From Bartonella rattimassiliensis 15908 (GTDB lineage: Bacteria; Pseudomonadota; Alphaproteobacteria; Rhizobiales; Rhizobiaceae): a stretch of 64,000 bases of DNA. Below, in pieces: positions 1 to 64,000 of this stretch. The translations under genes were made by a program, and so were the position numbers. The notes beneath the pieces are model-generated. The model had not been told where the DNA came from and searched no databases. It worked only from the letters and a program-made list of their open reading frames with translations. The stretch is taken from NCBI RefSeq assembly GCF_000278215.1, contig NZ_JH725064.1:491587-555586 (forward strand), given 5' to 3'. Position 1 is the stretch's first letter. Every line of letters begins with the position of its first letter.

Positions 1-523
1 TCCAAGTTGTCATTTCAAGTGTATGGCGAATAATAAGAACATCAAAAATACAATCCTCAACAACATTAACAGTCAAAGATGTCCCATTAAGTGCAAGAGA
101 TCCTTTATTAACAATGAAAGGTATAAATTGTCTTGAAACTTTTAGATAAAAACGAATCGCATCTCCTTCATTTTTTTGATCAATGATTTCAGCCAGACCA
201 TCAATATGACCAGAGACCAAATGTCCTCCCATTTCATCACCCAATCGAAGCGAACGCTCTAAATTAACAAAAGTTCCTTTTGTCCATTGTACAAGATTCG
301 TCAAACGCAATGTTTCTTCCCACGCTTCGACGATAAACCAATTGGAGTTTTTTTGTTTTAATCCTCGCTCTACAATTGTCAGACAAATTCCTGAACACGC
401 AATTGATGCGCCAATTGCTAAGCTTTCTATAGCATAGCGTGTAGAAATCTTTAAACGGACACCCTGCTTTAAAGATTGAATATCTTCAACACAACCGATG
501 TCTGTTATAATTCCTGTAAACAT
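1..523 (-). CDS. ribE: Riboflavin synthase alpha chain (partial, C-terminus outside window)
   Basis: Riboflavin synthase dismutates two 6,7-dimethyl-8-ribityllumazine molecules to riboflavin in the cytoplasm. The frame opens with [10 protein letters not shown], the signature start of this family. It continues through GDEMGGHLVSGHIDG and SLALNGTSLTV, which belong to the family's repeated lumazine-binding barrels. About 174 codons are visible before the window edge cuts the gene. The ATG at 521-523 lies inside the end of ribD (19-bp overlap), so translation is probably coupled within glyA-nrdR-ribD-ribE. Identity is firm; the C-terminus cannot be seen. Confidence 0.9.
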   Translation of the reverse strand, partial: MFTGIITDIGCVEDIQSLKQGVRLKISTRYAIESLAIGASIACSGICLTIVERGLKQKNSNWFIVEAWEETLRLTNLVQWTKGTFVNLERSLRLGDEMGGHLVSGHIDGLAEIIDQKNEGDAIRFYLKVSRQFIPFIVNKGSLALNGTSLTVNVVEDCIFDVLIIRHTLEMTTW

Positions 524-1632
524 AATGCCTTATGCCTCCATTTATAAAAACGGTCATTTCCAAACATTCTTGCCTCAACTTCATGAAATTGCGAAAGATA
601 ATTTCCAAAATGAGGAGCTTCAACACGACCTTTTCCTAAAACAACGGGTGCATAAAAACATATCAGACGATCCACACAACCAGCATTTAAAAACGTTTCC
701 CCTGTTTTTGCACCTCCCTCAAGTAAAACGCTATTGATTCCATGTTTATAAAGCAGCTGCAAAATAGCAAGTGGCTGCAAGTGACCATTGCTCATTTTTA
801 TCGAATACACAGATACACCATACTGTTTCAGCGCATTTTTTTTGTCTTTATTTAAACGATTTGCATCACAAATAACCCAAGTAGGAACTGTTGTTGCCGT
901 TTGAACAACTTTTGCCTCAAGTGGGATAGATAAATCTGCATCCAAAATAATACGTGTAGGTGAACGCATCTCCAATCCTGGTAAGCGGCAATTTAATTGC
1001 GGATCATCTGTTAATATAGTGCCAATACCAACCATGATAGCATTATTTTGGGCACGTAAAATATGGGTATGGGTATGAGAAATAATTCCACTAATTTTCA
1101 TTCCCCGCTTTTCTCTTTTTCCCACACCATTATCGGCAGAAATTGCCATTTTAAAAGTAACAGCACAGCGTTGCATCTTCCTGATACACCAGTGCGTATA
1201 TAAAGATTCAAAAGCTTCTTCAGCTAAAATGCCCTCAATTACTTCAATACCGGCCGCACGTAAAAGAGCAATACCACGACCATCAACGCGTTCGTCACAA
1301 TCATTAAGAGCAACAACAACGCGAGAAATACCCGAATCAATAAGTGCATTCACACATGGAGAAGTTTTTCCATAATGTGCACAGGGTTCTAAAGTCACAT
1401 AGGCAGTGGCTCCTTGAGCTAAAGAACCAGCCATGCGTAAAGCTTGCACTTCTGCATGAGGCCTGCCATGAATAGCTGTTACGCCATAACCAACAATAAA
1501 CGTGCCCACACCGTCATCGTTTCGCACAATCAACGTACCAACCGAAGGATTCCCACCTGTAAGACCGACATGACGCTCTGCTAAACGGATAGCTGCAGCC
1601 ATAAACCGTTCATCTTGCACTTTTTTATTCAT
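505..1632 (-). CDS. ribD: Bifunctional diaminohydroxyphosphoribosylaminopyrimidine deaminase / 5-amino-6-(5-phosphoribosylamino)uracil reductase
   Basis: RibD carries out the second and third steps of riboflavin synthesis: deamination of the pyrimidine, then NADPH-dependent reduction of its ribosyl chain. The N-terminal deaminase domain has the zinc motif HAEVQAL followed by [11 protein letters not shown]. The C-terminal reductase domain ends with the [12 protein letters not shown] region. At 375 residues it has the usual full length. A TTG at 1635 is also in frame, but the ATG at 1630-1632 gives the expected [10 protein letters not shown] start. It overlaps the end of nrdR and the start of ribE, as expected for one operon. 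Confidence 0.92.
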
Positions 1633-2107
1633 CAAAACGAGATTCTGTATCCGCTATATCCTTTGACAACTCATCTATAACATCGTGAAAATCGCTTGCA
1701 TTACGAAAATCGCGATACACAGAAGCAAAACGGATATAAGCAATGTCATCAATTCTTTTCAATGCTTCCATCACAAGATGTCCAATTTTTTCTGAAGCAA
1801 TCTCTGGTTCCCCCAAACTTTCAAGTTGTCGCACAATGCCAGAAACTGCTCGTTCGATATGATCAGGATCAATATTGCGCTTACGTATAGCCAAATCAAC
1901 CGATCGCATTAACTTATCACGATCGAATGGCTCACATCGTCCACTTTTTTTAGCAACCAAAAGCTCGCGTAACTGAACACGTTCAAAAGTTGTAAAACGA
2001 CCTGCACAAACGGAACATACACGACGACGACGAATCACCGCTCCCTCTTCTGCAGGACGCGAATCTTTAACCTGTGTATCCTCATATTGACAATAAGGAC
2101 AGCGCAT
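1625..2107 (-). CDS. nrdR: Transcriptional repressor NrdR
   Basis: NrdR is an ATP/dATP-sensing zinc-ribbon repressor of ribonucleotide reductase genes. The N-terminus [17 protein letters not shown] supplies the first CxxC and the [13 protein letters not shown] segment the second, so the zinc ribbon is complete. An ATP-cone domain follows from about residue 50. Length (160 aa) is normal. The gene sits between glyA and ribD, a common order in alphaproteobacteria. Confidence 0.95.
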
Positions 2108-2120
2108 TTCTTTCGTACCC

Positions 2121-3434
2121 TTAACGCGTATTAAAAGAAGAGTAAAGAGGGAATTGATTCGTTATATCTTCCACCTTTTTCTTCACAGCTATTTCAACAG
2201 TATGATTGTCTTCATCACTTTTTGCATCCCGAAGACCATCAAGAACTTCTGAAATCAAATGACCAACTTGAATAAATTCTTTCTCTGAAAAACCACGCGT
2301 TGTGGTAGCAGGTGATCCCAAACGAATTCCCGATGTTATAGATGGCGTTTCAGGATCAAAAGGAATAGCATTTTTATTGCAGGTAATATGAGCGCGTCCC
2401 AAAGCCAATTCAGCACGTTTTCCTGTTAGATTTTTGGAACGTAAATCAACTAACAATAAATGATTGTCTGTACCGCCAGAAACAATATTAAAACCATTAC
2501 TTTGTAATGTTTTTGCTAAAGTTTTTGCATTTTCAACCACATTGGCACTATAACTCTTGAAAGATGGACGCAGAGCCTCTTCAAACGCAACGGCCTTTGC
2601 CGCAATCACATGCATTAAAGCTCCTCCTTGAAGACCAGGGAAAATTGCAGAATTAATTTTTCTGGATAAAGCCTCATCGTTTGTCAATATCAAACCACCA
2701 CGAGGACCTCGAAGCGATTTATGTGTTGTTGTCGTTACAATATGCGCATGTGGCACAGGTGAAGGATGTACGCCACCAGCAACAAGACCGGCAATATGAG
2801 ACATATCAACAAGTAGATAAGCACCAATCTCATCGGCTATTTCACGAAAACGCTTCCAATCCCAGAAGCGAGGATAAGACGATCCCCCTGCGATAATAAG
2901 TTTTGGTTTACGCTCTTCTGCAAGCCGCTCAACCTCTTTCATATCGATAATCTGATCTTCTTGACGCACCCCATAAGAAACAACATCAAACCATTTCCCA
3001 GACATATTGACAGATGAACCATGCGTAAGGTGACCACCAGCATTTAAATCCAATCCCATAAATGGATCACCAGGCTGAAGTAAAGCTAAAAAGACAGCTT
3101 GATTCATTTGGCTACCAGAATTAGGCTGCACATTTGCAAAAGCTGCACCAAAAAGCTGTTTTGCTCTTTCAATGGCTAAATCTTCAACGACATCAACAAA
3201 TTGACACCCACCATAATAGCGTTTTCCTGGATAACCTTCTGCATATTTATTGGTTAAAACAGAACCCTGTGCTTCAAGAACCGCTCTTGAAACAATATTC
3301 TCTGAAGCAATCAGCTCAATTTCATGTTGTTGCCGATCAAATTCGCCCTTAATTGCTTCAAAGATTGCACTATCGACAGTTTGCAAATTATCATTAAAAA
3401 AGCGCTTTTGTACGTCAATTTCTTGCTGTGTCAT
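2121..3434 (-). CDS. glyA: Serine hydroxymethyltransferase
   Basis: PLP-dependent enzyme that converts serine and tetrahydrofolate to glycine and 5,10-methylene-THF, feeding one-carbon metabolism. The PLP-lysine motif [15 protein letters not shown] is present, as are the [11 protein letters not shown] substrate loop and the [15 protein letters not shown]-terminal motif. An in-frame ATG exists at 3452, but the start at 3434 ([10 protein letters not shown]) gives 437 residues, close to family length. It is the promoter-proximal gene of the leftward operon and is divergent from argC. Confidence 0.93.
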
Positions 3435-3771
3435 AAAATACGTTCCTAACATAATAAAGTAAAGTTACTAAACGATAACACAGCAAACAATGCAAACCAA
3501 ACATTTTAAACCACTTACATTCAAAAATAATGACACAAATATTTATCTTATTCCTTGTCATAGAAACAGCACAAAACTTCTCTCACAAGAATGGCAAAAA
3601 CTGAGGTTAAGTTTTTTCTTTTACGTTCTTATTTGTTTATAACTTTTACAAAAATATTTATTATTTAAATAAATTCAATAACTTAACGATTACTATTTAA
3701 GTTGGTAATGATTTAAAATAATTTATAATATGAAAAATTGAATGTAGCAGGGAAAGGTAAGGTAAATAAGA
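3435..3771. other. Divergent intergenic region glyA / argC
   Basis: This AT-rich spacer of about 337 bp must hold the promoters of the leftward glyA operon and the rightward argC. A purine-rich stretch (AGGGAAAGGTAAGG) lies just before the argC ATG and probably includes its ribosome-binding site. I see no ORF, RNA gene or clear operator. Confidence 0.5.
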
Positions 3772-4704
3772 ATGGCAACAAAAGTCTTTATTGATGGTGA
3801 ACATGGAACAACCGGACTGCAAATACAAAAACGCTTAAAGAAGCGTACAGATTTTAAACTACTCTCTCTTACTCATAAAGATCGCCATGATGTTCATCTG
3901 CGACAAGACTATCTTAATCAAACCGATATTGTTATTTTATGTCTTCCAGATGATGCTGCACGCGAAACAGTTCATTGGCTTAAAAAGAATAAAAATATTA
4001 GGATTATTGATAGCTCAACAGCACACCGCGTAACATCAAACTGGGTCTACGGTTTTCCTGAAATGACAGCAGGACAAAAAAAGCGCATTCAAGCAGCACA
4101 TTATGTAACCAATCCCGGATGTTACCCTACCGGCGCCATTAGCTTGATTCGCCCACTTCGCGAAGTAGGACTACTAGACGCTTATTACCCTATCTCGATT
4201 AATGCAATCTCCGGTTATACCGGAGGTGGAAAAAAATTGATTGCTCACATGGAAAATCAATCTCAACAACATATTCGGGAAAATTACTTTATCTATGGTC
4301 TTAATCTTGAACACAAACATGTTCCAGAAATTAAAATCCATGGACAAATCAATCAAACTCCTATTTTTGTACCGAGTGTTGGTCGTTTTCCTCAAGGGAT
4401 GATTGTCAATCTTCCACTGCATCGCCATTTATTTACAAAATCAGCGAACTGTTCTGATCTGCGCGAAATTCTTGCAAACCATTACGATGGACAAAGTATC
4501 ATTTCAGTTGCATCACAAGAAGAAACCGCTTCACTTCAAAGTCTTAATCCAGAATATTTAGCCAATAAAGATGGTATGAAACTGTTCGTATTTGGAAATG
4601 ATCGCGAAGGCATTTTTAATCTCTGCGCCATATTCGATAATTTAGGAAAAGGCGCATCAGCCGCTGTTGTCCAAAATCTCGATTTAATGCTTTCAGGCAA
4701 CTAA
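3772..4704 (+). CDS. argC: N-acetyl-gamma-glutamyl-phosphate reductase (short ArgC type)
   Basis: This NADPH-dependent reductase makes N-acetylglutamate semialdehyde in arginine biosynthesis. The N-terminal Rossmann segment VFIDGEHGTTGLQIQKRL and the catalytic-cysteine motif NPGCYPTGAI (about residues 114-123) are clear. At 310 aa it belongs to the shorter ArgC class rather than the roughly 345-aa class. It is a single gene facing away from glyA, and the next gene, ctaA, converges on it. Confidence 0.92.
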   Translation: MATKVFIDGEHGTTGLQIQKRLKKRTDFKLLSLTHKDRHDVHLRQDYLNQTDIVILCLPDDAARETVHWLKKNKNIRIIDSSTAHRVTSNWVYGFPEMTAGQKKRIQAAHYVTNPGCYPTGAISLIRPLREVGLLDAYYPISINAISGYTGGGKKLIAHMENQSQQHIRENYFIYGLNLEHKHVPEIKIHGQINQTPIFVPSVGRFPQGMIVNLPLHRHLFTKSANCSDLREILANHYDGQSIISVASQEETASLQSLNPEYLANKDGMKLFVFGNDREGIFNLCAIFDNLGKGASAAVVQNLDLMLSGN

Positions 4705-4725
4705 ACTTCATCTGGATACAAGCTT

Positions 4726-5802
4726 TTATTCAACAACACGATAAGCTCCTTTTGTTGCTCGCCAGTGCGTAACCGCAAACCACAACACAACTAATGCCAT
4801 ACTTTGATGAATGAGCCCCAAACTTATCGGAACCTCATATAACAGTGTCAAGATACCCAAAAGTGCTTGAATAATAATCATAACACAAATCAAAAATGCA
4901 CGACGAGAATGGGTTGAATGTGGAGCATTTTTTTGTACGTAGAAAGCATGAATAGCCGAAACAATAAATAAAAAATAAGCAAAAAAACGATGTGTAAATT
5001 GAACCGTTAAAGGATTTTCGAATAAATTGCGCCAAATAGGACTATGCTGCAATAAACCATCAGGAATAATCTGACCATCCATAAGGGGCCATGTATTATA
5101 GACTTTTCCAGCATGAAGCCCTGCAACCAAAGCACCCAAATAAATCTCTATCAAAACGAGAATAACAAACCAAGCTGCAAAATATTGCACTTTTTTATTT
5201 GCTGGTTTTTCCGAATATTCTGTAAGTCCTTGAGATAAATAAGTAACAAAAATAATAACGAAACATGCCGTTATAAGATGAAATGCCAAACGATATTGGC
5301 TCACACTTGTTAGATTACTTTGCCCAATCCCCGAAGCTACCATCCACCAACCAATAAAACCTTGAAATGCGATGAGGATCGGCACAATGATCAGCTGGAG
5401 TAAAATATTTTTTTCAATCCGTTTAGTTGCCCAAAACCAAATTAACCCGAATAAAGCGACAAGACCAACAAGACGGCCAAGAACACGATGCGCCCATTCC
5501 CACCAAAAAATGATCTTAAAAGCACTTAAGGTCATATCACGATTAAGCAATTTATATTGTGCGATCTGTTGATATTTTAAAAATTCCTCTTGCCATTGAT
5601 TAATACTTATCGGTGGAATAATACCGTGTATTGGCTTCCATTCCGTTATCGATAATCCTGATCCTGTCAAACGAGTGGCTCCCCCTACTAAGACAATTGC
5701 CAAGCAAAGCAATAAAATAAAATAAAGCCATATCTGTATTTGTTTTCTATTTTTCTTTTGAACGGGCGTTAAAATATTATTATTTAATCTCTTTACTGCC
5801 AT
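4726..5802 (-). CDS. ctaA: Heme A synthase (CtaA/Cox15)
   Basis: Integral membrane enzyme that oxidises the C8 methyl of heme O to give heme A for cytochrome aa3 oxidase. About eight hydrophobic segments are visible, with family motifs GGATRLTGSGLSITEWKP near the first helix, EWAHRVLGR, and later histidines in TVQFTHRFFAY and GLIHQSMAL that fit heme ligands. A TTG at 5829 is in frame, but the ATG at 5802 (MAVKRLNNN) is the more natural start and gives 358 aa. Transcription converges on argC. Confidence 0.9.
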   Translation of the reverse strand: MAVKRLNNNILTPVQKKNRKQIQIWLYFILLLCLAIVLVGGATRLTGSGLSITEWKPIHGIIPPISINQWQEEFLKYQQIAQYKLLNRDMTLSAFKIIFWWEWAHRVLGRLVGLVALFGLIWFWATKRIEKNILLQLIIVPILIAFQGFIGWWMVASGIGQSNLTSVSQYRLAFHLITACFVIIFVTYLSQGLTEYSEKPANKKVQYFAAWFVILVLIEIYLGALVAGLHAGKVYNTWPLMDGQIIPDGLLQHSPIWRNLFENPLTVQFTHRFFAYFLFIVSAIHAFYVQKNAPHSTHSRRAFLICVMIIIQALLGILTLLYEVPISLGLIHQSMALVVLWFAVTHWRATKGAYRVVE

Positions 5803-5946
5803 CTTTGATTGCCCCACGCTTTTCTCCAACTACAATGCATTTAAAAATTTAAACATTAAATCTTCATATTTTAGTATGTACTACAACTTTAACAAAAAAC
5901 AAGCGTACTACTATAACATGCGATACATATTTCTCTTTTATGAAAT

Positions 5947-7773
5947 TTATGATGCAACAATGCGATAAACAGTTTTTGGAAAGTAACTAACCATCTGCAT
6001 TATCCAACCCTGTTCATTAAGAACAGTATTACAAATATAATAATCTGTTAGTTCTGCAAATTGCTCGAATCCATATTTTGGTTCGCTTGTCATCTCTAAA
6101 ATGATAAAATCATACTCTTTTTTAAATTCTTGTAATATATGAATAATATCATTTGAAAAATCTTGTGCACAAACAGCACTTGTTAACCCCTGAGGAAGAA
6201 TATCAACCCCCGTATCATAATCACGGTAAATAACATCATGCAACTGAGCATTGCCCGTTAAAATATCACTCAGCCCCCGATGTGGCCCAATGACTTTCTC
6301 TATTTGTTGCCCAGAGATATCAACTAACAGAATTGTTTTGTTCTCTTTTGTAAGATGAAGTGAAAGTTTTGCCGCTGTCCGTGCTGCTTCTGGTCCAATA
6401 ATTGAAATAATTGTTGAAGCACGCCATTTCAAAACATCAGATAATCCTTCTATCGTAATAAAAGCTTCAAGATTTTTCATTTCTTGAGAGACTAAAGTAC
6501 TCTTATTTTTCTTAAGAACATTTTCTTTTAATCTCAAATTCTCTTCTGAGAGTTGCTTTTTTTTACTTCTAAAACACAAATAAAATAACACTATTCCAAA
6601 CAAAAGAGTAAGGAAGCTAGCCAATGCACTCACAAGAATATTTCTTCCATAAAGAGCCATAAAAGAAATTGGCGCTAACGTTGTTGGCATAACCACGTGA
6701 ATCTTTACATTTTGCAAGAGAAGAGAATTATCATTCAATCCCTGATATGAACCAATAACTTTTTCTCTCCCTTGAGCAGACTTACTCATCATTTTATTTT
6801 GTGCATCGATTTCTATTTTTATTTTATTTTCAAACTCGTTAAATAATTGATTCAAAGACTGGGATTGATCTTTTACAAAAAAGCTCACCCTTTTTTTGAG
6901 CTGTTTTTCCAATTCCGTTGCAATAATCTCATCTGAATGAACTTGATCAATGATTTGTAAAATTTTATTCTTTAATTGATCAGAAACTGCCTCTAATTCC
7001 GCAGTCATTGCCTTAATTTGAGGATGTGTCCACCCCAATTGTGCAACCATATGTGCTCTTTGTGTTTCCAAAATGTCACGTTTAGATTCCAGAGCGACAA
7101 TTGCTGAATTGCCTGCGATAAACGATAAAGATAGTAAAGACTGCCCCTTTTCACGCATCACATTAATCGTTGAATTCAAACTTGTTAAATGAAGACGCTT
7201 TAAAGTTGCTTCCGTTAATTGCATAGAAAGCTCATGAAGCTCTGTTTGTTTTACACCATGCTGAATAAAAGAATCAACGGATGCACGAAACTCCTGGACG
7301 ATATTAATGATCGCAGTATTATCATGTTGTTTATCTCCTGATTTATCATTTAGCAAAAATGGCTTCTGTTTTATGATTACTTGTGAAAATGCGGAAAACC
7401 AAGTTTCCAAACCCTGTTGGGCTGCTTCAGGTGTCTCAGCTTCAAAAGTAAGATTGATGAGATCACCATGACGCGATAAACGGATATTTTCGTGTTTTTT
7501 TTTCTTATAAGAAGTCCTTAAAGAAAAATGCGAATCATCTGAAAATATAGGTTGTGAAAATAAAAAAGCGATAAGATTGTCTTGTTTTTTAATCGGTAAT
7601 GTCTTTTCTACAGAATCAGATAATGAAAATACTAAAGTTGCTTGATAACCACGAGGCTGAATAAAATAATACAACCAAATAAAAGATACGCACAACATTT
7701 GTAGCAGCAAAACAATCGAAATGTTTTGCCATACTGTACATACGAACAGCCTTTTATTACATTTAATACTCAT
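5947..7773 (-). CDS. Wzz/ExoP-type polysaccharide chain-length determinant fused to a degenerate BY-kinase-like domain
   Basis: Seen: an N-terminal membrane helix (about residues 16-39), a long helical/coiled periplasmic part, a second membrane helix (about 372-400), then a cytoplasmic alpha/beta domain with ILLVDISG, matching the Walker A' strand of BY-kinases. This is the co-polymerase plus tyrosine-kinase layout of exopolysaccharide export proteins. The expected P-loop position reads SIIGPEAARTAAKLS, without the GK[ST] of a working Walker A. The C-terminus ends PKTVYRIVAS with no tyrosine cluster. I infer a structural or regulatory role without kinase activity. The ATG at 7773 is preferred over an in-frame TTG at 7791. 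No polysaccharide genes lie beside it. Confidence 0.65.
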   Translation of the reverse strand: MSIKCNKRLFVCTVWQNISIVLLLQMLCVSFIWLYYFIQPRGYQATLVFSLSDSVEKTLPIKKQDNLIAFLFSQPIFSDDSHFSLRTSYKKKKHENIRLSRHGDLINLTFEAETPEAAQQGLETWFSAFSQVIIKQKPFLLNDKSGDKQHDNTAIINIVQEFRASVDSFIQHGVKQTELHELSMQLTEATLKRLHLTSLNSTINVMREKGQSLLSLSFIAGNSAIVALESKRDILETQRAHMVAQLGWTHPQIKAMTAELEAVSDQLKNKILQIIDQVHSDEIIATELEKQLKKRVSFFVKDQSQSLNQLFNEFENKIKIEIDAQNKMMSKSAQGREKVIGSYQGLNDNSLLLQNVKIHVVMPTTLAPISFMALYGRNILVSALASFLTLLFGIVLFYLCFRSKKKQLSEENLRLKENVLKKNKSTLVSQEMKNLEAFITIEGLSDVLKWRASTIISIIGPEAARTAAKLSLHLTKENKTILLVDISGQQIEKVIGPHRGLSDILTGNAQLHDVIYRDYDTGVDILPQGLTSAVCAQDFSNDIIHILQEFKKEYDFIILEMTSEPKYGFEQFAELTDYYICNTVLNEQGWIMQMVSYFPKTVYRIVAS

Positions 7774-7922
7774 TTTTATTTTAACCAGCAAAATACTTCT
7801 TTATATTGTTGTATTAAGAGAAAGTAGTAACTATCATCTTAACTTGCTGCTATACTATTTTACGATAAGAAAAACATAAAATTTAAGCATAAATGTTCAA
7901 CAATAGCTTTAAAGAGCTTAAT

Positions 7923-9260
7923 TCAAGTTTTTTTGATGTTCTCTAGTTGTTGTTTTGCTTCAGAAGTAACAATCGCTTTAATGGTAACAGACCCATCATC
8001 ATGTCCTTCTTGCATTATTTCAGCAGAGTTTTCATAAAACCAATCAATAAGTGACATTTCATGAGGTTTTAAAAGATATTCAATATTTTGCACCTCTCCA
8101 AAAATTTTTTCTTCAATGACTTTTAATAATTTATCTAGTCCATCCCCCTTAAGTGCAGATACCATGAAAGCAGGATTCAACCGTGTCTTCGCGCTCGTTT
8201 GTAAAACATTTAATGCCTGCTCATCCACCGTATCAATCTTATTCCAAACTTCTATGATATGCTCCGTATCATCAACATCGATATCAAGACTTGAAAGTAC
8301 TTCTAAGACATCTTGGGCATGTGCACGATGATCAAGATCCGACATATCTCTTACATGAAGAATGAGATCTGCTTCAACCACTTCTTCAAGAGTTGCTCTA
8401 AAAGCTGCAATCAAATTGGTTGGCAAATTAGAGATAAAACCTACAGTATCAGACAAAAGAACAGTTTTTCCATGCGGAAGAACAACTTTGCGCAAAATCG
8501 GATCCAGTGTTGCAAACAACATATTCTTTGCTAAAATATCTGCTCCGCTTAAACGATTAAAGAGAGTTGATTTTCCTGTATTCGTATATCCTACCAAAGC
8601 AACAACAGGATAAGATGTTTTTTTTCTTTTGGCTCTATGAAGTGCACGTGTTTTAATAACCGTTTCCAATTCGCGGCGGATACGAACAATTTTTTCTTGT
8701 AAAAGGCGTCTGTCTGCTTCAATTTGGGTTTCACCAGGTCCACCTAAGAAGCCACGTCCTCCTCGTTGTCTTTCCAAGTGCGTCCAACTACGCACAAGCC
8801 GCCCTTTTTGATAGGATAAGTGTGCCAACTGTACTTGCAAAACTCCTTCTTTTGTTCGTGCACGATCACCAAAAATTTCAAGAATCAAGGCTGTTCTATC
8901 AATAACTTTGCAATTCCATAATTTTTCTAAATTACGCTGTTGTATTGGTGTTAAAAGGTGATCTACAATCACAAGCTCAATAGAATATTCATCTATATAA
9001 TGGGCTAGTGCATCCACTCTACCTTTTCCAAAGAGAGTTGCAGAACGAAGCTTTACAATATTAATTGTTTCATAACTAACAACTTCTAACCTTATAGCGC
9101 GCGCTAATCCCAAAGATTCTTTAACACGAGAAGATATCGAATATTCTCTTAAAGAGCTTTCATTTCTATTCTCTTGAAAAATCGGTATTAAAACAAGTGC
9201 ACGTACCTGCTTTGTAATCTGCGAAAATACACCTCCTAATCTCTCATTTTCATTTGCCAT
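7923..9260 (-). CDS. hflX: GTPase HflX
   Basis: Ribosome-associated GTPase linked to rescue or splitting of stalled 70S ribosomes. The N-terminal HflX domain includes the glycine-rich GGRGFLGGPGETQIE linker. The G domain has G1 GYTNTGKS, G3 DTVGF and G4 NKID. The 445-aa length is normal. It lies 50 bp downstream of hfq in the same direction, the classical hfq-hflX pair. Confidence 0.95.
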   Translation of the reverse strand: MANENERLGGVFSQITKQVRALVLIPIFQENRNESSLREYSISSRVKESLGLARAIRLEVVSYETINIVKLRSATLFGKGRVDALAHYIDEYSIELVIVDHLLTPIQQRNLEKLWNCKVIDRTALILEIFGDRARTKEGVLQVQLAHLSYQKGRLVRSWTHLERQRGGRGFLGGPGETQIEADRRLLQEKIVRIRRELETVIKTRALHRAKRKKTSYPVVALVGYTNTGKSTLFNRLSGADILAKNMLFATLDPILRKVVLPHGKTVLLSDTVGFISNLPTNLIAAFRATLEEVVEADLILHVRDMSDLDHRAHAQDVLEVLSSLDIDVDDTEHIIEVWNKIDTVDEQALNVLQTSAKTRLNPAFMVSALKGDGLDKLLKVIEEKIFGEVQNIEYLLKPHEMSLIDWFYENSAEIMQEGHDDGSVTIKAIVTSEAKQQLENIKKT

Positions 9261-9310
9261 AGCAATTTAAACACTTTTAAAATGGGATAAGAGGACTATC
9301 TTTGACGCAT

Positions 9311-9550
9311 TTACTCAGAATTTTCATCTTCAAACATCTGTACAGGTTGTCCAGGCATAATCGTAGAAATAGCATGCTTATAAACCAATTGTACATGTCC
9401 ATCACGGCGCAAAAGGACACAAAAATTATCAAATGAAGTTACAATACCTGTGAGTTTAACGCCGTTAACAAGAAAAATTGTAAGGGAAATCTTTTGTTTA
9501 CGTACCGTATTTAAAAAAACATCTTGTAGGTGTTGTGATCGCTCTGCCAT
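9311..9550 (-). CDS. hfq: RNA chaperone Hfq
   Basis: Hexameric Sm-like RNA chaperone that pairs sRNAs with mRNAs. The Sm1 segment ([20 protein letters not shown]) and Sm2 segment ([11 protein letters not shown]) are both present. The open frame extends upstream to 9613, but the conserved start [14 protein letters not shown] begins at 9550 and gives 79 aa, the typical alphaproteobacterial length. Co-oriented with hflX. Confidence 0.95.
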
Positions 9551-10223
9551 TATTCTTACACCTTCATATCGATTGCATAAAATATTCTTGCATGCATATC
9601 GACTGAAAAACATCCAATTGTCAACGTAGAAGCTTCAAAATTTAGCAACAAACAACTGAAATTAGAGAAAAAACGGTTCAATTTAAAGTACGATTTACTA
9701 AAATCTATCATTAAATTCAAAATTTTCCACGTTTATTTTGTTCACGAACTTACAATTCAAGGACAACTCCATTATATATAATATAAGCTATTACAGACTA
9801 TATGTATGATATATGAATTCTCCTTCGTTGAGAATCAATAAAAATTAAGTGGACCACAACATTTATTAACAATTATCGATATTTTTACAACCATTAGTAT
9901 TAACAGAAAGGCATTTGCACCTCACTGAATATATAACCGCCATTGAATTATCCTTATCTCACAGACGATAGGTTTATAGAGCTTTTTATGAGCACAAGTT
10001 GTAAACAATATTTTTATTTTTATTATACTCAATTAATAAATTGTTTTTGTTATATTTTATAGCCTTTTTAAACAAGGCATAAGAAACCACGTTAACTTTA
10101 TCTTGATAAGTTTTTAAAATTTTTTCCTAAGCATATTCCTTTCTAAATAATTAACAGCTAGTATGCGGAAGTTATGTGGAAGAGAACGTATTCCTTTTCC
10201 GTCTGTAAGAGTACGAGGCGAGT
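9551..10223. other. AT-rich intergenic region upstream of hfq
   Basis: About 670 bp with no convincing ORF or structural RNA. It must contain the hfq promoter (leftward) and that of the large coiled-coil gene (rightward), whose probable ribosome-binding site is the GAGGCGAG just before 10224. Confidence 0.5.
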
Positions 10224-13200
10224 ATGGCACGCAGGACCAAATTGCAAACATTTGAAGTTGAAGTTGAGGAAGCACTCACAAAAGCTATGAACTTTGATTT
10301 TGATGACACGGGATTTGAAAAGATATCATCTAATAATTCTGAAAATGTTGTTAATGTTGATGATTTGATTCAAAAAATCGCAAAAGCAGAAGAAGAGTTT
10401 TTTGCTGAAAACGATCCTTCAGCTTTTGTCTCTAATATTCATGATGACGCTGTTATTGATAAATCTGTTGTTGAACAGCTTTTTGCTCAAAAACCTTCGC
10501 CTGATATTTCAGGCGGAACTGTTCATAATACCTTGTTGTCTACAAAACCTCTTCCTGCAAATGATGATATAACACCCTCTGTAAATTTTGGACCCTTAAA
10601 GCAGTATTCCTCCTTTCGAGTCTACTGGTACACAACAGCGCTTAGTGCTTTATGGGCAACAGGAGGAGCTTTCATTGCGCATAAGCTCGCCCCCACCGGA
10701 CTCAGCTCCTTATCCAACATTAGCAATTTTGTTACATCCCCAACAGGGATTGCAGTAGCAGCAGGAACGGCTATTCCTATTCTTATATCGTGGGGTGTTG
10801 CTCAACTAACCAAACGTTCAAACGAATTGCACAATATTGCTCTTCTTATGACAAATGCTGCACAGCGCCTTAGTGAACCACAACACCTATCTGAAAAACA
10901 AGCTATTGCTATCGGGCAAACTATTCGTGAAGAAGTAGCGGCAATGAACGAAGGTATTGAACGTACTCTCGGGCGTGCTATCGAACTTGAAGCAATCATA
11001 CAAGGTGAAGTTCACAATCTAGAACAAGCTTATGCTGAGAATGAATCACGCATTCATACATTAATCAAAGAATTGAGCAATGAACGCATAGCTATTTTAA
11101 ATCACGCAGAACGTGTACAATCAACAATTAAAGGAACCCAAGAACAGCTGAGCGATGAATTTGGCTTAGTTACTTCTAAAATTGTCACCAATGTTGAAAA
11201 GCTTGCCCAAACCCTTTCTCAAACTTTACAAAAACAAGGCGAAGACCTAGTTGAAAAACTTTCCTATGCCGGTAATGGCGTAACAAATCAACTTGTTGAA
11301 AAAATCCATGAAACAGCAACACAAATTCAGCAGAAAAACACAGATTTTTTCCATGAATTAGGAAAAAACTTTGATGGTTTTGCAGAACGATTTGATTATA
11401 ATGAGAAACAAATAGAAAAAACCTTTAATGAAACAGCTGCCAAAGCGAAAGCGCATGTTAGTAAAATTGCAACACATATACAAGCAGTAACGGATCAAAC
11501 TTTACACGCAGTCGATGAGAAGTTTAAAACAATCGATAAGGCTCTTATTGATCGTAATAATCAATCTTTACAGAATTTTGATGCTAAGATCTTAAAACTC
11601 GACGAACAAGCTTATAAACTCTCTTCTAAATTTGATAACGTAACTTCGCAAGCAATTGGAGCCTTTGAACAACGTCTAGCAACTATTGATCTTTCTCTTA
11701 AAAAACACAGTAACTCCATTATTGAGTCCTTCATAGAACGCAGTAAAGTTTTAGAGGATAATGCTGAAAAACTTGGTAACTTCTTGGAAGGTCATGTTTT
11801 GAAAATAAATGAAAATCTCCAAGAAAGAACAGCAGACATTACTCACGCATTTACAAATGGACATGAAGTTATTCTTTCTGCAATTGATGAAAGTAAAGAA
11901 AATTTGAGAAAAGAAATTCAAGATATCGACAACACCATTGTTGATATCATACAAGAACGTTCACAAGATTTTAAATTACAGCTTTCTGATCAACGAGCTC
12001 TCATGGCAGACATGCTCGATAACGAGAAAAGTAAAATTGCTGATACATTAAAAAATCAGATTGATCTCTTAGCTCAAAATACCTCTCATATTGAAAAAGT
12101 TTTGACTGATAATATTCAAGCCTCTGATAAAAAAGCTGAAGATCATATTGCAAATATCCTTCAATGCACTGAAAAACTACAGGAAGTCATTGTACAAAGC
12201 TGCAATACAACACAAGATGCCTTAGAAGCACAAGCGAGAAATATTGATATCCGTGCCGATGCTCTCCGTGATTCTTTGGCAATTAATAGTTTTTCTCTCA
12301 ATGAAGTTCTTGCCGATCAAGCACGTACACTTGAGCAACGCATGGAAACAATCCATAATCTCATCGCAAAAAGTGATATACGTGTCGATGTTGCATTGAA
12401 ACAACAGATAGATTTAGTTGAAAGTGCAATTGCTGCTAATAACAAAAATATTACTGCAACGGTTCAAGATCATATCAAAAATCTTGAAAGCCATGCTGAA
12501 GTTTTAAAGAATACTCTCTCTCAATCGAGTGGTATTTTCTTTGAAACCCTTGAAACGCGTATGGAATCATTCGATACAAATCTAGAGGTTCGCGCACACA
12601 AAATTTTTGAACGCACAATAACACTAGAAGAAACATTATCTGAAAAGTTTAACCAAGTATGTGAAGCTATTGATGTGCAAACATCTGTTATTGAAGAGCG
12701 TTCTGACACATTAAAAACATCGCTCATGCTTAATAATGAGCAAAATCAGATAATTCAACAAGCGCTGGAAAGCAGTGTTGACAATATGCGTATTACCTTA
12801 GAAGATTCTATTAATACCGTTGTAGATAACCTGCATAATCAGATTATAAAAGCTTCTGATATTCTTTCTTCTACAAGTGAACAAATTCTTTCATCTGTTA
12901 CAAATGTTACTGCACAAGCAGAAAATATTCTCTCAGAGTCAGGCAATCGCATTGTATCAAACGTTAAACAAACAGTTTATGATACCAGTGAAACGGTTCT
13001 ATCGATTCTTTCTGAACAAACAGTGCATACTATTGAAGCTTTCACAACAGCGAGCCATAATGCACAAGCATTATTGAATGAAACTATCCACACATCAACA
13101 ACAGCAATAGAGCAAGTCCTTAACGAACGCTGTGATACTCTTCATCACTCTATGCAAAATCTTAAAAATAATTTAGGCTATCAACTCTCTGATGTAACAA

Positions 13201-14786
13201 GCCGTCTGGAAGATGCAAGAAATCAAACAGAAACACAAATTTCAGAACATGTTGGAAAAATAACAGAGCTGACAAATCACTTAAATCAAGCAGCGAAAAA
13301 TACAACAGAATCAATTGATTCTTTAACGCAGCATATCGGCGAACAGCTCTCTCTCTCCACACAAGATGCTGAACAAAAAATTTATGCTCATAATGAATCT
13401 TTAGTGAATAGCTTGACCAAAGCTAACTCTGAAACTCTCCAAACAGTAACGGCTATGAAAGAAGAGCTTGTTAACGATGTCTCCTCCATTTTAAAACAGC
13501 TGAACCAATCAATTTACAACTTCCACCAAAATAATAATGTTTTATTATCAGCCGTTCAAAATATTGATAGTCAGTTTAATGATACTACGAATGATTTTTT
13601 CCGCAAGACTAATCAAGTAGCAGAGCGTTTATCGTCCTCAAATCAAGCACTCAATAATAATGTTGAAATTCTGCAAGGGCTATCAAAGAACACCTTTGAA
13701 CAAATTAATCATATAATGAGCAGTTTTGGTGAACATACAAAAACACTTTCCCAAACTATTCACGTTCTTGAACAGTCCGAAAATTCATTGAGCACAACCC
13801 TTGAAGAAAAACATAATACGCTTTCTCTATTAAGTGATGCTCTTATTTCAAAATCTCATGAAATAAATCAAATGATTGAGCATTATGAAAAAATCTTCAA
13901 CTTAGCACTTGAGCGCTCTGATAAGAATGCGCGTAACTCTACAAATTCATTTCAACAATCACTTAATAGGCTTATTAGTGAAGCATCGACGCGCTTTTCA
14001 GGAGCAGCAGAAGAAATACGTCGCTCTGCTGATGAAGTTCGTTTCGAGCTTTCAAAGATTAATAATGATATTAATGAAAGCGTTAAAAAACTTCCAGAAA
14101 AGACAAAGGAAACAACGCAAACAATTCGCACAGCTTTGAATGAACAAATTGCAGCATTAAAAGATCTCATCAGTGTTCTACAAAATGATCAAAAGAGCGC
14201 GAAAGAACAGTTAGTATCTGCATTTCCTACATCATCAATGCTTAATAAAAAAGGTGATAATTCTTCTGAGACAATTAAAAAGATCATACCACCTAAACCT
14301 ATTTTGCAACAAGATCAAAGCAAAAAAAGACCCAATAAATGGGTGTCAAATCTTTTAGAAAGAGCATCACGTGAAGAAACGTTTTACGATGAAATCCCTA
14401 ATGATGATGCTGTTTTAACGTCAGTGCAAACAAAGCCACGTCCTACAAATAGCTCCCTTAACTCATTAGCATCAGGTATAGTACAAGCTATTAATCATAA
14501 TGCCATTGTTGAGTTATGGGATCATTATCAACGTGGAAAAAAGAATATTATAACAGAACGTCTTTATACCTTAAATGGAAAAACAATATTTGAAATGATT
14601 AAAAGAAAATATATGAGCGATTTTGAGTTTAAACATTCAGTAAATCAATATGTTGCAGATTTCGAAAAGCTCTTACGGGATGTATCACGCAGTTCTAGTT
14701 CATCCAACTCAGTTCGCAAATATCTGATATCAGATACCGGAAAAGTTTATACCATGCTTGCTCATGCAAGTGACCGCATCCAATAA
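10224..14786 (+). CDS. Large membrane-anchored coiled-coil protein (rhizobial 'kinesin-like' hypothetical family)
   Basis: 1520 residues. An acidic N-terminal region (1-125) is followed by two hydrophobic segments at about 133-153 and 174-195, then about 1100 residues of almost unbroken helical, Q/E/N/S-rich sequence with repeated patterns such as ALEEQ/RxxxL (apolipoprotein- or tropomyosin-like). A compact C-terminal domain (about 1410-1520) has GKTIFEMIKRKY and VADFEKLLRD. I recall long proteins of this build annotated as kinesin-like or antifreeze-like in Rhizobiales, but the function is unknown. Topology suggests a membrane-tethered rod, perhaps in envelope or polar organisation (inference). 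A strong terminator follows. Confidence 0.75.
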   Translation: MARRTKLQTFEVEVEEALTKAMNFDFDDTGFEKISSNNSENVVNVDDLIQKIAKAEEEFFAENDPSAFVSNIHDDAVIDKSVVEQLFAQKPSPDISGGTVHNTLLSTKPLPANDDITPSVNFGPLKQYSSFRVYWYTTALSALWATGGAFIAHKLAPTGLSSLSNISNFVTSPTGIAVAAGTAIPILISWGVAQLTKRSNELHNIALLMTNAAQRLSEPQHLSEKQAIAIGQTIREEVAAMNEGIERTLGRAIELEAIIQGEVHNLEQAYAENESRIHTLIKELSNERIAILNHAERVQSTIKGTQEQLSDEFGLVTSKIVTNVEKLAQTLSQTLQKQGEDLVEKLSYAGNGVTNQLVEKIHETATQIQQKNTDFFHELGKNFDGFAERFDYNEKQIEKTFNETAAKAKAHVSKIATHIQAVTDQTLHAVDEKFKTIDKALIDRNNQSLQNFDAKILKLDEQAYKLSSKFDNVTSQAIGAFEQRLATIDLSLKKHSNSIIESFIERSKVLEDNAEKLGNFLEGHVLKINENLQERTADITHAFTNGHEVILSAIDESKENLRKEIQDIDNTIVDIIQERSQDFKLQLSDQRALMADMLDNEKSKIADTLKNQIDLLAQNTSHIEKVLTDNIQASDKKAEDHIANILQCTEKLQEVIVQSCNTTQDALEAQARNIDIRADALRDSLAINSFSLNEVLADQARTLEQRMETIHNLIAKSDIRVDVALKQQIDLVESAIAANNKNITATVQDHIKNLESHAEVLKNTLSQSSGIFFETLETRMESFDTNLEVRAHKIFERTITLEETLSEKFNQVCEAIDVQTSVIEERSDTLKTSLMLNNEQNQIIQQALESSVDNMRITLEDSINTVVDNLHNQIIKASDILSSTSEQILSSVTNVTAQAENILSESGNRIVSNVKQTVYDTSETVLSILSEQTVHTIEAFTTASHNAQALLNETIHTSTTAIEQVLNERCDTLHHSMQNLKNNLGYQLSDVTSRLEDARNQTETQISEHVGKITELTNHLNQAAKNTTESIDSLTQHIGEQLSLSTQDAEQKIYAHNESLVNSLTKANSETLQTVTAMKEELVNDVSSILKQLNQSIYNFHQNNNVLLSAVQNIDSQFNDTTNDFFRKTNQVAERLSSSNQALNNNVEILQGLSKNTFEQINHIMSSFGEHTKTLSQTIHVLEQSENSLSTTLEEKHNTLSLLSDALISKSHEINQMIEHYEKIFNLALERSDKNARNSTNSFQQSLNRLISEASTRFSGAAEEIRRSADEVRFELSKINNDINESVKKLPEKTKETTQTIRTALNEQIAALKDLISVLQNDQKSAKEQLVSAFPTSSMLNKKGDNSSETIKKIIPPKPILQQDQSKKRPNKWVSNLLERASREETFYDEIPNDDAVLTSVQTKPRPTNSSLNSLASGIVQAINHNAIVELWDHYQRGKKNIITERLYTLNGKTIFEMIKRKYMSDFEFKHSVNQYVADFEKLLRDVSRSSSSSNSVRKYLISDTGKVYTMLAHASDRIQ

Positions 14787-14795
14787 ATAAACAAG

Positions 14796-14829
14796 AAAAG
14801 TGGAAAAAGATATTTTCCACTTTTTCTTT
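14796..14829 (+). terminator. Rho-independent terminator after the coiled-coil gene
   Basis: Perfect 12-bp stem AAAAGTGGAAAA / TTTTCCACTTTT (14796-14807 and 14813-14824) with a 5-nt loop and a T-rich tail, ten bases after the stop codon. Confidence 0.8.
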
Positions 14830-15857
14830 CTCCAGTTGTCGTAGAGTGCTTTACGATCAACTAGAGCTTTATACTTCAAAGATTGATATTAGCATGCGTT
14901 TTTCTTCGATATAGCCTAAACGATAACCCTAAAGAAAGCATAGTAACTCACCAAACAGCCTATCATTCTAAAAATGATAAAGCTATTTCTTACTTCTTTA
15001 TTTTTCCCTTAATCCTTTTATTTTTTATGGTTTCATAAAGGCACAAAATCGATAATATTATTTTAGTTGCTAAATCTCAAAATTTTTCGTGCCTTTTATT
15101 AAAACAATCTATAAGAAATATCTCTATTTCTTTTATATTACTCTTTCTTGACATATGTCCGTAAATATTTTTTATATTCTATAAGCGAATTTGAAATAAA
15201 TGAATTCTTATTGTATTTAAATTTCCCATTCAACATACGAGAGGTTTTATTACAAATTATAAGTCACGCATTATCCAGAATATATGGATTTCATGTCTAA
15301 AATGCGCAATGATAAATTCTCCAGTGACATCCGTTTATTGAAAATACATATTGTCAGTGTATAAAAAATACAGCTCTAAATAATTAATAATTCAATTAAA
15401 AAATACATAACACAATTTTCATTTTCAACGTTCAAATATCTAAACAAACTATTTATAATATTCAAATTGTTATTTTAAAGTTTCTTTTACCTACGTATAG
15501 AACTTTAATAAAATATTATATTCTATAAAAAACGAATGAAATAAACAATAAATACTCTTCAGTTGTTTCTTTATTCTGTAAGCATTGCAAAAAAAATAAT
15601 GGCTTGGTAATGTAATCATTAGTCAATATTTTATTTGTTTGTAGACTAATCAATTTTTACGCATTTTACTAAAGAAAGAAAAACAACCCTGCTGCTATTC
15701 AATGAAATTATTATGCGCACACACGAAAAGAAACATCAACTGGTTTGTATGATCCAGAAGGATATTCTCACGCTCATGCATTTTGATATTCAGAGAAATG
15801 AAGCTCTATTAGTGGATAAAATTCGTAGATGGAACACTTATATAAATATACACTAAC
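14830..15857. other. Long AT-rich intergenic region before maeB
   Basis: About 1 kb with few coding signals. Only a 47-codon frame at 15713-15856 is visible, listed separately. A TTGACA hexamer occurs near 15150, but I cannot pair it with a persuasive -10. Confidence 0.4.
15713..15856 (+). CDS. Possible 47-aa small ORF or gene remnant upstream of maeB
   Basis: An ATG-started frame (MRTHEKKHQLVCMIQ...) ends with TAA at 15854-15856, directly against the possible TTG start of maeB at 15858. No clear ribosome-binding site and no recognised family. It could be a remnant of a lost gene or a leader ORF; chance is also possible. Confidence 0.2.
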   Translation: MRTHEKKHQLVCMIQKDILTLMHFDIQRNEALLVDKIRRWNTYINIH

Positions 15858-15872
15858 TTGGATATCATAAAA

Positions 15873-18191
15873 ATGTCTAGAGAACGAAATAATGATTTCA
15901 GTTCACTAATAGCTGAACTTGACAGTGCGTCACTTTTTTATCACCAACACCCCAAACCTGGAAAATTGGAAATACAAGCAACAAAACCTCTTGATAATCA
16001 ACGTGATTTAGCTCTTGCTTATTCCCCAGGCGTTGCAGCACCATGTCTTGCAATTCATGAAGATCCTAATCTTGCTGCTCAGTATACGTCTCGTTCTAAT
16101 TTAGTTGCTGTTATATCAAATGGAACAGCTGTCCTTGGTTTAGGCAACATTGGCCCACTCGCTTCAAAGCCAGTTATGGAAGGCAAAGCTGTTTTATTCA
16201 AAAAATTTGCGAATATTAATGTTTTTGATATTGAAATTGATGCATCCGATATAGAACAAATGGTACAAACGGTAGCGACCTTAGAGCCGACATTTGGTGG
16301 TATTAATCTTGAAGATATTAAGGCTCCTGAATGTTTTGAAATCGAAGAAAAACTGCGCGCTAAGATGAATATTCCAGTTTTTCATGATGACCAACATGGA
16401 ACGGCCATTATTGTTTCTGCAGCAGTATTAAACGCCTTAAATCTTTCAGGAAAAAAAATTGAAAATGCCAAAATAGTTACCTCAGGTGCAGGTGCGGCTG
16501 CCCTAGCTTGTCTTAATCTTCTGGTCCGTCTTGGAGCAAAAGTTGAAAATATTTGGCTTAGTGACTTAGAGGGCGTTGTTTATGAAGGTCGCAAGACTCT
16601 TATGGATCGTTGGAAAGTCAATTATGCACAAAAAACTGACGCACGAACTTTATCCGATATTATTGATGATGCAGATATTTTTCTAGGCCTATCAGCAGGT
16701 GGTGTTTTAAAGCCTGAATATCTTAAAAGAATGGCCCACAATCCATTAATTTTAGCGCTGGCTAATCCAATACCAGAGATTATGCCTGAAGAAGCACACT
16801 CTATACGGCCCGATGCAATGATCTGCACAGGTCGATCTGATTATCCTAATCAAGTTAACAATGTCCTCTGTTTTCCTTATATCTTCCGTGGTGCATTAGA
16901 CGTAGGCGCTACTGCAATTAATGAAGAGATGAAAATGGCCGCTGTTCATGCGATTGCTGCCCTTGCACGTGAAGAAACTTCAGATGTTGTAGCACGTGCA
17001 TACTCAAAAGAACCGCCTAGTTTTGGACCAGATTATCTAATCCCCTCTCCTTTTGATCCGCGTCTAATACTGCGTATTGCTCCCGCTGTTGCTAAAGCAG
17101 CAATGGCAACGGATGTCGCCATTCGTCCCATTGAAGACATGGAAGCCTACTATGATATCCTCAATCGATTTGTCTTTCTTTCTGGTTTAACAATGAAACC
17201 TGTTTTTGCTGCAGCAAAAACAGCAAAACGTAAACGTGTCATCTATGCCAATGGTGAAGATGAACGCGTCCTTCGTGCAGCACAAGTTGTCATTGAAGAA
17301 CAAACAGCAATACCTCTTCTTATCGGCCGTCCACATGTCGTAGAAGCAAGATTAAAACGCTTTGGTTTAAGAATTCGTCCTGGTATAGATTTTGAATTAA
17401 CAAATCCTGAAGATGATCCCCGTTTCCGTGATTATGTTAATTTATTTTTTCATTATACAGGAAGACGTGGCGTTACGCCTGAAATGGCAAAAACAATAGT
17501 GAGAACATCCACAACAGCTATTGCTGCCCTCGCTGTCATGCGTGAAGAAGCAGATGCAATGATTTGCGGCTTAGAAGGGCATTTTGAACGTCAACTCGAA
17601 TTAATTGAACAAATTATCGGACTTGATCCTCATGTTCACCGTTTTTCTGCTATGAGTTTACTTATCTCTCAACAGCGTACTCTTTTTCTTACGGATACTT
17701 ATGTTAATGAAAATCCTTCTGCAGAAGAAATCGCTGAAATGACTATTTTAGCAGCTCATGAAGTTGAAGCATTTGGAATAATCCCTAAAGCAGCTTTATT
17801 ATCACACTCAAATTTTGGTTCTAAAAACACAGAAAGTGCACGTAAAATGCGACGTGCAACAGAAATTCTTGCTAAATTACACCCTCATTTAGAAGCAGAT
17901 GGTGAAATGCACGGTGATGTTGCCCTTTCCAAAGTTTTTCGTGATCGTATTTTTCCCAATTCTCGTCTTAAAAGTGAAGCTAATTTGCTTGTCTTTCCAA
18001 CACTTGATTCAGCCAATATCACACTCAACACTGTTAAAAGCCTCACAAACGCACTCCATGTTGGTCCTATCTTGATCGGTGCTGCACGTCCCGCTCATAT
18101 CTTAACACCTTCAGTAACTTCACGGGGAATTGTTAATATAACAGCCCTTGCCGTTCTTGCTGCAAATAGAAAAAATAGACTCATAAAATAA
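15873..18191 (+). CDS. maeB: NADP-dependent malic enzyme with phosphotransacetylase-like C-terminal domain
   Basis: Decarboxylates malate to pyruvate with NADP reduction, supplying NADPH and C3 units. The N-terminal malic enzyme domain includes [19 protein letters not shown], the metal-site segment [10 protein letters not shown] and the nucleotide-binding [11 protein letters not shown]. From about residue 430 the C-terminal half resembles phosphotransacetylase (Pta), which in this class is regulatory rather than catalytic. Total about 772 aa, normal for hybrid MaeB. The start is uncertain: ATG at 15873 (MSRERNND) is preferred over the TTG at 15858, and neither has a strong Shine-Dalgarno. Confidence 0.93.
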
Positions 18192-18379
18192 ATGTACAGT
18201 ACAATTTCAAAGTTTTTTTAATATTGAGATATAGTATTTCATGTACTGTAAACTTCTTTTCTCTATAGAAAAGACAGTTATATTTTGGATTAAGTCTTTT
18301 TTTTAAAGAGAAAAAAGGCTAAAAGGATAGTATTAAATGTATTTTGAACTGACTAACTCTATAATAAGGAATCTGTACA

Positions 18380-18664
18380 TTGCCTTCTACATTTGATAAA
18401 GTTGCTGATATTATTGCAGAAATTAGTGAAATTGATCGCAATATAATTACACCTGAAAGTCATACAATTGATGATTTGGGAATCGACAGTCTTGATTTTC
18501 TTGATATTGTTTTCGCTATTGATAAAGCTTTCCGAGTAAAAATTCCACTAGAACAATGGACTCAAGAAGTCAATGAAGGTTCCGTTACAACGGAAGAATA
18601 CTTTGTTCTTAAAAACCTTTGTGCAAAAATTGATGATCTTGTTGCCTTAAAACAGGCGGAGTGA
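18380..18664 (+). CDS. acpXL: Acyl carrier protein for very-long-chain fatty acids (AcpXL)
   Basis: Specialised acyl carrier protein that bears the C26-C28 hydroxy fatty acid destined for lipid A in Rhizobiales. The phosphopantetheine serine lies in [11 protein letters not shown]. At 94 aa it is longer than housekeeping AcpP, as expected for AcpXL. The start is TTG at 18380 with AAGGAA about 8 nt upstream. Its stop overlaps the possible GTG start of the next gene, so it heads the lipid A cluster. Confidence 0.92.
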
Positions 18665-18675
18665 TTTTTTTCACC

Positions 18676-19851
18676 ATGCATGATCAATCTGTATTCATCA
18701 CTGGTATAGGCCTTATAAGTTCCCTGGGGGAAGGAGTTCAACAGCATTGGAATCTCTTAAATGCTCCAATTCGTACAGCAAACCTAGATTGTACAACTTT
18801 TTTCCCCTACACGGTTCATCAATTGCCTGAAGTTGATTGGAGCTTACAAATTCCTAAAAAAAGTGATCAACGACAAATGGGAACATGGCAACGTCTTGGT
18901 ACCTATGCAGCTGGTCTTGCTCTTGATGATGCCGGCATGAAAAATAATGAAAAATTCACTTCAACAATGGATATGATCGTAGCAGCAAGTGGAGGAGAAC
19001 GTGATATCGCTGTTGATACACAGATTCTTTCTAAAGCGCGCGCAATCACCGATTATGCTTCTATGTTAAATATTGCTCTTTCAACCGAACTTCGCCCAAC
19101 ATTATTTTTGTCGCAACTTTCAAACCTTCTAGCAGGAAACATTTCAATTGTTCATAAAGTCACTGGATCATCTCGCACATTTATGGGAGAAGAAGGCAGT
19201 GGGCTTTCTGCGCTTCAAGTTGCTGTAGCTCGTATTAAGTCTGGACAAAGTACCCATGCTCTCGTAGGAAGTTCCTATAATGCACAAAGTTATGATATGT
19301 TGTTGGCGCATGAGCTTGGCGGTCTTTTAACTCATAATGGATGGAGTTCGGTATGGGAGCGTGAAATTTATCCTGGCGGTGGTATTATACCCGGTTCTGG
19401 TGGTATCTTCTTGGTTCTTGAAAGTGAAAAACATGCAAAAAAGCGTAACGCACGTGTTTATGCTAAAATTAATCAAATTGTTACAGACCAAATAGATAGA
19501 ACAAAAACTCCACTTAGAGAATCAATTACAACAATGCTAAAAGTTGTAGGCGCTAAATCTTCTTTAGCCATTTCAGCAGCCTCAGGTGCTCACGGAGCAA
19601 CAAAAGCAGAACAAAATGCTCTTGTTGATGCTGGTCTATCTTACCGCGGTATTACAACATTATTTGGTTATATGCGGGAAGCACAATTTCCTCTAGCACT
19701 TGCTATTGCGGCACTTTCAATTAAAAAAAAGCACTGTTTTCCAGCATTAAGCCATCATGAAAAACCTTTTTCTAAAAAAGTACATGAAATATTTGTTACA
19801 ACTATTGGCATAAAAAGAGCTGAAGGTATTGTACATCTTACAGCTGTTTGA
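18676..19851 (+). CDS. Beta-ketoacyl-ACP synthase-like protein without active-site cysteine (FabF2XL type)
   Basis: Thiolase-fold protein of the KAS II family in the acpXL cluster. Compared with its neighbour at 19867, the nucleophile region reads GSSRTFMGEEGSG with no cysteine, and the second-histidine region reads TTLFGYMREA with no GH. Only a histidine in GAHGATKAEQ remains. It is therefore unlikely to condense alone and may act as a heterodimer partner, as chain-length factors do in type II polyketide synthases (inference). A GTG at 18661 overlaps the acpXL stop; the ATG at 18676 (MHDQSVFITGIG) matches the family start better. Confidence 0.85.
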   Translation: MHDQSVFITGIGLISSLGEGVQQHWNLLNAPIRTANLDCTTFFPYTVHQLPEVDWSLQIPKKSDQRQMGTWQRLGTYAAGLALDDAGMKNNEKFTSTMDMIVAASGGERDIAVDTQILSKARAITDYASMLNIALSTELRPTLFLSQLSNLLAGNISIVHKVTGSSRTFMGEEGSGLSALQVAVARIKSGQSTHALVGSSYNAQSYDMLLAHELGGLLTHNGWSSVWEREIYPGGGIIPGSGGIFLVLESEKHAKKRNARVYAKINQIVTDQIDRTKTPLRESITTMLKVVGAKSSLAISAASGAHGATKAEQNALVDAGLSYRGITTLFGYMREAQFPLALAIAALSIKKKHCFPALSHHEKPFSKKVHEIFVTTIGIKRAEGIVHLTAV

Positions 19852-19866
19852 AGGGGAATTTCTATA

Positions 19867-21141
19867 GTGAAATATCATGATCATTTTGGACGTCCACTTG
19901 TAGCAATAACTGGAGCAGGCGTTGTCACATCACTAGGACAAGGCAAACATGAAAATTGGCAAAAATTAACAAGAGGTATAAGCGGCATCCATAAAATAAC
20001 ACGTTTTCCCGTTGAGGGATTAAATACATATATTGCTGGAACAATTGATTTCCTCAAAGAAAGTAATCTTGGTACTTCAGCTCTCTCTGAAAAACTTGCA
20101 CATCTTTCTGCTGAAGAAGCTTTAGAACAAGCTGCTATTGATAAAACAAATTTTAATGGACCACTCTTTCTAGCAGCTCCTCCTGTTGAACTAGAATGGA
20201 AAGCACGTTTTAGTCTTGATCAAGAAGAAGAATTCAATAATGAGCCTTCTTATGCCCATCTTCTTAAAGTCTGCAAGCATAAACTCCATGAAGCACTTTT
20301 TGAAACCACACAATTTGGTGCAATCGCAGAAAAACTGCAAAAAGCATTTGGCACAAAAGGACTTCCTGTGACACTTTCCACTGCTTGTGCATCTGGTGCA
20401 ACAGCCATTCAATTAGGTGTTGAGTCTATTCGACGAGGAGAGACAGATCGTGCTCTCACAGTTGCGACAGATGGTTCAGTTTCAGCAGAATCTCTCATCC
20501 GTTTTTCTTTACTATCGGCTCTTTCCACTCAGAATGATCCTGCAGAAAAAGCAGCGAAACCTTTTAGCCGTGATCGAGATGGATTTGTTATGGCAGAAGG
20601 TTCAGGTGCTCTTGTTCTTGAATCGCTTCAAAGCGCCTTAAACCGTAATGCTCCAGTTTTAGGAATTTTAGCTGGTTGTGGAGAAACAGCCGATGATTTT
20701 CACCGTACACGTTCAAAACCCGATGCATCACCCGCAATTGAATCCGTTCGCAAAGCCTTAAATGATGCAAAAATAACCATCAATGAAATTGATTATATTA
20801 ATGCCCATGGAACCTCAACACCTGAAAATGAGAAAATGGAATATCTTGCCTTATCAACAGTTTTCGGTGATCTTTTAGAACATATTCCAGTCTCTTCTAA
20901 TAAATCAATGGTTGGGCATACCTTAACTGCTGCTGGTGCCATAGAAACTGTTTTTTCGCTTTTAACTATTCAATCAGGGATACTTCCACCTACAATAAAT
21001 TACGATAATCCTGACCCTGCTATCCCCTTAGACGTTGTTCCTCATCATAGCCGTAAAGCCTGTGTCAATGCAGTTTTATCAAACTCATTTGGATTTGGTG
21101 GTCAAAATACGAGTCTTGTTATCACAGCATATAAAGGATAA
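19867..21141 (+). CDS. Beta-ketoacyl-ACP synthase II (FabF1XL type)
   Basis: Elongating ketosynthase of the very-long-chain fatty acid pathway. The full Cys-His-His set is present: TACASGATA (nucleophile), NAHGTSTPENE and KSMVGHTLTAAGA. The start is GTG at 19867 with AAGGGGAA about 8 nt upstream. It lies 15 bp after the cysteine-less paralogue, suggesting the two are co-translated and may pair. Confidence 0.9.
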   Translation: MKYHDHFGRPLVAITGAGVVTSLGQGKHENWQKLTRGISGIHKITRFPVEGLNTYIAGTIDFLKESNLGTSALSEKLAHLSAEEALEQAAIDKTNFNGPLFLAAPPVELEWKARFSLDQEEEFNNEPSYAHLLKVCKHKLHEALFETTQFGAIAEKLQKAFGTKGLPVTLSTACASGATAIQLGVESIRRGETDRALTVATDGSVSAESLIRFSLLSALSTQNDPAEKAAKPFSRDRDGFVMAEGSGALVLESLQSALNRNAPVLGILAGCGETADDFHRTRSKPDASPAIESVRKALNDAKITINEIDYINAHGTSTPENEKMEYLALSTVFGDLLEHIPVSSNKSMVGHTLTAAGAIETVFSLLTIQSGILPPTINYDNPDPAIPLDVVPHHSRKACVNAVLSNSFGFGGQNTSLVITAYKG

Positions 21142-21203
21142 TTCTTTAAAATATAAGAAAATTTTATAAGATTAACCTAACACATATTTTAAGGGGAATA
21201 ATA

Positions 21204-22232
21204 ATGCGCGCACTGCAACTCTTCAATGATCGTTGGCTTGAAATCACCAATATTCCTCCGCCCTCTTCACCTTCTCCTGATGAAGTAACTGTACGAATAA
21301 AAACTGTTGCACTTAATCATATTGATGTATGGGGATGGCGTGGCATGGCCTTTGCGAAAAGAAAAATACCACTCATCATTGGTGCAGAAGCCTCAGGTGA
21401 GATTATACAGGTAGGGGATAGCGTTAAACATCTCCAACTCGGACAGATTGTCTCAATTTATGGTGCACAAACCTGCGGAGTATGCCAAGCTTGTCATGAG
21501 GGACAGGATAATATGTGCAGTCATGTAAAGGGTGTCTATGGTTTTCATCTTGATGGATTCGCTTGTGAGCTTGTTAATTTGCCAGCACGTTTATTAGTTC
21601 CAGCACCTGCCCAATGTGATGAATTGCAAGCAGCTGTTGCTCCAATTACTTTTGGTACTGTAGAACATATGCTTTTCGATAACGCAAAACTTCAAGCAGG
21701 AGAAACAATTCTGATACAAGCCGGTGGTTCAGGTATTGGCTCTGCAGCTATTCAACTTGCAAAACACATGGGATGTACAGTTATCACAACTGTAGGCTCA
21801 GATGAAAAAATGGCAAAAGCATACTCTCTTGGAGCAGATCATGTGATTAATTATCGTCAAGATCGTTTTGAAGGTGTCGTGCGTAAATTAACCCAAAAAA
21901 AAGGTGTTGACGTTGTTTTTGAGCATGTTGGTGTCGATACATGGAATGGTTCTCTATTGTGCATGAAAAAAGGAGCACGTTTAGTTACTTGCGGTTCTAC
22001 TTCAGGTGTTTCAGCACCATTAAATCTCATGCAATTATTCCAGCAACAACTTAAAATATTCGGTTCATTTGGCTGCCGTATGGAAAATATGAAAAATGCC
22101 ATGCAAAAAATGGCACAAAAAGTTGTCCATCCTGTCATTGATACAATTGTTGGGCTTGATGAAATTGATACGGCCTTAAAACGAATGGAAAGCCGTGATA
22201 TTTTTGGTAAAATTATTATTAAAATCGATTAA
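21204..22232 (+). CDS. Zinc-binding alcohol dehydrogenase-family protein (adh2XL type)
   Basis: MDR-superfamily oxidoreductase. A structural zinc lobe with four cysteines (CGVCQACHEGQDNMC) and the nucleotide-binding QAGGSGIGSAAIQLAK are visible. Length is 342 aa with a good AAGGGGAA ribosome-binding site. In rhizobial acpXL clusters this gene lies between fabF1XL and lpxXL and is thought to act in long-chain acyl synthesis, probably as an enoyl-type reductase. The exact substrate is not shown by sequence. Confidence 0.85.
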   Translation: MRALQLFNDRWLEITNIPPPSSPSPDEVTVRIKTVALNHIDVWGWRGMAFAKRKIPLIIGAEASGEIIQVGDSVKHLQLGQIVSIYGAQTCGVCQACHEGQDNMCSHVKGVYGFHLDGFACELVNLPARLLVPAPAQCDELQAAVAPITFGTVEHMLFDNAKLQAGETILIQAGGSGIGSAAIQLAKHMGCTVITTVGSDEKMAKAYSLGADHVINYRQDRFEGVVRKLTQKKGVDVVFEHVGVDTWNGSLLCMKKGARLVTCGSTSGVSAPLNLMQLFQQQLKIFGSFGCRMENMKNAMQKMAQKVVHPVIDTIVGLDEIDTALKRMESRDIFGKIIIKID

Positions 22233-22238
22233 ATTCTA

Positions 22239-23168
22239 ATGAAATATTCTCTTAAAAACTTTGTATATCATATTAAAATTACAGCAAAAAAAGTATCTTA
22301 TTGGTTATGGGCATATCTGCTCTTTGGTTTTTTATTTATTTTAAAATGTTTTCCAGCCAACACAGGAATTTCTTTTTTTTCTTGGTTAATGAAAAAAATC
22401 GGTCCCCTTTTACATCGTCATCAAATTACACTTTCAAACCTTAGAAAGGCATATCCAGAAAAAACAGAGAAAGAACTCCATGCGATTGCAATAGAAATGT
22501 GGGAAAACATAGGGCGCTTCCTAGCCGAATATATTTTTCTTGATAAAATTTTTGACTTTGATTCTCATTCAGACAAACCAGGTTTCATTGAAGTTAAAGG
22601 AGCTGAAATTTTTGAACGATTAAAAAATGAAAAAAAACCACATATTTTTTTCACGGCACATACTGGAAATTTTGAACTTCTCCCCATTTGTGCACAAAGT
22701 TTTGATTTAAATATTACGGTATTATTTAGACCACCCAACAATCCTTATATTGCCAAACGCGTTCTTAAAGCACGACAAACTTATATGGGACATCTTGTTC
22801 CCTCCAAAGCCGGTGCAGCATGGGCATTAGCAGGAAAATTAGCGGAAGGTGAAAATGTTGGTATGCTTGTCGATCAAAAATTTCGCCGCGGTATCATGGG
22901 AATATTTTTTAACAGACCCCTTAAAACAAATCCCTTAATTATAAAGCTTGCGCGACAATATAACTGTGATATTTATCCAGCGCGTTGTATTCGTCTGCCT
23001 GAAGGACGACATCGTTTAGAATTATATGAACATGTAGAACTCCCACGTGATGAAAAAAATGATATTGATATAGCTGCTTCTACGCAAAAATTAAATGATA
23101 TTGTTGAAAATTGGGTTCGTGAATATCCCGGACAATGGATGTGGTTACATAGACGTTGGGATATCTAA
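22239..23168 (+). CDS. lpxXL: Lipid A very-long-chain acyltransferase (LpxXL/HtrB-MsbB family)
   Basis: Inner-membrane acyltransferase expected to move the C28 chain from AcpXL to lipid A. A membrane helix is visible near residues 20-40. The catalytic HX4E motif is HTGNFE, and the LVDQKFRRGI and ARCIRLPEGRHR stretches fit the LpxL/LpxM family. It starts 7 bp after the dehydrogenase and closes the cluster. Confidence 0.9.
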   Translation: MKYSLKNFVYHIKITAKKVSYWLWAYLLFGFLFILKCFPANTGISFFSWLMKKIGPLLHRHQITLSNLRKAYPEKTEKELHAIAIEMWENIGRFLAEYIFLDKIFDFDSHSDKPGFIEVKGAEIFERLKNEKKPHIFFTAHTGNFELLPICAQSFDLNITVLFRPPNNPYIAKRVLKARQTYMGHLVPSKAGAAWALAGKLAEGENVGMLVDQKFRRGIMGIFFNRPLKTNPLIIKLARQYNCDIYPARCIRLPEGRHRLELYEHVELPRDEKNDIDIAASTQKLNDIVENWVREYPGQWMWLHRRWDI

Positions 23169-23200
23169 CATAAGCTCTATTTCTTACAGAGGAAGGACAA

Positions 23201-24007
23201 ATGTTAGCTTCAAAAGATATCAAAGATCTCACCGCAATTATTACTGCATTACGAAATCCTGATAATGGTTATCCCTGGCATAAGGAACAAACTGCTGAAT
23301 CCCTCATACCCTATATACTCGAAGAAACTTATGAAGTCATCGATGCCATTGAACGAAAAAATCGAAAAGATCTCTGTGAAGAACTTGGTGATCTTCTTTT
23401 ACAGATTGTCTATCATGCTACCATTGCACAAGAAGAAGGCAGCTTTACTTTTGAAGATGTTGTTTATGCAATCACAGCAAAAATGCTCAGACGCCATCCC
23501 CACATTTTTGGAAATTCTAAGCAAAAAGAACGAGAATTTATAAAAGAAGAGTGGGAATATATAAAAAAAAGAGAACAAACTGATCAAAAGGAATTATGCA
23601 AAGAAAAAAATAACAATTCAAGCATTCTTGCAACAGTAAAACCAATTCAGCCAGCCCACCAAGAGGCCCTTGCTTTACAAGAAGCTGCAGCTAAAGTGGG
23701 TTTTGATTGGCAAGAAAGTGATAAAGTTTTTGAAAAAATAGAAGAAGAACTCGAAGAGCTCAAAGAAGCCATCAAAAATAAAAAGAACCCAGAGATAGAA
23801 GCAGAATTTGGAGATCTCTACTTTGTTTTCCTCGATTTGGCACGCCACTTAACAATTGATTCACAAAAAGCACTAAAAAAGACAAATACAAAATTCCGAA
23901 ATCGTTTTACTTATATTGAAGAAAAGCTATCCACTCAATCTAAAACACTCATGGATGCATCCTTAAATGAAATGGAAGAACTTTGGCAGCAAGCTAAAAA
24001 TAAATGA
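23201..24007 (+). CDS. mazG: Nucleoside triphosphate pyrophosphohydrolase MazG
   Basis: House-cleaning enzyme that hydrolyses (d)NTPs to monophosphates. It has two MazG helical domains, with EExxE...D metal motifs in EETYEVIDAI/EELGDLLLQIV (about residues 35-70) and KIEEELEELKEA/EFGDLYFVFLD (about 180-215). Length is 268 aa, and AGGAAGG stands before the ATG. Not related to the mazEF module in the prophage. Confidence 0.93.
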   Translation: MLASKDIKDLTAIITALRNPDNGYPWHKEQTAESLIPYILEETYEVIDAIERKNRKDLCEELGDLLLQIVYHATIAQEEGSFTFEDVVYAITAKMLRRHPHIFGNSKQKEREFIKEEWEYIKKREQTDQKELCKEKNNNSSILATVKPIQPAHQEALALQEAAAKVGFDWQESDKVFEKIEEELEELKEAIKNKKNPEIEAEFGDLYFVFLDLARHLTIDSQKALKKTNTKFRNRFTYIEEKLSTQSKTLMDASLNEMEELWQQAKNK

Positions 24008-24071
24008 TATTAGGTTTCTTATATCAAGAAAACAAGCCGCCTAGAATCACTCAATTACAATTTCACTAAGC

Positions 24072-24440
24072 TCAGTTTGTATTGTATTGATTCTGTGTAG
24101 CAGGACGTAGCTCTACCGATTCACCACACCCACATGCTGAAACTTGATTAGGATTTTTAAAGACAAAACCAGAACGAAGGGTTGTCACTTCATAATCCAT
24201 CTGTGTCCCTAATAAAAACAAGACCGCATCATGTGCTATAAAAACACGAGCACCATTCACTTCAACAACATCCGCATCTATCCTCTCTTTTTTAACAAGA
24301 GTAATTGTATATTCCATCCCTGCACACCCCCCTTTTTTGATACCAACAAGAATACCTCGTGCATCTTTTGTATCCATAATCTCTTTAACACGATTCACTG
24401 CTGCTTGTGTTAAATTTATTACCGAAAAACGGCTCATCAT
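24072..24440 (-). CDS. A-type iron-sulfur carrier protein (IscA/SufA/HesB family)
   Basis: Small scaffold or carrier for Fe-S clusters. The three conserved cysteines are in KKGGCAGMEY and SACGCGES. The C-terminus is slightly extended (PATQNQYNTN). Two ATGs are adjacent (24440 and 24437). The rest of the suf operon is not in the window, so the choice between SufA, IscA and ErpA is open. Converges on mazG. Confidence 0.9.
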   Translation of the reverse strand: MMSRFSVINLTQAAVNRVKEIMDTKDARGILVGIKKGGCAGMEYTITLVKKERIDADVVEVNGARVFIAHDAVLFLLGTQMDYEVTTLRSGFVFKNPNQVSACGCGESVELRPATQNQYNTN

Positions 24441-25078
24441 TTACTCTTTTCTTGGCTCAATAAACACTTTAAAAATTTTTATCCTACAATATTCTATTTG
24501 ATCTTTTAGAAGAAAAACAACAAGATATAAATCAAAATATCCTGATCTTTTTCTTAAGATAAAAATTTCTTGGGATAAAAGCGTATACTCATAAAATGAA
24601 ATTTATGATTGTACAATTTAGAATATAAAATTTTTAGAATACACAATTTTTGTCCACATAAAATGTAAAATATCTCTTTTATAAAAACTCTACAAAAAAA
24701 CATTTCAATACTATAGACTAACAACTAAGATTTTGAAAATTAATATTTTTATCAAACTATCGATTAGATAAAGAAAATATATTTCCGGCACTTATTCGCG
24801 TTCACCATTTTTCAATCTATAATCCGAAAATCATAAATCTTACCCTTTCATAATCTATAAAAGTAGTTAAATATCTACATCGATGAACTATAGAGCTAAA
24901 ATTTAACAATAACAAAGAACTTTCCAGATTTCTCACTTATCTTAAATTAACCACAAAATATTGATGTGCAAAATTTTTTATTTTCAAAATTTCTAAATGT
25001 AAGAGACTTTTAGATTTTATTCGGTTTATTTTTTCTCTTGCCTTTAAAGGAACAGTCATTTAATCGTTTTACGCAGAT
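24441..25078. other. AT-rich intergenic region
   Basis: About 640 bp, very AT-rich, with no convincing ORF. It should carry promoters for the leftward Fe-S carrier gene and the rightward tRNA-Pro. Confidence 0.5.
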
Positions 25079-25155
<77 letters not shown>

Positions 25156-25340
25156 TCCTTAAAGTGCTATAAATAAAAAAATAGGATTATTTAAAAGTTG
25201 AATTATTATGAATTTTAATTGCACATACATGGTTCATGATTTTTTTCTCAATGCAGTCTAATATAGTGATTTTTTTATTGTAAGTTTGAGGTAAGTTATT
25301 TTTATTAAAATAATCTTCTTTCTTACAAAAACACTTACAA

Positions 25341-25368
25341 AACGCGAGACTTTCGCCTCGCGTTTTTT
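25341..25368. terminator. Bidirectional rho-independent terminator
   Basis: Stem AACGCGAG / CTCGCGTT (25341-25348 and 25357-25364) with A-run before and T-run after. It can end the rightward tRNA-Pro transcript and the leftward hsp20 gene. Confidence 0.75.
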
Positions 25369-25419
25369 GTCTTAAAAAAAATTTATAATTATTCGGTTCT
25401 CATATTTTCTAAACTTTCT

Positions 25420-25887
25420 TTACGCGATAATATCGCTGTTATCATTTTTTGTAATGGATGATGACATTTGCACAGTTATCTTTTTTGGTTTTAATTCAGC
25501 TGGCATTTCCCTTTTAAGCTGAATATGAAGAAGTCCATCTCCAAGTTCTGCTCCAATAACCTTAACATGATCAGCCAAATGAAAACGCCGTTCAAAAGCA
25601 CGCGAAGCAATACCTCGATAAAGAAACTCTCGTTCTTCGTCATCCTTTTCATGCTTCCTGTCTCCCTTAACAATCAGCTGATTACAATGCGTTTCAATAT
25701 CAATTTCATCTTGAGAAAAACCAGCAACAGCCATAGAAATTCTATAAGAATCCTCAGTTAAACGCTCAATATTATAAGGGGGATAAGAAGAAACTTCATC
25801 TAGTTGTGTTCTAGAATCAAACCAGTTAAAAAGGTGATCAAAACCTACTGTGGAACGATAAAATGGTGAAAAATCTACTTGACGCAT
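25420..25887 (-). CDS. Small heat-shock protein, Hsp20/IbpA family
   Basis: ATP-independent holdase. The alpha-crystallin domain runs from about residue 35 (YPPYNIERLTEDSYRISMAV) to 135, with the C-terminal I-x-I-like part KKITVQM. Length is 155 aa. The AGGAGG ribosome-binding site sits about 9 nt before the ATG and lies inside a ROSE-like leader, so temperature control of translation is likely. Confidence 0.92.
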   Translation of the reverse strand: MRQVDFSPFYRSTVGFDHLFNWFDSRTQLDEVSSYPPYNIERLTEDSYRISMAVAGFSQDEIDIETHCNQLIVKGDRKHEKDDEEREFLYRGIASRAFERRFHLADHVKVIGAELGDGLLHIQLKREMPAELKPKKITVQMSSSITKNDNSDIIA

Positions 25888-25960
25888 AATATTGCCCTCC
25901 TCTAGAGCGACTGTAATTTATAATTAATTCACAAAGTTCCCAAATGGCAAACTTACTTGT
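25888..25960 (-). promoter_or_regulatory. Candidate ROSE-type RNA thermometer in the hsp20 5' UTR
   Basis: On the minus strand a hairpin AAGTT-(TGCC ATTT GGG)-AACTT occupies 25934-25954. Next to the start codon, TCGCTCTAGAGGAGG contains the U(U/C)GCU signature of ROSE elements opposite the AGGAGG Shine-Dalgarno. ROSE elements are known upstream of small heat-shock genes in Rhizobiales. The folding was judged by eye only. Confidence 0.6.
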
Positions 25961-26161
25961 GAAACCATGGTCCCATAATGGCAACCATATATACTATTTG
26001 GTAATCGTTTTTTCTCATTTCAACTTTTTTGTATTTGAATTGATAAAAACTATTTGAAGCATCCCTCTTTCTTAATCCTTTTTCCCCATTACATAAATAT
26101 CAAAGCCCTTTCATAATCTCACATCGCCCTAAGTTGCAAAATACACTGTAAAGGATATCAC

Positions 26162-27058
26162 TTGGAAACGCCTCTTCATCAAGTAAACTGGGAATCTACA
26201 CCTTCTAATATTCATTATAGCAGCTTTAAAACAACAATGGATCGCAAAATTTGTTTTGCGATCACATATCCTGAAACGGAAAAATCTAATGGAACAATTA
26301 TTATTCTTGAAAACTGCGCAAATACTTTAGAAAAATATTTTTTACCAATCAATGAAATTTCTAAACGCGGCTTTTATACGGCAATATTTAATTGGTTTGA
26401 TAAAGAAAAAACATCTTTCAAGACAAGAAAACAAAACCGATATTATTATTTTGATATAAATAATGATATTAATGACTTATATGAATTTTTTAAAAATATA
26501 GTTTATCCTCATTGTCCGCCACCTTACTCTATATTAGCCTATGGCATAGGTGGATTGATAGCACTTAGCGGATTAGATTTCATTAACCGTCATTTTAATA
26601 GATTGCTCTGTGTTTCTCCTCTTTTTGCTCCATTCGGCAATAAAACGAATAGTTTTCAACATAAATTAACACAATTTTTTTCTGATATAGGTCTTGGCTT
26701 CATACCAGTGAAAGATGGAAAAAAAATAAAACAATTGAGACACACTCATAAAGTGCCCACCCCTTCTATTTCATCTGCAACATCCAGATGGATGGCATCA
26801 GCATTTAATGCGATTGATTCTGTAAAGAAAAATCTACTTCACGGACATTTACAAATCCCAACACTATTTATTCTTGCCAATCAAAATAATATTGCGAACA
26901 ATATTGAAGTGCGGCAATTATGCCAAAATATACGTCTGACAGAAAATATTACTATTAGAGGTGCTGAACTTGATACAATTATGTATAAAGAAGATCATAA
27001 AAAACAGTTTTGGGCCGCATTTGATGCATTTATTCCTAACGATATATCTGTAAAATAA
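26162..27058 (+). CDS. Lysophospholipase-like alpha/beta-hydrolase fold protein with lost catalytic triad
   Basis: 298 aa, TTG start with AAGGA upstream. The fold matches the PldB-like 'serine aminopeptidase S33' group: strand-turn LAYGIGGLIAL, later PTLFILANQ and a C-terminal QFWAAFDAFIP. Each catalytic position differs from the family pattern as I remember it: the nucleophile elbow is AYGIGG instead of GHSxGG (Ser to Gly), the acid position reads NQNNIAN instead of a D-containing loop, and the histidine position reads GAELDTI instead of GARHEI. It is probably a pseudoenzyme or a decaying gene. The frame is fully open. Confidence 0.7.
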   Translation: METPLHQVNWESTPSNIHYSSFKTTMDRKICFAITYPETEKSNGTIIILENCANTLEKYFLPINEISKRGFYTAIFNWFDKEKTSFKTRKQNRYYYFDINNDINDLYEFFKNIVYPHCPPPYSILAYGIGGLIALSGLDFINRHFNRLLCVSPLFAPFGNKTNSFQHKLTQFFSDIGLGFIPVKDGKKIKQLRHTHKVPTPSISSATSRWMASAFNAIDSVKKNLLHGHLQIPTLFILANQNNIANNIEVRQLCQNIRLTENITIRGAELDTIMYKEDHKKQFWAAFDAFIPNDISVK

Positions 27059-27929
27059 CACTAAACTTCACCTTCCGCTTCATCTCATCTAAAATGAAGA
27101 TTTCTACGAGCAACGTTAATCTATAAATACTTCTTATATAATGGATTATCTCTTTTAACCTCTCAAATAATTTGTTTTATAGACTCTGCTATGAAAGCCA
27201 TTACCTAAATATTCGTCACATATTCTAACAAAAATATATCATACTAAAATTATATTAAATAATATAATTTTAGTATGATATAACTTTAGTAAAATAATAA
27301 TTATATATTTTATTAATAATAAGCTTTAAATTTAATTAAAACGTTTATATAAATACTATTTTATCTTTTTTATAATTAACATAAATATAAAAAATTACAT
27401 TAATATAATACTATAAATTCATAAAAATATAAAATAATATTTTTTATTGTTTATTAAGCAGTAGTTTTATATGATATGAAGGAAATAATATCCCTTATAT
27501 ATTCAGGTAAAACACTATAAAAATAAATATATTTATAATATTTATTTAAAATATCTAATAACTATAAAAAATACAGTTTGTCATATATTTTTTAAAAACA
27601 ACAAATTAACATAATACTCTTCTAAATTTTTAATATAGGTAATCTCTACAATCATGATTCTCATAAATTTTTTAATGGAGTTCTGAGAAGAAAAAAAATA
27701 GCAAAGAATCATCTTAAAATATTAGATAATCCATCCTTTTTCAAAACCATATCATTTTGAATTTAACCAACTCACAACGAATATGGTGTATTCTGAATAA
27801 GAATGTAAGAATTAACCATTTTACCATTCATTTCAATTATGAGCATTTTACTATCTTTTTTACAAATACTCTATATTGTATAATTGATGCGGCAGAAACT
27901 TTGACAAATGGAGCCATTGGAATATAATC
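27059..27929. other. Very AT-rich intergenic region
   Basis: About 870 bp, extremely AT-rich, with no ORF of interest. It holds a long near-perfect palindrome (listed separately), and its right end should carry the cpdR promoter. Confidence 0.5.
27235..27282. repeat. 48-bp near-perfect palindrome
   Basis: Arms of 23 bases (27235-27257 and 27260-27282) are exact reverse complements around a 2-base AA centre. Composition is almost all A/T, with ATACTAAAATTATATTA in the left arm. No T-run tail distinguishes a direction, so it could be a bidirectional terminator, a cruciform site or a protein-binding site. Confidence 0.85.
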
Positions 27930-28292
27930 ATGAAACGAATCCTTCTCGCAGAAGATGATAACGATATGCGTCGCTTTCTCGTAAAAGCTTTAGAGCGTGC
28001 AGGCTACGAAGTTGCCGATTTTGATAATGGTATTAGCGCATATGAACGTTTACAAGAAGAACCATTTTCTCTTCTACTTACTGACATTGTAATGCCAGAG
28101 ATGGACGGAATCGAACTCGCACGACGCGCTACTGAAATTGATCCTGATTTACGCGTAATGTTCATTACAGGTTTTGCAGCGGTTGCACTCAATTCAAATA
28201 ATGATGCTCCTCCTGATGCAAAAGTACTCTCTAAACCATTTCACTTACGTGAGCTTGTAAATGAGGTTGAAAAGATCCTTATAGCTGCTTAA
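27930..28292 (+). CDS. cpdR: Response regulator CpdR
   Basis: Single-domain receiver. In alphaproteobacteria, unphosphorylated CpdR directs ClpXP to the pole and to cell-cycle substrates, and the CckA-ChpT phosphorelay controls it. The acidic pair is in LAEDDNDMRRF, the phosphoacceptor Asp in LLLTDIVMPEMDG, and the conserved Lys in LSKPF. At 120 aa it has no output domain, as expected. Confidence 0.93.
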   Translation: MKRILLAEDDNDMRRFLVKALERAGYEVADFDNGISAYERLQEEPFSLLLTDIVMPEMDGIELARRATEIDPDLRVMFITGFAAVALNSNNDAPPDAKVLSKPFHLRELVNEVEKILIAA

Positions 28293-28391
28293 AAGAACGC
28301 TTTTTTAAATTATTTGCATCTGATATAAGGATAAAATGAAATTAGGTATTGACGTTTGTTGTTCTATATGGTGTATGCAACATCAATGAAT

Positions 28392-28466
<75 letters not shown>

Positions 28467-29837
28467 TTGGATTTTATATGAAGGACATAAAAATAAAAGC
28501 GAAGAAATAGAGTTTTCCAACATGCACTCTAAAAAATGTATGTTTTGTTAGTTTTTTTTATCTTAATATCTCATTTATTTAGTTCTTATATAATAAATGA
28601 TTCACATTTTTAACAAACAAACAATGAATCTAAAAAATTTTATTATAAAAAGTCTTACGACAAACATCTCTTGCTTTTTAAAAAATATCGTTTATTTCCG
28701 ACTACAGTAGCTTCGATATCTAAAATACTTAGTTTTTCAAATTCAGTATTTTAAGTTTACCAATTGCAGCTCGTAATAAAATCTGCCAAAAGGTGGAAAA
28801 TACAAACGATTTTTTCCACTCATACTGCATTCCTACTGAAATAAAAAACAGCAATGACTACCCTAAGTCGTACGAATTTAAAAGAAGCAAATCTTATCGC
28901 ATAACATTTTAGTGTGGCGCTAAAAGTCGTTGTTCAATACCACAATACCTCTAGTATAACGTACAAACTATAAGGAATAAGATAAATAAACTATTCGAAA
29001 ATGTAAATCGGGATTTAAAAACTTAACTCTCCAAAAAACAATCCATCTTCACTCACAATTCAAACAGAATTATGTGCAAATAACCTATGAGCACCCAGCA
29101 TAATAAATTCTCAAACCCATAAAGGTCTCTAGACTCAGCGTTGCTGAGATTTATAACCCTACCTGAGAAAAATTCATAGTGATAACTATATTAAATTAGC
29201 TGAAAATATATCTCATTGAAAAAAATAATTTTATCTATACCGCGCTTTTTTATACAAAAAATTCTGCATTCATAGCCCATTATAAAACACAGATTTCAAT
29301 ACGAGAAAATATCCTTCATGCCTTTATGGGGACCATCTGTAAACAACTCCCATCTATGATATATAGTATCACGTTCCATACAACAGTTATAAATGAACCT
29401 CATCATGCCTTGAAAACCCATCTTACCAAGAATCCTACAGAAAAACGTAATAATATTATCCATCTAAAAACGAAAAAGAATCAATTTAGAAGAAATGTTG
29501 TTTTTGCAATTTTATTGGAATTAGCCGCAATGCTTAAATTTCATCTAAGAGATAAAACATTCATTTTCAGAAAAATAAAAAACTCGTAAAAGAGAGTTTT
29601 GGTAATCTGTTTTATAAAGCATATTATGGAGGAAACACTAAAATCAGCAATAGGTGAGGAAAGTTAGCTGCGACACATGCTAAACTGCAAGAACTACCGT
29701 ATATCGCACTTTAAAGCATTTTGTTGACTATACAAAAGGAATCATACATGATTTTATACTAAAGCAACTAATATACAACACTTAGCAATAGAATTAAAAC
29801 AAAAAAAAACCGTATTTTTTTATAGCCTAATTATATA
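28467..29837. other. Long gene-poor region between tRNA-Val and the prophage end
   Basis: About 1.4 kb. An 87-codon frame at 29326-29589 has no recognisable content and no good start context. A hairpin CTCAGC-GTT-GCTGAG (29134-29148), followed by ACCCTACCTGA, loosely resembles part of a TPP riboswitch. It may be a graveyard of decayed host or phage genes. Confidence 0.4.
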
Positions 29838-29863
29838 TTATTTAAACATGGTGATCCCGACAG
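29838..29863. repeat. Left prophage attachment site (att core copy)
   Basis: These 26 bases match 63359-63384 at 24 of 26 positions (differences at 29848 and 29852). The right copy covers the last 15 bases of tRNA-Arg(UCU) plus flank, so this is the distal copy left by integration into the tRNA 3' end. Confidence 0.8.
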
Positions 29864-29920
29864 CTCTGCCATCCAAATTTTACTAGTGTGTAACTTATTG
29901 ATTCTACATATCTTTTTTCA

Positions 29921-29951
29921 AGGTTCGGGATAATTAAATAAAGGTTCGGGA
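29921..29951 (+). repeat. Tandem AGGTTCGGGA boxes, candidate integrase arm sites
   Basis: AGGTTCGGGA occurs at 29921-29930 and 29942-29951, 21 bp apart (two helical turns). The same box recurs at 63280-63289 beside the other prophage end, with a related inverted copy at 63331-63340. This distribution fits arm-type integrase or excisionase sites. Confidence 0.5.
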
Positions 29952-29960
29952 ATAGGATTT

Positions 29961-30341
29961 TCAAACTTGCCTTTGCAAAGAGCGTTTTTTTTTGCCAACT
30001 TTCTCTAAAAATTGTTTGAGTAATTCTAAGTCTGCTTGTGAAACAGTGTTGATTATTCTAGAAAACATACCAACAGCTTCACGCTCAAATGAATCAGAAG
30101 GCTTTATTGTAAAACTCGTACGACAAGCATCCGATTCTCTTCTCAAACGTTCTGCTGCTTCTTGATCTAACGCATAGAGTTCAATGATCTTTTCCTCCAT
30201 TCCTACAGGAACAGATTTTTTGCCAATTTCAACAGCAGACAAAAACGCTAAAGATATATCTAATTTTTTAGCCATATCTAAAAGGCGTTCTGAATGATCA
30301 ATACGAAGTTTGCGTAAGGTTTTGCCAAAAGGTGTGATCAT
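29961..30341 (-). CDS. XRE-family helix-turn-helix regulator
   Basis: 126 aa. The HTH lies at about residues 6-60 (FGKTLRKLRIDHSERLLDMAKKLDISLAFLS region, ending SAVEIGKKSVP), and the C-terminal half is helical. It is the first gene inside the left prophage end, read outwards, divergent from the relB/yafQ module. It may regulate that module or be a stand-alone antitoxin-like regulator. Confidence 0.75.
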   Translation of the reverse strand: MITPFGKTLRKLRIDHSERLLDMAKKLDISLAFLSAVEIGKKSVPVGMEEKIIELYALDQEAAERLRRESDACRTSFTIKPSDSFEREAVGMFSRIINTVSQADLELLKQFLEKVGKKKRSLQRQV

Positions 30342-30501
30342 CTAAAAAATCCTATTAGAAGAATGACTGTGCATTGCAATTCTAGCAGAATCTAAAAACT
30401 ATTTCTTTAAATAATTACGAATCAAGATTGCTTTTCGCAGTCACACAAGAAGCCAAAAATGTTTTCATTTTCTAGAAAATCAAAATCTTTGAATAAATTT
30501 C

Positions 30502-30546
30502 TTGACACCATTCAATGTGTAGTACATTGTAGTACAATAAAAGGAG
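30502..30546 (+). promoter_or_regulatory. Promoter/operator of the relB-yafQ module
   Basis: TTGACA at 30502-30507 is followed by two copies of the palindromic box TGTAGTACA (30518-30526 and 30528-30536), centred 10 bp apart, which would cover the -10 region. AAGGAG at 30541-30546 is the ribosome-binding site. Adjacent boxes on one DNA face suit cooperative RelB autorepression. Confidence 0.6.
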
Positions 30547-30555
30547 ATTTTAGAA

Positions 30556-30837
30556 ATGGGAAAAATTCAAGCACGCATACCTGATGAAATTCAGGAAATT
30601 GCAAGTACAGTTATTAACTCAACGGGTTTGACTGTATCAGATGCGGTACGCATGTTTATGACCCGCATTGCTAGAGATAGAGCACTACCACTTGATCTAT
30701 TTCAACCTAACCCAGAAACATTACAAGCTATTGAGGACGCTGATATGGGACGTGTTAAGCATACATCATTAGATGGCTTACGAACTATGATCCGCAATGA
30801 CAAAGCTAGGGTATGTAAATCTGAAAAACGAACCTGA
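30556..30837 (+). CDS. RelB/DinJ-family antitoxin
   Basis: 93 aa. The N-terminal ribbon-helix-helix (GKIQARIPDEIQEIA...LTVSDAVRMFMTRI) is typical of RelB/DinJ. The C-terminal part should wrap the toxin. It is followed 7 bp later by the yafQ-like gene and preceded by a palindromic operator, so autoregulation is likely. Confidence 0.88.
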   Translation: MGKIQARIPDEIQEIASTVINSTGLTVSDAVRMFMTRIARDRALPLDLFQPNPETLQAIEDADMGRVKHTSLDGLRTMIRNDKARVCKSEKRT

Positions 30838-30844
30838 GCTTGCT

Positions 30845-31126
30845 ATGCGTGAAATCGTCTATACTCGATCATTTAGACGTGATCTCAAACGTGAAAGTAA
30901 AGGCAGATACGCTAATTCACTAGAAGAGGATTTGCTGCTTGTGATTCAAGCATTAGCAGAGAATGCTCCACTAAAGGTGCATTGGCGAGATCATGCGCTA
31001 ACAGGTCAATGGCGCAATTGCCGCGATTGTCATATCAAACCAGATTTGGTTTTGATCTATCGAAAACCAGATACCAAAACGTTAGAGCTTTTACGACTTG
31101 GTTCACACTCTGAACTACGTTTATGA
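30845..31126 (+). CDS. YafQ/RelE-family mRNA interferase toxin
   Basis: About 93 aa, start MREIVYTRSFRRDLKRES at 30845. The frame extends back to 30797, inside the antitoxin. The conserved YafQ segment HWRDHALTGQWRNCRDCHI and PDLVLIYR supplies the His/Asp residues used for ribosome-dependent mRNA cleavage. It is full-length and looks intact, unlike the relE at 52.3 kb. Confidence 0.88.
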   Translation: MREIVYTRSFRRDLKRESKGRYANSLEEDLLLVIQALAENAPLKVHWRDHALTGQWRNCRDCHIKPDLVLIYRKPDTKTLELLRLGSHSELRL

Positions 31127-31146
31127 TTGAACCTATAATTTTTTGA

Positions 31147-31178
31147 GGTGGAGTCTTTGCAAAACCTTTCTCTCCACC
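31147..31178. terminator. Possible terminator between convergent yafQ and late genes
   Basis: GGTGGAG (31147-31153) pairs with CTCCACC (31172-31178) around an 18-base loop, with A- or T-rich flanks on both sides. The position between converging transcripts supports the call, but the loop is long. Confidence 0.4.
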
Positions 31179-31189
31179 ATAAAAATTCT

Positions 31190-31408
31190 TCAATTTTTTG
31201 AAAACCACTGCTTTAAGTGTGCAATGACATTATCTATCGCATCTATGAAGCGGGCAAAATCGAGGATAAGCAAAAAAAGAAAAAAGGCTATCCACTTCAT
31301 GAAACGAGACATCACTTTCACACTTTGATAGGTAATGATGATTTCTTGAAGCATTTCTTTTTCCGCTTCTGTAAGCTCTGTGTGTTTTTCAGCTTTTTTT
31401 CTTACCAT
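31190..31408 (-). CDS. Small single-span membrane protein, holin candidate
   Basis: About 72 aa, ATG at 31408. A charged N-terminus precedes one membrane helix (WIAFFLFLLILDFARFI) and an amphipathic tail. It is the last gene of the leftward late operon, overlapping the o-spanin end by 20 bp, so a lysis role is likely by position. No holin family is recognised, and some other membrane function is possible. Confidence 0.55.
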   Translation of the reverse strand: MVRKKAEKHTELTEAEKEMLQEIIITYQSVKVMSRFMKWIAFFLFLLILDFARFIDAIDNVIAHLKQWFSKN

Positions 31409-31607
31409 GTTTCCACCCACATAAGCGTGCTCCCTGTTGATTATGTTTCAATATATCTCTTGCTAGGTTGGAACTGATAACCTTCACATCTCTCTTGTCT
31501 AAATAAATGGGCAACCAACCAACACAAGAAGAAGCATATTTATGGGTCACGCAACCAGTCAGAGAGAGCAGCACGCACATCAGCATCACTTTTTTTGTTA
31601 ACTTCAT
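31389..31607 (-). CDS. Outer-membrane lipoprotein spanin (Rz1-like)
   Basis: About 72 aa from ATG 31607. MKLTKKVMLMCVLLSLTGC is a classic lipoprotein signal with lipobox LTGC; the mature chain is short, with WLPIYLDKRDV and further cysteines. The frame is open back to 31682, but that extension overlaps the i-spanin. Its start lies within the i-spanin gene in another frame, the overlapped Rz/Rz1 arrangement. The role would be fusing inner and outer membranes at lysis. Confidence 0.75.
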   Translation of the reverse strand: MKLTKKVMLMCVLLSLTGCVTHKYASSCVGWLPIYLDKRDVKVISSNLARDILKHNQQGARLCGWKHGKKKS

Positions 31608-31767
31608 TTTCCACCTCAAGTCGTGCTGTTGCTGTCTGTAAAATATTTTCTGTTTGCTTTTGCTGTTCCGCCTTTTTTCCAAGAGTGAAAGCTTTGGCTA
31701 AAACTATAAAAAAAGCGGCTAAAGCCGCACCTGTTAGCATCAGATTTTTTTTCATCCATAAGATCAT
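31540..31767 (-). CDS. Inner-membrane spanin (Rz-like)
   Basis: 75 aa: an N-terminal membrane anchor (LMLTGAALAAFFIVLAKA) and a periplasmic helical region rich in Q, E and K (GKKAEQQKQTENILQ). The ATG overlaps the endolysin stop as ATGA, and the 3' end overlaps the lipoprotein spanin by 68 bp. Architecture and position support an i-spanin; sequence homology is not evident by eye. Confidence 0.7.
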   Translation of the reverse strand: MILWMKKNLMLTGAALAAFFIVLAKAFTLGKKAEQQKQTENILQTATARLEVENEVNKKSDADVRAALSDWLRDP

Positions 31768-32429
31768 AAACAGTGTTCCTTAAAGCGCTTAGCAACAAAG
31801 AAAATACCAGCGCCTGCTGCTAAAACCATAATAACAGCGAAAGCCCATTGAATGGGACCATTGCCAGCTAAAAAACCACCAAGACCTGAGAAAGAACCAA
31901 TAATGGGTGCTAATGCTTCTGCTTTAAAAAAAACTGTTGAATCCTTTGTTTCTACCGTTTGATAGTTCGAGGAAACAAAAGCACCTTTTGCCCATAATCC
32001 TGCTTCTGCTGCACGCCGATGTACGAGACCTTGTAAACGCTTCCCACCCGCTTTGGTCCATTTTTGTAATTCGGCAGGTATTGCTTCATAATCGCCTTTG
32101 TTGAGTCTTTTAAGTAATGTAGAATTTTGAAAAGCTGAAATGCCTACATTATAACAAAAGGAAACAAGCGCACCAAACTGCTCGTCACTTAAAATCACAT
32201 CAACTGCTTTTTCTACAGCTTGTTCATATTGCCGCAAATCTGCCAAAAGCATGTTTTCAGCTTTTTTTTCTGTAATCACCATCCCTTCAATAACTATTGG
32301 TTTGCCAGCCTTTCCTGTATGTCCATAACCAATCGTCCAAACACCAGAGACATCTTGATAAGCCTGCAAGCGCAAACCTTCCCACTTTTTCAAACAGTCT
32401 AAACAATCTTCACTTATTCTCCGTGCCAT
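31764..32429 (-). CDS. Phage endolysin, GH24 lysozyme with C-terminal membrane segment
   Basis: Muramidase of the T4 lysozyme family. The E-D-T catalytic set is E17 (KKWEGLRL), D26 (AYQDVSG) and T32 (WTIGYGHT), with T4-like spacing of 9 and 6 residues. The GH24 domain ends near residue 145. A tail of about 70 residues carries two hydrophobic stretches, the last (about 190-212, WAFAVIMVLAAGAGIFFVA) a good membrane helix. There is no N-terminal signal-anchor, so export presumably needs a holin, or the tail itself tethers the enzyme. Confidence 0.9.
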   Translation of the reverse strand: MARRISEDCLDCLKKWEGLRLQAYQDVSGVWTIGYGHTGKAGKPIVIEGMVITEKKAENMLLADLRQYEQAVEKAVDVILSDEQFGALVSFCYNVGISAFQNSTLLKRLNKGDYEAIPAELQKWTKAGGKRLQGLVHRRAAEAGLWAKGAFVSSNYQTVETKDSTVFFKAEALAPIIGSFSGLGGFLAGNGPIQWAFAVIMVLAAGAGIFFVAKRFKEHCL

Positions 32430-32443
32430 TGCTTTGTTCCATC

Positions 32444-34492
32444 CTATAAATATACCTTTATGAGTACTGCTCCGTCACCGCCATCACCACTTGATGAGTC
32501 TGTTGCATTTTTTCCGGGAAAATAACCACCACCACCACCGCCATAAAGGACCTTACTCTCTTTAGGACTTAAAGCGCCTTTACCTCCATGACCGCCCCAC
32601 ATGCTATGGCCACCATGACCGACTTGACCATTAGAATAACTACCGCCACCACCGCCACCACCGCCATAAACACTACTTCCACCATCACCACCTTTACCGC
32701 TCATGCCGACAGGTTTGTCAATGTCACCTCTACCGCCTTTACCGCCAGTGCCACCACCGCCTCCGCCGCCATAAACACTACTTCCACCATCGCCACCATC
32801 GCCACCTTTACCGCCTTTACCGCCAGTGCCACCATCGCCACCTTTACCGCCTCTACCACCTAAACCATAAACACTACTTCCACCATTACCACCTTTACCG
32901 CCTCTACCGCCTTTAAAATCAACACCATCGCCACCATAACCGCCCCAACCACCATCGGATAAAAAATTATCACCACCACGACCGCCAATGCCACCATTGC
33001 CAAGACCGTTGTCATAACCACCATAACCACCCCGGCCACCATGACCACCAAGAAAGCCATCTTTACCATTATAATCGCCATCTTTGCCTGTAGCGTCCTC
33101 ACCTTTAAACACGCCTTTTTGATAAGGTTTAATTGAATTCTGTCCACCAAAAGCTATAATAAATTGACCAACTACTGTGCGGCCGCCTCCAGGATTATTA
33201 GGATTTTTTCCGCCTTTTCCAATACTGACCGAATTCTTTCCAAGAAATTTTTTCCTTGTTCTTACGTACGTACAACAACCACCAAAACCACCTTCGCCAC
33301 CAGTGCCACCATAAACACTATCACTCCCAGCATCGCCGCCACCCCAAGCCCATATTTCAAGTTCTGTCTCATCAGTAACACCCTCTGGCCAAGGAATGTC
33401 TCCACTTTCTGTCATGAGAATTTCAACAGGTTTGCTAACCCCACCACCATTGTTGCCACCGCCATTGCTATTGCTACTATTGGCTTTGATTGAAGCCATC
33501 AGATTAGCTGGTGAAATAAGCGCATTTATTGTTTTTGTGCCATCAATCCAGTCTTGTTCTGCAAGAGGTTGAATGAGATCAACTTTTTTCTGTACACTGC
33601 GCGCTATATCTTGCGCTTTATCGGCTTCTGTTTGTGCAATATTTGCCTCAGCTTTTGCACTGTCTCCCGTTTTTTGTGCTGTCTCAGCCGTTGTTTTCGC
33701 ATCTACAGCATAAGCTTTTGTATCATTTGCTGTCCTTAATGCACTATCTGCAACGTTCTTTGCCTCACTTGCAACATGAATCCCTTGTTGTGCAATATCT
33801 TCAACTTGATCAATTTTTGCAATCTGTGCACGTTCTGGAGGGGTTAAGATAAGATGCTTTTGCCCCTCCTTCATATTCTCCATATCAAATACATCTTTTT
33901 CTATTTTATCTGGATCATAGACTGATTTTGACATACCAAAAGACTTTGAGCCTACAAAATAATTAATGGTATTTTTTAGTTCTACGGGAGAGATAGGATA
34001 ATGAACACCTTCATCTCCAAGACGCCACTTTTCCATTGTTGGCTGAGTAGGACTCAACCATTGCAACTTCAATCTTTCCTCTGGAGTTAAGATCTTTTTG
34101 GTAGGACCTTCATGCATATTTTCCATGGAAAACACATTTGACCTCACATTATCGGGGTCATATGTAGCAGCCTTCATATCGCCAATTCCTAAAGGTGATA
34201 TTTTTATCCAACCATCCCCTGATAAAATCGTATTTTCATGGGCTTTCCCACTTGCTTCAATATCATGAACAGTTACCTTATCTTTGTAAGCAAGGGCTCC
34301 AATATCTCTCTTTGCAACCGCATCATCAGCCTTTTTTCCCTGAGCAGCACTCGCAAAGTATTCTACCTCATAAGCCGCTGCACTCCCCACTGAAACCGGT
34401 GCAAGAACCTTACTATCTAAAACACCTTCTTTGACTTCTTCTTTTGTTGCTGGTTCAAGCTTAAATATATGCGTGTGATAGGGTAATGGCAT
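32444..34492 (-). CDS. Tail fibre/adhesin with polyglycine-rich tip
   Basis: 682 aa. The N-terminal 230 residues hold two copies of a module (YDPDNVRSNVFSMENM and YDPDKIEKDVFDMENM, each followed by xEGxxxxILTPxER). A trimeric-type coiled coil (about 235-310, many A/T/D/K) follows. From about residue 345 to the end it is dominated by GGxGGx runs (GGRGGKGGNGGSSVYG and similar), ending in VLIKVYL. Such runs can form polyglycine-II bundles with variable loops, as in some phage receptor-binding tips. I infer host receptor binding. The gene lies between the endolysin and the collar genes. Confidence 0.8.
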   Translation of the reverse strand: MPLPYHTHIFKLEPATKEEVKEGVLDSKVLAPVSVGSAAAYEVEYFASAAQGKKADDAVAKRDIGALAYKDKVTVHDIEASGKAHENTILSGDGWIKISPLGIGDMKAATYDPDNVRSNVFSMENMHEGPTKKILTPEERLKLQWLSPTQPTMEKWRLGDEGVHYPISPVELKNTINYFVGSKSFGMSKSVYDPDKIEKDVFDMENMKEGQKHLILTPPERAQIAKIDQVEDIAQQGIHVASEAKNVADSALRTANDTKAYAVDAKTTAETAQKTGDSAKAEANIAQTEADKAQDIARSVQKKVDLIQPLAEQDWIDGTKTINALISPANLMASIKANSSNSNGGGNNGGGVSKPVEILMTESGDIPWPEGVTDETELEIWAWGGGDAGSDSVYGGTGGEGGFGGCCTYVRTRKKFLGKNSVSIGKGGKNPNNPGGGRTVVGQFIIAFGGQNSIKPYQKGVFKGEDATGKDGDYNGKDGFLGGHGGRGGYGGYDNGLGNGGIGGRGGDNFLSDGGWGGYGGDGVDFKGGRGGKGGNGGSSVYGLGGRGGKGGDGGTGGKGGKGGDGGDGGSSVYGGGGGGGTGGKGGRGDIDKPVGMSGKGGDGGSSVYGGGGGGGGSYSNGQVGHGGHSMWGGHGGKGALSPKESKVLYGGGGGGYFPGKNATDSSSGDGGDGAVLIKVYL

Positions 34493-34509
34493 CGCGTTTC
34501 ATTCCTTAA

Positions 34510-34761
34510 TCAGTTCGTTGTCTTGTTGTGTGTGAGATAGGATTGCAATTCATCAATAAGTTTTTGCATAGTCTCTATGCGTTTATCTGTCGCTTCTTTA
34601 TATTCTGCCAAAGCGCTTAAAAGATCATGCTGTATGTCGCTTTTGACAAGATCAAGCACCTTATTTAAGGGTGCATGAACCATTCTATTGCTTGCATAAA
34701 AAAGGACGCGAATTTGCTCCGCGTCCGCAATATCATCAATAGCAGACGGATTATTGATCAT
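34510..34761 (-). CDS. Small helical phage protein of unknown function
   Basis: 83 aa, mostly helical (LVKSDIQHDLLSALAEYKEA...). It sits between collar and fibre genes, so it may be a fibre-assembly factor or connector. Its 5' part contains a strong terminator-like hairpin in the sense strand (see 34698-34726), so expression may depend on read-through. No family recognised. Confidence 0.6.
   Translation of the reverse strand: MINNPSAIDDIADAEQIRVLFYASNRMVHAPLNKVLDLVKSDIQHDLLSALAEYKEATDKRIETMQKLIDELQSYLTHNKTTN
34698..34726 (-). terminator. Strong rho-independent terminator inside the 83-aa gene
   Basis: On the minus strand a 7-bp GC-rich stem GGACGCG / CGCGTCC (34720-34726 and 34704-34710) is followed directly by six T. 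It lies about 45 bp after the collar gene stop and within the coding frame of the next gene. Confidence 0.7.
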
Positions 34762-34770
34762 TGGAAAACT

Positions 34771-35751
34771 TCATGATTTTATGGCATAGACAACCGGTAC
34801 ATTAACAGGGCGTGTTTCTGCCTCGCCTGTTGAAGAAATCGTTATCTTATGCGTGTGCACTCCAGCAGGTTGTGTTGTTCCTCCAAGAACGGCATAGTGA
34901 TAAGAGGGATTTCTTCTACCAATATCATTGGCACTCCATCCCACTCCATTATACTGAAACCCGTGTGTATGCTGCCCTGCTTCTTCAATGGTGGCAACAT
35001 GCGTATGCGATTTAAGGCAATCTTGCTGTATATCGGCAAATTGTCTATTCCTATCTAAACCGCGTCCATCATCAAAGCCCCGTAAAAACATTCCTCTAAA
35101 GTCTGGAACTTTAAATGTTGTATCGCTATCTTTTCCCCATTTATCCCCTATTGTCTTGAATAATTGCGGATAATCTTTTCGTTTATAGCTTGCACCATCA
35201 CACAAGAGCCAACCATTTGGTACTTCTTGCATAGCAAAAGTTGCAATAAACCCGCAAGGAAAGGTTTCGACCTTTGGTGGTGGAATGGGGGTAGGATTTA
35301 AAAGATACCAACCATCAAGATCTTTTGTTGATACACCATCATTATAGACTATTTCATAAATACCCCCCGTTTGTAACTCACCGCCTATCAATGGCACTAT
35401 CCCCGTATTGGTTGCTTTATAGAGTGACTTTGCTCCTATATTATTCACATTGATTGTCGCAGGTCCCACATTTGTACCACGCGCTTTAAAGCGTAGAATG
35501 ATATCATTTTTATATTTTTCTAGAGGTGAAACCGTTGTTAACGTTATGAATGTTGTTTTATCTTCCCCATTCACCATAAATTTTGTATCAAGAGAACCAC
35601 CATTATCGGCAAGATATTCACGTATACGCTGCATCATGACCCGCGCACTATCATTGACAGAACTAGGTGGTTGTCCCTCTGCCCAATTAATCATGCTATC
35701 TGAATGCGCATTTTTATCAGCTGTTAACGACCAATCATAAATATCAGACAT
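34771..35751 (-). CDS. Phage tail collar-domain protein
   Basis: 326 aa. A Collar domain (pfam07484 type) spans about residues 165-240, with PNGWLLCDGASYKRKDYPQL and VPDFRGMFLRGFD. The C-terminal part has several HxH pairs (SHTHV, QHTHGF, VHTHKI), known in other fibre tips to bind metal ions. It overlaps the transglycosylase gene by 8 bp. Probably a fibre or baseplate-like tip component. Confidence 0.85.
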   Translation of the reverse strand: MSDIYDWSLTADKNAHSDSMINWAEGQPPSSVNDSARVMMQRIREYLADNGGSLDTKFMVNGEDKTTFITLTTVSPLEKYKNDIILRFKARGTNVGPATINVNNIGAKSLYKATNTGIVPLIGGELQTGGIYEIVYNDGVSTKDLDGWYLLNPTPIPPPKVETFPCGFIATFAMQEVPNGWLLCDGASYKRKDYPQLFKTIGDKWGKDSDTTFKVPDFRGMFLRGFDDGRGLDRNRQFADIQQDCLKSHTHVATIEEAGQHTHGFQYNGVGWSANDIGRRNPSYHYAVLGGTTQPAGVHTHKITISSTGEAETRPVNVPVVYAIKS

Positions 35752-36736
35752 GATAAGCCCCCGTTCTTCTTAATAATTCTTCCCGTAATTGTTGCTCTTT
35801 TTGCTGCCCATATGAGCGAACAGAATTTCTCCTTGAAGGATCAATAAGAGGCGTTAAATCTATCGGGTGTGCACTTGATTGTGAAAACCCCGCCATCATT
35901 GGTTGTTGCATCATTTGTTGATGTGCCATCTCTATTTGTTGATCTTGCGTATCTTTATTCCGTCTCATCAAATCAACCAGATTCATCACACCCTTTTTAA
36001 GCGCACCAGCATCAATCCCTTGCGCTTGCAATGATGTATTTTTCTGCAATGGCATATTTCCCATAGACCGTCCTATGAGAGTATCTCCACTTTCAGAGGC
36101 ATGCATTCTGTTTGGTAATGTCGTGTCATATGCTATCAATGGCTCTCTTGCTTGATCACTTTGAATCGCCTTTTGAAATCTCTCAACGCCGCGCAATGGA
36201 ACCACTTCATTTTGTGCATTTAGCCAATTGCCTTGGGGGGATTGTGTCATACCCTTCGAAGCATCTCCCGTTTTATTGTAAAGCCCATAAATATGATTCA
36301 TAAAATCCCCTGCGGTTGCCTCCGCATTTCCTCCGTTAAGGACAACTGCTTGACGCCCCAAAAGCTGGCTTGCTGGCACATTGGGATTTTTGATAAGTTT
36401 TACAGCCCCTGCTGGTCCTTGTTGGTGTGCCAAATAAAGTTCTGCTTGGGATGGCTCTCGACCTAATGCTGTGGTTAAATAACGCGTATTGTCCTTCGTT
36501 AATCGCGCCATAGCATCGGTTGCTTGAAAGGGATCAAACTTATTATTCAGTTGATACTGCTTTGCTGTTGAATCGATAAATTGATACAGTCCCCCTGCAC
36601 TACTGTTTTTATTTTTTGCATTTGGGTTACCCTTACTTTCTATCATAGCCACGCGTTCAAGAAAGCTTTCTGGCAAACCATATTTTTGTGCTGCCTGTGA
36701 AATAGCACGCTTCACATTGGGATGAAAATTGATCAT
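35744..36736 (-). CDS. Virion-associated lytic transglycosylase (SLT domain)
   Basis: 330 aa. The N-terminal 150 residues are a soluble lytic transglycosylase domain: the catalytic Glu in VAMIESKGNPNA, followed by SSAGGLYQFI and the AELYLAHQQGPAGA segment. The C-terminal half is low-complexity, with M/Q-rich stretches (MAHQQMMQQPMMAG). Next to two large helical proteins it fits an ejection protein that opens peptidoglycan during DNA entry. Confidence 0.85.
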   Translation of the reverse strand: MINFHPNVKRAISQAAQKYGLPESFLERVAMIESKGNPNAKNKNSSAGGLYQFIDSTAKQYQLNNKFDPFQATDAMARLTKDNTRYLTTALGREPSQAELYLAHQQGPAGAVKLIKNPNVPASQLLGRQAVVLNGGNAEATAGDFMNHIYGLYNKTGDASKGMTQSPQGNWLNAQNEVVPLRGVERFQKAIQSDQAREPLIAYDTTLPNRMHASESGDTLIGRSMGNMPLQKNTSLQAQGIDAGALKKGVMNLVDLMRRNKDTQDQQIEMAHQQMMQQPMMAGFSQSSAHPIDLTPLIDPSRRNSVRSYGQQKEQQLREELLRRTGAYHV

Positions 36737-38949
36737 TAGTTTATAACCGTTCTATCAATACTGCTATTCAAAAGAATGCCAACAAAATTGATGAATTTTG
36801 TGTGATCTTCTTTGGTTATTAAGCGTTTCTTTTCTGCTTCGTGAAACTTCTTAATTAATTCAACGGCTTTTTCTCTTGCTAACCCAAAATCTCCTTTTTC
36901 CCGCGCTGTTATGAGAGCCGCAATATCTCTTTCAGTCTCTTTATGAACGCCTAAGAGTTTGCGTCCAAATTTCCCTAAGAAATTTTTTACAACTGCCTTG
37001 ATGAAAGCAATCTTTCCTATCCCCATAGTCTGTTGTGCCCCCCTCTCTTCCACTTCACCCATATGTTTTGGCAGTTGTGCAAAAAGCTTTGATCGCTCCA
37101 CCTCTGGTCTCAACATTTTCATCAGCTGATCCGCTTGATCCTTACTATAAATATGCTGTAGTTTCTCTTGAGCATTTTGCGCATTAAATAAACTTAACAA
37201 ACTATGCTCTGGATTATTGGCATTTTTTGATGCATATTCTATCTGTTCACGAACACCTTTTCTAAAGGCATCTCGTTCCAATGAACCCATTCCTGCAAGC
37301 TGACTTTTAATCATATCTAAATCAACTGTCTTCTCCAGTGCTTTTTTCCCAAGATCAAATGCATCACCAATTTCGAGTTCGCTTCGATAAAGGTTCCGCG
37401 CTTTAGCATACTCTGGAGAAGAGGTTTCCAAAACATCAAGAAGTTCTTGCTTAACATTCATCAACTCTCTAGAATATCCTCGTTCTCCTTTTATAGCAGC
37501 AGAATTAATCTTATCATCCAGCACTTCTTTCGCCTTGTGTAAAAGCCGCATATCCAACTGTGGACTGCTCTTGCTTGCTAAGATCTTTGGATCTACATCA
37601 TTAAGCACTCTTTCCATTGCTTTGCCGGAGGATTTTTGAAATGCAGGTCTTTTTTGTAAAAGCGATAATTTCTCTTGAGCAGTCTTAGCAATTGGCATTG
37701 CCTTTGCTCTCTCATACAGAGGACCAGCCTTTTCTTGTGCTTTGTTAATAATCTCTTGCTTTAAATCATTTGTATTAACTTTCGGACCAAGCACTTTTGT
37801 TATTCCGTCGTTAACCCGTCGAGCAATTTCATCTTGCCGAGCTCCTAAACGGTTTTTTACGATTGAATAGGTATCATAATCTTTTTTGGCTGCATCAAAA
37901 GCTCGCGCAGAAAGCCCCTCATGAAGATCAATAATCATTGAATCAGGACCACGCTGTTTTAATGCCCTCTCAAGCTTATCAACGCCTTCATCCCCTAAAG
38001 TCCGGCTTACATACTTAAACGCTCTATCGCTTATTTGAAATGCTTCTTTTTCTGCCATTTGCGCGGCTTTTGCCGCCATTTCAGCTGAACTTATCGGTCC
38101 TCTCAATGCTGCTTTGAGTGATTTTGTCACAAAAGGTGTCACTTTTGACACACCACTGGCAACAAATGGCGTTGCACCACCTAGCCCTGCACCAAACCCA
38201 GCAGACATGAGAGTATCTTCAAACCCTTCTCCCTCACCACTGCCGGCTATTCCACCATAAATAGCTCCAGTTTTTGCTGCACGCCCCAAACTAAACTTTG
38301 CCGCCTCTTTACTTGCTGCGGCTTTTATTGCTGCTTCACCTGCCGCTTTTGCTGCTGTGCGTTCTGCACCTTCTGCCAAAGCAGATTGCACCGCCCTTTC
38401 TCCTGCTGCTAAAGCTTTACTGGTTATTTGTGCTCCTGCAACACCTGCTCTACCTCCCAACACAACATCAGCCCCCATTGCCGCACGAGCAGCAGCAGTA
38501 GCCCCTGCCGCGGGTGGAAAGAGGGCAGAAGCAATTATGGGGGCCGCAGCACCCGCTAAATTCCCCGCAAAAGACGCATAAAACTGATCTCTGTTCGCCG
38601 CCCTTTGATAGTCACGCCATCGCTTTGTCACTTCATTATATTTTTTAACCGCCTTTTCATCTCCCTTCCAATAATCCCAAAACCCTGCTTCTAATATTCC
38701 AGCTAGTTCATCATCATAGCCCATAGTTAACCCATGAAGAGCTCCCCATCCAAAAGCACCCGCAGCACTTGGATGTGGACCATCTTCTTCTGTTTCTTTT
38801 GTGGTACCTTTATTTTCTGTAAAAGAACCACTCAACTTTTCCTTATTTTTTGAAAAAAGCTCTTGAAGCTGTTCTGGTGTATAGTCACTTACATACCCAA
38901 TGACTCTCGTATTTTTTCTATGAATGAGAGGAGGAATTAATTCAGCCAT
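36736..38949 (-). CDS. Large internal-virion/ejection-type protein
   Basis: About 737 aa from ATG 38949, which has AAGGAGA about 13 nt upstream; the frame continues back to 38997. An Ala/Gly-rich, weakly hydrophobic section (about residues 115-270, e.g. AAAPIIASALFPPAAGAT) is followed by long helical sequence. Such membrane-active plus helical layouts are common in podovirus DNA-ejection proteins. No homologue can be named from sequence alone. Overlaps both neighbours by a few bases. Confidence 0.65.
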   Translation of the reverse strand: MAELIPPLIHRKNTRVIGYVSDYTPEQLQELFSKNKEKLSGSFTENKGTTKETEEDGPHPSAAGAFGWGALHGLTMGYDDELAGILEAGFWDYWKGDEKAVKKYNEVTKRWRDYQRAANRDQFYASFAGNLAGAAAPIIASALFPPAAGATAAARAAMGADVVLGGRAGVAGAQITSKALAAGERAVQSALAEGAERTAAKAAGEAAIKAAASKEAAKFSLGRAAKTGAIYGGIAGSGEGEGFEDTLMSAGFGAGLGGATPFVASGVSKVTPFVTKSLKAALRGPISSAEMAAKAAQMAEKEAFQISDRAFKYVSRTLGDEGVDKLERALKQRGPDSMIIDLHEGLSARAFDAAKKDYDTYSIVKNRLGARQDEIARRVNDGITKVLGPKVNTNDLKQEIINKAQEKAGPLYERAKAMPIAKTAQEKLSLLQKRPAFQKSSGKAMERVLNDVDPKILASKSSPQLDMRLLHKAKEVLDDKINSAAIKGERGYSRELMNVKQELLDVLETSSPEYAKARNLYRSELEIGDAFDLGKKALEKTVDLDMIKSQLAGMGSLERDAFRKGVREQIEYASKNANNPEHSLLSLFNAQNAQEKLQHIYSKDQADQLMKMLRPEVERSKLFAQLPKHMGEVEERGAQQTMGIGKIAFIKAVVKNFLGKFGRKLLGVHKETERDIAALITAREKGDFGLAREKAVELIKKFHEAEKKRLITKEDHTKFINFVGILLNSSIDRTVIN

Positions 38950-40927
38950 TGGTTTGTTTCTCCTTAATGCGTCCATCACTATCAATAAACAATACACCTT
39001 CCGGCAATGCTTCTATCTGTTTTTCTAGTGAAACATCTGACTGCGTATTATTTTTCTTATAAGCATCTTCCCCATAGGCTGCTCGGACGAGTTCGCTTGT
39101 TGCTTCTGCACCACCAAAAAGAATTGCGCGCGTTGCCGCATTCGATTTATTGAAAGTATCGATAACGGTTTTTAAAGATTTCTTCATTTGCTCTGCGGAA
39201 AGATTTTGATACAATGCCGCTACAGAGTTTTGCAAGGTTTGCAACTCCATATTAGACAAGTTCCCAAAGCCAGATGCGCCATTTGGTGAAAATGCTTTCG
39301 CTTTTCTCAAGGCATCAATCCCAATATTCGCCTTTAATGAATCAAGCATATGCCCAAAATCTTTTGCCTTAAAACCAGGTATTAACGACCCCCAATAACC
39401 AAGGAAACCAGTAACATGCGGGTGTTCCTCAACAGTTTTTAGCAATTCTTTAGATGCCGAGAGTATACGATTGAATCTCTCCTCTGAATCCAAAATTTGC
39501 ATTTGTAATTGCTGTTCTTTACGCTTCTCCTCCTTCTGCTCTTGGATTAATTTATGTTCTGCAGCACTTCCTGCAATTGGCAACGCACGTATGCCATGAG
39601 GTGCATTTTCATCCTTAACAAACATATAACCCACTTCAGGCTTTGACAGCATGCTATCAGTATTTCCTCCTAATCCAGAAGCAGTAGAACGTTGTCCCCC
39701 TTGGACAGGTATAATTTTCCCTGTGCTTGTTGAAACTTGGAAAACCATATCCTCAGGCAATCCCTGCTCTGCTTTTTCTTCTACTGTGAGTGTTCTATAG
39801 CCTTCTTGAGGGCTTAATATGCTGCCTATGACTTTCTGAGCAAGATTTGGATATTGCGCAACTGCTTTTGCATCTTCATCACTGTATCCTTTTGAACGCA
39901 AGAAGTCTAAAGTTTGTTGACTAGAGCCAGCTTGAGAGTTTAACGTGCTACCAATCACTTTCATGGCAAGATCTGGATATTGCATGATTGCTTGTGCATC
40001 TTTATCATCGTATCCTTTAGAGCGTAAAAACTCAAAAATTGGTCTATTTTGAGCACGTACATTATTGCCCTGCCGCATAACAAGCGCCGCATTTGAAAAG
40101 CTTTCTTGCGGTGTTTTTCCTGATGCTAACCCCGCAAAAAAATCCATGAGATGCTCGGAAAATTCTGATTTTCTAAAACGCTCCCATAAGCTGCTTGGAT
40201 TTGCGTCTTTATGAATAAAGTTCCCAACGGCGTTTACATAATTTGTTGCCTGTTCTGGCATATCATTTGATTTTAAATGTTCCTCTTCTGGTAAGTGTGC
40301 ATTCAAATGTTTTTCTTCTCCTATAGGTGCATCAAAAAGCTTTTCCTCATCATTTCCAGAATCGTTTTTCAAAGAGTTTTCCGCGATAGATTTCTCATTA
40401 AGTTGAGCAATATAATCCATCACATTTTTTTGCTGTCGCCCAGCTTCATCCCCACTAGACTGATCAATGTTCCCAACAAGTGGAGGTTGAGGAATCATTG
40501 ATGCAATACCTCCCTGCTCTGAGAAGTCATGCTTTTGTTGCTCTGGCGCCTCTTGTATCTTAACAGTATCCTTTGAAGCATCCGGCAAAGGGGGCATTTG
40601 GCGCTTTAAATCATCCGTAGACATAATCAATTCTGCTGGCGTTTTTTTCCCAACTTCTCCTCCTCCCCCATAAGAGCCGCGAATAAGCTCTGTAGGACTT
40701 AATTTTTGTGGCGTATCAGCCCCATTGCTCGCATCAAAAGGGTTTGTGCTAAAAGCAGCCCGTTCTATAAAACTAGGCTTGTATCGTCCTTCAAACGGTG
40801 TGTTTGAAGGCGTGGAATGTTTTTGAAAAAAATATTTAGGTAACTGAAAAAGACCCTGATGTATTAAAGGACGCAAAACTTTTGGATTCATAAATAGTGA
40901 TAAAGTATTAAAGCTGTTTTGTTCCAT
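38942..40927 (-). CDS. Large phage structural protein, probable ejection protein
   Basis: About 661 aa. Polar and disordered N-terminal third, then a region with a twofold repeat (LRSKGYDDKDAQAIMQYPDL and LRSKGYSDEDAKAVAQYPNL), then helical sequence with an Asn/Gln-rich part. The start ATG at 40927 overlaps the stop of the upstream gene (TGATG). No known family recognised. Position suggests an injected virion protein or tail component. Confidence 0.6.
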   Translation of the reverse strand: MEQNSFNTLSLFMNPKVLRPLIHQGLFQLPKYFFQKHSTPSNTPFEGRYKPSFIERAAFSTNPFDASNGADTPQKLSPTELIRGSYGGGGEVGKKTPAELIMSTDDLKRQMPPLPDASKDTVKIQEAPEQQKHDFSEQGGIASMIPQPPLVGNIDQSSGDEAGRQQKNVMDYIAQLNEKSIAENSLKNDSGNDEEKLFDAPIGEEKHLNAHLPEEEHLKSNDMPEQATNYVNAVGNFIHKDANPSSLWERFRKSEFSEHLMDFFAGLASGKTPQESFSNAALVMRQGNNVRAQNRPIFEFLRSKGYDDKDAQAIMQYPDLAMKVIGSTLNSQAGSSQQTLDFLRSKGYSDEDAKAVAQYPNLAQKVIGSILSPQEGYRTLTVEEKAEQGLPEDMVFQVSTSTGKIIPVQGGQRSTASGLGGNTDSMLSKPEVGYMFVKDENAPHGIRALPIAGSAAEHKLIQEQKEEKRKEQQLQMQILDSEERFNRILSASKELLKTVEEHPHVTGFLGYWGSLIPGFKAKDFGHMLDSLKANIGIDALRKAKAFSPNGASGFGNLSNMELQTLQNSVAALYQNLSAEQMKKSLKTVIDTFNKSNAATRAILFGGAEATSELVRAAYGEDAYKKNNTQSDVSLEKQIEALPEGVLFIDSDGRIKEKQTNG

Positions 40928-41982
40928 CACTGCACCCTTTCCATTTCAAAGCCAAGCTTGCTATAATCCACATGCAAAAAGCCTGTCGTCTTATGCAAGA
41001 AAACAGCTTTAGGATTTGTCTTCAAAACATCCTGCGCCATCACCCCGCGATAGCGCTCTGGATAACCTTTGTAGTTGTATTCATAGAGTGTATAGCCATT
41101 TCTCTGCCCAACTTCTCTGATGTTTTCTTTTGCTCTGATGTCACTAAGTCCAGCAAACGTACCAAGTATGGTTCCAACATTTCCAACAATTTCCCATGGA
41201 TTTGGTTTTGCCCGCGGTGTAAACTGTGTCCCTTGTCCCGTTTGCATCCCGTAATTTCCAGCAGAAGCCGTACCAGCTGCAAGCAACTTACTTAACTGCT
41301 CCCAATCAAGATTATTCTGCTGTTCCCATTTCTGTCGTTCTGCATCTAATTGCTGTTGATGATTGGCATCAAGCAAACCGCCTCCCGCCAATGCATTGAT
41401 ATTCGCCTGACTTTGACCTTGAAAAAAGTTATTAGCGCCCGCCAACTGATTTTGATTAGCTTGATCAATCATTCCATTGGCTTGCATCATATTGTTGACG
41501 TCTTGGTTATATTGCTGTGAGAGAGCTTGGGTTGCTATGCCGCCCAATTCATCTGCTAAAACACCCGTATGTGCACCAGAACCATAACGCCCCGCCCCTG
41601 CCAATGAACTGTTAATCGTGTCTGAAGCTTTATTTAAGGTGTTTTGAAGTGCTTCATTAAAATAAGGATTATTGCCTATTTGCTTCCCTGAAGCCATATT
41701 CTTTAAATTCTGGCTGGTTGAATTTTGCCCTGTGGCTAATCCATTTAAAGTGTTGTTATCATAGTTATGCGTATTATTGGCAAGTCCATTAATTGCATTC
41801 TTTGTTTGATCACTTAAACCCGCAACACGCTGCCCATCATAGACAGCTTTTCCGCTGCCTTGATTATAAAAATTCATGGCATCTTTAGCAGCACGTTCAA
41901 AGATGCCTTTTGCCCATTCAGGTGGTGCATTTGTTTGCGTGGTATTTTGCGTCGTCTGAATTGGTTTTGAACTTTTTCCCAT
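40927..41982 (-). CDS. Phage protein with C-terminal S74 (intramolecular chaperone) domain
   Basis: 351 aa. The first 270 residues are N/Q/G/A-rich and helical (FERAAKDAMNFYNQG). The last 75 hold an S74 peptidase-chaperone domain: SDIRAKENI gives the Ser and Lys five residues apart that act as the self-cleavage dyad, followed by YTLYEYNYKG and YRGVMAQDV. S74 domains usually trimerise fibres and then cut themselves off. Here it caps a protein among ejection-type genes. Confidence 0.75.
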   Translation of the reverse strand: MGKSSKPIQTTQNTTQTNAPPEWAKGIFERAAKDAMNFYNQGSGKAVYDGQRVAGLSDQTKNAINGLANNTHNYDNNTLNGLATGQNSTSQNLKNMASGKQIGNNPYFNEALQNTLNKASDTINSSLAGAGRYGSGAHTGVLADELGGIATQALSQQYNQDVNNMMQANGMIDQANQNQLAGANNFFQGQSQANINALAGGGLLDANHQQQLDAERQKWEQQNNLDWEQLSKLLAAGTASAGNYGMQTGQGTQFTPRAKPNPWEIVGNVGTILGTFAGLSDIRAKENIREVGQRNGYTLYEYNYKGYPERYRGVMAQDVLKTNPKAVFLHKTTGFLHVDYSKLGFEMERVQ

Positions 41983-41983
41983 G

Positions 41984-42412
41984 TTAAAGCTGCTTTCTAT
42001 ATTCTAAAAGATTAACGAAATAGCCATGCGATTTAAGGGATTTTTCCCACCCACGCCGACCGATAATGATAAGTTCTTTCGCCCCTTTTTCTTTGTAATA
42101 GGCTTCAATTTGGGGAATAAGCTTCGTTAAGGGCGCTCCTCCTTTTCCCCCAAGCGTAATAATAACCGCTCGCAACACTCCAGTGACAAGTTTTTGTAAC
42201 TCTGTTGTGACATGTGCCATAAAATTTTCCTGCTCATCCACAATAATCCAGAGAAGTTTTTCCCCTTTTAAAATATCCTTTAAAATAATCTCTGGAGTAT
42301 AATCATCAGGGAATTTTTTATGAAAATAAGATATTGATTTTATAACCTTATCCAAATAGGGCGCCATTTGTTCAACACTCCATTTTTCGGTGTTATAAAT
42401 TTTAAAACTCAT
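41984..42412 (-). CDS. Phage protein resembling GNAT acetyltransferases
   Basis: 142 aa. Mixed alpha/beta pattern: LLWIIVDEQENFMAHV and LRAVIITLGG strands, a helix LIPQIEAYYKEKGA, then ELIIIGRRGWEKSLKSHGY, which matches the last strand-helix of GNAT folds seen in podovirus head-tail regions. The acetyl-CoA pyrophosphate loop is not obvious. Activity uncertain. Confidence 0.5.
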   Translation of the reverse strand: MSFKIYNTEKWSVEQMAPYLDKVIKSISYFHKKFPDDYTPEIILKDILKGEKLLWIIVDEQENFMAHVTTELQKLVTGVLRAVIITLGGKGGAPLTKLIPQIEAYYKEKGAKELIIIGRRGWEKSLKSHGYFVNLLEYRKQL

Positions 42413-43866
42413 CTTATGCCTGCGGGTTTTAGCGTCACATCAAAGCCTGTTATATGAGTCCATGGTGTGCCTTCTGGTATCCTAAGTCGCAAAGCGTGAT
42501 AACGTGCCCTAGAGCGAATATTGTACATCCCGCTGCTATAGCCCGCATAACGTTCTTTCGCCCAATTTAATTGACTTCTATTATCAATGATAAAAGCAGC
42601 TCCAACGCTTAAAAGACCATTGGTCGTATCTGCTTGAACAAAAGCCTCACTCATCAGATTAATCTGTCTGCCTGTATCCCCTACAGTTTGTGAAGCAATG
42701 ACAGCTTCCATAGGAGAACCAGCAAAAAAACCAAATCTATTGTCTTCTGTAAACGCTCCCAACATTGGCGCGCCATTTTGCCACATTTTACTATCAAGAG
42801 AAGCACGTAAATCTCTCAAGCATTCTTGTACTTCGTCTAAACCTTCTAATGTATAACCTGCCGCAAAGAGAGGAAATAAGAGAAGTCTCTGACCTTTGAT
42901 GACGCTCCATATTTGCAAAAGCCAATCATAAACATAGATATTCATTCCCATCATATCGTCATTTATAGAAAAATAAACGCGTGAATAGACCGGATCAATC
43001 CAGGCTCTCATCTCATCAATGGCAAAGTTATTGTAAAGCGTAAAGATTGTTTTATCGACTTTGCCAAAACCAATAGGCAACATCTCGCCGGTATTGTTGA
43101 TTTGATAAAAACCATCATCAGAAACAAAGAAAGTATAGTCTCCACGACTTGTAATCGCCGTACTACTTTTTGCCCCTATTTTGTCTTTTATTTTGACAAA
43201 ACTAAATATTATTTTAGATCCTGGAACGAAGGTTGCATGATAAATAGCAGAACGCATAAAAATAAGCGGATTGGTTGCTTGCGTTGCTCCTTGTATATAT
43301 TCTCCATCTGGAAAATCCTGATAATCACAACTTTTCTCACCAACCTTCCAGTGTGTTGCATCATTGAGACCTGACCAATGAACACGATTTGGCTTATCTG
43401 TTAATTTCATTAAACAGACAAAATCTCCCCAAATACGAACAAGTCCAGCACGCGGGGGATTCCCCCCCAAATCTTCAAATCTCTCTGCTGTCTTTAAGGC
43501 AAATATTTGCGGTGTATCATTGTTATTAACGGCAATGATATAATCACCAAAGACCGCAAAAGACCAAGGTGCCGTTTCATTGGCGTGATATTGTTCCCCA
43601 AGCTTGCTAATATCTTTCCAACCGCGTGTGCTGTTATCATATTCATAAAGCTTTGTTGATGTCCCTACAATAATCCGCACACCACTCAATGACCTTACTG
43701 CATAGACCCCCAAAATAACATCCGGAAAAGGTTCTGAAACCGGTGCAACTTTGGGAACTGGAATATAGGAATTGGGTGCTGGTAAAACGTTCACAATCTC
43801 GCAAGAATAACCACTATTAATAAATGCAACATCTGGTCTAAACTCAGCAATAGGAATAAAGGTCAT
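42409..43866 (-). CDS. Head-completion/tail hub protein, beta-propeller-like
   Basis: 485 aa, mostly beta, with recurrent short strands such as GVYAVRSLSGVRIIVGTSTKLYEYDN and TFFVSDDGFYQINN, like the packaged-DNA stabilising hub proteins of P22-type phages (gp10). This is an architectural resemblance only. Its place just below the head-tail adaptor gene supports a stopper or hub role. It overlaps the next gene by 4 bp. Confidence 0.55.
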   Translation of the reverse strand: MTFIPIAEFRPDVAFINSGYSCEIVNVLPAPNSYIPVPKVAPVSEPFPDVILGVYAVRSLSGVRIIVGTSTKLYEYDNSTRGWKDISKLGEQYHANETAPWSFAVFGDYIIAVNNNDTPQIFALKTAERFEDLGGNPPRAGLVRIWGDFVCLMKLTDKPNRVHWSGLNDATHWKVGEKSCDYQDFPDGEYIQGATQATNPLIFMRSAIYHATFVPGSKIIFSFVKIKDKIGAKSSTAITSRGDYTFFVSDDGFYQINNTGEMLPIGFGKVDKTIFTLYNNFAIDEMRAWIDPVYSRVYFSINDDMMGMNIYVYDWLLQIWSVIKGQRLLLFPLFAAGYTLEGLDEVQECLRDLRASLDSKMWQNGAPMLGAFTEDNRFGFFAGSPMEAVIASQTVGDTGRQINLMSEAFVQADTTNGLLSVGAAFIIDNRSQLNWAKERYAGYSSGMYNIRSRARYHALRLRIPEGTPWTHITGFDVTLKPAGIR

Positions 43867-44564
43867 CAGAAATCCGTATGTTGAACTCTCAACAAATTCT
43901 TGCGCCGTGAAGTCTCAATTTGTAGCGCATCAAGTTGCTCTTGAAACATAGCAAAGGCTGCCGCAGCCATCTGTGGTTCTTTAATAATATTGGTATAAAT
44001 TTCATATTTAGCGCGGGTTTTAATCAGTTCATAGGCTTCCAAAAACCATATTGAAGCTTCTTGCGCACTCTCAATGTCTTTTATTCTTATAGGATCAAGA
44101 ATAAGCCTGATAGAATAAATTCGGTCTGGGATTGGATACAAAATAAGCTTTTGTTCAAAATAACTGTATCGCGTAGGCATGCTATGGTTACAATCATTCA
44201 CAAGACTCTCAATAACAAGCGGATCTGTATGCAAAAGCTTTGATTTGCTGTGATTATCTTCATAAATGTAAGCATCAACAATGCGAACAGCAGCTGGAAT
44301 AACTGGATTTTCCTCAGCTCCATAACGGCTTTTCCCCTTTAAAGTGGTCAAAACAACTTCGCGACTTTCATTAAAATAAAAGGGCAATCGTTCACAAAAC
44401 CGAAGTGCCGAAAATATCGCCTTTTGAACTTGATCAACATATTCATCTGTTTGATCATCAATTTCATCCTGAATATCATTCACCATCTGAATGAAATTTT
44501 TATCATGAGGAACAATGGTCTGTTTGTCTCCAATCGGACCACTTGTCTGTACTATTATTGTCAT
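43866..44564 (-). CDS. Head-tail adaptor-like phage protein
   Basis: About 232 aa from ATG 44564 (MTIIVQTSGPIG); an in-frame start at 44615 is less likely. Helical N-terminus (FIQMVNDIQDEIDDQTDEYV), a central beta region and a helical C-terminus. Size and position between coat and hub genes match the dodecameric adaptor under the portal. Family not proven. Confidence 0.6.
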   Translation of the reverse strand: MTIIVQTSGPIGDKQTIVPHDKNFIQMVNDIQDEIDDQTDEYVDQVQKAIFSALRFCERLPFYFNESREVVLTTLKGKSRYGAEENPVIPAAVRIVDAYIYEDNHSKSKLLHTDPLVIESLVNDCNHSMPTRYSYFEQKLILYPIPDRIYSIRLILDPIRIKDIESAQEASIWFLEAYELIKTRAKYEIYTNIIKEPQMAAAAFAMFQEQLDALQIETSRRKNLLRVQHTDF

Positions 44565-44639
44565 ATGACTCTCTTCCAAATGTCTTAGAATATCTTGAGA
44601 GAAGAGGGGACGCAAAAAAACAAACGCCCCCTTATGCCT

Positions 44640-45089
44640 TTAACGATTTGTGTAAAACTCAACAATCACCTCAACATCACCTTTGCTGCTTTTCTTGTTT
44701 CGTGTCACATAAATCGCATTTTCTGCTTCTAACGGAACATCTCGTTCCTCCATAGGAATGTCCACATTGCTATTGTAAGGTTGCGAAAAACTTAACTGTC
44801 CATAATCATTACCATGAGGCTCTTTTCCAAATGTAGCTGTTACATCTTCAAAAAACTCCACGGCGTAAATTTTAATGCTTTTGATAAAAGCCCCTCGGGG
44901 TAGAACACCAATTTTCGTTATCAACCCTTGATCTGTACACTTAATACGCGCCCGCAAAAAACTAACCTGCTGTGTACAATTGTTGCGTCCTTGCAAAGGA
45001 GGTGGCAATCCCTCATCTATCATGCCAACAGTTTCAATAGGTTCAATAGTTTCAACAGGTTTCTGTGTAATTGGCGGTTTTTCTGCCAT
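44640..45089 (-). CDS. Phage virion protein of unknown function (head decoration candidate)
   Basis: About 149 aa from ATG 45089, with AAGGA upstream. Proline/glutamate-rich N-terminus (PPITQKPVETIEPIETVG), then a beta-rich domain (GVLPRGAFIKSIKIYAVEFF...VEVIVEFYTNR). It follows the major coat gene, a usual place for a decoration or head-fibre protein. Confidence 0.55.
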   Translation of the reverse strand: MAEKPPITQKPVETIEPIETVGMIDEGLPPPLQGRNNCTQQVSFLRARIKCTDQGLITKIGVLPRGAFIKSIKIYAVEFFEDVTATFGKEPHGNDYGQLSFSQPYNSNVDIPMEERDVPLEAENAIYVTRNKKSSKGDVEVIVEFYTNR

Positions 45090-45119
45090 AATTATCATCC
45101 TTTAATGAAGTTAAAATTA

Positions 45120-46262
45120 TTAGCCTGCTTCAGCAAAAGAAGGGATAACAATCGTGCCAAAGTCTTGTCCCCCTTGATCAGAATGCGGCAAGGTATAGCG
45201 TGACTTTTTCATGCCGATAATGGTTTTTGCGGCAACCCCAAATTCACGTTGATAATCAAACAGTTCTTCAACAAGTTTATAGCGTGTTCCCCCTTTCCCA
45301 TCGCCTCCTGTAGCTCCATTACCAACGCGCCCATAAGCCATGATAACGCTTTGCGCACCAAGCAACACAGCACGGCGAACAGATGTTATAGGCTCTTGTG
45401 TCTTTGAATTGATACCATTGGGAACATGTTCAGCTTCACGTAAGATGACACCGTTATACATCCCCAAAGAGCCATCAAAAATTGGGTTCTGAGACCGTGA
45501 ACCATCATAAGCTGCTTTGGTAATGTCTAACCACTGCCCGCTCTTGGTATTGGTCCGTAATTGGGTCACTTGTGTTGGGTGGAGATACATCACATAAGCA
45601 GATTTTCCATCAACACGAACAGGGCGCAAACGTGGATTAGCAAGTTTAGCACGTTCAACAGCTTGATCTATAAGATCTAATGTAAAAACATCCTCTTTTG
45701 TAAGTTCTTCATCTGTCTTTTTCTTAGCTGGGCGAATAATGCGCAATTTGCTTGGCTCTAATGGAGCATTAAAACCATAATGTACGGGTTTAAGGGTTAT
45801 GGTGCGTCCTTCAAAGTGAATCCATGGTGCTGTATAACCTGCTGCCTGAATGAAGAACATCAAACTTAAGCGATCTGCATACCAATCAACAAGTCCATCC
45901 TTTGCTTCTGTTCGTAAATTAAATAAGACACGTTGTTGATCAATGGTGCCTTCATATTTTACGCGTACAGCATGAGAAAGCTCGTTAATACGCACCGTTT
46001 CATTCATAAATTGGAGTGCTTCTTCATTCCCCTCCAGTGTTTGTCCCTCGCTAACGCCATCCCCCATAAGTTGGACTCTTAATCCGCTCGTCACAGAGTC
46101 ACCAGCGGATTTTCCTAGCATATCCAATACTTGAATAATGCTGTTTTTGCCTTTTCCCATCAGCGGTGCAATGGGCAACGCTTTTGAAGTTTCTGTGTTT
46201 AGCATCTTAGCCCAAACGCCAACGGCTAATGGGTCATTGAGCTTTACTTCTGTTACTGCCAT
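45120..46262 (-). CDS. Major capsid protein, N4-gp56 family
   Basis: 380 aa. The N-terminal segments LNDPLAVGVWAKMLN, GKGKNSIIQV, GDSVTSGLRVQLMGDGVSEG and EGNEEALQF are typical of the N4 gp56-type HK97-fold coat. Later YVMYLHPTQVTQLR and GAQSVIMAYGR agree. It lies directly downstream of the scaffold-like gene. Confidence 0.88.
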   Translation of the reverse strand: MAVTEVKLNDPLAVGVWAKMLNTETSKALPIAPLMGKGKNSIIQVLDMLGKSAGDSVTSGLRVQLMGDGVSEGQTLEGNEEALQFMNETVRINELSHAVRVKYEGTIDQQRVLFNLRTEAKDGLVDWYADRLSLMFFIQAAGYTAPWIHFEGRTITLKPVHYGFNAPLEPSKLRIIRPAKKKTDEELTKEDVFTLDLIDQAVERAKLANPRLRPVRVDGKSAYVMYLHPTQVTQLRTNTKSGQWLDITKAAYDGSRSQNPIFDGSLGMYNGVILREAEHVPNGINSKTQEPITSVRRAVLLGAQSVIMAYGRVGNGATGGDGKGGTRYKLVEELFDYQREFGVAAKTIIGMKKSRYTLPHSDQGGQDFGTIVIPSFAEAG

Positions 46263-46359
46263 TTTAATTAATGCCTTTCTTGGTTTTTAAAACTCGCCTT
46301 GCGGCATAACCAAACGATAACAATCACTTGGTTATCTCTGTTGCGCCACCACGCACATC

Positions 46360-47256
46360 TCACGCTCTGCTCATAATTTGTTCAAATTTTTCGGGATTTT
46401 TCTCCACCCATACAGCAAATTCAGCTTCTGGCATGGAAAAGAGTGTTCTCACATCCATACCACCTGTTGGAACTTGTCCACTGCGCGCTGTAAGTGTCCG
46501 CGCTGCTTGAGAGCGCTCTTGAAGGGGTTCCACTTCATCCTTTATTGGTGCTCCACTATAGCCAAAAGCCTTTGCTTTTTGCACCAGCACCTCTATTGGG
46601 TTTATACCGGCTTTCTGACACTGCTGACATATTTGACGCAATTCAGCACCAATTTGCTGTTGCCGTGCTGCGGGATCTTTCCATTGTGGATAAAGATCTG
46701 CCTGCGCTTGTAAGACACTATCTGCCCTTTCATAGAGATAATCGGTGATACTGTCTAAATCGGGATATTTATCTTGTACCTGCGCTTTGGCTTCCTCAAA
46801 ATAATCCCCTAATTTCTGCCGTTCATATTCCTCTTGGATCAAACGTTCTTGGCTTTCTCTTATGCGAGAAAACTCATCAAGCAATTTCTGTTGTTCCTGT
46901 ACTTTATGACTAAGCCATGCAACATGTGCTTTTGGATCATCTTCTAGGGTAGGGATATTTTCATCGCGGCGTCTTACCGCTTCTTCTTGCATTTGTGCAT
47001 ATTTTTGCGCAAACTCAATGGCAAGTTCACGCGCTTCCATAGCCTTTTGCTCTGCCTTTTGGCGTGCTTGTCGTTCTTGCTCTATCACACCAGAATGGGG
47101 CTCTTCGCCAACCGGTTCGACAGGGGGCTGTTCAGAACTTTCTTCTGCTTCAAACACCTCTTCAACTTGCTCAGGCTCGACTAACTCAACAGCATGATCA
47201 CTGGCAAAATGTTCGTCATAAATTGCTTGTTCTTCAGGTGTAAACTCTTCTTCCAT
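46360..47256 (-). CDS. Probable scaffolding protein
   Basis: 298 aa, very acidic and glutamine-rich, predicted almost wholly helical (EEEFTPEEQAIYDEH; RQARQKAEQKAMEARELA). It lies between portal and coat genes, where podovirus scaffolds are encoded. Sequence similarity in scaffolds is low, so the call rests on composition and context. Confidence 0.75.
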   Translation of the reverse strand: MEEEFTPEEQAIYDEHFASDHAVELVEPEQVEEVFEAEESSEQPPVEPVGEEPHSGVIEQERQARQKAEQKAMEARELAIEFAQKYAQMQEEAVRRRDENIPTLEDDPKAHVAWLSHKVQEQQKLLDEFSRIRESQERLIQEEYERQKLGDYFEEAKAQVQDKYPDLDSITDYLYERADSVLQAQADLYPQWKDPAARQQQIGAELRQICQQCQKAGINPIEVLVQKAKAFGYSGAPIKDEVEPLQERSQAARTLTARSGQVPTGGMDVRTLFSMPEAEFAVWVEKNPEKFEQIMSRA

Positions 47257-47272
47257 ATTCTCTTTTGCTCCT

Positions 47273-49327
47273 TTAATAGATTTGCGCTCTTGCTGTTGTT
47301 GCTCGATACTGTTCCAACTGCGCTCGATACGCCTTTCGCTCTAGGTCGCGCTGCGCTATCTCATTTTTTGCCTGTTGAAGTTCTAGCTGCATGCGGGCTT
47401 GTTCTTGTTTCAAGAAAAGTTCAATATTTTTCTGCTGCAACGCTACCTGCTTTTGTTGTGCATCAAGTTGATAAAGTGTGCCCTTTGCTTGTGCTTCTTG
47501 CTGGAGAGCAGCAATCTTTGCTTGTTGCTCTGGAGTTAATTGTGCTCCTTGGTTTTGTTGCATCATTTGCTGCTGCTGTTGTTCTTGTTGTGCCTGCTGT
47601 GCTTTTGCCGTTAAATTTGCCACCAATGTTGCCGGTAGTGGAGAAAGCTTTAAAAGATCTGGAATCATCTCCGGTGTTAAGAAACCACCAAGCAACGGCA
47701 ACATTTGCGTAATTGCCGCAAAAGTTCTCTCTTTTTCATTGGGGCTTGTTGGTGAATCATCAACAATAATGTCGTATTCAAGCGTTGTGACAGCTTCACG
47801 TGTTAAGGGAACATACTGTGCATTTTCTGGTCCAGAAATCCGAACCAAACGCCCATCGGAAAGATAGTTTTGAATCAGATAAAGGATAATCTTTCCCTGT
47901 CGACATCGATAGAGCTTAAGATTATCAAATAAACCTGCAAGCAAATTAAGCGTTGATTGCCGGCGTGTATTTTCCAATACATTCGCTTGATTAACCTCTC
48001 TTGTGCCTATAAACTCTGCCGACAGTCCTGTGACATGTGTTATCGCTTCACGCGATTCATTAAACAACTGAAAGAAGCCATTAGGGAACTGTGCACTTGG
48101 CTTTGGTTGGATTTTTCCTCCTGTAAGCGCCCCATTTTTAACCCACGTAATCGTATCGGTTCGTGTCCAATTTTCTAATGCTTGGCGCTCATCATCAAAA
48201 GCGTCACGCTCTGCCATCAAACCACCTTTGGCTTGGCTGTTTAAAATATACATGACTTGGCTAAAATATTTATTCGACCATTTTTGCGGATCTTTTGCGG
48301 GGCGAACAATCCCGTAAAACTGGTTTTTAAGCTTATCCAGTGTGCCTGTGATACATTCCCAGCCAAGCTGTCCATCTGGTGCTAAGGGTTTATCGGGCTT
48401 TGCTAAAAGACGCCGTCCCAGAAAAGCGCGCTTGACCACCTTTTTATTAAAACGCACCCCTTGTAGTTGTGGTGAAACCCTTTGAAGCTGTTCAAACTCT
48501 TGTTTACTATAACTGCGCATCTGTCCAGTTTGAAGATCAGGTGCCTTGTAATAAGCTTCATATTCAAACCAACGGCATTCAACCAGCGTAACATAGCGTT
48601 TTTCAGAAGCCGACTGTGAGAAAGAATCTGCATTGGCATGATCATTATAAGCATCGAGTGAGACATGATATTCCTCACAAGCGGTTGTATTATCTGTTGC
48701 CCAATCAGCATGGAGATCTTCAACTGCTACATCAGGAAAAAGACTTTTAGCATCCTCAATGGGTTTACGATCAACATACCACATACGCTGCGCATCAATG
48801 AGATTGGGTCTTACAGCATTGGCATCCCAAACCATTTTCAGTGGATCTAAGCGTTGAATAGCAGGAATTCCTTCAGGATCTATTTCATAATCAAGCCGTG
48901 TATCTGTCCAGCCCATGCCGCAAATGACCATATCTTGAAAAGCATCGGAATCGGCATATTCCGCCTCTGCCTCATCACGAAACCATTCTGCTGCTCCAGT
49001 GAGCAATTCATTAGATATTGCGGCTCCTGCTTGCCTTGGTTGAAACTGCACTTCACGCTTGTTATTACGCTCTGCCCCAACAATTGCGTTGACAAGGGGT
49101 GCAATACGATTAAAGGTCATAACAGGGCGGCGTTGTGCCTTCAAAACCGCAAGATCTTCCTCAGCCCATTGACGACCATTATAAAAATCAAAATCTTCAC
49201 GCGCTTGTTCACGCCATTCATTGACGTGTTCAACATCTTCCTTATACCAAGATTTTAAGCGCCTATAGAGTTCATCTTCATCAAAATCTGCCGTTTTTTT
49301 AGAATTATAACTTAGAATGCCATCCAT
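47273..49327 (-). CDS. Portal protein (P22-like)
   Basis: 684 aa. N-terminus WREQAREDFDFYNGRQWAEED, then NAIVGAERNNKREVQFQPR and EAEYADSDAFQDMVICGMGW, patterns of P22-type portals. The last 110 residues are a Q-rich coiled barrel-like tail (QQAQQEQQQQQMMQQNQ). Its start overlaps the terL end by 16 bp. It forms the dodecameric DNA gate of the capsid. Confidence 0.88.
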   Translation of the reverse strand: MDGILSYNSKKTADFDEDELYRRLKSWYKEDVEHVNEWREQAREDFDFYNGRQWAEEDLAVLKAQRRPVMTFNRIAPLVNAIVGAERNNKREVQFQPRQAGAAISNELLTGAAEWFRDEAEAEYADSDAFQDMVICGMGWTDTRLDYEIDPEGIPAIQRLDPLKMVWDANAVRPNLIDAQRMWYVDRKPIEDAKSLFPDVAVEDLHADWATDNTTACEEYHVSLDAYNDHANADSFSQSASEKRYVTLVECRWFEYEAYYKAPDLQTGQMRSYSKQEFEQLQRVSPQLQGVRFNKKVVKRAFLGRRLLAKPDKPLAPDGQLGWECITGTLDKLKNQFYGIVRPAKDPQKWSNKYFSQVMYILNSQAKGGLMAERDAFDDERQALENWTRTDTITWVKNGALTGGKIQPKPSAQFPNGFFQLFNESREAITHVTGLSAEFIGTREVNQANVLENTRRQSTLNLLAGLFDNLKLYRCRQGKIILYLIQNYLSDGRLVRISGPENAQYVPLTREAVTTLEYDIIVDDSPTSPNEKERTFAAITQMLPLLGGFLTPEMIPDLLKLSPLPATLVANLTAKAQQAQQEQQQQQMMQQNQGAQLTPEQQAKIAALQQEAQAKGTLYQLDAQQKQVALQQKNIELFLKQEQARMQLELQQAKNEIAQRDLERKAYRAQLEQYRATTARAQIY

Positions 49328-50637
49328 GATGCCGCTTCTCTTTCTATAGCGCGATAACGTTCTTGTTGCGGTTTAATGCGTGGTGCTTCATAAACAATGC
49401 ACATCAATCCAAAGGCATCCGCACCATGACTGGACCAATCATGTTCTGCTCCCAAACCAATACCCCGCTTCTCATCCCATTTCTCATGGTACCAATTCAG
49501 TGCCTTACGACCCGCTACGGTCGTCTCTTCATTAAACCATACTGAAGGCAAAATCCGTCGCACTGCCTCGATACGCATTTTGACAGCACCAGCCCCTTGA
49601 TTAGGAATGACTTGCGTTTCAAAACCCGCATCATTTAAAGCGCTCTCAAAACTCACATTGTGCACACGGTCTCTGGTCGCACCATCATGAGGGAGAACCA
49701 TTAGTGCCTTCTCATAGCCATTTTGACGCAACCAACCGATATGTTCGGATAACGGCTGCCCTTGCGCTTCGTAATAATCAAGCACTCTGATCTCTCTACC
49801 TACAAATTGCGCTATCCATATCGCTGTCGCATCTGCCTTAGCACCCGTACCCCCAATATCCCAAAAGGCGCGTATCTGCATTAAAGGATCACGCGCAACA
49901 CGCCCTATCCGACCCTCTTGCTCCGCTGCCAACATTTCCCTCTGATAGTAAGCACCTTGAACCGCGGTAAGATAAGCCCCTTCCCATATATGCTTATAAG
50001 TCTCTGGACGGTTTCTCAAATCATCAAGCCGCGCTTCATTCAAGATCTTGGGAAACTTCGGATTGTCTAACCAATTGATCTCTACACGCTTAATGGCTTC
50101 ATTGTCTGAAAAACGAAACCGCCTTTCAACCGGTGCATTCTCTCGTAACGGGTTCCATGTCACCCATAACTCTGCACGCCACCCCTCTCCCTCTTCTCGT
50201 AACGTTGGAATAAGCGTCTGCCAAGCGGTCTCTGTAACGGGCTCTGCCTCATCAACCCAACAAAGCAAAATGCGCCCCATGGATTTGATACTAGCAATAT
50301 TACGGTCCAGACCAGAAAACTGAAAAGCTATACGACCATCATTTGATTTAATCGAAGCCTCTCCAACTTTGTAATAGTCCCTTAAAAAATCATGGGCTTC
50401 AATGACGCGCTTAATCTCTTCTAATGAACTTTCTGCAAGCGAATTTTGAAATTGCCGTGCACAAAGGATAGTCCCTGATATCCCCTGCAGACCAAATTGA
50501 TAGCCTTTTAAAGCAGCCATCAAGGCAAAGGATCTTGTCTTCCCAGACCCTCGTCCACCCCAAGCCGCCCGTACCAAAGCATCCCCTGCAAAAAGAGGGA
50601 TAAGTTTTGGTACAATCTTAATCTGTCTCGTTGTCAT
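49312..50637 (-). CDS. terL: Terminase large subunit
   Basis: 441 aa. ATPase domain with Walker A GGRGSGKT (about residues 28-35) and Walker B RILLCWVDEAE; motif III-like VTWNPLREN. The nuclease domain starts near residue 245 with FWDIGGTGAKADATAIW, plus later acidic residues in HDWSSHGADAF. Powers DNA packaging with the portal. Confidence 0.93.
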   Translation of the reverse strand: MTTRQIKIVPKLIPLFAGDALVRAAWGGRGSGKTRSFALMAALKGYQFGLQGISGTILCARQFQNSLAESSLEEIKRVIEAHDFLRDYYKVGEASIKSNDGRIAFQFSGLDRNIASIKSMGRILLCWVDEAEPVTETAWQTLIPTLREEGEGWRAELWVTWNPLRENAPVERRFRFSDNEAIKRVEINWLDNPKFPKILNEARLDDLRNRPETYKHIWEGAYLTAVQGAYYQREMLAAEQEGRIGRVARDPLMQIRAFWDIGGTGAKADATAIWIAQFVGREIRVLDYYEAQGQPLSEHIGWLRQNGYEKALMVLPHDGATRDRVHNVSFESALNDAGFETQVIPNQGAGAVKMRIEAVRRILPSVWFNEETTVAGRKALNWYHEKWDEKRGIGLGAEHDWSSHGADAFGLMCIVYEAPRIKPQQERYRAIEREAASWMAF

Positions 50638-50944
50638 GAACCAAAGGCGCTATTTCTACACGCCCTATCATCTTAATGGCGCCCCCATCCTCGCCTGTCA
50701 CTTGCAAAGGCAACACCTTACCAAGCAAACCTAAATAAGCAGCAGGACATTTAAGTGCTTGCTTTTCAAGATAAGAGATCAAACCCTCTTTACCATATTT
50801 ACTGCCTGCTCGTTCAGCCGCTTCAATGACTGACTCTTTTAAGAGGCTCGTTGTTTTATTTGGCACGCCTTTTATTCGCCCTTTTCCAGCATTGGGTGGC
50901 GTTTTTTTGGATTGTGACGCCTGCTTTGTATTTTCTGCTGTCAT
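50618..50944 (-). CDS. Probable terminase small subunit
   Basis: About 108 aa from ATG 50944 (MTAENTKQASQ). A basic N-terminal part KGRIKGVPNKTTSLLKES could bind DNA. The rest is helical with a short beta tail. It immediately precedes and overlaps terL by 20 bp. Functional assignment is mostly by position. Confidence 0.7.
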   Translation of the reverse strand: MTAENTKQASQSKKTPPNAGKGRIKGVPNKTTSLLKESVIEAAERAGSKYGKEGLISYLEKQALKCPAAYLGLLGKVLPLQVTGEDGGAIKMIGRVEIAPLVHDNETD

Positions 50945-50963
50945 CCAATACTTTCTCCAAATA

Positions 50964-50990
50964 ACAAAAAACCCCACAAAACGCAGGGCT
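50964..50990 (-). terminator. Terminator-like hairpin just upstream of terS
   Basis: On the minus strand AGCCCTGC (50983-50990) pairs with GTGGGGTT (50970-50977, using G-T pairs) around GTTTT, followed by a T-run, 20 bp before the terS ATG. It could insulate the late operon or act as an attenuator at its head. Confidence 0.6.
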
Positions 50991-51251
50991 CTAAATCATC
51001 ATGTCAATTTAATAAAAGGAGTTAATGAAAAATTCTCTGCTGTAATTTTAGACGCAATTCGACCAGTACAGCAGCGTCATAAAACACTATTATTCACATC
51101 ATGTCAACAAAAAAATCACGATATTGTATATTTTTTTATTTTATTACCTAAATATAGTGTCTTTAACAACCAACCACTCACAATTGTATCCTCTAAACGA
51201 ATCAATTATATGGAAGCACTAAATTATTGATTAGCAAAAGTGGGGGGAATA

Positions 51252-51725
51252 ATGTTATTTTTCAGAAAAGAAGTTTCATATAGAATTAAAAAGACATTTA
51301 CACTAATTCTATTTTTACCGTTCTTTGCTATAATTAGTCTTATGATACTTGCTTTTAATCCCTTCGGATTAGATGACCAACAAGTAGAAAAATTAGCCGT
51401 ACCAATATTTGTAGCATTTGTATCGTATTTTTTGATACTAAGTGCATGTGCAAGAGAAAAAAAGCTAAGTTTAAAAGATGAAAATATTGACAGCGCATTT
51501 TATGAGCTCTTGTCCCTCCAATTCCAAACAGGATGCTATACAGCTATGGCAGCAGCCTTTGTATTTTATCCTGTATTAGGAATAGCATTTTTAGGAGTGT
51601 TAATTTTTATTGCTATAATACAAAATTTAGATGAAATTATAGGGATCGTAGCGATTATAGCACTGATATTAATTTGTCTTATAGCGTTTATAGCATTGAT
51701 CAAATTTATTTGGAAAATTGTCTAA
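51252..51725 (+). CDS. Four-helix membrane protein, candidate lysogenic-conversion gene
   Basis: About 157 aa, ATG 51252 after GGGGGGAA. Four hydrophobic segments: TLILFLPFFAIISLMILAF, VPIFVAFVSYFLILSACA, FVFYPVLGIAFLGVLIFIAII and IVAIIALILICLIAFIALI. It reads opposite to the late genes and is AT-rich, as moron genes often are. No family recognised. Superinfection exclusion or envelope modification is a guess from context. Confidence 0.65.
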   Translation: MLFFRKEVSYRIKKTFTLILFLPFFAIISLMILAFNPFGLDDQQVEKLAVPIFVAFVSYFLILSACAREKKLSLKDENIDSAFYELLSLQFQTGCYTAMAAAFVFYPVLGIAFLGVLIFIAIIQNLDEIIGIVAIIALILICLIAFIALIKFIWKIV

Positions 51726-51797
51726 CGATCAAAATATTTACTAAGCATTTTCCCTTAATCTTTAATATATACTTAAACTCCAGCCATAAAAGAAATA

Positions 51798-52232
51798 ATG
51801 AATTATTTATCAGCAAAAAAAATAAGTTACTTATTAATCATAGTAATCAGTGGGCTTTTTCTTTCTGATTATGCCAATAGTGAACTCCCTATTCATTATC
51901 AGTCTGCTAATATTTATCAAAGTTTATATGAAAGAATTAAAGTTTTACAAAAGCAATATGTAGTAGAACACCACCCAAAAAAGATTTTGTCAGATAGTGG
52001 AATTAATCAATATAACATTTCGTTTTCTACTGTTTCTGATTATGAAAAACCTCAGAGGCGCATAACATTTGATGATTTCATAGTTGTAATAGCAGTACTC
52101 ATATTTATTAGTATAATGTCCATCATCATTAACTTACTTTGGCGTTTTAAATTGAAAATTCCTGCTTATTTCTTTTTATTAACAACCGCTCTAATTAGTT
52201 GCGCGGTATTACTCCTTTTAGTCCTTGATTAA
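51798..52232 (+). CDS. Membrane protein with N-terminal signal, partner of the preceding gene
   Basis: 144 aa. Signal-like N-terminus (YLLIIVISGLFLSDYANS), a polar segment of about 60 residues, then two membrane helices (FIVVIAVLIFISIMSIIINLL and AYFFLLTTALISCAVLLLLVL). It follows the gene at 51252 on the same strand after 72 bp. No family recognised. Converges on the broken relE. Confidence 0.6.
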   Translation: MNYLSAKKISYLLIIVISGLFLSDYANSELPIHYQSANIYQSLYERIKVLQKQYVVEHHPKKILSDSGINQYNISFSTVSDYEKPQRRITFDDFIVVIAVLIFISIMSIIINLLWRFKLKIPAYFFLLTTALISCAVLLLLVLD

Positions 52233-52261
52233 GAACCAAAATATTTTATAAAAGATTTACC

Positions 52262-52529
52262 TTAACCTTTATATATATTTTTTCTATGTCCAACAGCCAA
52301 AACTAATACGACAAGCTCCTTATCATAGAGTTCACAAAATCCTGTAATCTCCTACACGATATCTCCATAAACCTGATAATTGTCCTTTTAAGGGCTTACC
52401 TATTACACGCACATCTTCAAGAGGAGCAACGTATTGATCTAAAAAATCAACAATCCTCCGTGCTTCTTTTTTATCGCATTTTTTTAAAAAACTAAGAGCT
52501 TTTTTTTCATATCTAATCGTCCAAGCCAA
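52262..52529 (-). pseudogene. RelE-family toxin, frameshifted
   Basis: The intact part (52332-52529, TTG start) reads AWTIRYEKKALSFLKKC ... GLWRYRVGDYRIL and then hits TGA. One frame over, the DNA immediately continues CELYDKELVVLVLAVGHRKN to a TAA at 52262, exactly the missing RelE C-terminus with its GHRK catalytic region. A one-base gain in the T-run or a two-base loss in the adjoining TG repeat explains it. The toxin is therefore truncated by about 25 residues and probably inactive. Confidence 0.85.
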
Positions 52530-52740
52530 GCTCTTTCCTCACCTCTTCAGAGCTATAAAAAGTACCCTCTCCCCTTCGAACACGCTCTCTTACTTGTGAA
52601 GCTAAATAATAATCCTCCGCTTCCTCTATTCCACGTTCAATAATCTCGCGTAAATAAAAAGACTTTGTACGTCCTGTCTTAGCAGCTAAATTATTCAAAC
52701 GTGTTTCGAGATCACTTGGCAACCGAATAGATATCGTCAT
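52513..52740 (-). CDS. RelB/StbD-type ribbon-helix-helix antitoxin (partner toxin broken)
   Basis: About 75 aa from ATG 52740. MTISIRLPSDLETRLNNLAAKTGRTKSF... is a ribbon-helix-helix; the C-terminal acidic part EEVRKELGLDD is the usual toxin-binding tail. It overlaps the relE start by 17 bp. The frame is intact, so it may still repress its operator or neutralise related toxins. Confidence 0.85.
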   Translation of the reverse strand: MTISIRLPSDLETRLNNLAAKTGRTKSFYLREIIERGIEEAEDYYLASQVRERVRRGEGTFYSSEEVRKELGLDD

Positions 52741-52755
52741 AACGCAGTCCCCACC

Positions 52756-52777
52756 TTTGTATTCATTGTAATACAAA
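52756..52777 (-). promoter_or_regulatory. Operator palindrome upstream of relB (52.7 kb)
   Basis: TTTGTATT and AATACAAA (52756-52763 and 52770-52777) are perfect inverted arms around a 6-bp spacer, 15 bp before the antitoxin ATG. It includes a TGTAATACA box like the TGTAGTACA boxes of the module at 30.5 kb. Confidence 0.55.
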
Positions 52778-52849
52778 TACAACGAATTGTACAGAAAAAC
52801 GTTTCACGTCAAAGCGAAAGAAACAGCATAAAACATTTACCATTTAGTT

Positions 52850-52945
52850 TTTTGTCAAAATATTTCTGTAGAGCATTCAGAACAATCCGTAATGAACTTA
52901 CAACATGTGGTAATATCTTATCTGAAAGACTGGATCCTACATATA
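52850..52945 (-). pseudogene. Duplicated 3' fragment of the 53584-54084 gene
   Basis: Read leftwards, this stretch encodes LSDKILPHVVSSLRIVLNAL followed by QKYFDKK, clearly similar to the C-terminus of the gene at 53584-54084 (LPHLINSLQIALNALHRHF). It has no start and lies between mazF and relB. The two copies flank the mazEF pair. Confidence 0.7.
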
Positions 52946-52950
52946 ATTGA

Positions 52951-53277
52951 TCAACTAAAGATCGTGACAACCTTCGCTAATACTTCATTCATAATAGCTG
53001 TTGGCAAACTTTCTACTTTACGCCCATTGCGCACCACCAAATCGAGAACACGAGGCTGATCGCAACGAATAACACCCCTCGTTCTTGTACCCGTAAGCGG
53101 CACTGCAAATCCAATACGGCGAACAAAATTTCCACCGCTTGTGATCGGCAAAATAACTGGTAAACCTGTTGCTTGATTAAAATCATCAGGAGAAACAATG
53201 ACGACAGGACGATACCCACGCTGCTCTCGTCCTTGGATTGGTTCCAAATCTACCATATAGATATCACCACGCCTCAT
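52951..53277 (-). CDS. MazF/PemK-family endoribonuclease toxin
   Basis: 108 aa. MRRGDIYMVDLEPIQGREQRGYRPVV is the family N-terminus, with the catalytic Arg in the loop and PITSGGNF / GVIRCDQPRVLD conserved in PemK/MazF. It cleaves specific mRNA sequences when free of antitoxin. Its start overlaps the antitoxin stop by 4 bp. It appears intact. Confidence 0.9.
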   Translation of the reverse strand: MRRGDIYMVDLEPIQGREQRGYRPVVIVSPDDFNQATGLPVILPITSGGNFVRRIGFAVPLTGTRTRGVIRCDQPRVLDLVVRNGRKVESLPTAIMNEVLAKVVTIFS

Positions 53278-53531
53278 ATAAGCTCGCCCCCTACAGCAGA
53301 GGAATCAACCCACTCACGGTCTTCAGGTGATTGTGGTTGCGAATAATCGGAGGCAGCTAATAACTCAGCCATCGTGTATCGCGGCTGGACTGATGGTTCC
53401 ACGACAAGACGACCATTATCAATAGCCAAACCAACTTCGGTATTTTCAGTCAAGTGAAGAACTTCAAGCAATGCAGGTGGGATGGAGAGCATCACTGATC
53501 CTCCAACTTTACGTAATTTTGTTGTGTGCAT
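53274..53531 (-). CDS. MazE/AbrB-type antitoxin
   Basis: 85 aa. The N-terminal swapped-hairpin AbrB fold (TTKLRKVGGSVMLSIPPALLE) binds DNA; the acidic C-terminus (SPEDREWVDSSAVGGEL) should bind MazF. AAGGGAG lies before the ATG, with a TATAAT-like element further upstream. Confidence 0.88.
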   Translation of the reverse strand: MHTTKLRKVGGSVMLSIPPALLEVLHLTENTEVGLAIDNGRLVVEPSVQPRYTMAELLAASDYSQPQSPEDREWVDSSAVGGELI

Positions 53532-53583
53532 AAAACGCTCCCTTCAGTATTATATAAAAATATAACACTCTAAAGCCTACTAT

Positions 53584-54084
53584 TCAATAGTCTTTTTTGC
53601 GCTTTTGCGTAAAATGTCTATGAAGCGCATTCAGAGCGATCTGCAATGAATTTATAAGATGTGGTAATGTTTGATCCTCACTAACAAGATATTGTAGAGC
53701 TGCATAAAGATTATACTGTTTATAGAGGCATTGTGTTTCTTTGATTACCTCTTGCATGCTACAAAACTGTTCTGTTGCACGTTCAACCCATTTCTTTCTT
53801 GCTTTGTCATCAGAAGATGATGGCATTTCATCATAAACAGCGCTTGGCAAACCTTTTGCACACGAATAGTCATTTCTCACTTCAAGATATTTTTGCGCAG
53901 CATCATACTGATCTTGAGTAAGCACGCCTTGCAAACATAGCCGCCCAACATAAGACCCAGCAAGCGGACTTTTAGCCTCTTCTATAGTCAAACCAAAGCG
54001 TTTAGCACGCATTTCAATTGCCAGTTGATTAAGAGGATCTTGACGTACTTTCACTTGTGAAATGTAGGCATCTTTCTTTCTCAT
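53584..54084 (-). CDS. Phage protein of unknown function
   Basis: 166 aa, mostly helical, soluble (RQDPLNQLAIEMRAKRFGLT...; FTQKRKKDY at the end). It lies just downstream of ssb in the early leftward block. Its last 30 or so codons have a diverged second copy at 52850-52945. No family recognised. Confidence 0.7.
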   Translation of the reverse strand: MRKKDAYISQVKVRQDPLNQLAIEMRAKRFGLTIEEAKSPLAGSYVGRLCLQGVLTQDQYDAAQKYLEVRNDYSCAKGLPSAVYDEMPSSSDDKARKKWVERATEQFCSMQEVIKETQCLYKQYNLYAALQYLVSEDQTLPHLINSLQIALNALHRHFTQKRKKDY

Positions 54085-54137
54085 ACATCCCCCTTATCCG
54101 TGGAAATCCACATTCTTATTTTTGCTCTATTTTTTAA

Positions 54138-54584
54138 TCAAAATGGCATGCTGTCATGAGCAGATATGCCATAATCATCAGCACCTGAAGCGATAGCATA
54201 ACTTTGAGAAGTAGTGGGTGAGGAGTGTGCAGATTGCTCTCTCTTTGCATCAAGCAAATACAACTCGCCTTTATATTGTGACAAGACAATCTCTGTTGTG
54301 TAACGATCATGACCGTTTTTATCTTGCCATTTACGGGTTTGTAATTTACCTTCTATGTAAACCTTTGAACCTTTACTGAGATACTGAAGTGCTATTTTTG
54401 CCAAATGTGGATTGAAAACCACAATGGAATGCCATTCCGTTTTATCTATTTTTTGATTAGTCTTTTTATCAGTATAGCTTTCAGAAGTTGCCATACGAAA
54501 ATTGACTATTTCTACTCCAGAAGTCATCGTTTTACTTTCGGGATCATCCCCTAAATAGCCAATTAACATCACTTTATTCAGCAT
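54138..54584 (-). CDS. ssb: Single-stranded DNA-binding protein
   Basis: 148 aa. The OB fold starts [18 protein letters not shown], with ATSESYTDK and TEWHSIVVF, and the flexible tail ends in the DSMPF peptide that docks partner proteins. The phage copy probably serves replication together with ERF/YqaJ recombination. Confidence 0.92.
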
Positions 54585-54774
54585 GTTTTAGTTACCTTAA
54601 GTTTGTATTTAAATATGTGAAAAATCTTAGCACAATTTTATTATTTTTCAATTATTTCAGTTAATTAATAACAATTTTTTAAAGCATTACTTTATAATTT
54701 TATTTAATAAATTATTCATCAAGAAGACGCGTTATATAGTTACTTCAGTCTTGTATTTAAAACTTTTGATATAC

Positions 54775-54788
54775 ATACATAAATGTAT
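54775..54788. promoter_or_regulatory. Inverted repeat before the brnTA remnant
   Basis: ATACAT-AA-ATGTAT is a perfect palindrome 11 bp upstream of the brnT ATG and probably the BrnA operator. Its proximity to the start suggests autoregulation. Confidence 0.45.
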
Positions 54789-54799
54789 TAACATAAGAT

Positions 54800-55019
54800 A
54801 TGAAAATAAGATTTGAATGGGATGAAGCTAAAGCGAAAAGTAATCTTAGAAAACACCGTGTAAGTTTTGAAATAGCTGCACGTGTTTTTGCCGACCCATT
54901 CGCTATGGTTAAACAAGACCGTATCGAAAACGGAGAATATAGGGGTCATCCGTATTATTTCAGCGCGGCGCGCTAACTTGAAAGAGAGGAAATGTTATGA
55001 AGAAGAAAATTCGTTATGA
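54800..55019 (+). pseudogene. brnT: BrnT toxin gene with internal deletion and frameshift
   Basis: The ATG at 54800 begins MKIRFEWDEAKAKSNLRKHR with VSFEIAARVFADPFA, a normal BrnT N-terminus. After ENGEYR the frame runs into a stop at 54974 (58 aa). In another frame, the DNA from about 54945 encodes VIRIISARRANLKERKCYEE to a stop at 55019, the normal BrnT C-terminus overlapping brnA. Roughly 25 central codons are missing. The RelE-fold toxin should be inactive. Confidence 0.85.
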
Positions 55020-55302
55020 GATGGACATAGTCCACTTATCGCCTTTGACAGATAAACAAAGGGTCGAAATTGATGAACTAGCGGCAATGCCAGACAGTGC
55101 AATTGATCATAGTGATATTCCAACGTTAGATGATGCATTCTGGAAAAACGCTGTTCGCAATCCATTCTATAAACCAACGAAAACTGTCACAACAGTGCGT
55201 GTAGATTCAGACGTACTAGCATGGCTTAAGAGTCAAGGAAAAGGCTACCAGACGCGGATTAACGCCATTTTACGTGATGCTATGCTTCGTTCAATGCGTT
55301 GA
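54997..55302 (+). CDS. brnA: BrnA-family antitoxin (partner toxin broken)
   Basis: 101 aa. IPTLDDAFWKNAVRNP and TTVRVDSDVLAWLKSQGKGYQTRI with NAILRDAML form the BrnA ribbon-helix-helix. BrnA binds BrnT and the shared promoter. The frame is intact with a purine-rich GAGAGGAAA site upstream. Confidence 0.88.
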   Translation: MKKKIRYEMDIVHLSPLTDKQRVEIDELAAMPDSAIDHSDIPTLDDAFWKNAVRNPFYKPTKTVTTVRVDSDVLAWLKSQGKGYQTRINAILRDAMLRSMR

Positions 55303-55346
55303 TCACTCCCTTCGCTAAAAAGCAAAGGAAGGGTTTGCTTCTTTGG

Positions 55347-55802
55347 TTAAGGCTTTATAGTTTGTTTGCTTCTTTTGTATCTACTCAATTGAATATCAAG
55401 CGCTTTTTCTAATTCTCTATCTATATCGTAAACTTGTGAATAACACTTCTCACCATCATCTGTAATCTCACAAATCAGTGTATCTTGACCACGCCTTGCT
55501 CTCTTCTTGTTTGCACTGTCTATCAACGCTTCATAACTCAATACGCTTTTAGGAACAGCACCCCCATAAACCCATGCTTTTACTTGCGCTTTGGTGCTAA
55601 AATCTGCCTTTTTGGGTATGGTGTAATACTGACCACCGTCAAACTTTTCACACTCTCTTGTGCCGTCTTCATATTCGTAGAGGTTGTAAAAATACTCTGC
55701 CGCTCCGTCTCCCCAGGGAACATACCCAACAGCCGTTGCGATAAACTTTTTTTGCATTGGTTTTTTACGTTGTGTTAAGAACAGTTGTTTTAAAATTTCC
55801 AT
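55347..55802 (-). CDS. Phage protein of unknown function
   Basis: 151 aa. The core is a small alpha/beta domain (YVPWGDGAAEYFYNLYEYEDGTRE) with a basic C-terminus (SRYKRSKQTIKP). A second possible start is Met16 (55757). Converges on brnA. No family recognised. Confidence 0.6.
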   Translation of the reverse strand: MEILKQLFLTQRKKPMQKKFIATAVGYVPWGDGAAEYFYNLYEYEDGTRECEKFDGGQYYTIPKKADFSTKAQVKAWVYGGAVPKSVLSYEALIDSANKKRARRGQDTLICEITDDGEKCYSQVYDIDRELEKALDIQLSRYKRSKQTIKP

Positions 55803-55985
55803 GTTTTAATTCCATTTTTTTACCAATAGGTTAATTTATCTCAAATTTGACCATACAGAGCGTTTTATATTACAGATGTGTTATTAATCATAAAATCTTT
55901 AAATCGCTTTGTACGGTACCTTTTTATCGATTTAAACGCATATCCAATTACAAAACCATCAGCACTTTTCACTATTTTGCTGTTT

Positions 55986-56612
55986 TTAGGCTGCTTTGGA
56001 ACTGCTACTGTCATGATACTCTTCACTAGGCTTGCCTATTCTCATGAATGAGATGGGTTTACCTCCCAATGCTTTGTTGCGCGTATTTTCAACAGCTATA
56101 AAAACTTTCTCAGCAGTGCCATAAAGCCTGCTTTCTAAATCGCGACAATATTGCACAAGATCAGCACAAGAGGGGACAAAGGTTGTTGACATGCTTTTGG
56201 CTTCTCCCCGTATAAGATTTTTAACAGCTTGCAACAAAGACCAGAGTGAAATGCCGTCAAGAGCTGTGATATAAGCCTTTGCACGTGCCTCTGGATTTGA
56301 AACTTTTTGCATTGTCAAACCGCTTTCAAGCATATCAAGAGCCTCAGCAATATCTTCAACAGACGCTTTCAAGGTAAGCAAGTTTTGGACTGTCTGATAC
56401 ACTCCGAAAGCTTGCTCCTCTAGTGCTGGTGTCAATTTCATGCCACTGATCAAGGTCCATGGACAATCCCTTGTTACACATCGTATCATCTGATCTGTAA
56501 TGTTTTGAAGCGGATTCACTAAATCCTGCTTTACGGATAAGATTACGGATTGTTTCTCCGGTACCACCACAAGTTCTTTGATTTTTTGAAAAGTTTCCAT
56601 TGTTTCCACCAT
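55986..56612 (-). CDS. Phage protein of unknown function, overlapping the DUF1376 gene
   Basis: 208 aa if started at 56612; Met42 (56489) or Met58 (56441) are alternatives that would shorten the overlap. Helical (ALEEQAFGVYQTVQNLLTLKASVEDI), with a conserved-looking C-terminal part (CADLVQYCRDLESRLYG). Up to 257 bp lie in a second frame of the upstream gene. No family recognised. Confidence 0.6.
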   Translation of the reverse strand: MVETMETFQKIKELVVVPEKQSVILSVKQDLVNPLQNITDQMIRCVTRDCPWTLISGMKLTPALEEQAFGVYQTVQNLLTLKASVEDIAEALDMLESGLTMQKVSNPEARAKAYITALDGISLWSLLQAVKNLIRGEAKSMSTTFVPSCADLVQYCRDLESRLYGTAEKVFIAVENTRNKALGGKPISFMRIGKPSEEYHDSSSSKAA

Positions 56613-57498
56613 TTTTGTTCGTATTTTTTGTTTTTTCTAAATCCTCGATCGCCTTTCGCACCCAATTACGCCACGTTGCTTGCCAATCGATTTTGGTTGC
56701 ATTTGCTCCAGCTTTTGAACGCCAGTAATCTTGAAATTTAGCGATTTCGACTTTGACGCGCTCTGGAGGCAAGCCCTCTTCGATTGCAAAATCGTAATCG
56801 GGTTCGAAATCTTCAGGCAATCGACAACCCCGATTAATTTTTGACTGATTGGCTTTTTTGAGAACGCTTGTCTGCTCGTGAATGGGTAGTTGGTTGGTTT
56901 CTACCGTTTCGATTTGCTCTGATTGACTCTCAACAGCATCAACCTCGATTGGCTCGTGAACCAAATCGTTCATTTCTAAATTTTCAGAACTAATTTCTTT
57001 TTTTGCTAAAACGATAGTTTTAGTTTTTTTATATATATTCTTATTCTGGTTCTTTATAGCTTGATTTTGCTTATCGTTTGCTTCAGCAAAAAAAACGTTT
57101 TGCTTGTCATTTGCTTTAGCAAAATTATTAACATGCTGTTTTGTATTGTTTTTTGCTTGTGCACCTTTTTTGCCAGCCTCACTACGAACTTGTGATATGT
57201 GGTCCTTTTTATCAGCAAAATCTTTCAGCTCTTCTTCAACACGTGTATTCCACAAACCATTATCTGTCTCAACAAGTTTATCATTCTTCATGAGATATTC
57301 GACAATAGCTGCAAATTTTTTCTGCGAACAATGACAAACACGTGCAAGCGTTTGAAAGTCTGTTTTAAGTGGTTCTTTTTTTTCATACATGCAAACGAGA
57401 AGGGTTATATAAACCCCCCGTTGTTCAGATGTCATTCCATTTGTACCACTTATCCAGTCATACAAATAAAATCTTATCCATGGCATTGCATTAGACAT
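56356..57498 (-). CDS. DUF1376 (YdaU-type) replication-associated protein
   Basis: 380 aa. The N-terminal DUF1376 domain begins PWIRFYLYDWISGTNGMTSEQRG and resembles phage replication-initiation O-type proteins. A linker of about 120 residues, rich in K, N, Q and E, follows. The domain ending DYWRSKAGANATKIDWQATW is typical of the family C-terminus. The last 85 residues overlap the next gene. Probably a helicase loader or origin-binding factor. Confidence 0.75.
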   Translation of the reverse strand: MSNAMPWIRFYLYDWISGTNGMTSEQRGVYITLLVCMYEKKEPLKTDFQTLARVCHCSQKKFAAIVEYLMKNDKLVETDNGLWNTRVEEELKDFADKKDHISQVRSEAGKKGAQAKNNTKQHVNNFAKANDKQNVFFAEANDKQNQAIKNQNKNIYKKTKTIVLAKKEISSENLEMNDLVHEPIEVDAVESQSEQIETVETNQLPIHEQTSVLKKANQSKINRGCRLPEDFEPDYDFAIEEGLPPERVKVEIAKFQDYWRSKAGANATKIDWQATWRNWVRKAIEDLEKTKNTNKNGGNNGNFSKNQRTCGGTGETIRNLIRKAGFSESASKHYRSDDTMCNKGLSMDLDQWHEIDTSTRGASFRSVSDSPKLAYLESVC

Positions 57499-57967
57499 GC
57501 AGATTCCCTTCTTTCATTAAATATAAAATTGCTAAAGCATCTGCTTCATTATCATCTTGCGGTGCATGTCCTTTTGCACACACCGCTTTTATCATTTCTG
57601 CTTTTGAGGCATTCCCTTTTCCTGTCATTGCTTTTTTAATGGTACCAACGGGAATGCCCTCATAGGGTATCTGATGGTGTTCACACCACGCCGTTAATGT
57701 TGCTAGAAAGCCCCCATAAACATGAGAAGCATCTGTACCCACATGCCGGCGTACCTCTTCAAAATACACCGCATCAATTTCATCAACAGATCTCTTTAGT
57801 TCAGAAAGCCATTTCTTAAAGTGCAGATAACGCATCCCCCCGCCTTCAAAACGGCGTGATTGAAAATATTCTGTATCGCTTGTTATGTGACCATTTGCAT
57901 CACGAAGCGCCCAGCCAGTATTGGTCCCTAGATCAAGACAAAGAATGGTTTGTGCGTTAGTGATCAT
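57491..57967 (-). CDS. RuvC-like Holliday junction resolvase
   Basis: 158 aa, RNase H fold: first Asp in ILCLDLGTNTGWAL, Glu in DAVYFEEVRRHVG, and the acidic pair in DDNEADALAILYL. KKAMTGKGNASKAEM is the basic helix of the family. Phage version, probably resolving replication or recombination intermediates before packaging. Confidence 0.85.
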   Translation of the reverse strand: MITNAQTILCLDLGTNTGWALRDANGHITSDTEYFQSRRFEGGGMRYLHFKKWLSELKRSVDEIDAVYFEEVRRHVGTDASHVYGGFLATLTAWCEHHQIPYEGIPVGTIKKAMTGKGNASKAEMIKAVCAKGHAPQDDNEADALAILYLMKEGNLHV

Positions 57968-58031
57968 AATCCCCCCTTAAGCTCTACATATCTATATGTG
58001 TGCTATGACAAAGCGTATTGTAATTAAGCTT

Positions 58032-58277
58032 TTAAAAATTGTGCTGCTGGTGCTCGTTATCATCCGTAGGAGCAGTAATAAAAGCAGACAGAGAGCTAGA
58101 ACCATCTTTCAACTTTTGCAGCTTGAGATAATTTATTACGGAGATAGATCCCCTTTTTTCCCACTTGCAAACAGCGGCTTGAGTTACACCAAGCATTTTA
58201 GCCATTTCTGATTGTGTCCAATTAAATTTGACCCGTATTGACTTAGTCAAATTCTTAAAATCTTCTCGTTGATCCAT
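58032..58277 (-). CDS. Cro-like helix-turn-helix regulator
   Basis: 81 aa. The HTH WTQSEMAKMLGVTQAAVCKWEKRG is of XRE/Cro type. Divergent from the CI-like gene with an operator between them, so it is the likely Cro counterpart that opens the leftward early block. Confidence 0.8.
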   Translation of the reverse strand: MDQREDFKNLTKSIRVKFNWTQSEMAKMLGVTQAAVCKWEKRGSISVINYLKLQKLKDGSSSLSAFITAPTDDNEHQQHNF

Positions 58278-58315
58278 TTAAAAGCTCCAATTATAGCTTT
58301 GCCTTAATTTATTCA

Positions 58316-58335
58316 TATAATTATAGTTATATAAA
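58316..58335. promoter_or_regulatory. CI/Cro operator, copy 1
   Basis: TATAATTATAGTTATATAAA, with inverted TATAA/TTATA arms, lies between the divergent cro-like and cI-like genes. The identical 20 bases occur at 59107-59126. Confidence 0.7.
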
Positions 58336-58386
58336 GTCAAGGAAATTTATCTTTATCAACGATAAAAAAATAAGGTAAGCAAAAGT

Positions 58387-59004
58387 ATGAGTAATAAATC
58401 TAATATCATAAGCACATTAAAAAAAATTTTAACTGAGTTTAACTTAACACAAGAAGATGTAGCCAAACGGCTAAATGTAACGCAGGCTTCAGTGTCTAAG
58501 TGGTTAAAAGATTCTGATCCGCGCGGTTCTAATCGGGATGCTATTTTAGAATTATATAAAGAACTAACAGGGGATAATCACTTAACAACTTTTGTTCCTC
58601 TTATGGGCTATATTGGAGCAGGGACGCAGATAGATCCAAGCTTTGAACAAATCCCAGAAGATGGTCTTGAACAAGTAGAAATTCCTTTTGCTTTACCTGA
58701 TGATATGATTGCTTTTGAAGTTAAAGGGAACTCCATGCTTCCAGCTTATAAAGATGGAGATATGGTTATTGTAAGACGGCGCCAAATCAAAACGATAGAA
58801 TCCTTTTTTGGCAAAGAAGCCGTTGTTCTCACACATGATAATAAAAGATATATAAAGAAGATTAGCAGGGGAATGAATGGCGAAATAGATTTGCTTTCTT
58901 GGAATGCACTCCCCATTAAAAATGTTAAAATTGCATGGATTGGGGAAATTTTTGCTATATTGCCAATGGATTCTTACAGTAAAATGATTCGCTCTTATCG
59001 CTAA
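58387..59004 (+). CDS. CI-like prophage repressor (HTH plus S24 peptidase)
   Basis: 205 aa. N-terminal HTH (LTQEDVAKRLNVTQASVSKW, about residues 19-40). The C-terminal LexA/CI-type S24 domain has the Ser in KGNSMLPAYKDGD and the Lys in KRYIKKI. Self-cleavage after RecA activation would induce the prophage. It maintains lysogeny, probably by binding the twin operators. Confidence 0.88.
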   Translation: MSNKSNIISTLKKILTEFNLTQEDVAKRLNVTQASVSKWLKDSDPRGSNRDAILELYKELTGDNHLTTFVPLMGYIGAGTQIDPSFEQIPEDGLEQVEIPFALPDDMIAFEVKGNSMLPAYKDGDMVIVRRRQIKTIESFFGKEAVVLTHDNKRYIKKISRGMNGEIDLLSWNALPIKNVKIAWIGEIFAILPMDSYSKMIRSYR

Positions 59005-59106
59005 TTATTAGCCATATTAAAAAGCACTTTTCTCTTCTTATTTTACAAGATGTTATAATAATTTTTACAAAAAATATAATTTTTTATAATTTTTTGCTTG
59101 ATAATT

Positions 59107-59126
59107 TATAATTATAGTTATATAAA
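59107..59126. promoter_or_regulatory. CI/Cro operator, copy 2
   Basis: Exact copy of 58316-58335, 53 bp before the ATG of the first rightward early gene. It indicates that the rightward early operon is under the same repressor. Confidence 0.7.
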
Positions 59127-59179
59127 TATATTATAAATTAACACAAACAGTTGCCAAAAGGCGTTAGGGAGGGGAAATT

Positions 59180-59554
59180 ATGGAAAATCCAGTTCTCATT
59201 CATTCCAATGAAATTTTATTAGTTGCCTACGATAAAGATCAACACATTGCAGAGTCTGGACCACTTGATGCAAGCCAAATTCTAAGCATTGTTGACGAGG
59301 CAGATGATGCAATCCAAATCTTTCGCATAAATCCTTCTGAAAAAAGTTGCGAAGATATTTCTGAAGATATCGCAGAAATTTATCTCAGAGAATGTGAAGA
59401 ACAGTGTTTTAACGGAAACATACCTCACGACTTTATTTTACACAGCACTGCATACGGTTTTTTTTTAGATGATATAAAACAGCGCGAATATGATGATGTA
59501 ATGTATGGCTCTTACGAACAACAACACCGTTTGCGTTCTTGTGATGTGCTTTAA
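59180..59554 (+). CDS. Early phage protein of unknown function
   Basis: 124 aa, acidic (DEADDAIQIF; EDISEDIAEIYLRECEEQC), preceded by GGGAGGGGAA. First gene after the second operator. No family recognised. Confidence 0.65.
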   Translation: MENPVLIHSNEILLVAYDKDQHIAESGPLDASQILSIVDEADDAIQIFRINPSEKSCEDISEDIAEIYLRECEEQCFNGNIPHDFILHSTAYGFFLDDIKQREYDDVMYGSYEQQHRLRSCDVL

Positions 59555-59561
59555 AAATTCT

Positions 59562-59588
59562 AAAGGGCGTTTTTTCAAACGCCCCTTT
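59562..59588 (+). terminator. Hairpin between early genes
   Basis: AAAGGGCGTTT pairs with AAACGCCCCTTT (one bulged C) just after the 124-aa gene. There is no T-run after it, so it may slow or process rather than end transcription. Confidence 0.4.
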
Positions 59589-59613
59589 CAACTCCATCAG
59601 TATGAGGTCTGTC

Positions 59614-60337
59614 ATGGAAAAGCCTATTGCTATCCAACACAATACAATCAAACACGAAACCGTTCAAACGGTCAACGCTCGTGAATTGCATGCATTTTTG
59701 GAAGTTAATTCCAATTTTAGAGATTGGATTAAAAATCGTATTAAAGAATATAATTTTCGCTAAAATTTTAGCGAAATCCTTAAGAGGTCGACCAAGCATG
59801 GAATACCATCTCACCTTAGACATGGCAAAAGAACTTTCCATGATCGAGCGTAATGAAAAAGGTAAAGAAGCCCGTCAATATTTCATTGAATGCGAGCGGC
59901 GTGTAAAACAATTCCCTCAATTAAATCTTGCAAATGCTTTAGAAGACCCTCTCTTTGTTAAGAAATTACTTTTAGAAAGCGTCACACAATTAGAGACCTT
60001 AAAAAGCGAAGTGAATACCCTTAAACCAAAAGCAGCTGCTCTTGAAAGCTTGCAACGACACAACGGGCTCTTTGGTCTTACAGAAGCCGCTAAAATACTC
60101 GAGATGCAACCAAAACAATTCATTCAATTCTTACGGCAAAAAGGGTGGATTTACAGACGTGCAGCGGGTGGAAATTTGCTACCGTATCAAGACAAAATCC
60201 AAAAGCAACTGATGGATTGTCCAACCATCACACTTCAAACCGCTAGTGGAATAGAAAAAGTCATTCCTTGCGCAAAAATTACAGCAAAAGGCATTGGTGT
60301 GTTGTCTCAAGAACTTAAACAACAAAGCATGCATTAA
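59614..60337 (+). pseudogene. AntA-type antirepressor gene, frameshifted
   Basis: The ATG at 59614 (with GAGGT upstream) begins a typical AntA domain: TVNARELHAFLEVNSNFRDW then IKNRIKEYNF, but TAA follows at 59761 (49 aa). The rest of the domain continues in the next frame, GRPSMEYHLTLDMAKELSM then ERNEKGKEARQYFIECER. A KilAC-type C-terminal domain (FGLTEAAKILEMQPKQFIQF) runs to 60337. A perfect 22-bp palindrome sits at the break (59755-59776). The C-terminal part might still be translated from an internal start. Confidence 0.8.
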
Positions 60338-60350
60338 GGGGAGGCGTCTT

Positions 60351-60398
60351 ATGAAAAAAAAATACGAACTGACTCATCAAATTATAATGTCTTTCTAG
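60351..60398 (+). CDS. 15-codon mini-ORF with strong ribosome-binding site
   Basis: AAGGGGAGG stands about 7 nt before the ATG. The frame MKKKYELTHQIIMSF ends at TAG 60396-60398. It could be the stump of a longer phage gene or a leader peptide for the next gene. Confidence 0.35.
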   Translation: MKKKYELTHQIIMSF

Positions 60399-60437
60399 AC
60401 AGGCTTTTCATAACAACAACCAACCTTTTTAACACAA

Positions 60438-60450
60438 GCGTGCTTCACGC
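60438..60450 (+). repeat. GCGTG hairpin leader, copy 1
   Basis: GCGTG-CTT-CACGC forms a tight hairpin 35 bp before the erf ATG. A near-identical leader with matching flanks (CACGCCAC...GAAT) occurs at 61948-61960. Confidence 0.6.
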
Positions 60451-60484
60451 CACGGGGGAATGCGCTTCAATGGAGGAAAGCAAA

Positions 60485-61261
60485 ATGAGTGAACCAAACA
60501 CGAACCTAACAGCAGTAAACAAAACAAACGATTGTGAAGTCAAATCTACGGCTATGGATCTCATTTTAACCAGAGCCTTAGAAAACGACATCGATATGGA
60601 TCGTCTCGAGCGGCTCATTGCATTGCGAGAAAAAGAAATAGAAAGACAAAACTACCAATACTTTGTTTCTGATCTTTCAGCTATGCAAATGGAATATCAA
60701 AACATTCAAAAAAACGCTAAGAATGCCCATACAAATAGCCAATATGCAACCCTTGACCAACACATTGATGCTGTAAAGGAAACCTTGTCAAAATACCACT
60801 TCGCTTTGTTTTCTCGTATTAAAGAACAAGGTCATGATACTATGATTATAGAAATGACGTTGACACATCCATCAGGAAACAAAATATCAACAGAAGGGAA
60901 ATTTCCTTATGATGTTAAAGGATGCAAATCAACCATCCAATCGGTAGGCTCCACCATCACTTATGCACGCAGATATCTTTTAAGCATGCTCCTTAATGTA
61001 GCCAGCAAAGAAGATGACACAGATGGAAATATACCTATCAAATCTGCTTTTCCACAACAGATCACTGAAATCAGAAACCTCATGTCACAAACCCAAACAG
61101 AAGAGGAAAAAATCCTTGCTTATGCAAACGTTGAAAAGCTTGACGATATGTCTGATAGACAAGCACAGACGGTGTTACATCTTTTGAAAAATAAACAAAA
61201 CAAGAAAAAGATAGAAACGGAACACTCTTTACCATCACAAGACCAACAAACGGTGGTGTGA
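60485..61261 (+). CDS. ERF-family single-strand annealing protein
   Basis: About 258 aa from ATG 60485, with GGAGGAAA upstream. The ERF core has FVSDLSAMQMEYQNIQKN, KNAHTNSQYATLDQ and SVGSTITYARRYLLSMLLNV. Promotes annealing in phage recombination. It lies just before a YqaJ exonuclease, the usual recombinase-exonuclease pair. Confidence 0.9.
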   Translation: MSEPNTNLTAVNKTNDCEVKSTAMDLILTRALENDIDMDRLERLIALREKEIERQNYQYFVSDLSAMQMEYQNIQKNAKNAHTNSQYATLDQHIDAVKETLSKYHFALFSRIKEQGHDTMIIEMTLTHPSGNKISTEGKFPYDVKGCKSTIQSVGSTITYARRYLLSMLLNVASKEDDTDGNIPIKSAFPQQITEIRNLMSQTQTEEEKILAYANVEKLDDMSDRQAQTVLHLLKNKQNKKKIETEHSLPSQDQQTVV

Positions 61262-61262
61262 A

Positions 61263-61886
61263 ATGGACCAAAGAACAGCAGAATGGTTTCAAGCCCGCTT
61301 GGGAAAAGTCACCGCATCAAATATTTACAATGTCCTGAGTAAAACAGCCAAAGGAACCCCAACAAAAAAATATGAAGACTATAAAATTAAACTCATTACA
61401 GAGCGTTTAACAGGAGAAGTAAGCCAATCTTATCTAACACCTGCTATGCAATGGGGCATTGAACATGAAGAAGATGCCTTGAGAGAATATGCATTCATTT
61501 ATGATACAGAGGTCACTCCATGTGGTTTCATCCCACATCCCACAATAGAAATGGCTGGTGCAAGTCCTGATGGGTTTGTTGGTGATGACGGTTTAGTTGA
61601 AGTCAAATGCCCACAATCCCCAAACCATTTACGCTTCTTTATAGATGACAATATAAAGCCTGAATATCGTGCGCAAATGCAATTCCAAATGGCTTGTACG
61701 GGGCGAAAATGGTGTGATTTTATCAGTTACGACCCGCGTTTCACGAGGCAATCAACATACTTGCGCATGAAAATCAAACGCATTCACCGTGATGAAGAAC
61801 ACATTGAACAGATTAATCAAGCGGTCGAAGCTTTTTTAGCAGAAATAGAACAAGAGATGCAAAAGATTTTGACAAAAGCCGCTTGA
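61263..61886 (+). CDS. YqaJ-like (lambda-exonuclease family) recombinase nuclease
   Basis: 207 aa. The PD-(D/E)xK core: RTAEWFQARLGKVTAS, the acidic GIEHEEDALREY, AGASPDGFVGDDGLVEVKCPQ (Asp and ExK) and AQMQFQMACTG. It would resect ends to give ssDNA for the ERF protein. Starts 1 bp after the erf stop. Confidence 0.92.
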   Translation: MDQRTAEWFQARLGKVTASNIYNVLSKTAKGTPTKKYEDYKIKLITERLTGEVSQSYLTPAMQWGIEHEEDALREYAFIYDTEVTPCGFIPHPTIEMAGASPDGFVGDDGLVEVKCPQSPNHLRFFIDDNIKPEYRAQMQFQMACTGRKWCDFISYDPRFTRQSTYLRMKIKRIHRDEEHIEQINQAVEAFLAEIEQEMQKILTKAA

Positions 61887-61892
61887 CGTTAT

Positions 61893-61920
61893 GGGGGTGC
61901 TCTCTCCTCCCAGCACCCCC
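61893..61920. other. GC-rich hairpin after the YqaJ gene
   Basis: GGGGGTGCT (61893-61901) pairs perfectly with AGCACCCCC (61912-61920) around 10 bases. There is no T-run, so it is not a clear terminator; it may stabilise or process the early transcript. Confidence 0.5.
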
Positions 61921-61947
61921 ACCCTCTTACCACAACTTTCAGAACAT

Positions 61948-61960
61948 GCGTGTTTCACGC
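61948..61960 (+). repeat. GCGTG hairpin leader, copy 2
   Basis: GCGTG-TTT-CACGC with the same CAC...GAAT flank as copy 1, here 37 bp before the ATG of the next gene. Confidence 0.6.
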
Positions 61961-61997
61961 CACATGTGAATTACATCTAAAATCAAGGGGAACAGAT

Positions 61998-62246
61998 ATG
62001 GCACACCGTCCACCTACTATCACGCAACCAGCCATTGCACGTGCTTTACGAGAAGCTAAAAAGCAAGGAGCAGAGGTTGTAGAAATCAAGCCTACTGGTG
62101 AATTATTAATTCATATCAATAAAATCGTAACACCCAGAACGACAGATAATACTTATAGCATTGATGATTTTCCACCGCTTGAAAATGAACAAGAAGACTA
62201 CGATACCAGCAAAACTTGTCGTTCTGTCGACGGTATAAAGTTTTAG
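61998..62246 (+). CDS. Small phage protein, excisionase candidate
   Basis: About 82 aa from ATG 61998, with AAGGGG upstream; the frame is open back to 61950. N-terminal helical region (PAIARALREAKKQGAEVVEI) then LLIHINKIV and an acidic tail. It lies 2 bp before the integrase start, where excisionases or recombination directionality factors often sit. No family recognised. Confidence 0.55.
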   Translation: MAHRPPTITQPAIARALREAKKQGAEVVEIKPTGELLIHINKIVTPRTTDNTYSIDDFPPLENEQEDYDTSKTCRSVDGIKF

Positions 62247-62248
62247 CC

Positions 62249-63292
62249 ATGCCAAAACGTCGTCCACCATATCTTGTTTGTGAACGCACACGCCATGGTA
62301 AAATCATATGGTATGTACGTATTGGTCACGGACCACGATTTCGGATTGAAGGAACCTATGGAACGCAAGAGTTTGTCGATAATTATACGCTTGCTCTTAA
62401 GCAAGCGCAAAATGGCACCTCCAAGAAAAGAAAACAAACCAGACTTGTAGAGGGCTCTTTCGATTGGTTGTTGCATCAATATTTACAAAGCATGCAATGG
62501 CATAATCAATCAGAATCTACTAAAAAAGTTAAGTATAGAATTCTGAACAATGTTTCTAAACATATCGGTGAACGCGCATATAAAAGCATAGGAAAACATC
62601 ATATTCTTGATGCCGTAGATAGAAGACGTGAGACTCCCGCAGCAGCAAAACATTTTTTGACTTCTTTAAACGGTCTCTTTAATTGGGCGGTTGATAATGC
62701 TCTTTTAAACAGAAATCCTGCTTTTAATATAAAAGCGCCAAAATCTCTTAACAGCGAAGGATTAGCGCCATGGCTAGAAGAGGATATCGATAAATATTAT
62801 AAACAATGGGCTATTGGTACCCATGAACGCGTATGGGTTGATGTGCTTCTTTATACGGGCTTGCGCCGTGGAGATGCCGTTCGTATCGGTTGGAAAGATG
62901 TAAAAGATAATATCATTCATCTCAAAACAGAAAAGAGCCAATTTAAAACAGATGTTTTTCTCCCTATTTTGCCTGAACTCGCAGAAACTCTTAAAATTGG
63001 TCCCGTAGGTGATGAAACATTCATTTGCGGAAAAGGTGGAAATAAGCTCGTAAAAGAAAGTTTTGGGAATCTGTTTCGTGAAGCATGTAATGCAGCAGGA
63101 ATTAAAAAATCGGCTCACGGCTTGCGAAAATTAGCAGCAACACGCGCCGCCAATGCTGGTGCTACAGTTTCCCAAATGAAAGCGCTTTTTGGCTGGACAG
63201 AAGATAAAATGGCATCCCTTTATACTAAAACAGCAGATAGAAAACGATTAGCAATAGAAGCAATAAAAAAGCTACAAAAAGGTTCGGGATAG
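62249..63292 (+). CDS. int: Phage integrase, tyrosine recombinase
   Basis: About 347 aa from ATG 62249 (MPKRRPPYLVCERTRHGK). Arm-binding N-terminus, SAM-like core (FDWLLHQYLQSMQW...), then the catalytic domain: Arg in YTGLRRGDAVRI, HGLRKLAAT (HxxR), GWTEDKMASLYTKTA (Tyr nucleophile). It ends about 70 bp from the attachment core in tRNA-Arg. Confidence 0.95.
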   Translation: MPKRRPPYLVCERTRHGKIIWYVRIGHGPRFRIEGTYGTQEFVDNYTLALKQAQNGTSKKRKQTRLVEGSFDWLLHQYLQSMQWHNQSESTKKVKYRILNNVSKHIGERAYKSIGKHHILDAVDRRRETPAAAKHFLTSLNGLFNWAVDNALLNRNPAFNIKAPKSLNSEGLAPWLEEDIDKYYKQWAIGTHERVWVDVLLYTGLRRGDAVRIGWKDVKDNIIHLKTEKSQFKTDVFLPILPELAETLKIGPVGDETFICGKGGNKLVKESFGNLFREACNAAGIKKSAHGLRKLAATRAANAGATVSQMKALFGWTEDKMASLYTKTADRKRLAIEAIKKLQKGSG

Positions 63293-63340
63293 ACATAAAA
63301 ATAAGTCAAAAGAATCAATAGACTCAAAATGCCCGAACTT
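63280..63340. repeat. Right-end arm-site boxes
   Basis: AGGTTCGGGA at 63280-63289 (within the integrase 3' end) and, inverted, AAGTTCGGGC at 63331-63340. They match the pair near 29921-29951 at the other prophage end. Confidence 0.5.
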
Positions 63341-63369
63341 TTATATAACCTATTGATTTTATTTAAACT

Positions 63370-63446
<77 letters not shown>

Positions 63447-63485
63447 CAAATGATTATTTTCCCAATTCAAAATAGCATCTTTAAC

Positions 63486-63794
63486 TCAATGTGTCCAAGC
63501 TTGCTGCCGATCACTGCGAAAATTATCAGAATAAGAAACAGCACGTCGAATTGACATATGTGTCTTTTCTACGCGATAAGGGATAGCATTCTTGCATGCA
63601 AAAGCAATTGCTTCTTCCTTGCTATTAAAACGGATGCTTATCTGATTATTCATATCAGATGTCGCAGTGTATCCCATAAGAGGTTCTAGCATTTTTGCTT
63701 TCATTGGTTCGTACTGCAGAATCCAAAAAACTGTATTTCCCCTCTTACCTGACTGCATAGCTGTCTTAGCAGGACTATAAATACGTGCGATCAT
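63486..63794 (-). CDS. NDUFS4-like ETC complex I accessory subunit
   Basis: About 102 aa from ATG 63794 (MIARIYSPAKTAMQSGKRG); the frame extends to 63848. The family pattern ARIY.PAKTAMQSG...W.L.YEP, PLMGYTATSDM and the C-terminal YSDNFRSDRQQAWTH agree with pfam04800. It is an accessory subunit of NADH:quinone oxidoreductase in alphaproteobacteria and mitochondria. Confidence 0.9.
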   Translation of the reverse strand: MIARIYSPAKTAMQSGKRGNTVFWILQYEPMKAKMLEPLMGYTATSDMNNQISIRFNSKEEAIAFACKNAIPYRVEKTHMSIRRAVSYSDNFRSDRQQAWTH

Positions 63795-63880
63795 GCCTTT
63801 TCCCTTCATATTACAGAATATTTGAATGATCGTTTTCACCAGACTCACCCAGTTGGATCACTCTCACACACCTCAAAATA

Positions 63881-63957
63881 TGGTCGGAGCGATAGGATTC
63901 GAACCTACGACCCCCTGATCCCAAATCAGGTGCGCTACCAGACTGCGCTACGCTCCG
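63881..63957 (-). tRNA. tRNA-Pro (anticodon TGG)
   Basis: 77 nt: acceptor CGGAGCG / CGCTCCG, anticodon stem CCTGA/TCAGG with loop TTTGGGA (anticodon TGG), T-arm GGTTCGAATCC, encoded CCA at 63881-63883. Confidence 0.96.
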
Positions 63958-64000
63958 CCACTCACATTTATTTAATGCACACTTCCTAAAATTTTCACAG

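Follow-up and report, generated by a model that had tools for sequence, protein, structure and literature searches.

How can a gene that has lost the catalytic residues of its family stay open and recognisable? This question is raised by a gene of Bartonella rattimassiliensis 15908, which lies at 26162..27058 on the forward strand of the stretch analysed here (64,000 nucleotides of contig NZ_JH725064.1, in the following the window) and which a first-pass annotation had read as an alpha/beta-hydrolase without Ser, Asp and His of the triad, being either a pseudoenzyme or a gene in early decay. The frame is indeed open at this place, with 298 amino acids from a TTG start, and the elbow, acid-loop and histidine-loop motifs named in that annotation are all present. 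The product is of the PldB/monoacylglycerol-lipase type but without catalytic residues, and we refer to it as a pseudo-lipase. Its start is well kept in the window's Bartonella group: of the 47 intact orthologues, 46 have TTG at the identical aligned codon (in the 47th, L034, it lies two codons off in the alignment), and the ribosome-binding-like stretch before it (taaaggat; 26149..26164 with the start, forward strand) is kept across the group, an AAAGG/AAGG-type stretch preceding the start in 43/47.

A recognisable hydrolase fold had also been claimed, and this holds. The protein scores 30 bits with Pfam Hydrolase_4 (PF12146; cut-off 27), and its predicted structure (pTM 0.82, mean pLDDT 79.5, poor confidence at the termini and model residues 81-89 and 185-201) is a canonical alpha/beta-hydrolase, matched by Foldseek to the monoacylglycerol lipase Rv0183 (E 1.5e-14) and by VIA-align to the monoglyceride lipases of yeast (Z 24.8 over 277 residues) and human (Z 24.7). 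The best 13 VIA-align rows are all monoacylglycerol lipases (human MGLL, yeast 4zwn, mycobacterial Rv0183), with Z 24.0-24.8 over 246-277 residues; identity, in contrast, is only 10-13%, and the window's group is without Ser and His and mostly without Asp. A profile search of the PDB likewise found human MGLL (E 4.3e-10) and, as best match, the monoglyceride lipase of Paleococcus (9.9e-13), while a single-sequence search of the PDB returned just three chance-level matches (E >= 0.13; myelin basic protein twice and a ribosomal protein). The cap segment is shorter than in a triad-bearing orthologue. With the NCBIfam model for lysophospholipase L2 (NF008019), the protein reaches 19.6 bits, far from the equivalog cut-off of 362. 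Three further matches above the PF12146 cut-off were found in the same genome, which is thus not short of such hydrolases.

The neighbourhood ties the gene to its relatives. Divergently upstream lies a small heat-shock protein gene (25420..25887, reverse strand) and downstream a CpdR-like response regulator (27930..28292, forward strand), which we take, from their sequences, to be hsp20 and cpdR. Both serve as synteny markers: hsp20 is divergent upstream in 79 of the 80 named loci, from Xanthobacteraceae to Bartonella, and cpdR lies downstream inside the fetched flank in 48 of them, several flanks being cut by contig ends. In Phyllobacterium (L129) and in a bee-type Bartonella (L135, see below), genes for an inositol-monophosphatase-family protein and an N-formylglutamate amidohydrolase stand between the pseudo-lipase orthologue and cpdR; the space up to cpdR is shrunken in the window's group. 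Synteny and tree together support orthology of the window gene to triad-bearing Rhizobiaceae genes, the PldB-like homologues L127, L129 and L136 among them, which score 147-156 bits with NF008019 and are thus themselves below its cut-off; the window protein differs from PldB in its far lower score and in the lost triad. The region between hsp20 and the pseudo-lipase gene (25888..26161) holds blocks that are conserved among the 22 sequences compared and are perhaps a control region common to both genes. Elsewhere in the window, the genes at 18380-23168 resemble a very-long-chain fatty acid cluster for lipid A, presumably encoding an acyl carrier protein, two ketoacyl synthases, an alcohol dehydrogenase and the acyltransferase LpxXL, and two small overlapping frames at 30556-31126 are toxin-antitoxin-like, which we take for lookalikes of a RelB/DinJ-type antitoxin and a RelE/YafQ-type toxin.

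After a search of 71 Bartonella genomes, 60 were found to carry an intact copy, three a broken one, and eight gave no match. The intact copies comprise 47 of the window's kind (the window included, the others at 56-81% identity to it), with B. clarridgeiae, B. grahamii, B. tribocorum, B. vinsonii and B. doshiae among the named records, and 13 at 32-38% identity from a second group including B. choladocola, which we name "bee-type" by assumption. The 47 omit the broken copies L047 (G054), L049 (G022) and L050 (G031) and include the window's own gene (L001); L064 in the locus list duplicates L042.

Alignment with triad-bearing orthologues places AYGIGG, LANQNNIAN (residues 238-246) and GAELDTI opposite HSTG, GAD and GARHEI. 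In the former nucleophile elbow (AYGIGG, residues 126-131; 26537..26554, forward strand), Gly128 stands where triad-bearing relatives carry Ser; in the former acid loop (residues 238-249, LANQNNIANNIE; 26873..26908, forward strand), Asn242 occupies the acid column, and in the former histidine loop (GAELDTI, residues 267-273; 26960..26980, forward strand), Leu270 the base column. The window protein therefore has neither the Ser elbow nor the catalytic Asp and His of an active PldB or monoacylglycerol lipase, and with Gly, Asn and Leu it also departs from an Asp-nucleophile hydrolase (Asp nucleophile, Asp/Glu acid, His). Among the 47 intact sequences, the nucleophile column reads Gly in 46 and Glu in one, the base column Leu in all, and the acid column Asn in 41, Asp in four and Ser in two. 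The proposed loss of the triad thus stands for Ser and His throughout the group but not for Asp, which is still found in 4/47. The oxyanion-loop Gly and the beta4-loop Gln-Gly, both usual in the triad-bearing relatives shown, are missing from the group too. Gly128 is spelled by all four Gly codons in the 46 sequences that have it and Leu270 by four Leu codons in the 47, which means that the letters of the dead site are themselves being kept. Seven residues are invariant across the group: E57, S67, S152, H167, D175, C254 and D288.

The gene is under purifying selection. Estimated with our own codon model fitted on FastTree trees, omega is 0.26 for the 47 sequences, with omega = 1 rejected (2dlnL 1165) and with similar values on terminal and internal branches, i.e., no terminal rise. 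The bee-type group behaves alike on both kinds of branches, at an omega of 0.18 (2dlnL 655). For triad-bearing orthologues of Bradyrhizobium/Afipia (16 sequences), omega is 0.065, and in named Bartonella of the window's group the neighbours show 0.071 for hsp20 (22 sequences), 0.023 for cpdR (22), 0.097 for iscA (15) and 0.167 for mazG (12), against 0.253 for the pseudo-lipase in the same set (22); these sets omit loci with the gene outside the fetched flank or with a stop in the aligned piece. The constraint on the pseudo-lipase is real but moderate, about four times weaker than in the triad-bearing orthologues and below that on each neighbour tested.

Within the protein, the tightest sites fall in strands beta5 and beta7 and in the segment 152-180, and the loosest parts are the N-terminus, the beta4 loop, the variable cap and the C-terminus (omega 0.50-0.77). 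Residues 152-180, which begin at the end of strand beta6 and reach into the cap (26615..26701, forward strand), are the longest strongly constrained block, with a mean omega of 0.13 and only 1.9% of the blocks of equal length as low or lower. A concentration of constraint in the former catalytic loops was not confirmed: the elbow (omega 0.20, rank 0.40 among equal-length blocks), the acid loop (0.15, rank 0.20) and the His loop (0.14, rank 0.18) are not unusual for their length, and other parts of the protein are kept better than the old site as such.

Among copies of the window's kind, 47 of 50 are intact, including those of G006 and G027, where a stop was flagged inside the match; counted from TTG, these two run open over 299 and 303 codons, so we took the flagged stops as ordinary ends. 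The three broken copies, in G022, G054 and G031, could partly be assembly faults (G031 consists of 600 contigs). A profile search of the eight lacking genomes revealed nothing but a 41-residue stretch in G002 (E 0.005). In seven of these eight, hsp20 and cpdR lie close together (gap 638-831 bases), with no pseudo-lipase match at E 0.05; G063 (L309), on the other hand, still has both intervening genes, identified by similarity to those for N-formylglutamate amidohydrolase and inositol phosphatase, and lacks only the pseudo-lipase. In the second rpoB tree, from which G031 was left out as its rpoB match is in two pieces, G063 is the earliest branch of the non-bee genomes (support 100); the remaining seven lie elsewhere, in two groups whose mutual relation is unsettled in the tree. 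This placement of G063 points to at least two separate complete losses, beside the three disrupted copies. With 60 intact copies, three broken and eight absent among 71 genomes, the pseudo-lipase is useful but dispensable, not essential.

The history of the loss becomes visible outside the window's group. All 13 bee-type orthologues retain the acid Asp and the His, and their nucleophile column reads Asp in 12 and Glu in one (L059, B. choladocola). Similarly, the two genomes of genus g27 have Asp at the nucleophile column and keep Asp acid and His, so that residues compatible with an Asp-nucleophile hydrolase are found in 12/13 bee-type orthologues and 2/2 of g27. In genera g73 and g6, with one genome each, Gly takes the place of the nucleophile and Pro that of the base; the QGxGG elbow and the Pro for His of L072 (g73) and L223 (g6) look like a separate His loss in these presumed insect-symbiont relatives. 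In the other relatives, represented by 145 distinct frames, the nucleophile is Ser in 142, Gly in two (L220 of G146 and L226, a fragment in G162) and a gap in one (L225); His is present in 144, and the acid is Asp in 142, Glu in two and Ala in one. These frames remain from 186 loci read, some places having been fetched twice, once Bartonella, g27, g73, g6 and identical frames are set aside; they include L228, a second match of one genome and maybe a paralogue, and the reading covered part of the 145 genomes with a family-search match. In L220, from the small 1.4 Mb genome of G146, the elbow reads HGVG, with Gly for the nucleophilic Ser, and Asp and His are retained; where L220 belongs in the tree is uncertain, and its Gly is possibly a separate loss of the nucleophile. 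The reduced 1.2 Mb genome of G162 carries two short matches (L226/L229) in one 193-aa frame, which look like what remains of this gene.

In a protein tree of 40 rows, all triad-less members form one clade (99/92), with G146 outside on a long branch. On rpoB, g27, g73 and g6 group together (99/98) and fall next to Bartonella at a modest support of 82/83; two genomes of this first rpoB tree, G110 and G138, stand apart on a branch more than 4 long, most likely due to a wrong reading frame, and affect none of the conclusions. The groupings in both trees make a single loss of Ser probable, in the common stem of Bartonella and the neighbouring genera, followed by two losses of His, seemingly in separate lineages, the window's Bartonella group and g73/g6. 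The 25 triad-bearing sequences with codons read use TCN serine codons, from which a change to Gly or Asp needed more than one base change. An Asp stage as a certain ancestral step had to be rejected, as parsimony gives the ancestor Asp or Gly equally well.

Taken from alignments, trees and codon models, the evidence favours a clade-wide pseudoenzyme, which is very probably kept under purifying selection and not decaying. The alignment of Bartonella orthologues that the first-pass annotation had proposed as a check gave Ser and His lost in all 47 intact copies of the window's group with the fold under selection, and of the two readings offered there, it is the pseudoenzyme that prevails for the clade. 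It would have been made by stepwise loss of the triad: a serine hydrolase of the PldB/monoacylglycerol-lipase kind probably first lost Ser in Bartonella and three neighbouring genera, one clade in the protein tree, and the window's group then His (to Leu), usually Asp (to Asn), the oxyanion Gly and the beta4 Gln-Gly as well, the hydrolase core and the remaining loops staying under purifying selection. Ester cleavage would have been given up in favour of work by binding, and the product most likely binds a ligand or a partner and catalyses nothing. One possibility is that the old pocket takes up an acyl or lysolipid-like ligand, which is bound but not cleaved; the other is contact with a partner protein, made by the strongly conserved 152-180 segment together with the elbow, acid and His loops in their newly fixed form. 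Either would be expected in that segment and among the new letters fixed around the former site. Given a pseudoenzyme, ligand binding in the old site is a tentative choice at somewhat less than even chance, and partner binding or scaffolding somewhat less likely still.

A structural or scaffold role alone, for instance as a subunit or protein partner with the old pocket empty of ligand, lies within the pseudoenzyme reading, and we consider it possible without counting it as likely. The tightest constraint in the core strands and in 152-180, and not in the former catalytic loops as such, would fit it, but these loops are fixed in new letters all the same. The same role is suggested by the conserved divergent pairing with hsp20 (79/80 named loci); this pairing, however, is equally old in triad-bearing relatives and so has no special bearing on the dead form.

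It is improbable that the bee-type Bartonella and g27 possess a hydrolase with an Asp nucleophile, carrying an Asp-Asp-His triad as in haloalkane dehalogenases, and that the window's form is its dead descendant. Within the triad-less clade, an acid at 128 (Asp/Glu) comes with a kept His in 15 of 16 sequences (13 bee-type, two g27; the exception is L032), and Gly there in none of 48 (46 of the window's group, one each of g73 and g6). This association could mean that Asp and His of the half-dead form work as a pair, in catalysis or in structure, or it could be chance; the co-variation rests on four lineages and could also be a salt bridge. L066 of g27 shows a weak haloalkane dehalogenase match below the cut-off (E 2.7e-6, 27 bits vs 265), but a similarly weak one is found in the Ser-bearing L127 (E 7.9e-6). 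Moreover, G146 (L220), outside the clade, pairs Gly with a kept His, the bee-type L059 has Glu, and the ancestral state, as said, may equally have been Gly. There is a slim chance that the lineage changed trade twice, a stem change of Ser to Asp giving an Asp-Asp-His enzyme with a new chemistry in bee-type Bartonella and g27, and the other Bartonella, mostly blood-infecting, then turning it into a non-catalytic ligand sensor or partner binder beside a heat-shock gene.

Less probable again is a re-tooled enzyme in which other residues, e.g., S152, H167 and D175, took over catalysis. These three belong to the seven invariant residues and lie in or at the longest strongly constrained block, but by profile alignment human monoglyceride lipase has Ser-Pro at the place of S152, which points to a structural role of this residue; H167 is not found in every bee-type orthologue (Ser in L057), and neither the oxyanion Gly nor the Gln-Gly motif is left. 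Early decay, finally, under which a dying gene would have shed its triad and the open frame would be a remnant, is hardly credible: the three broken and eight absent copies and an omega roughly fourfold that of the triad-bearing Bradyrhizobium/Afipia orthologues would suit it, but 47/50 copies are intact, neutrality is rejected with no rise on terminal branches, and the start and its ribosome-binding-like stretch are conserved.

Pseudoenzymes with an alpha/beta-hydrolase fold are already known. Neuroligins and NDRG proteins, adhesion or trafficking proteins of eukaryotes, resemble the Bartonella pseudo-lipase by description, in that the fold is kept, the triad lost and the gene retained. The Bartonella case stands out by its unusually complete series of stages. 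Among open-access articles on Bartonella with lysophospholipase, pldB or alpha beta hydrolase, no title or beginning of an abstract treats this gene, and the main texts of PMC5156944 and PMC6044324 contain no word beginning with lysophospholipase or lipase. As a caution for annotation, the Bartonella gene should not be named a lysophospholipase on its fold alone. In living relatives, one syntenic place is occupied by orthologues with the triad, by half-dead ones without Ser but with Asp and His, and by fully dead ones; with the two apparent losses of His, this opens the way from enzyme to non-enzyme to testing stage by stage.
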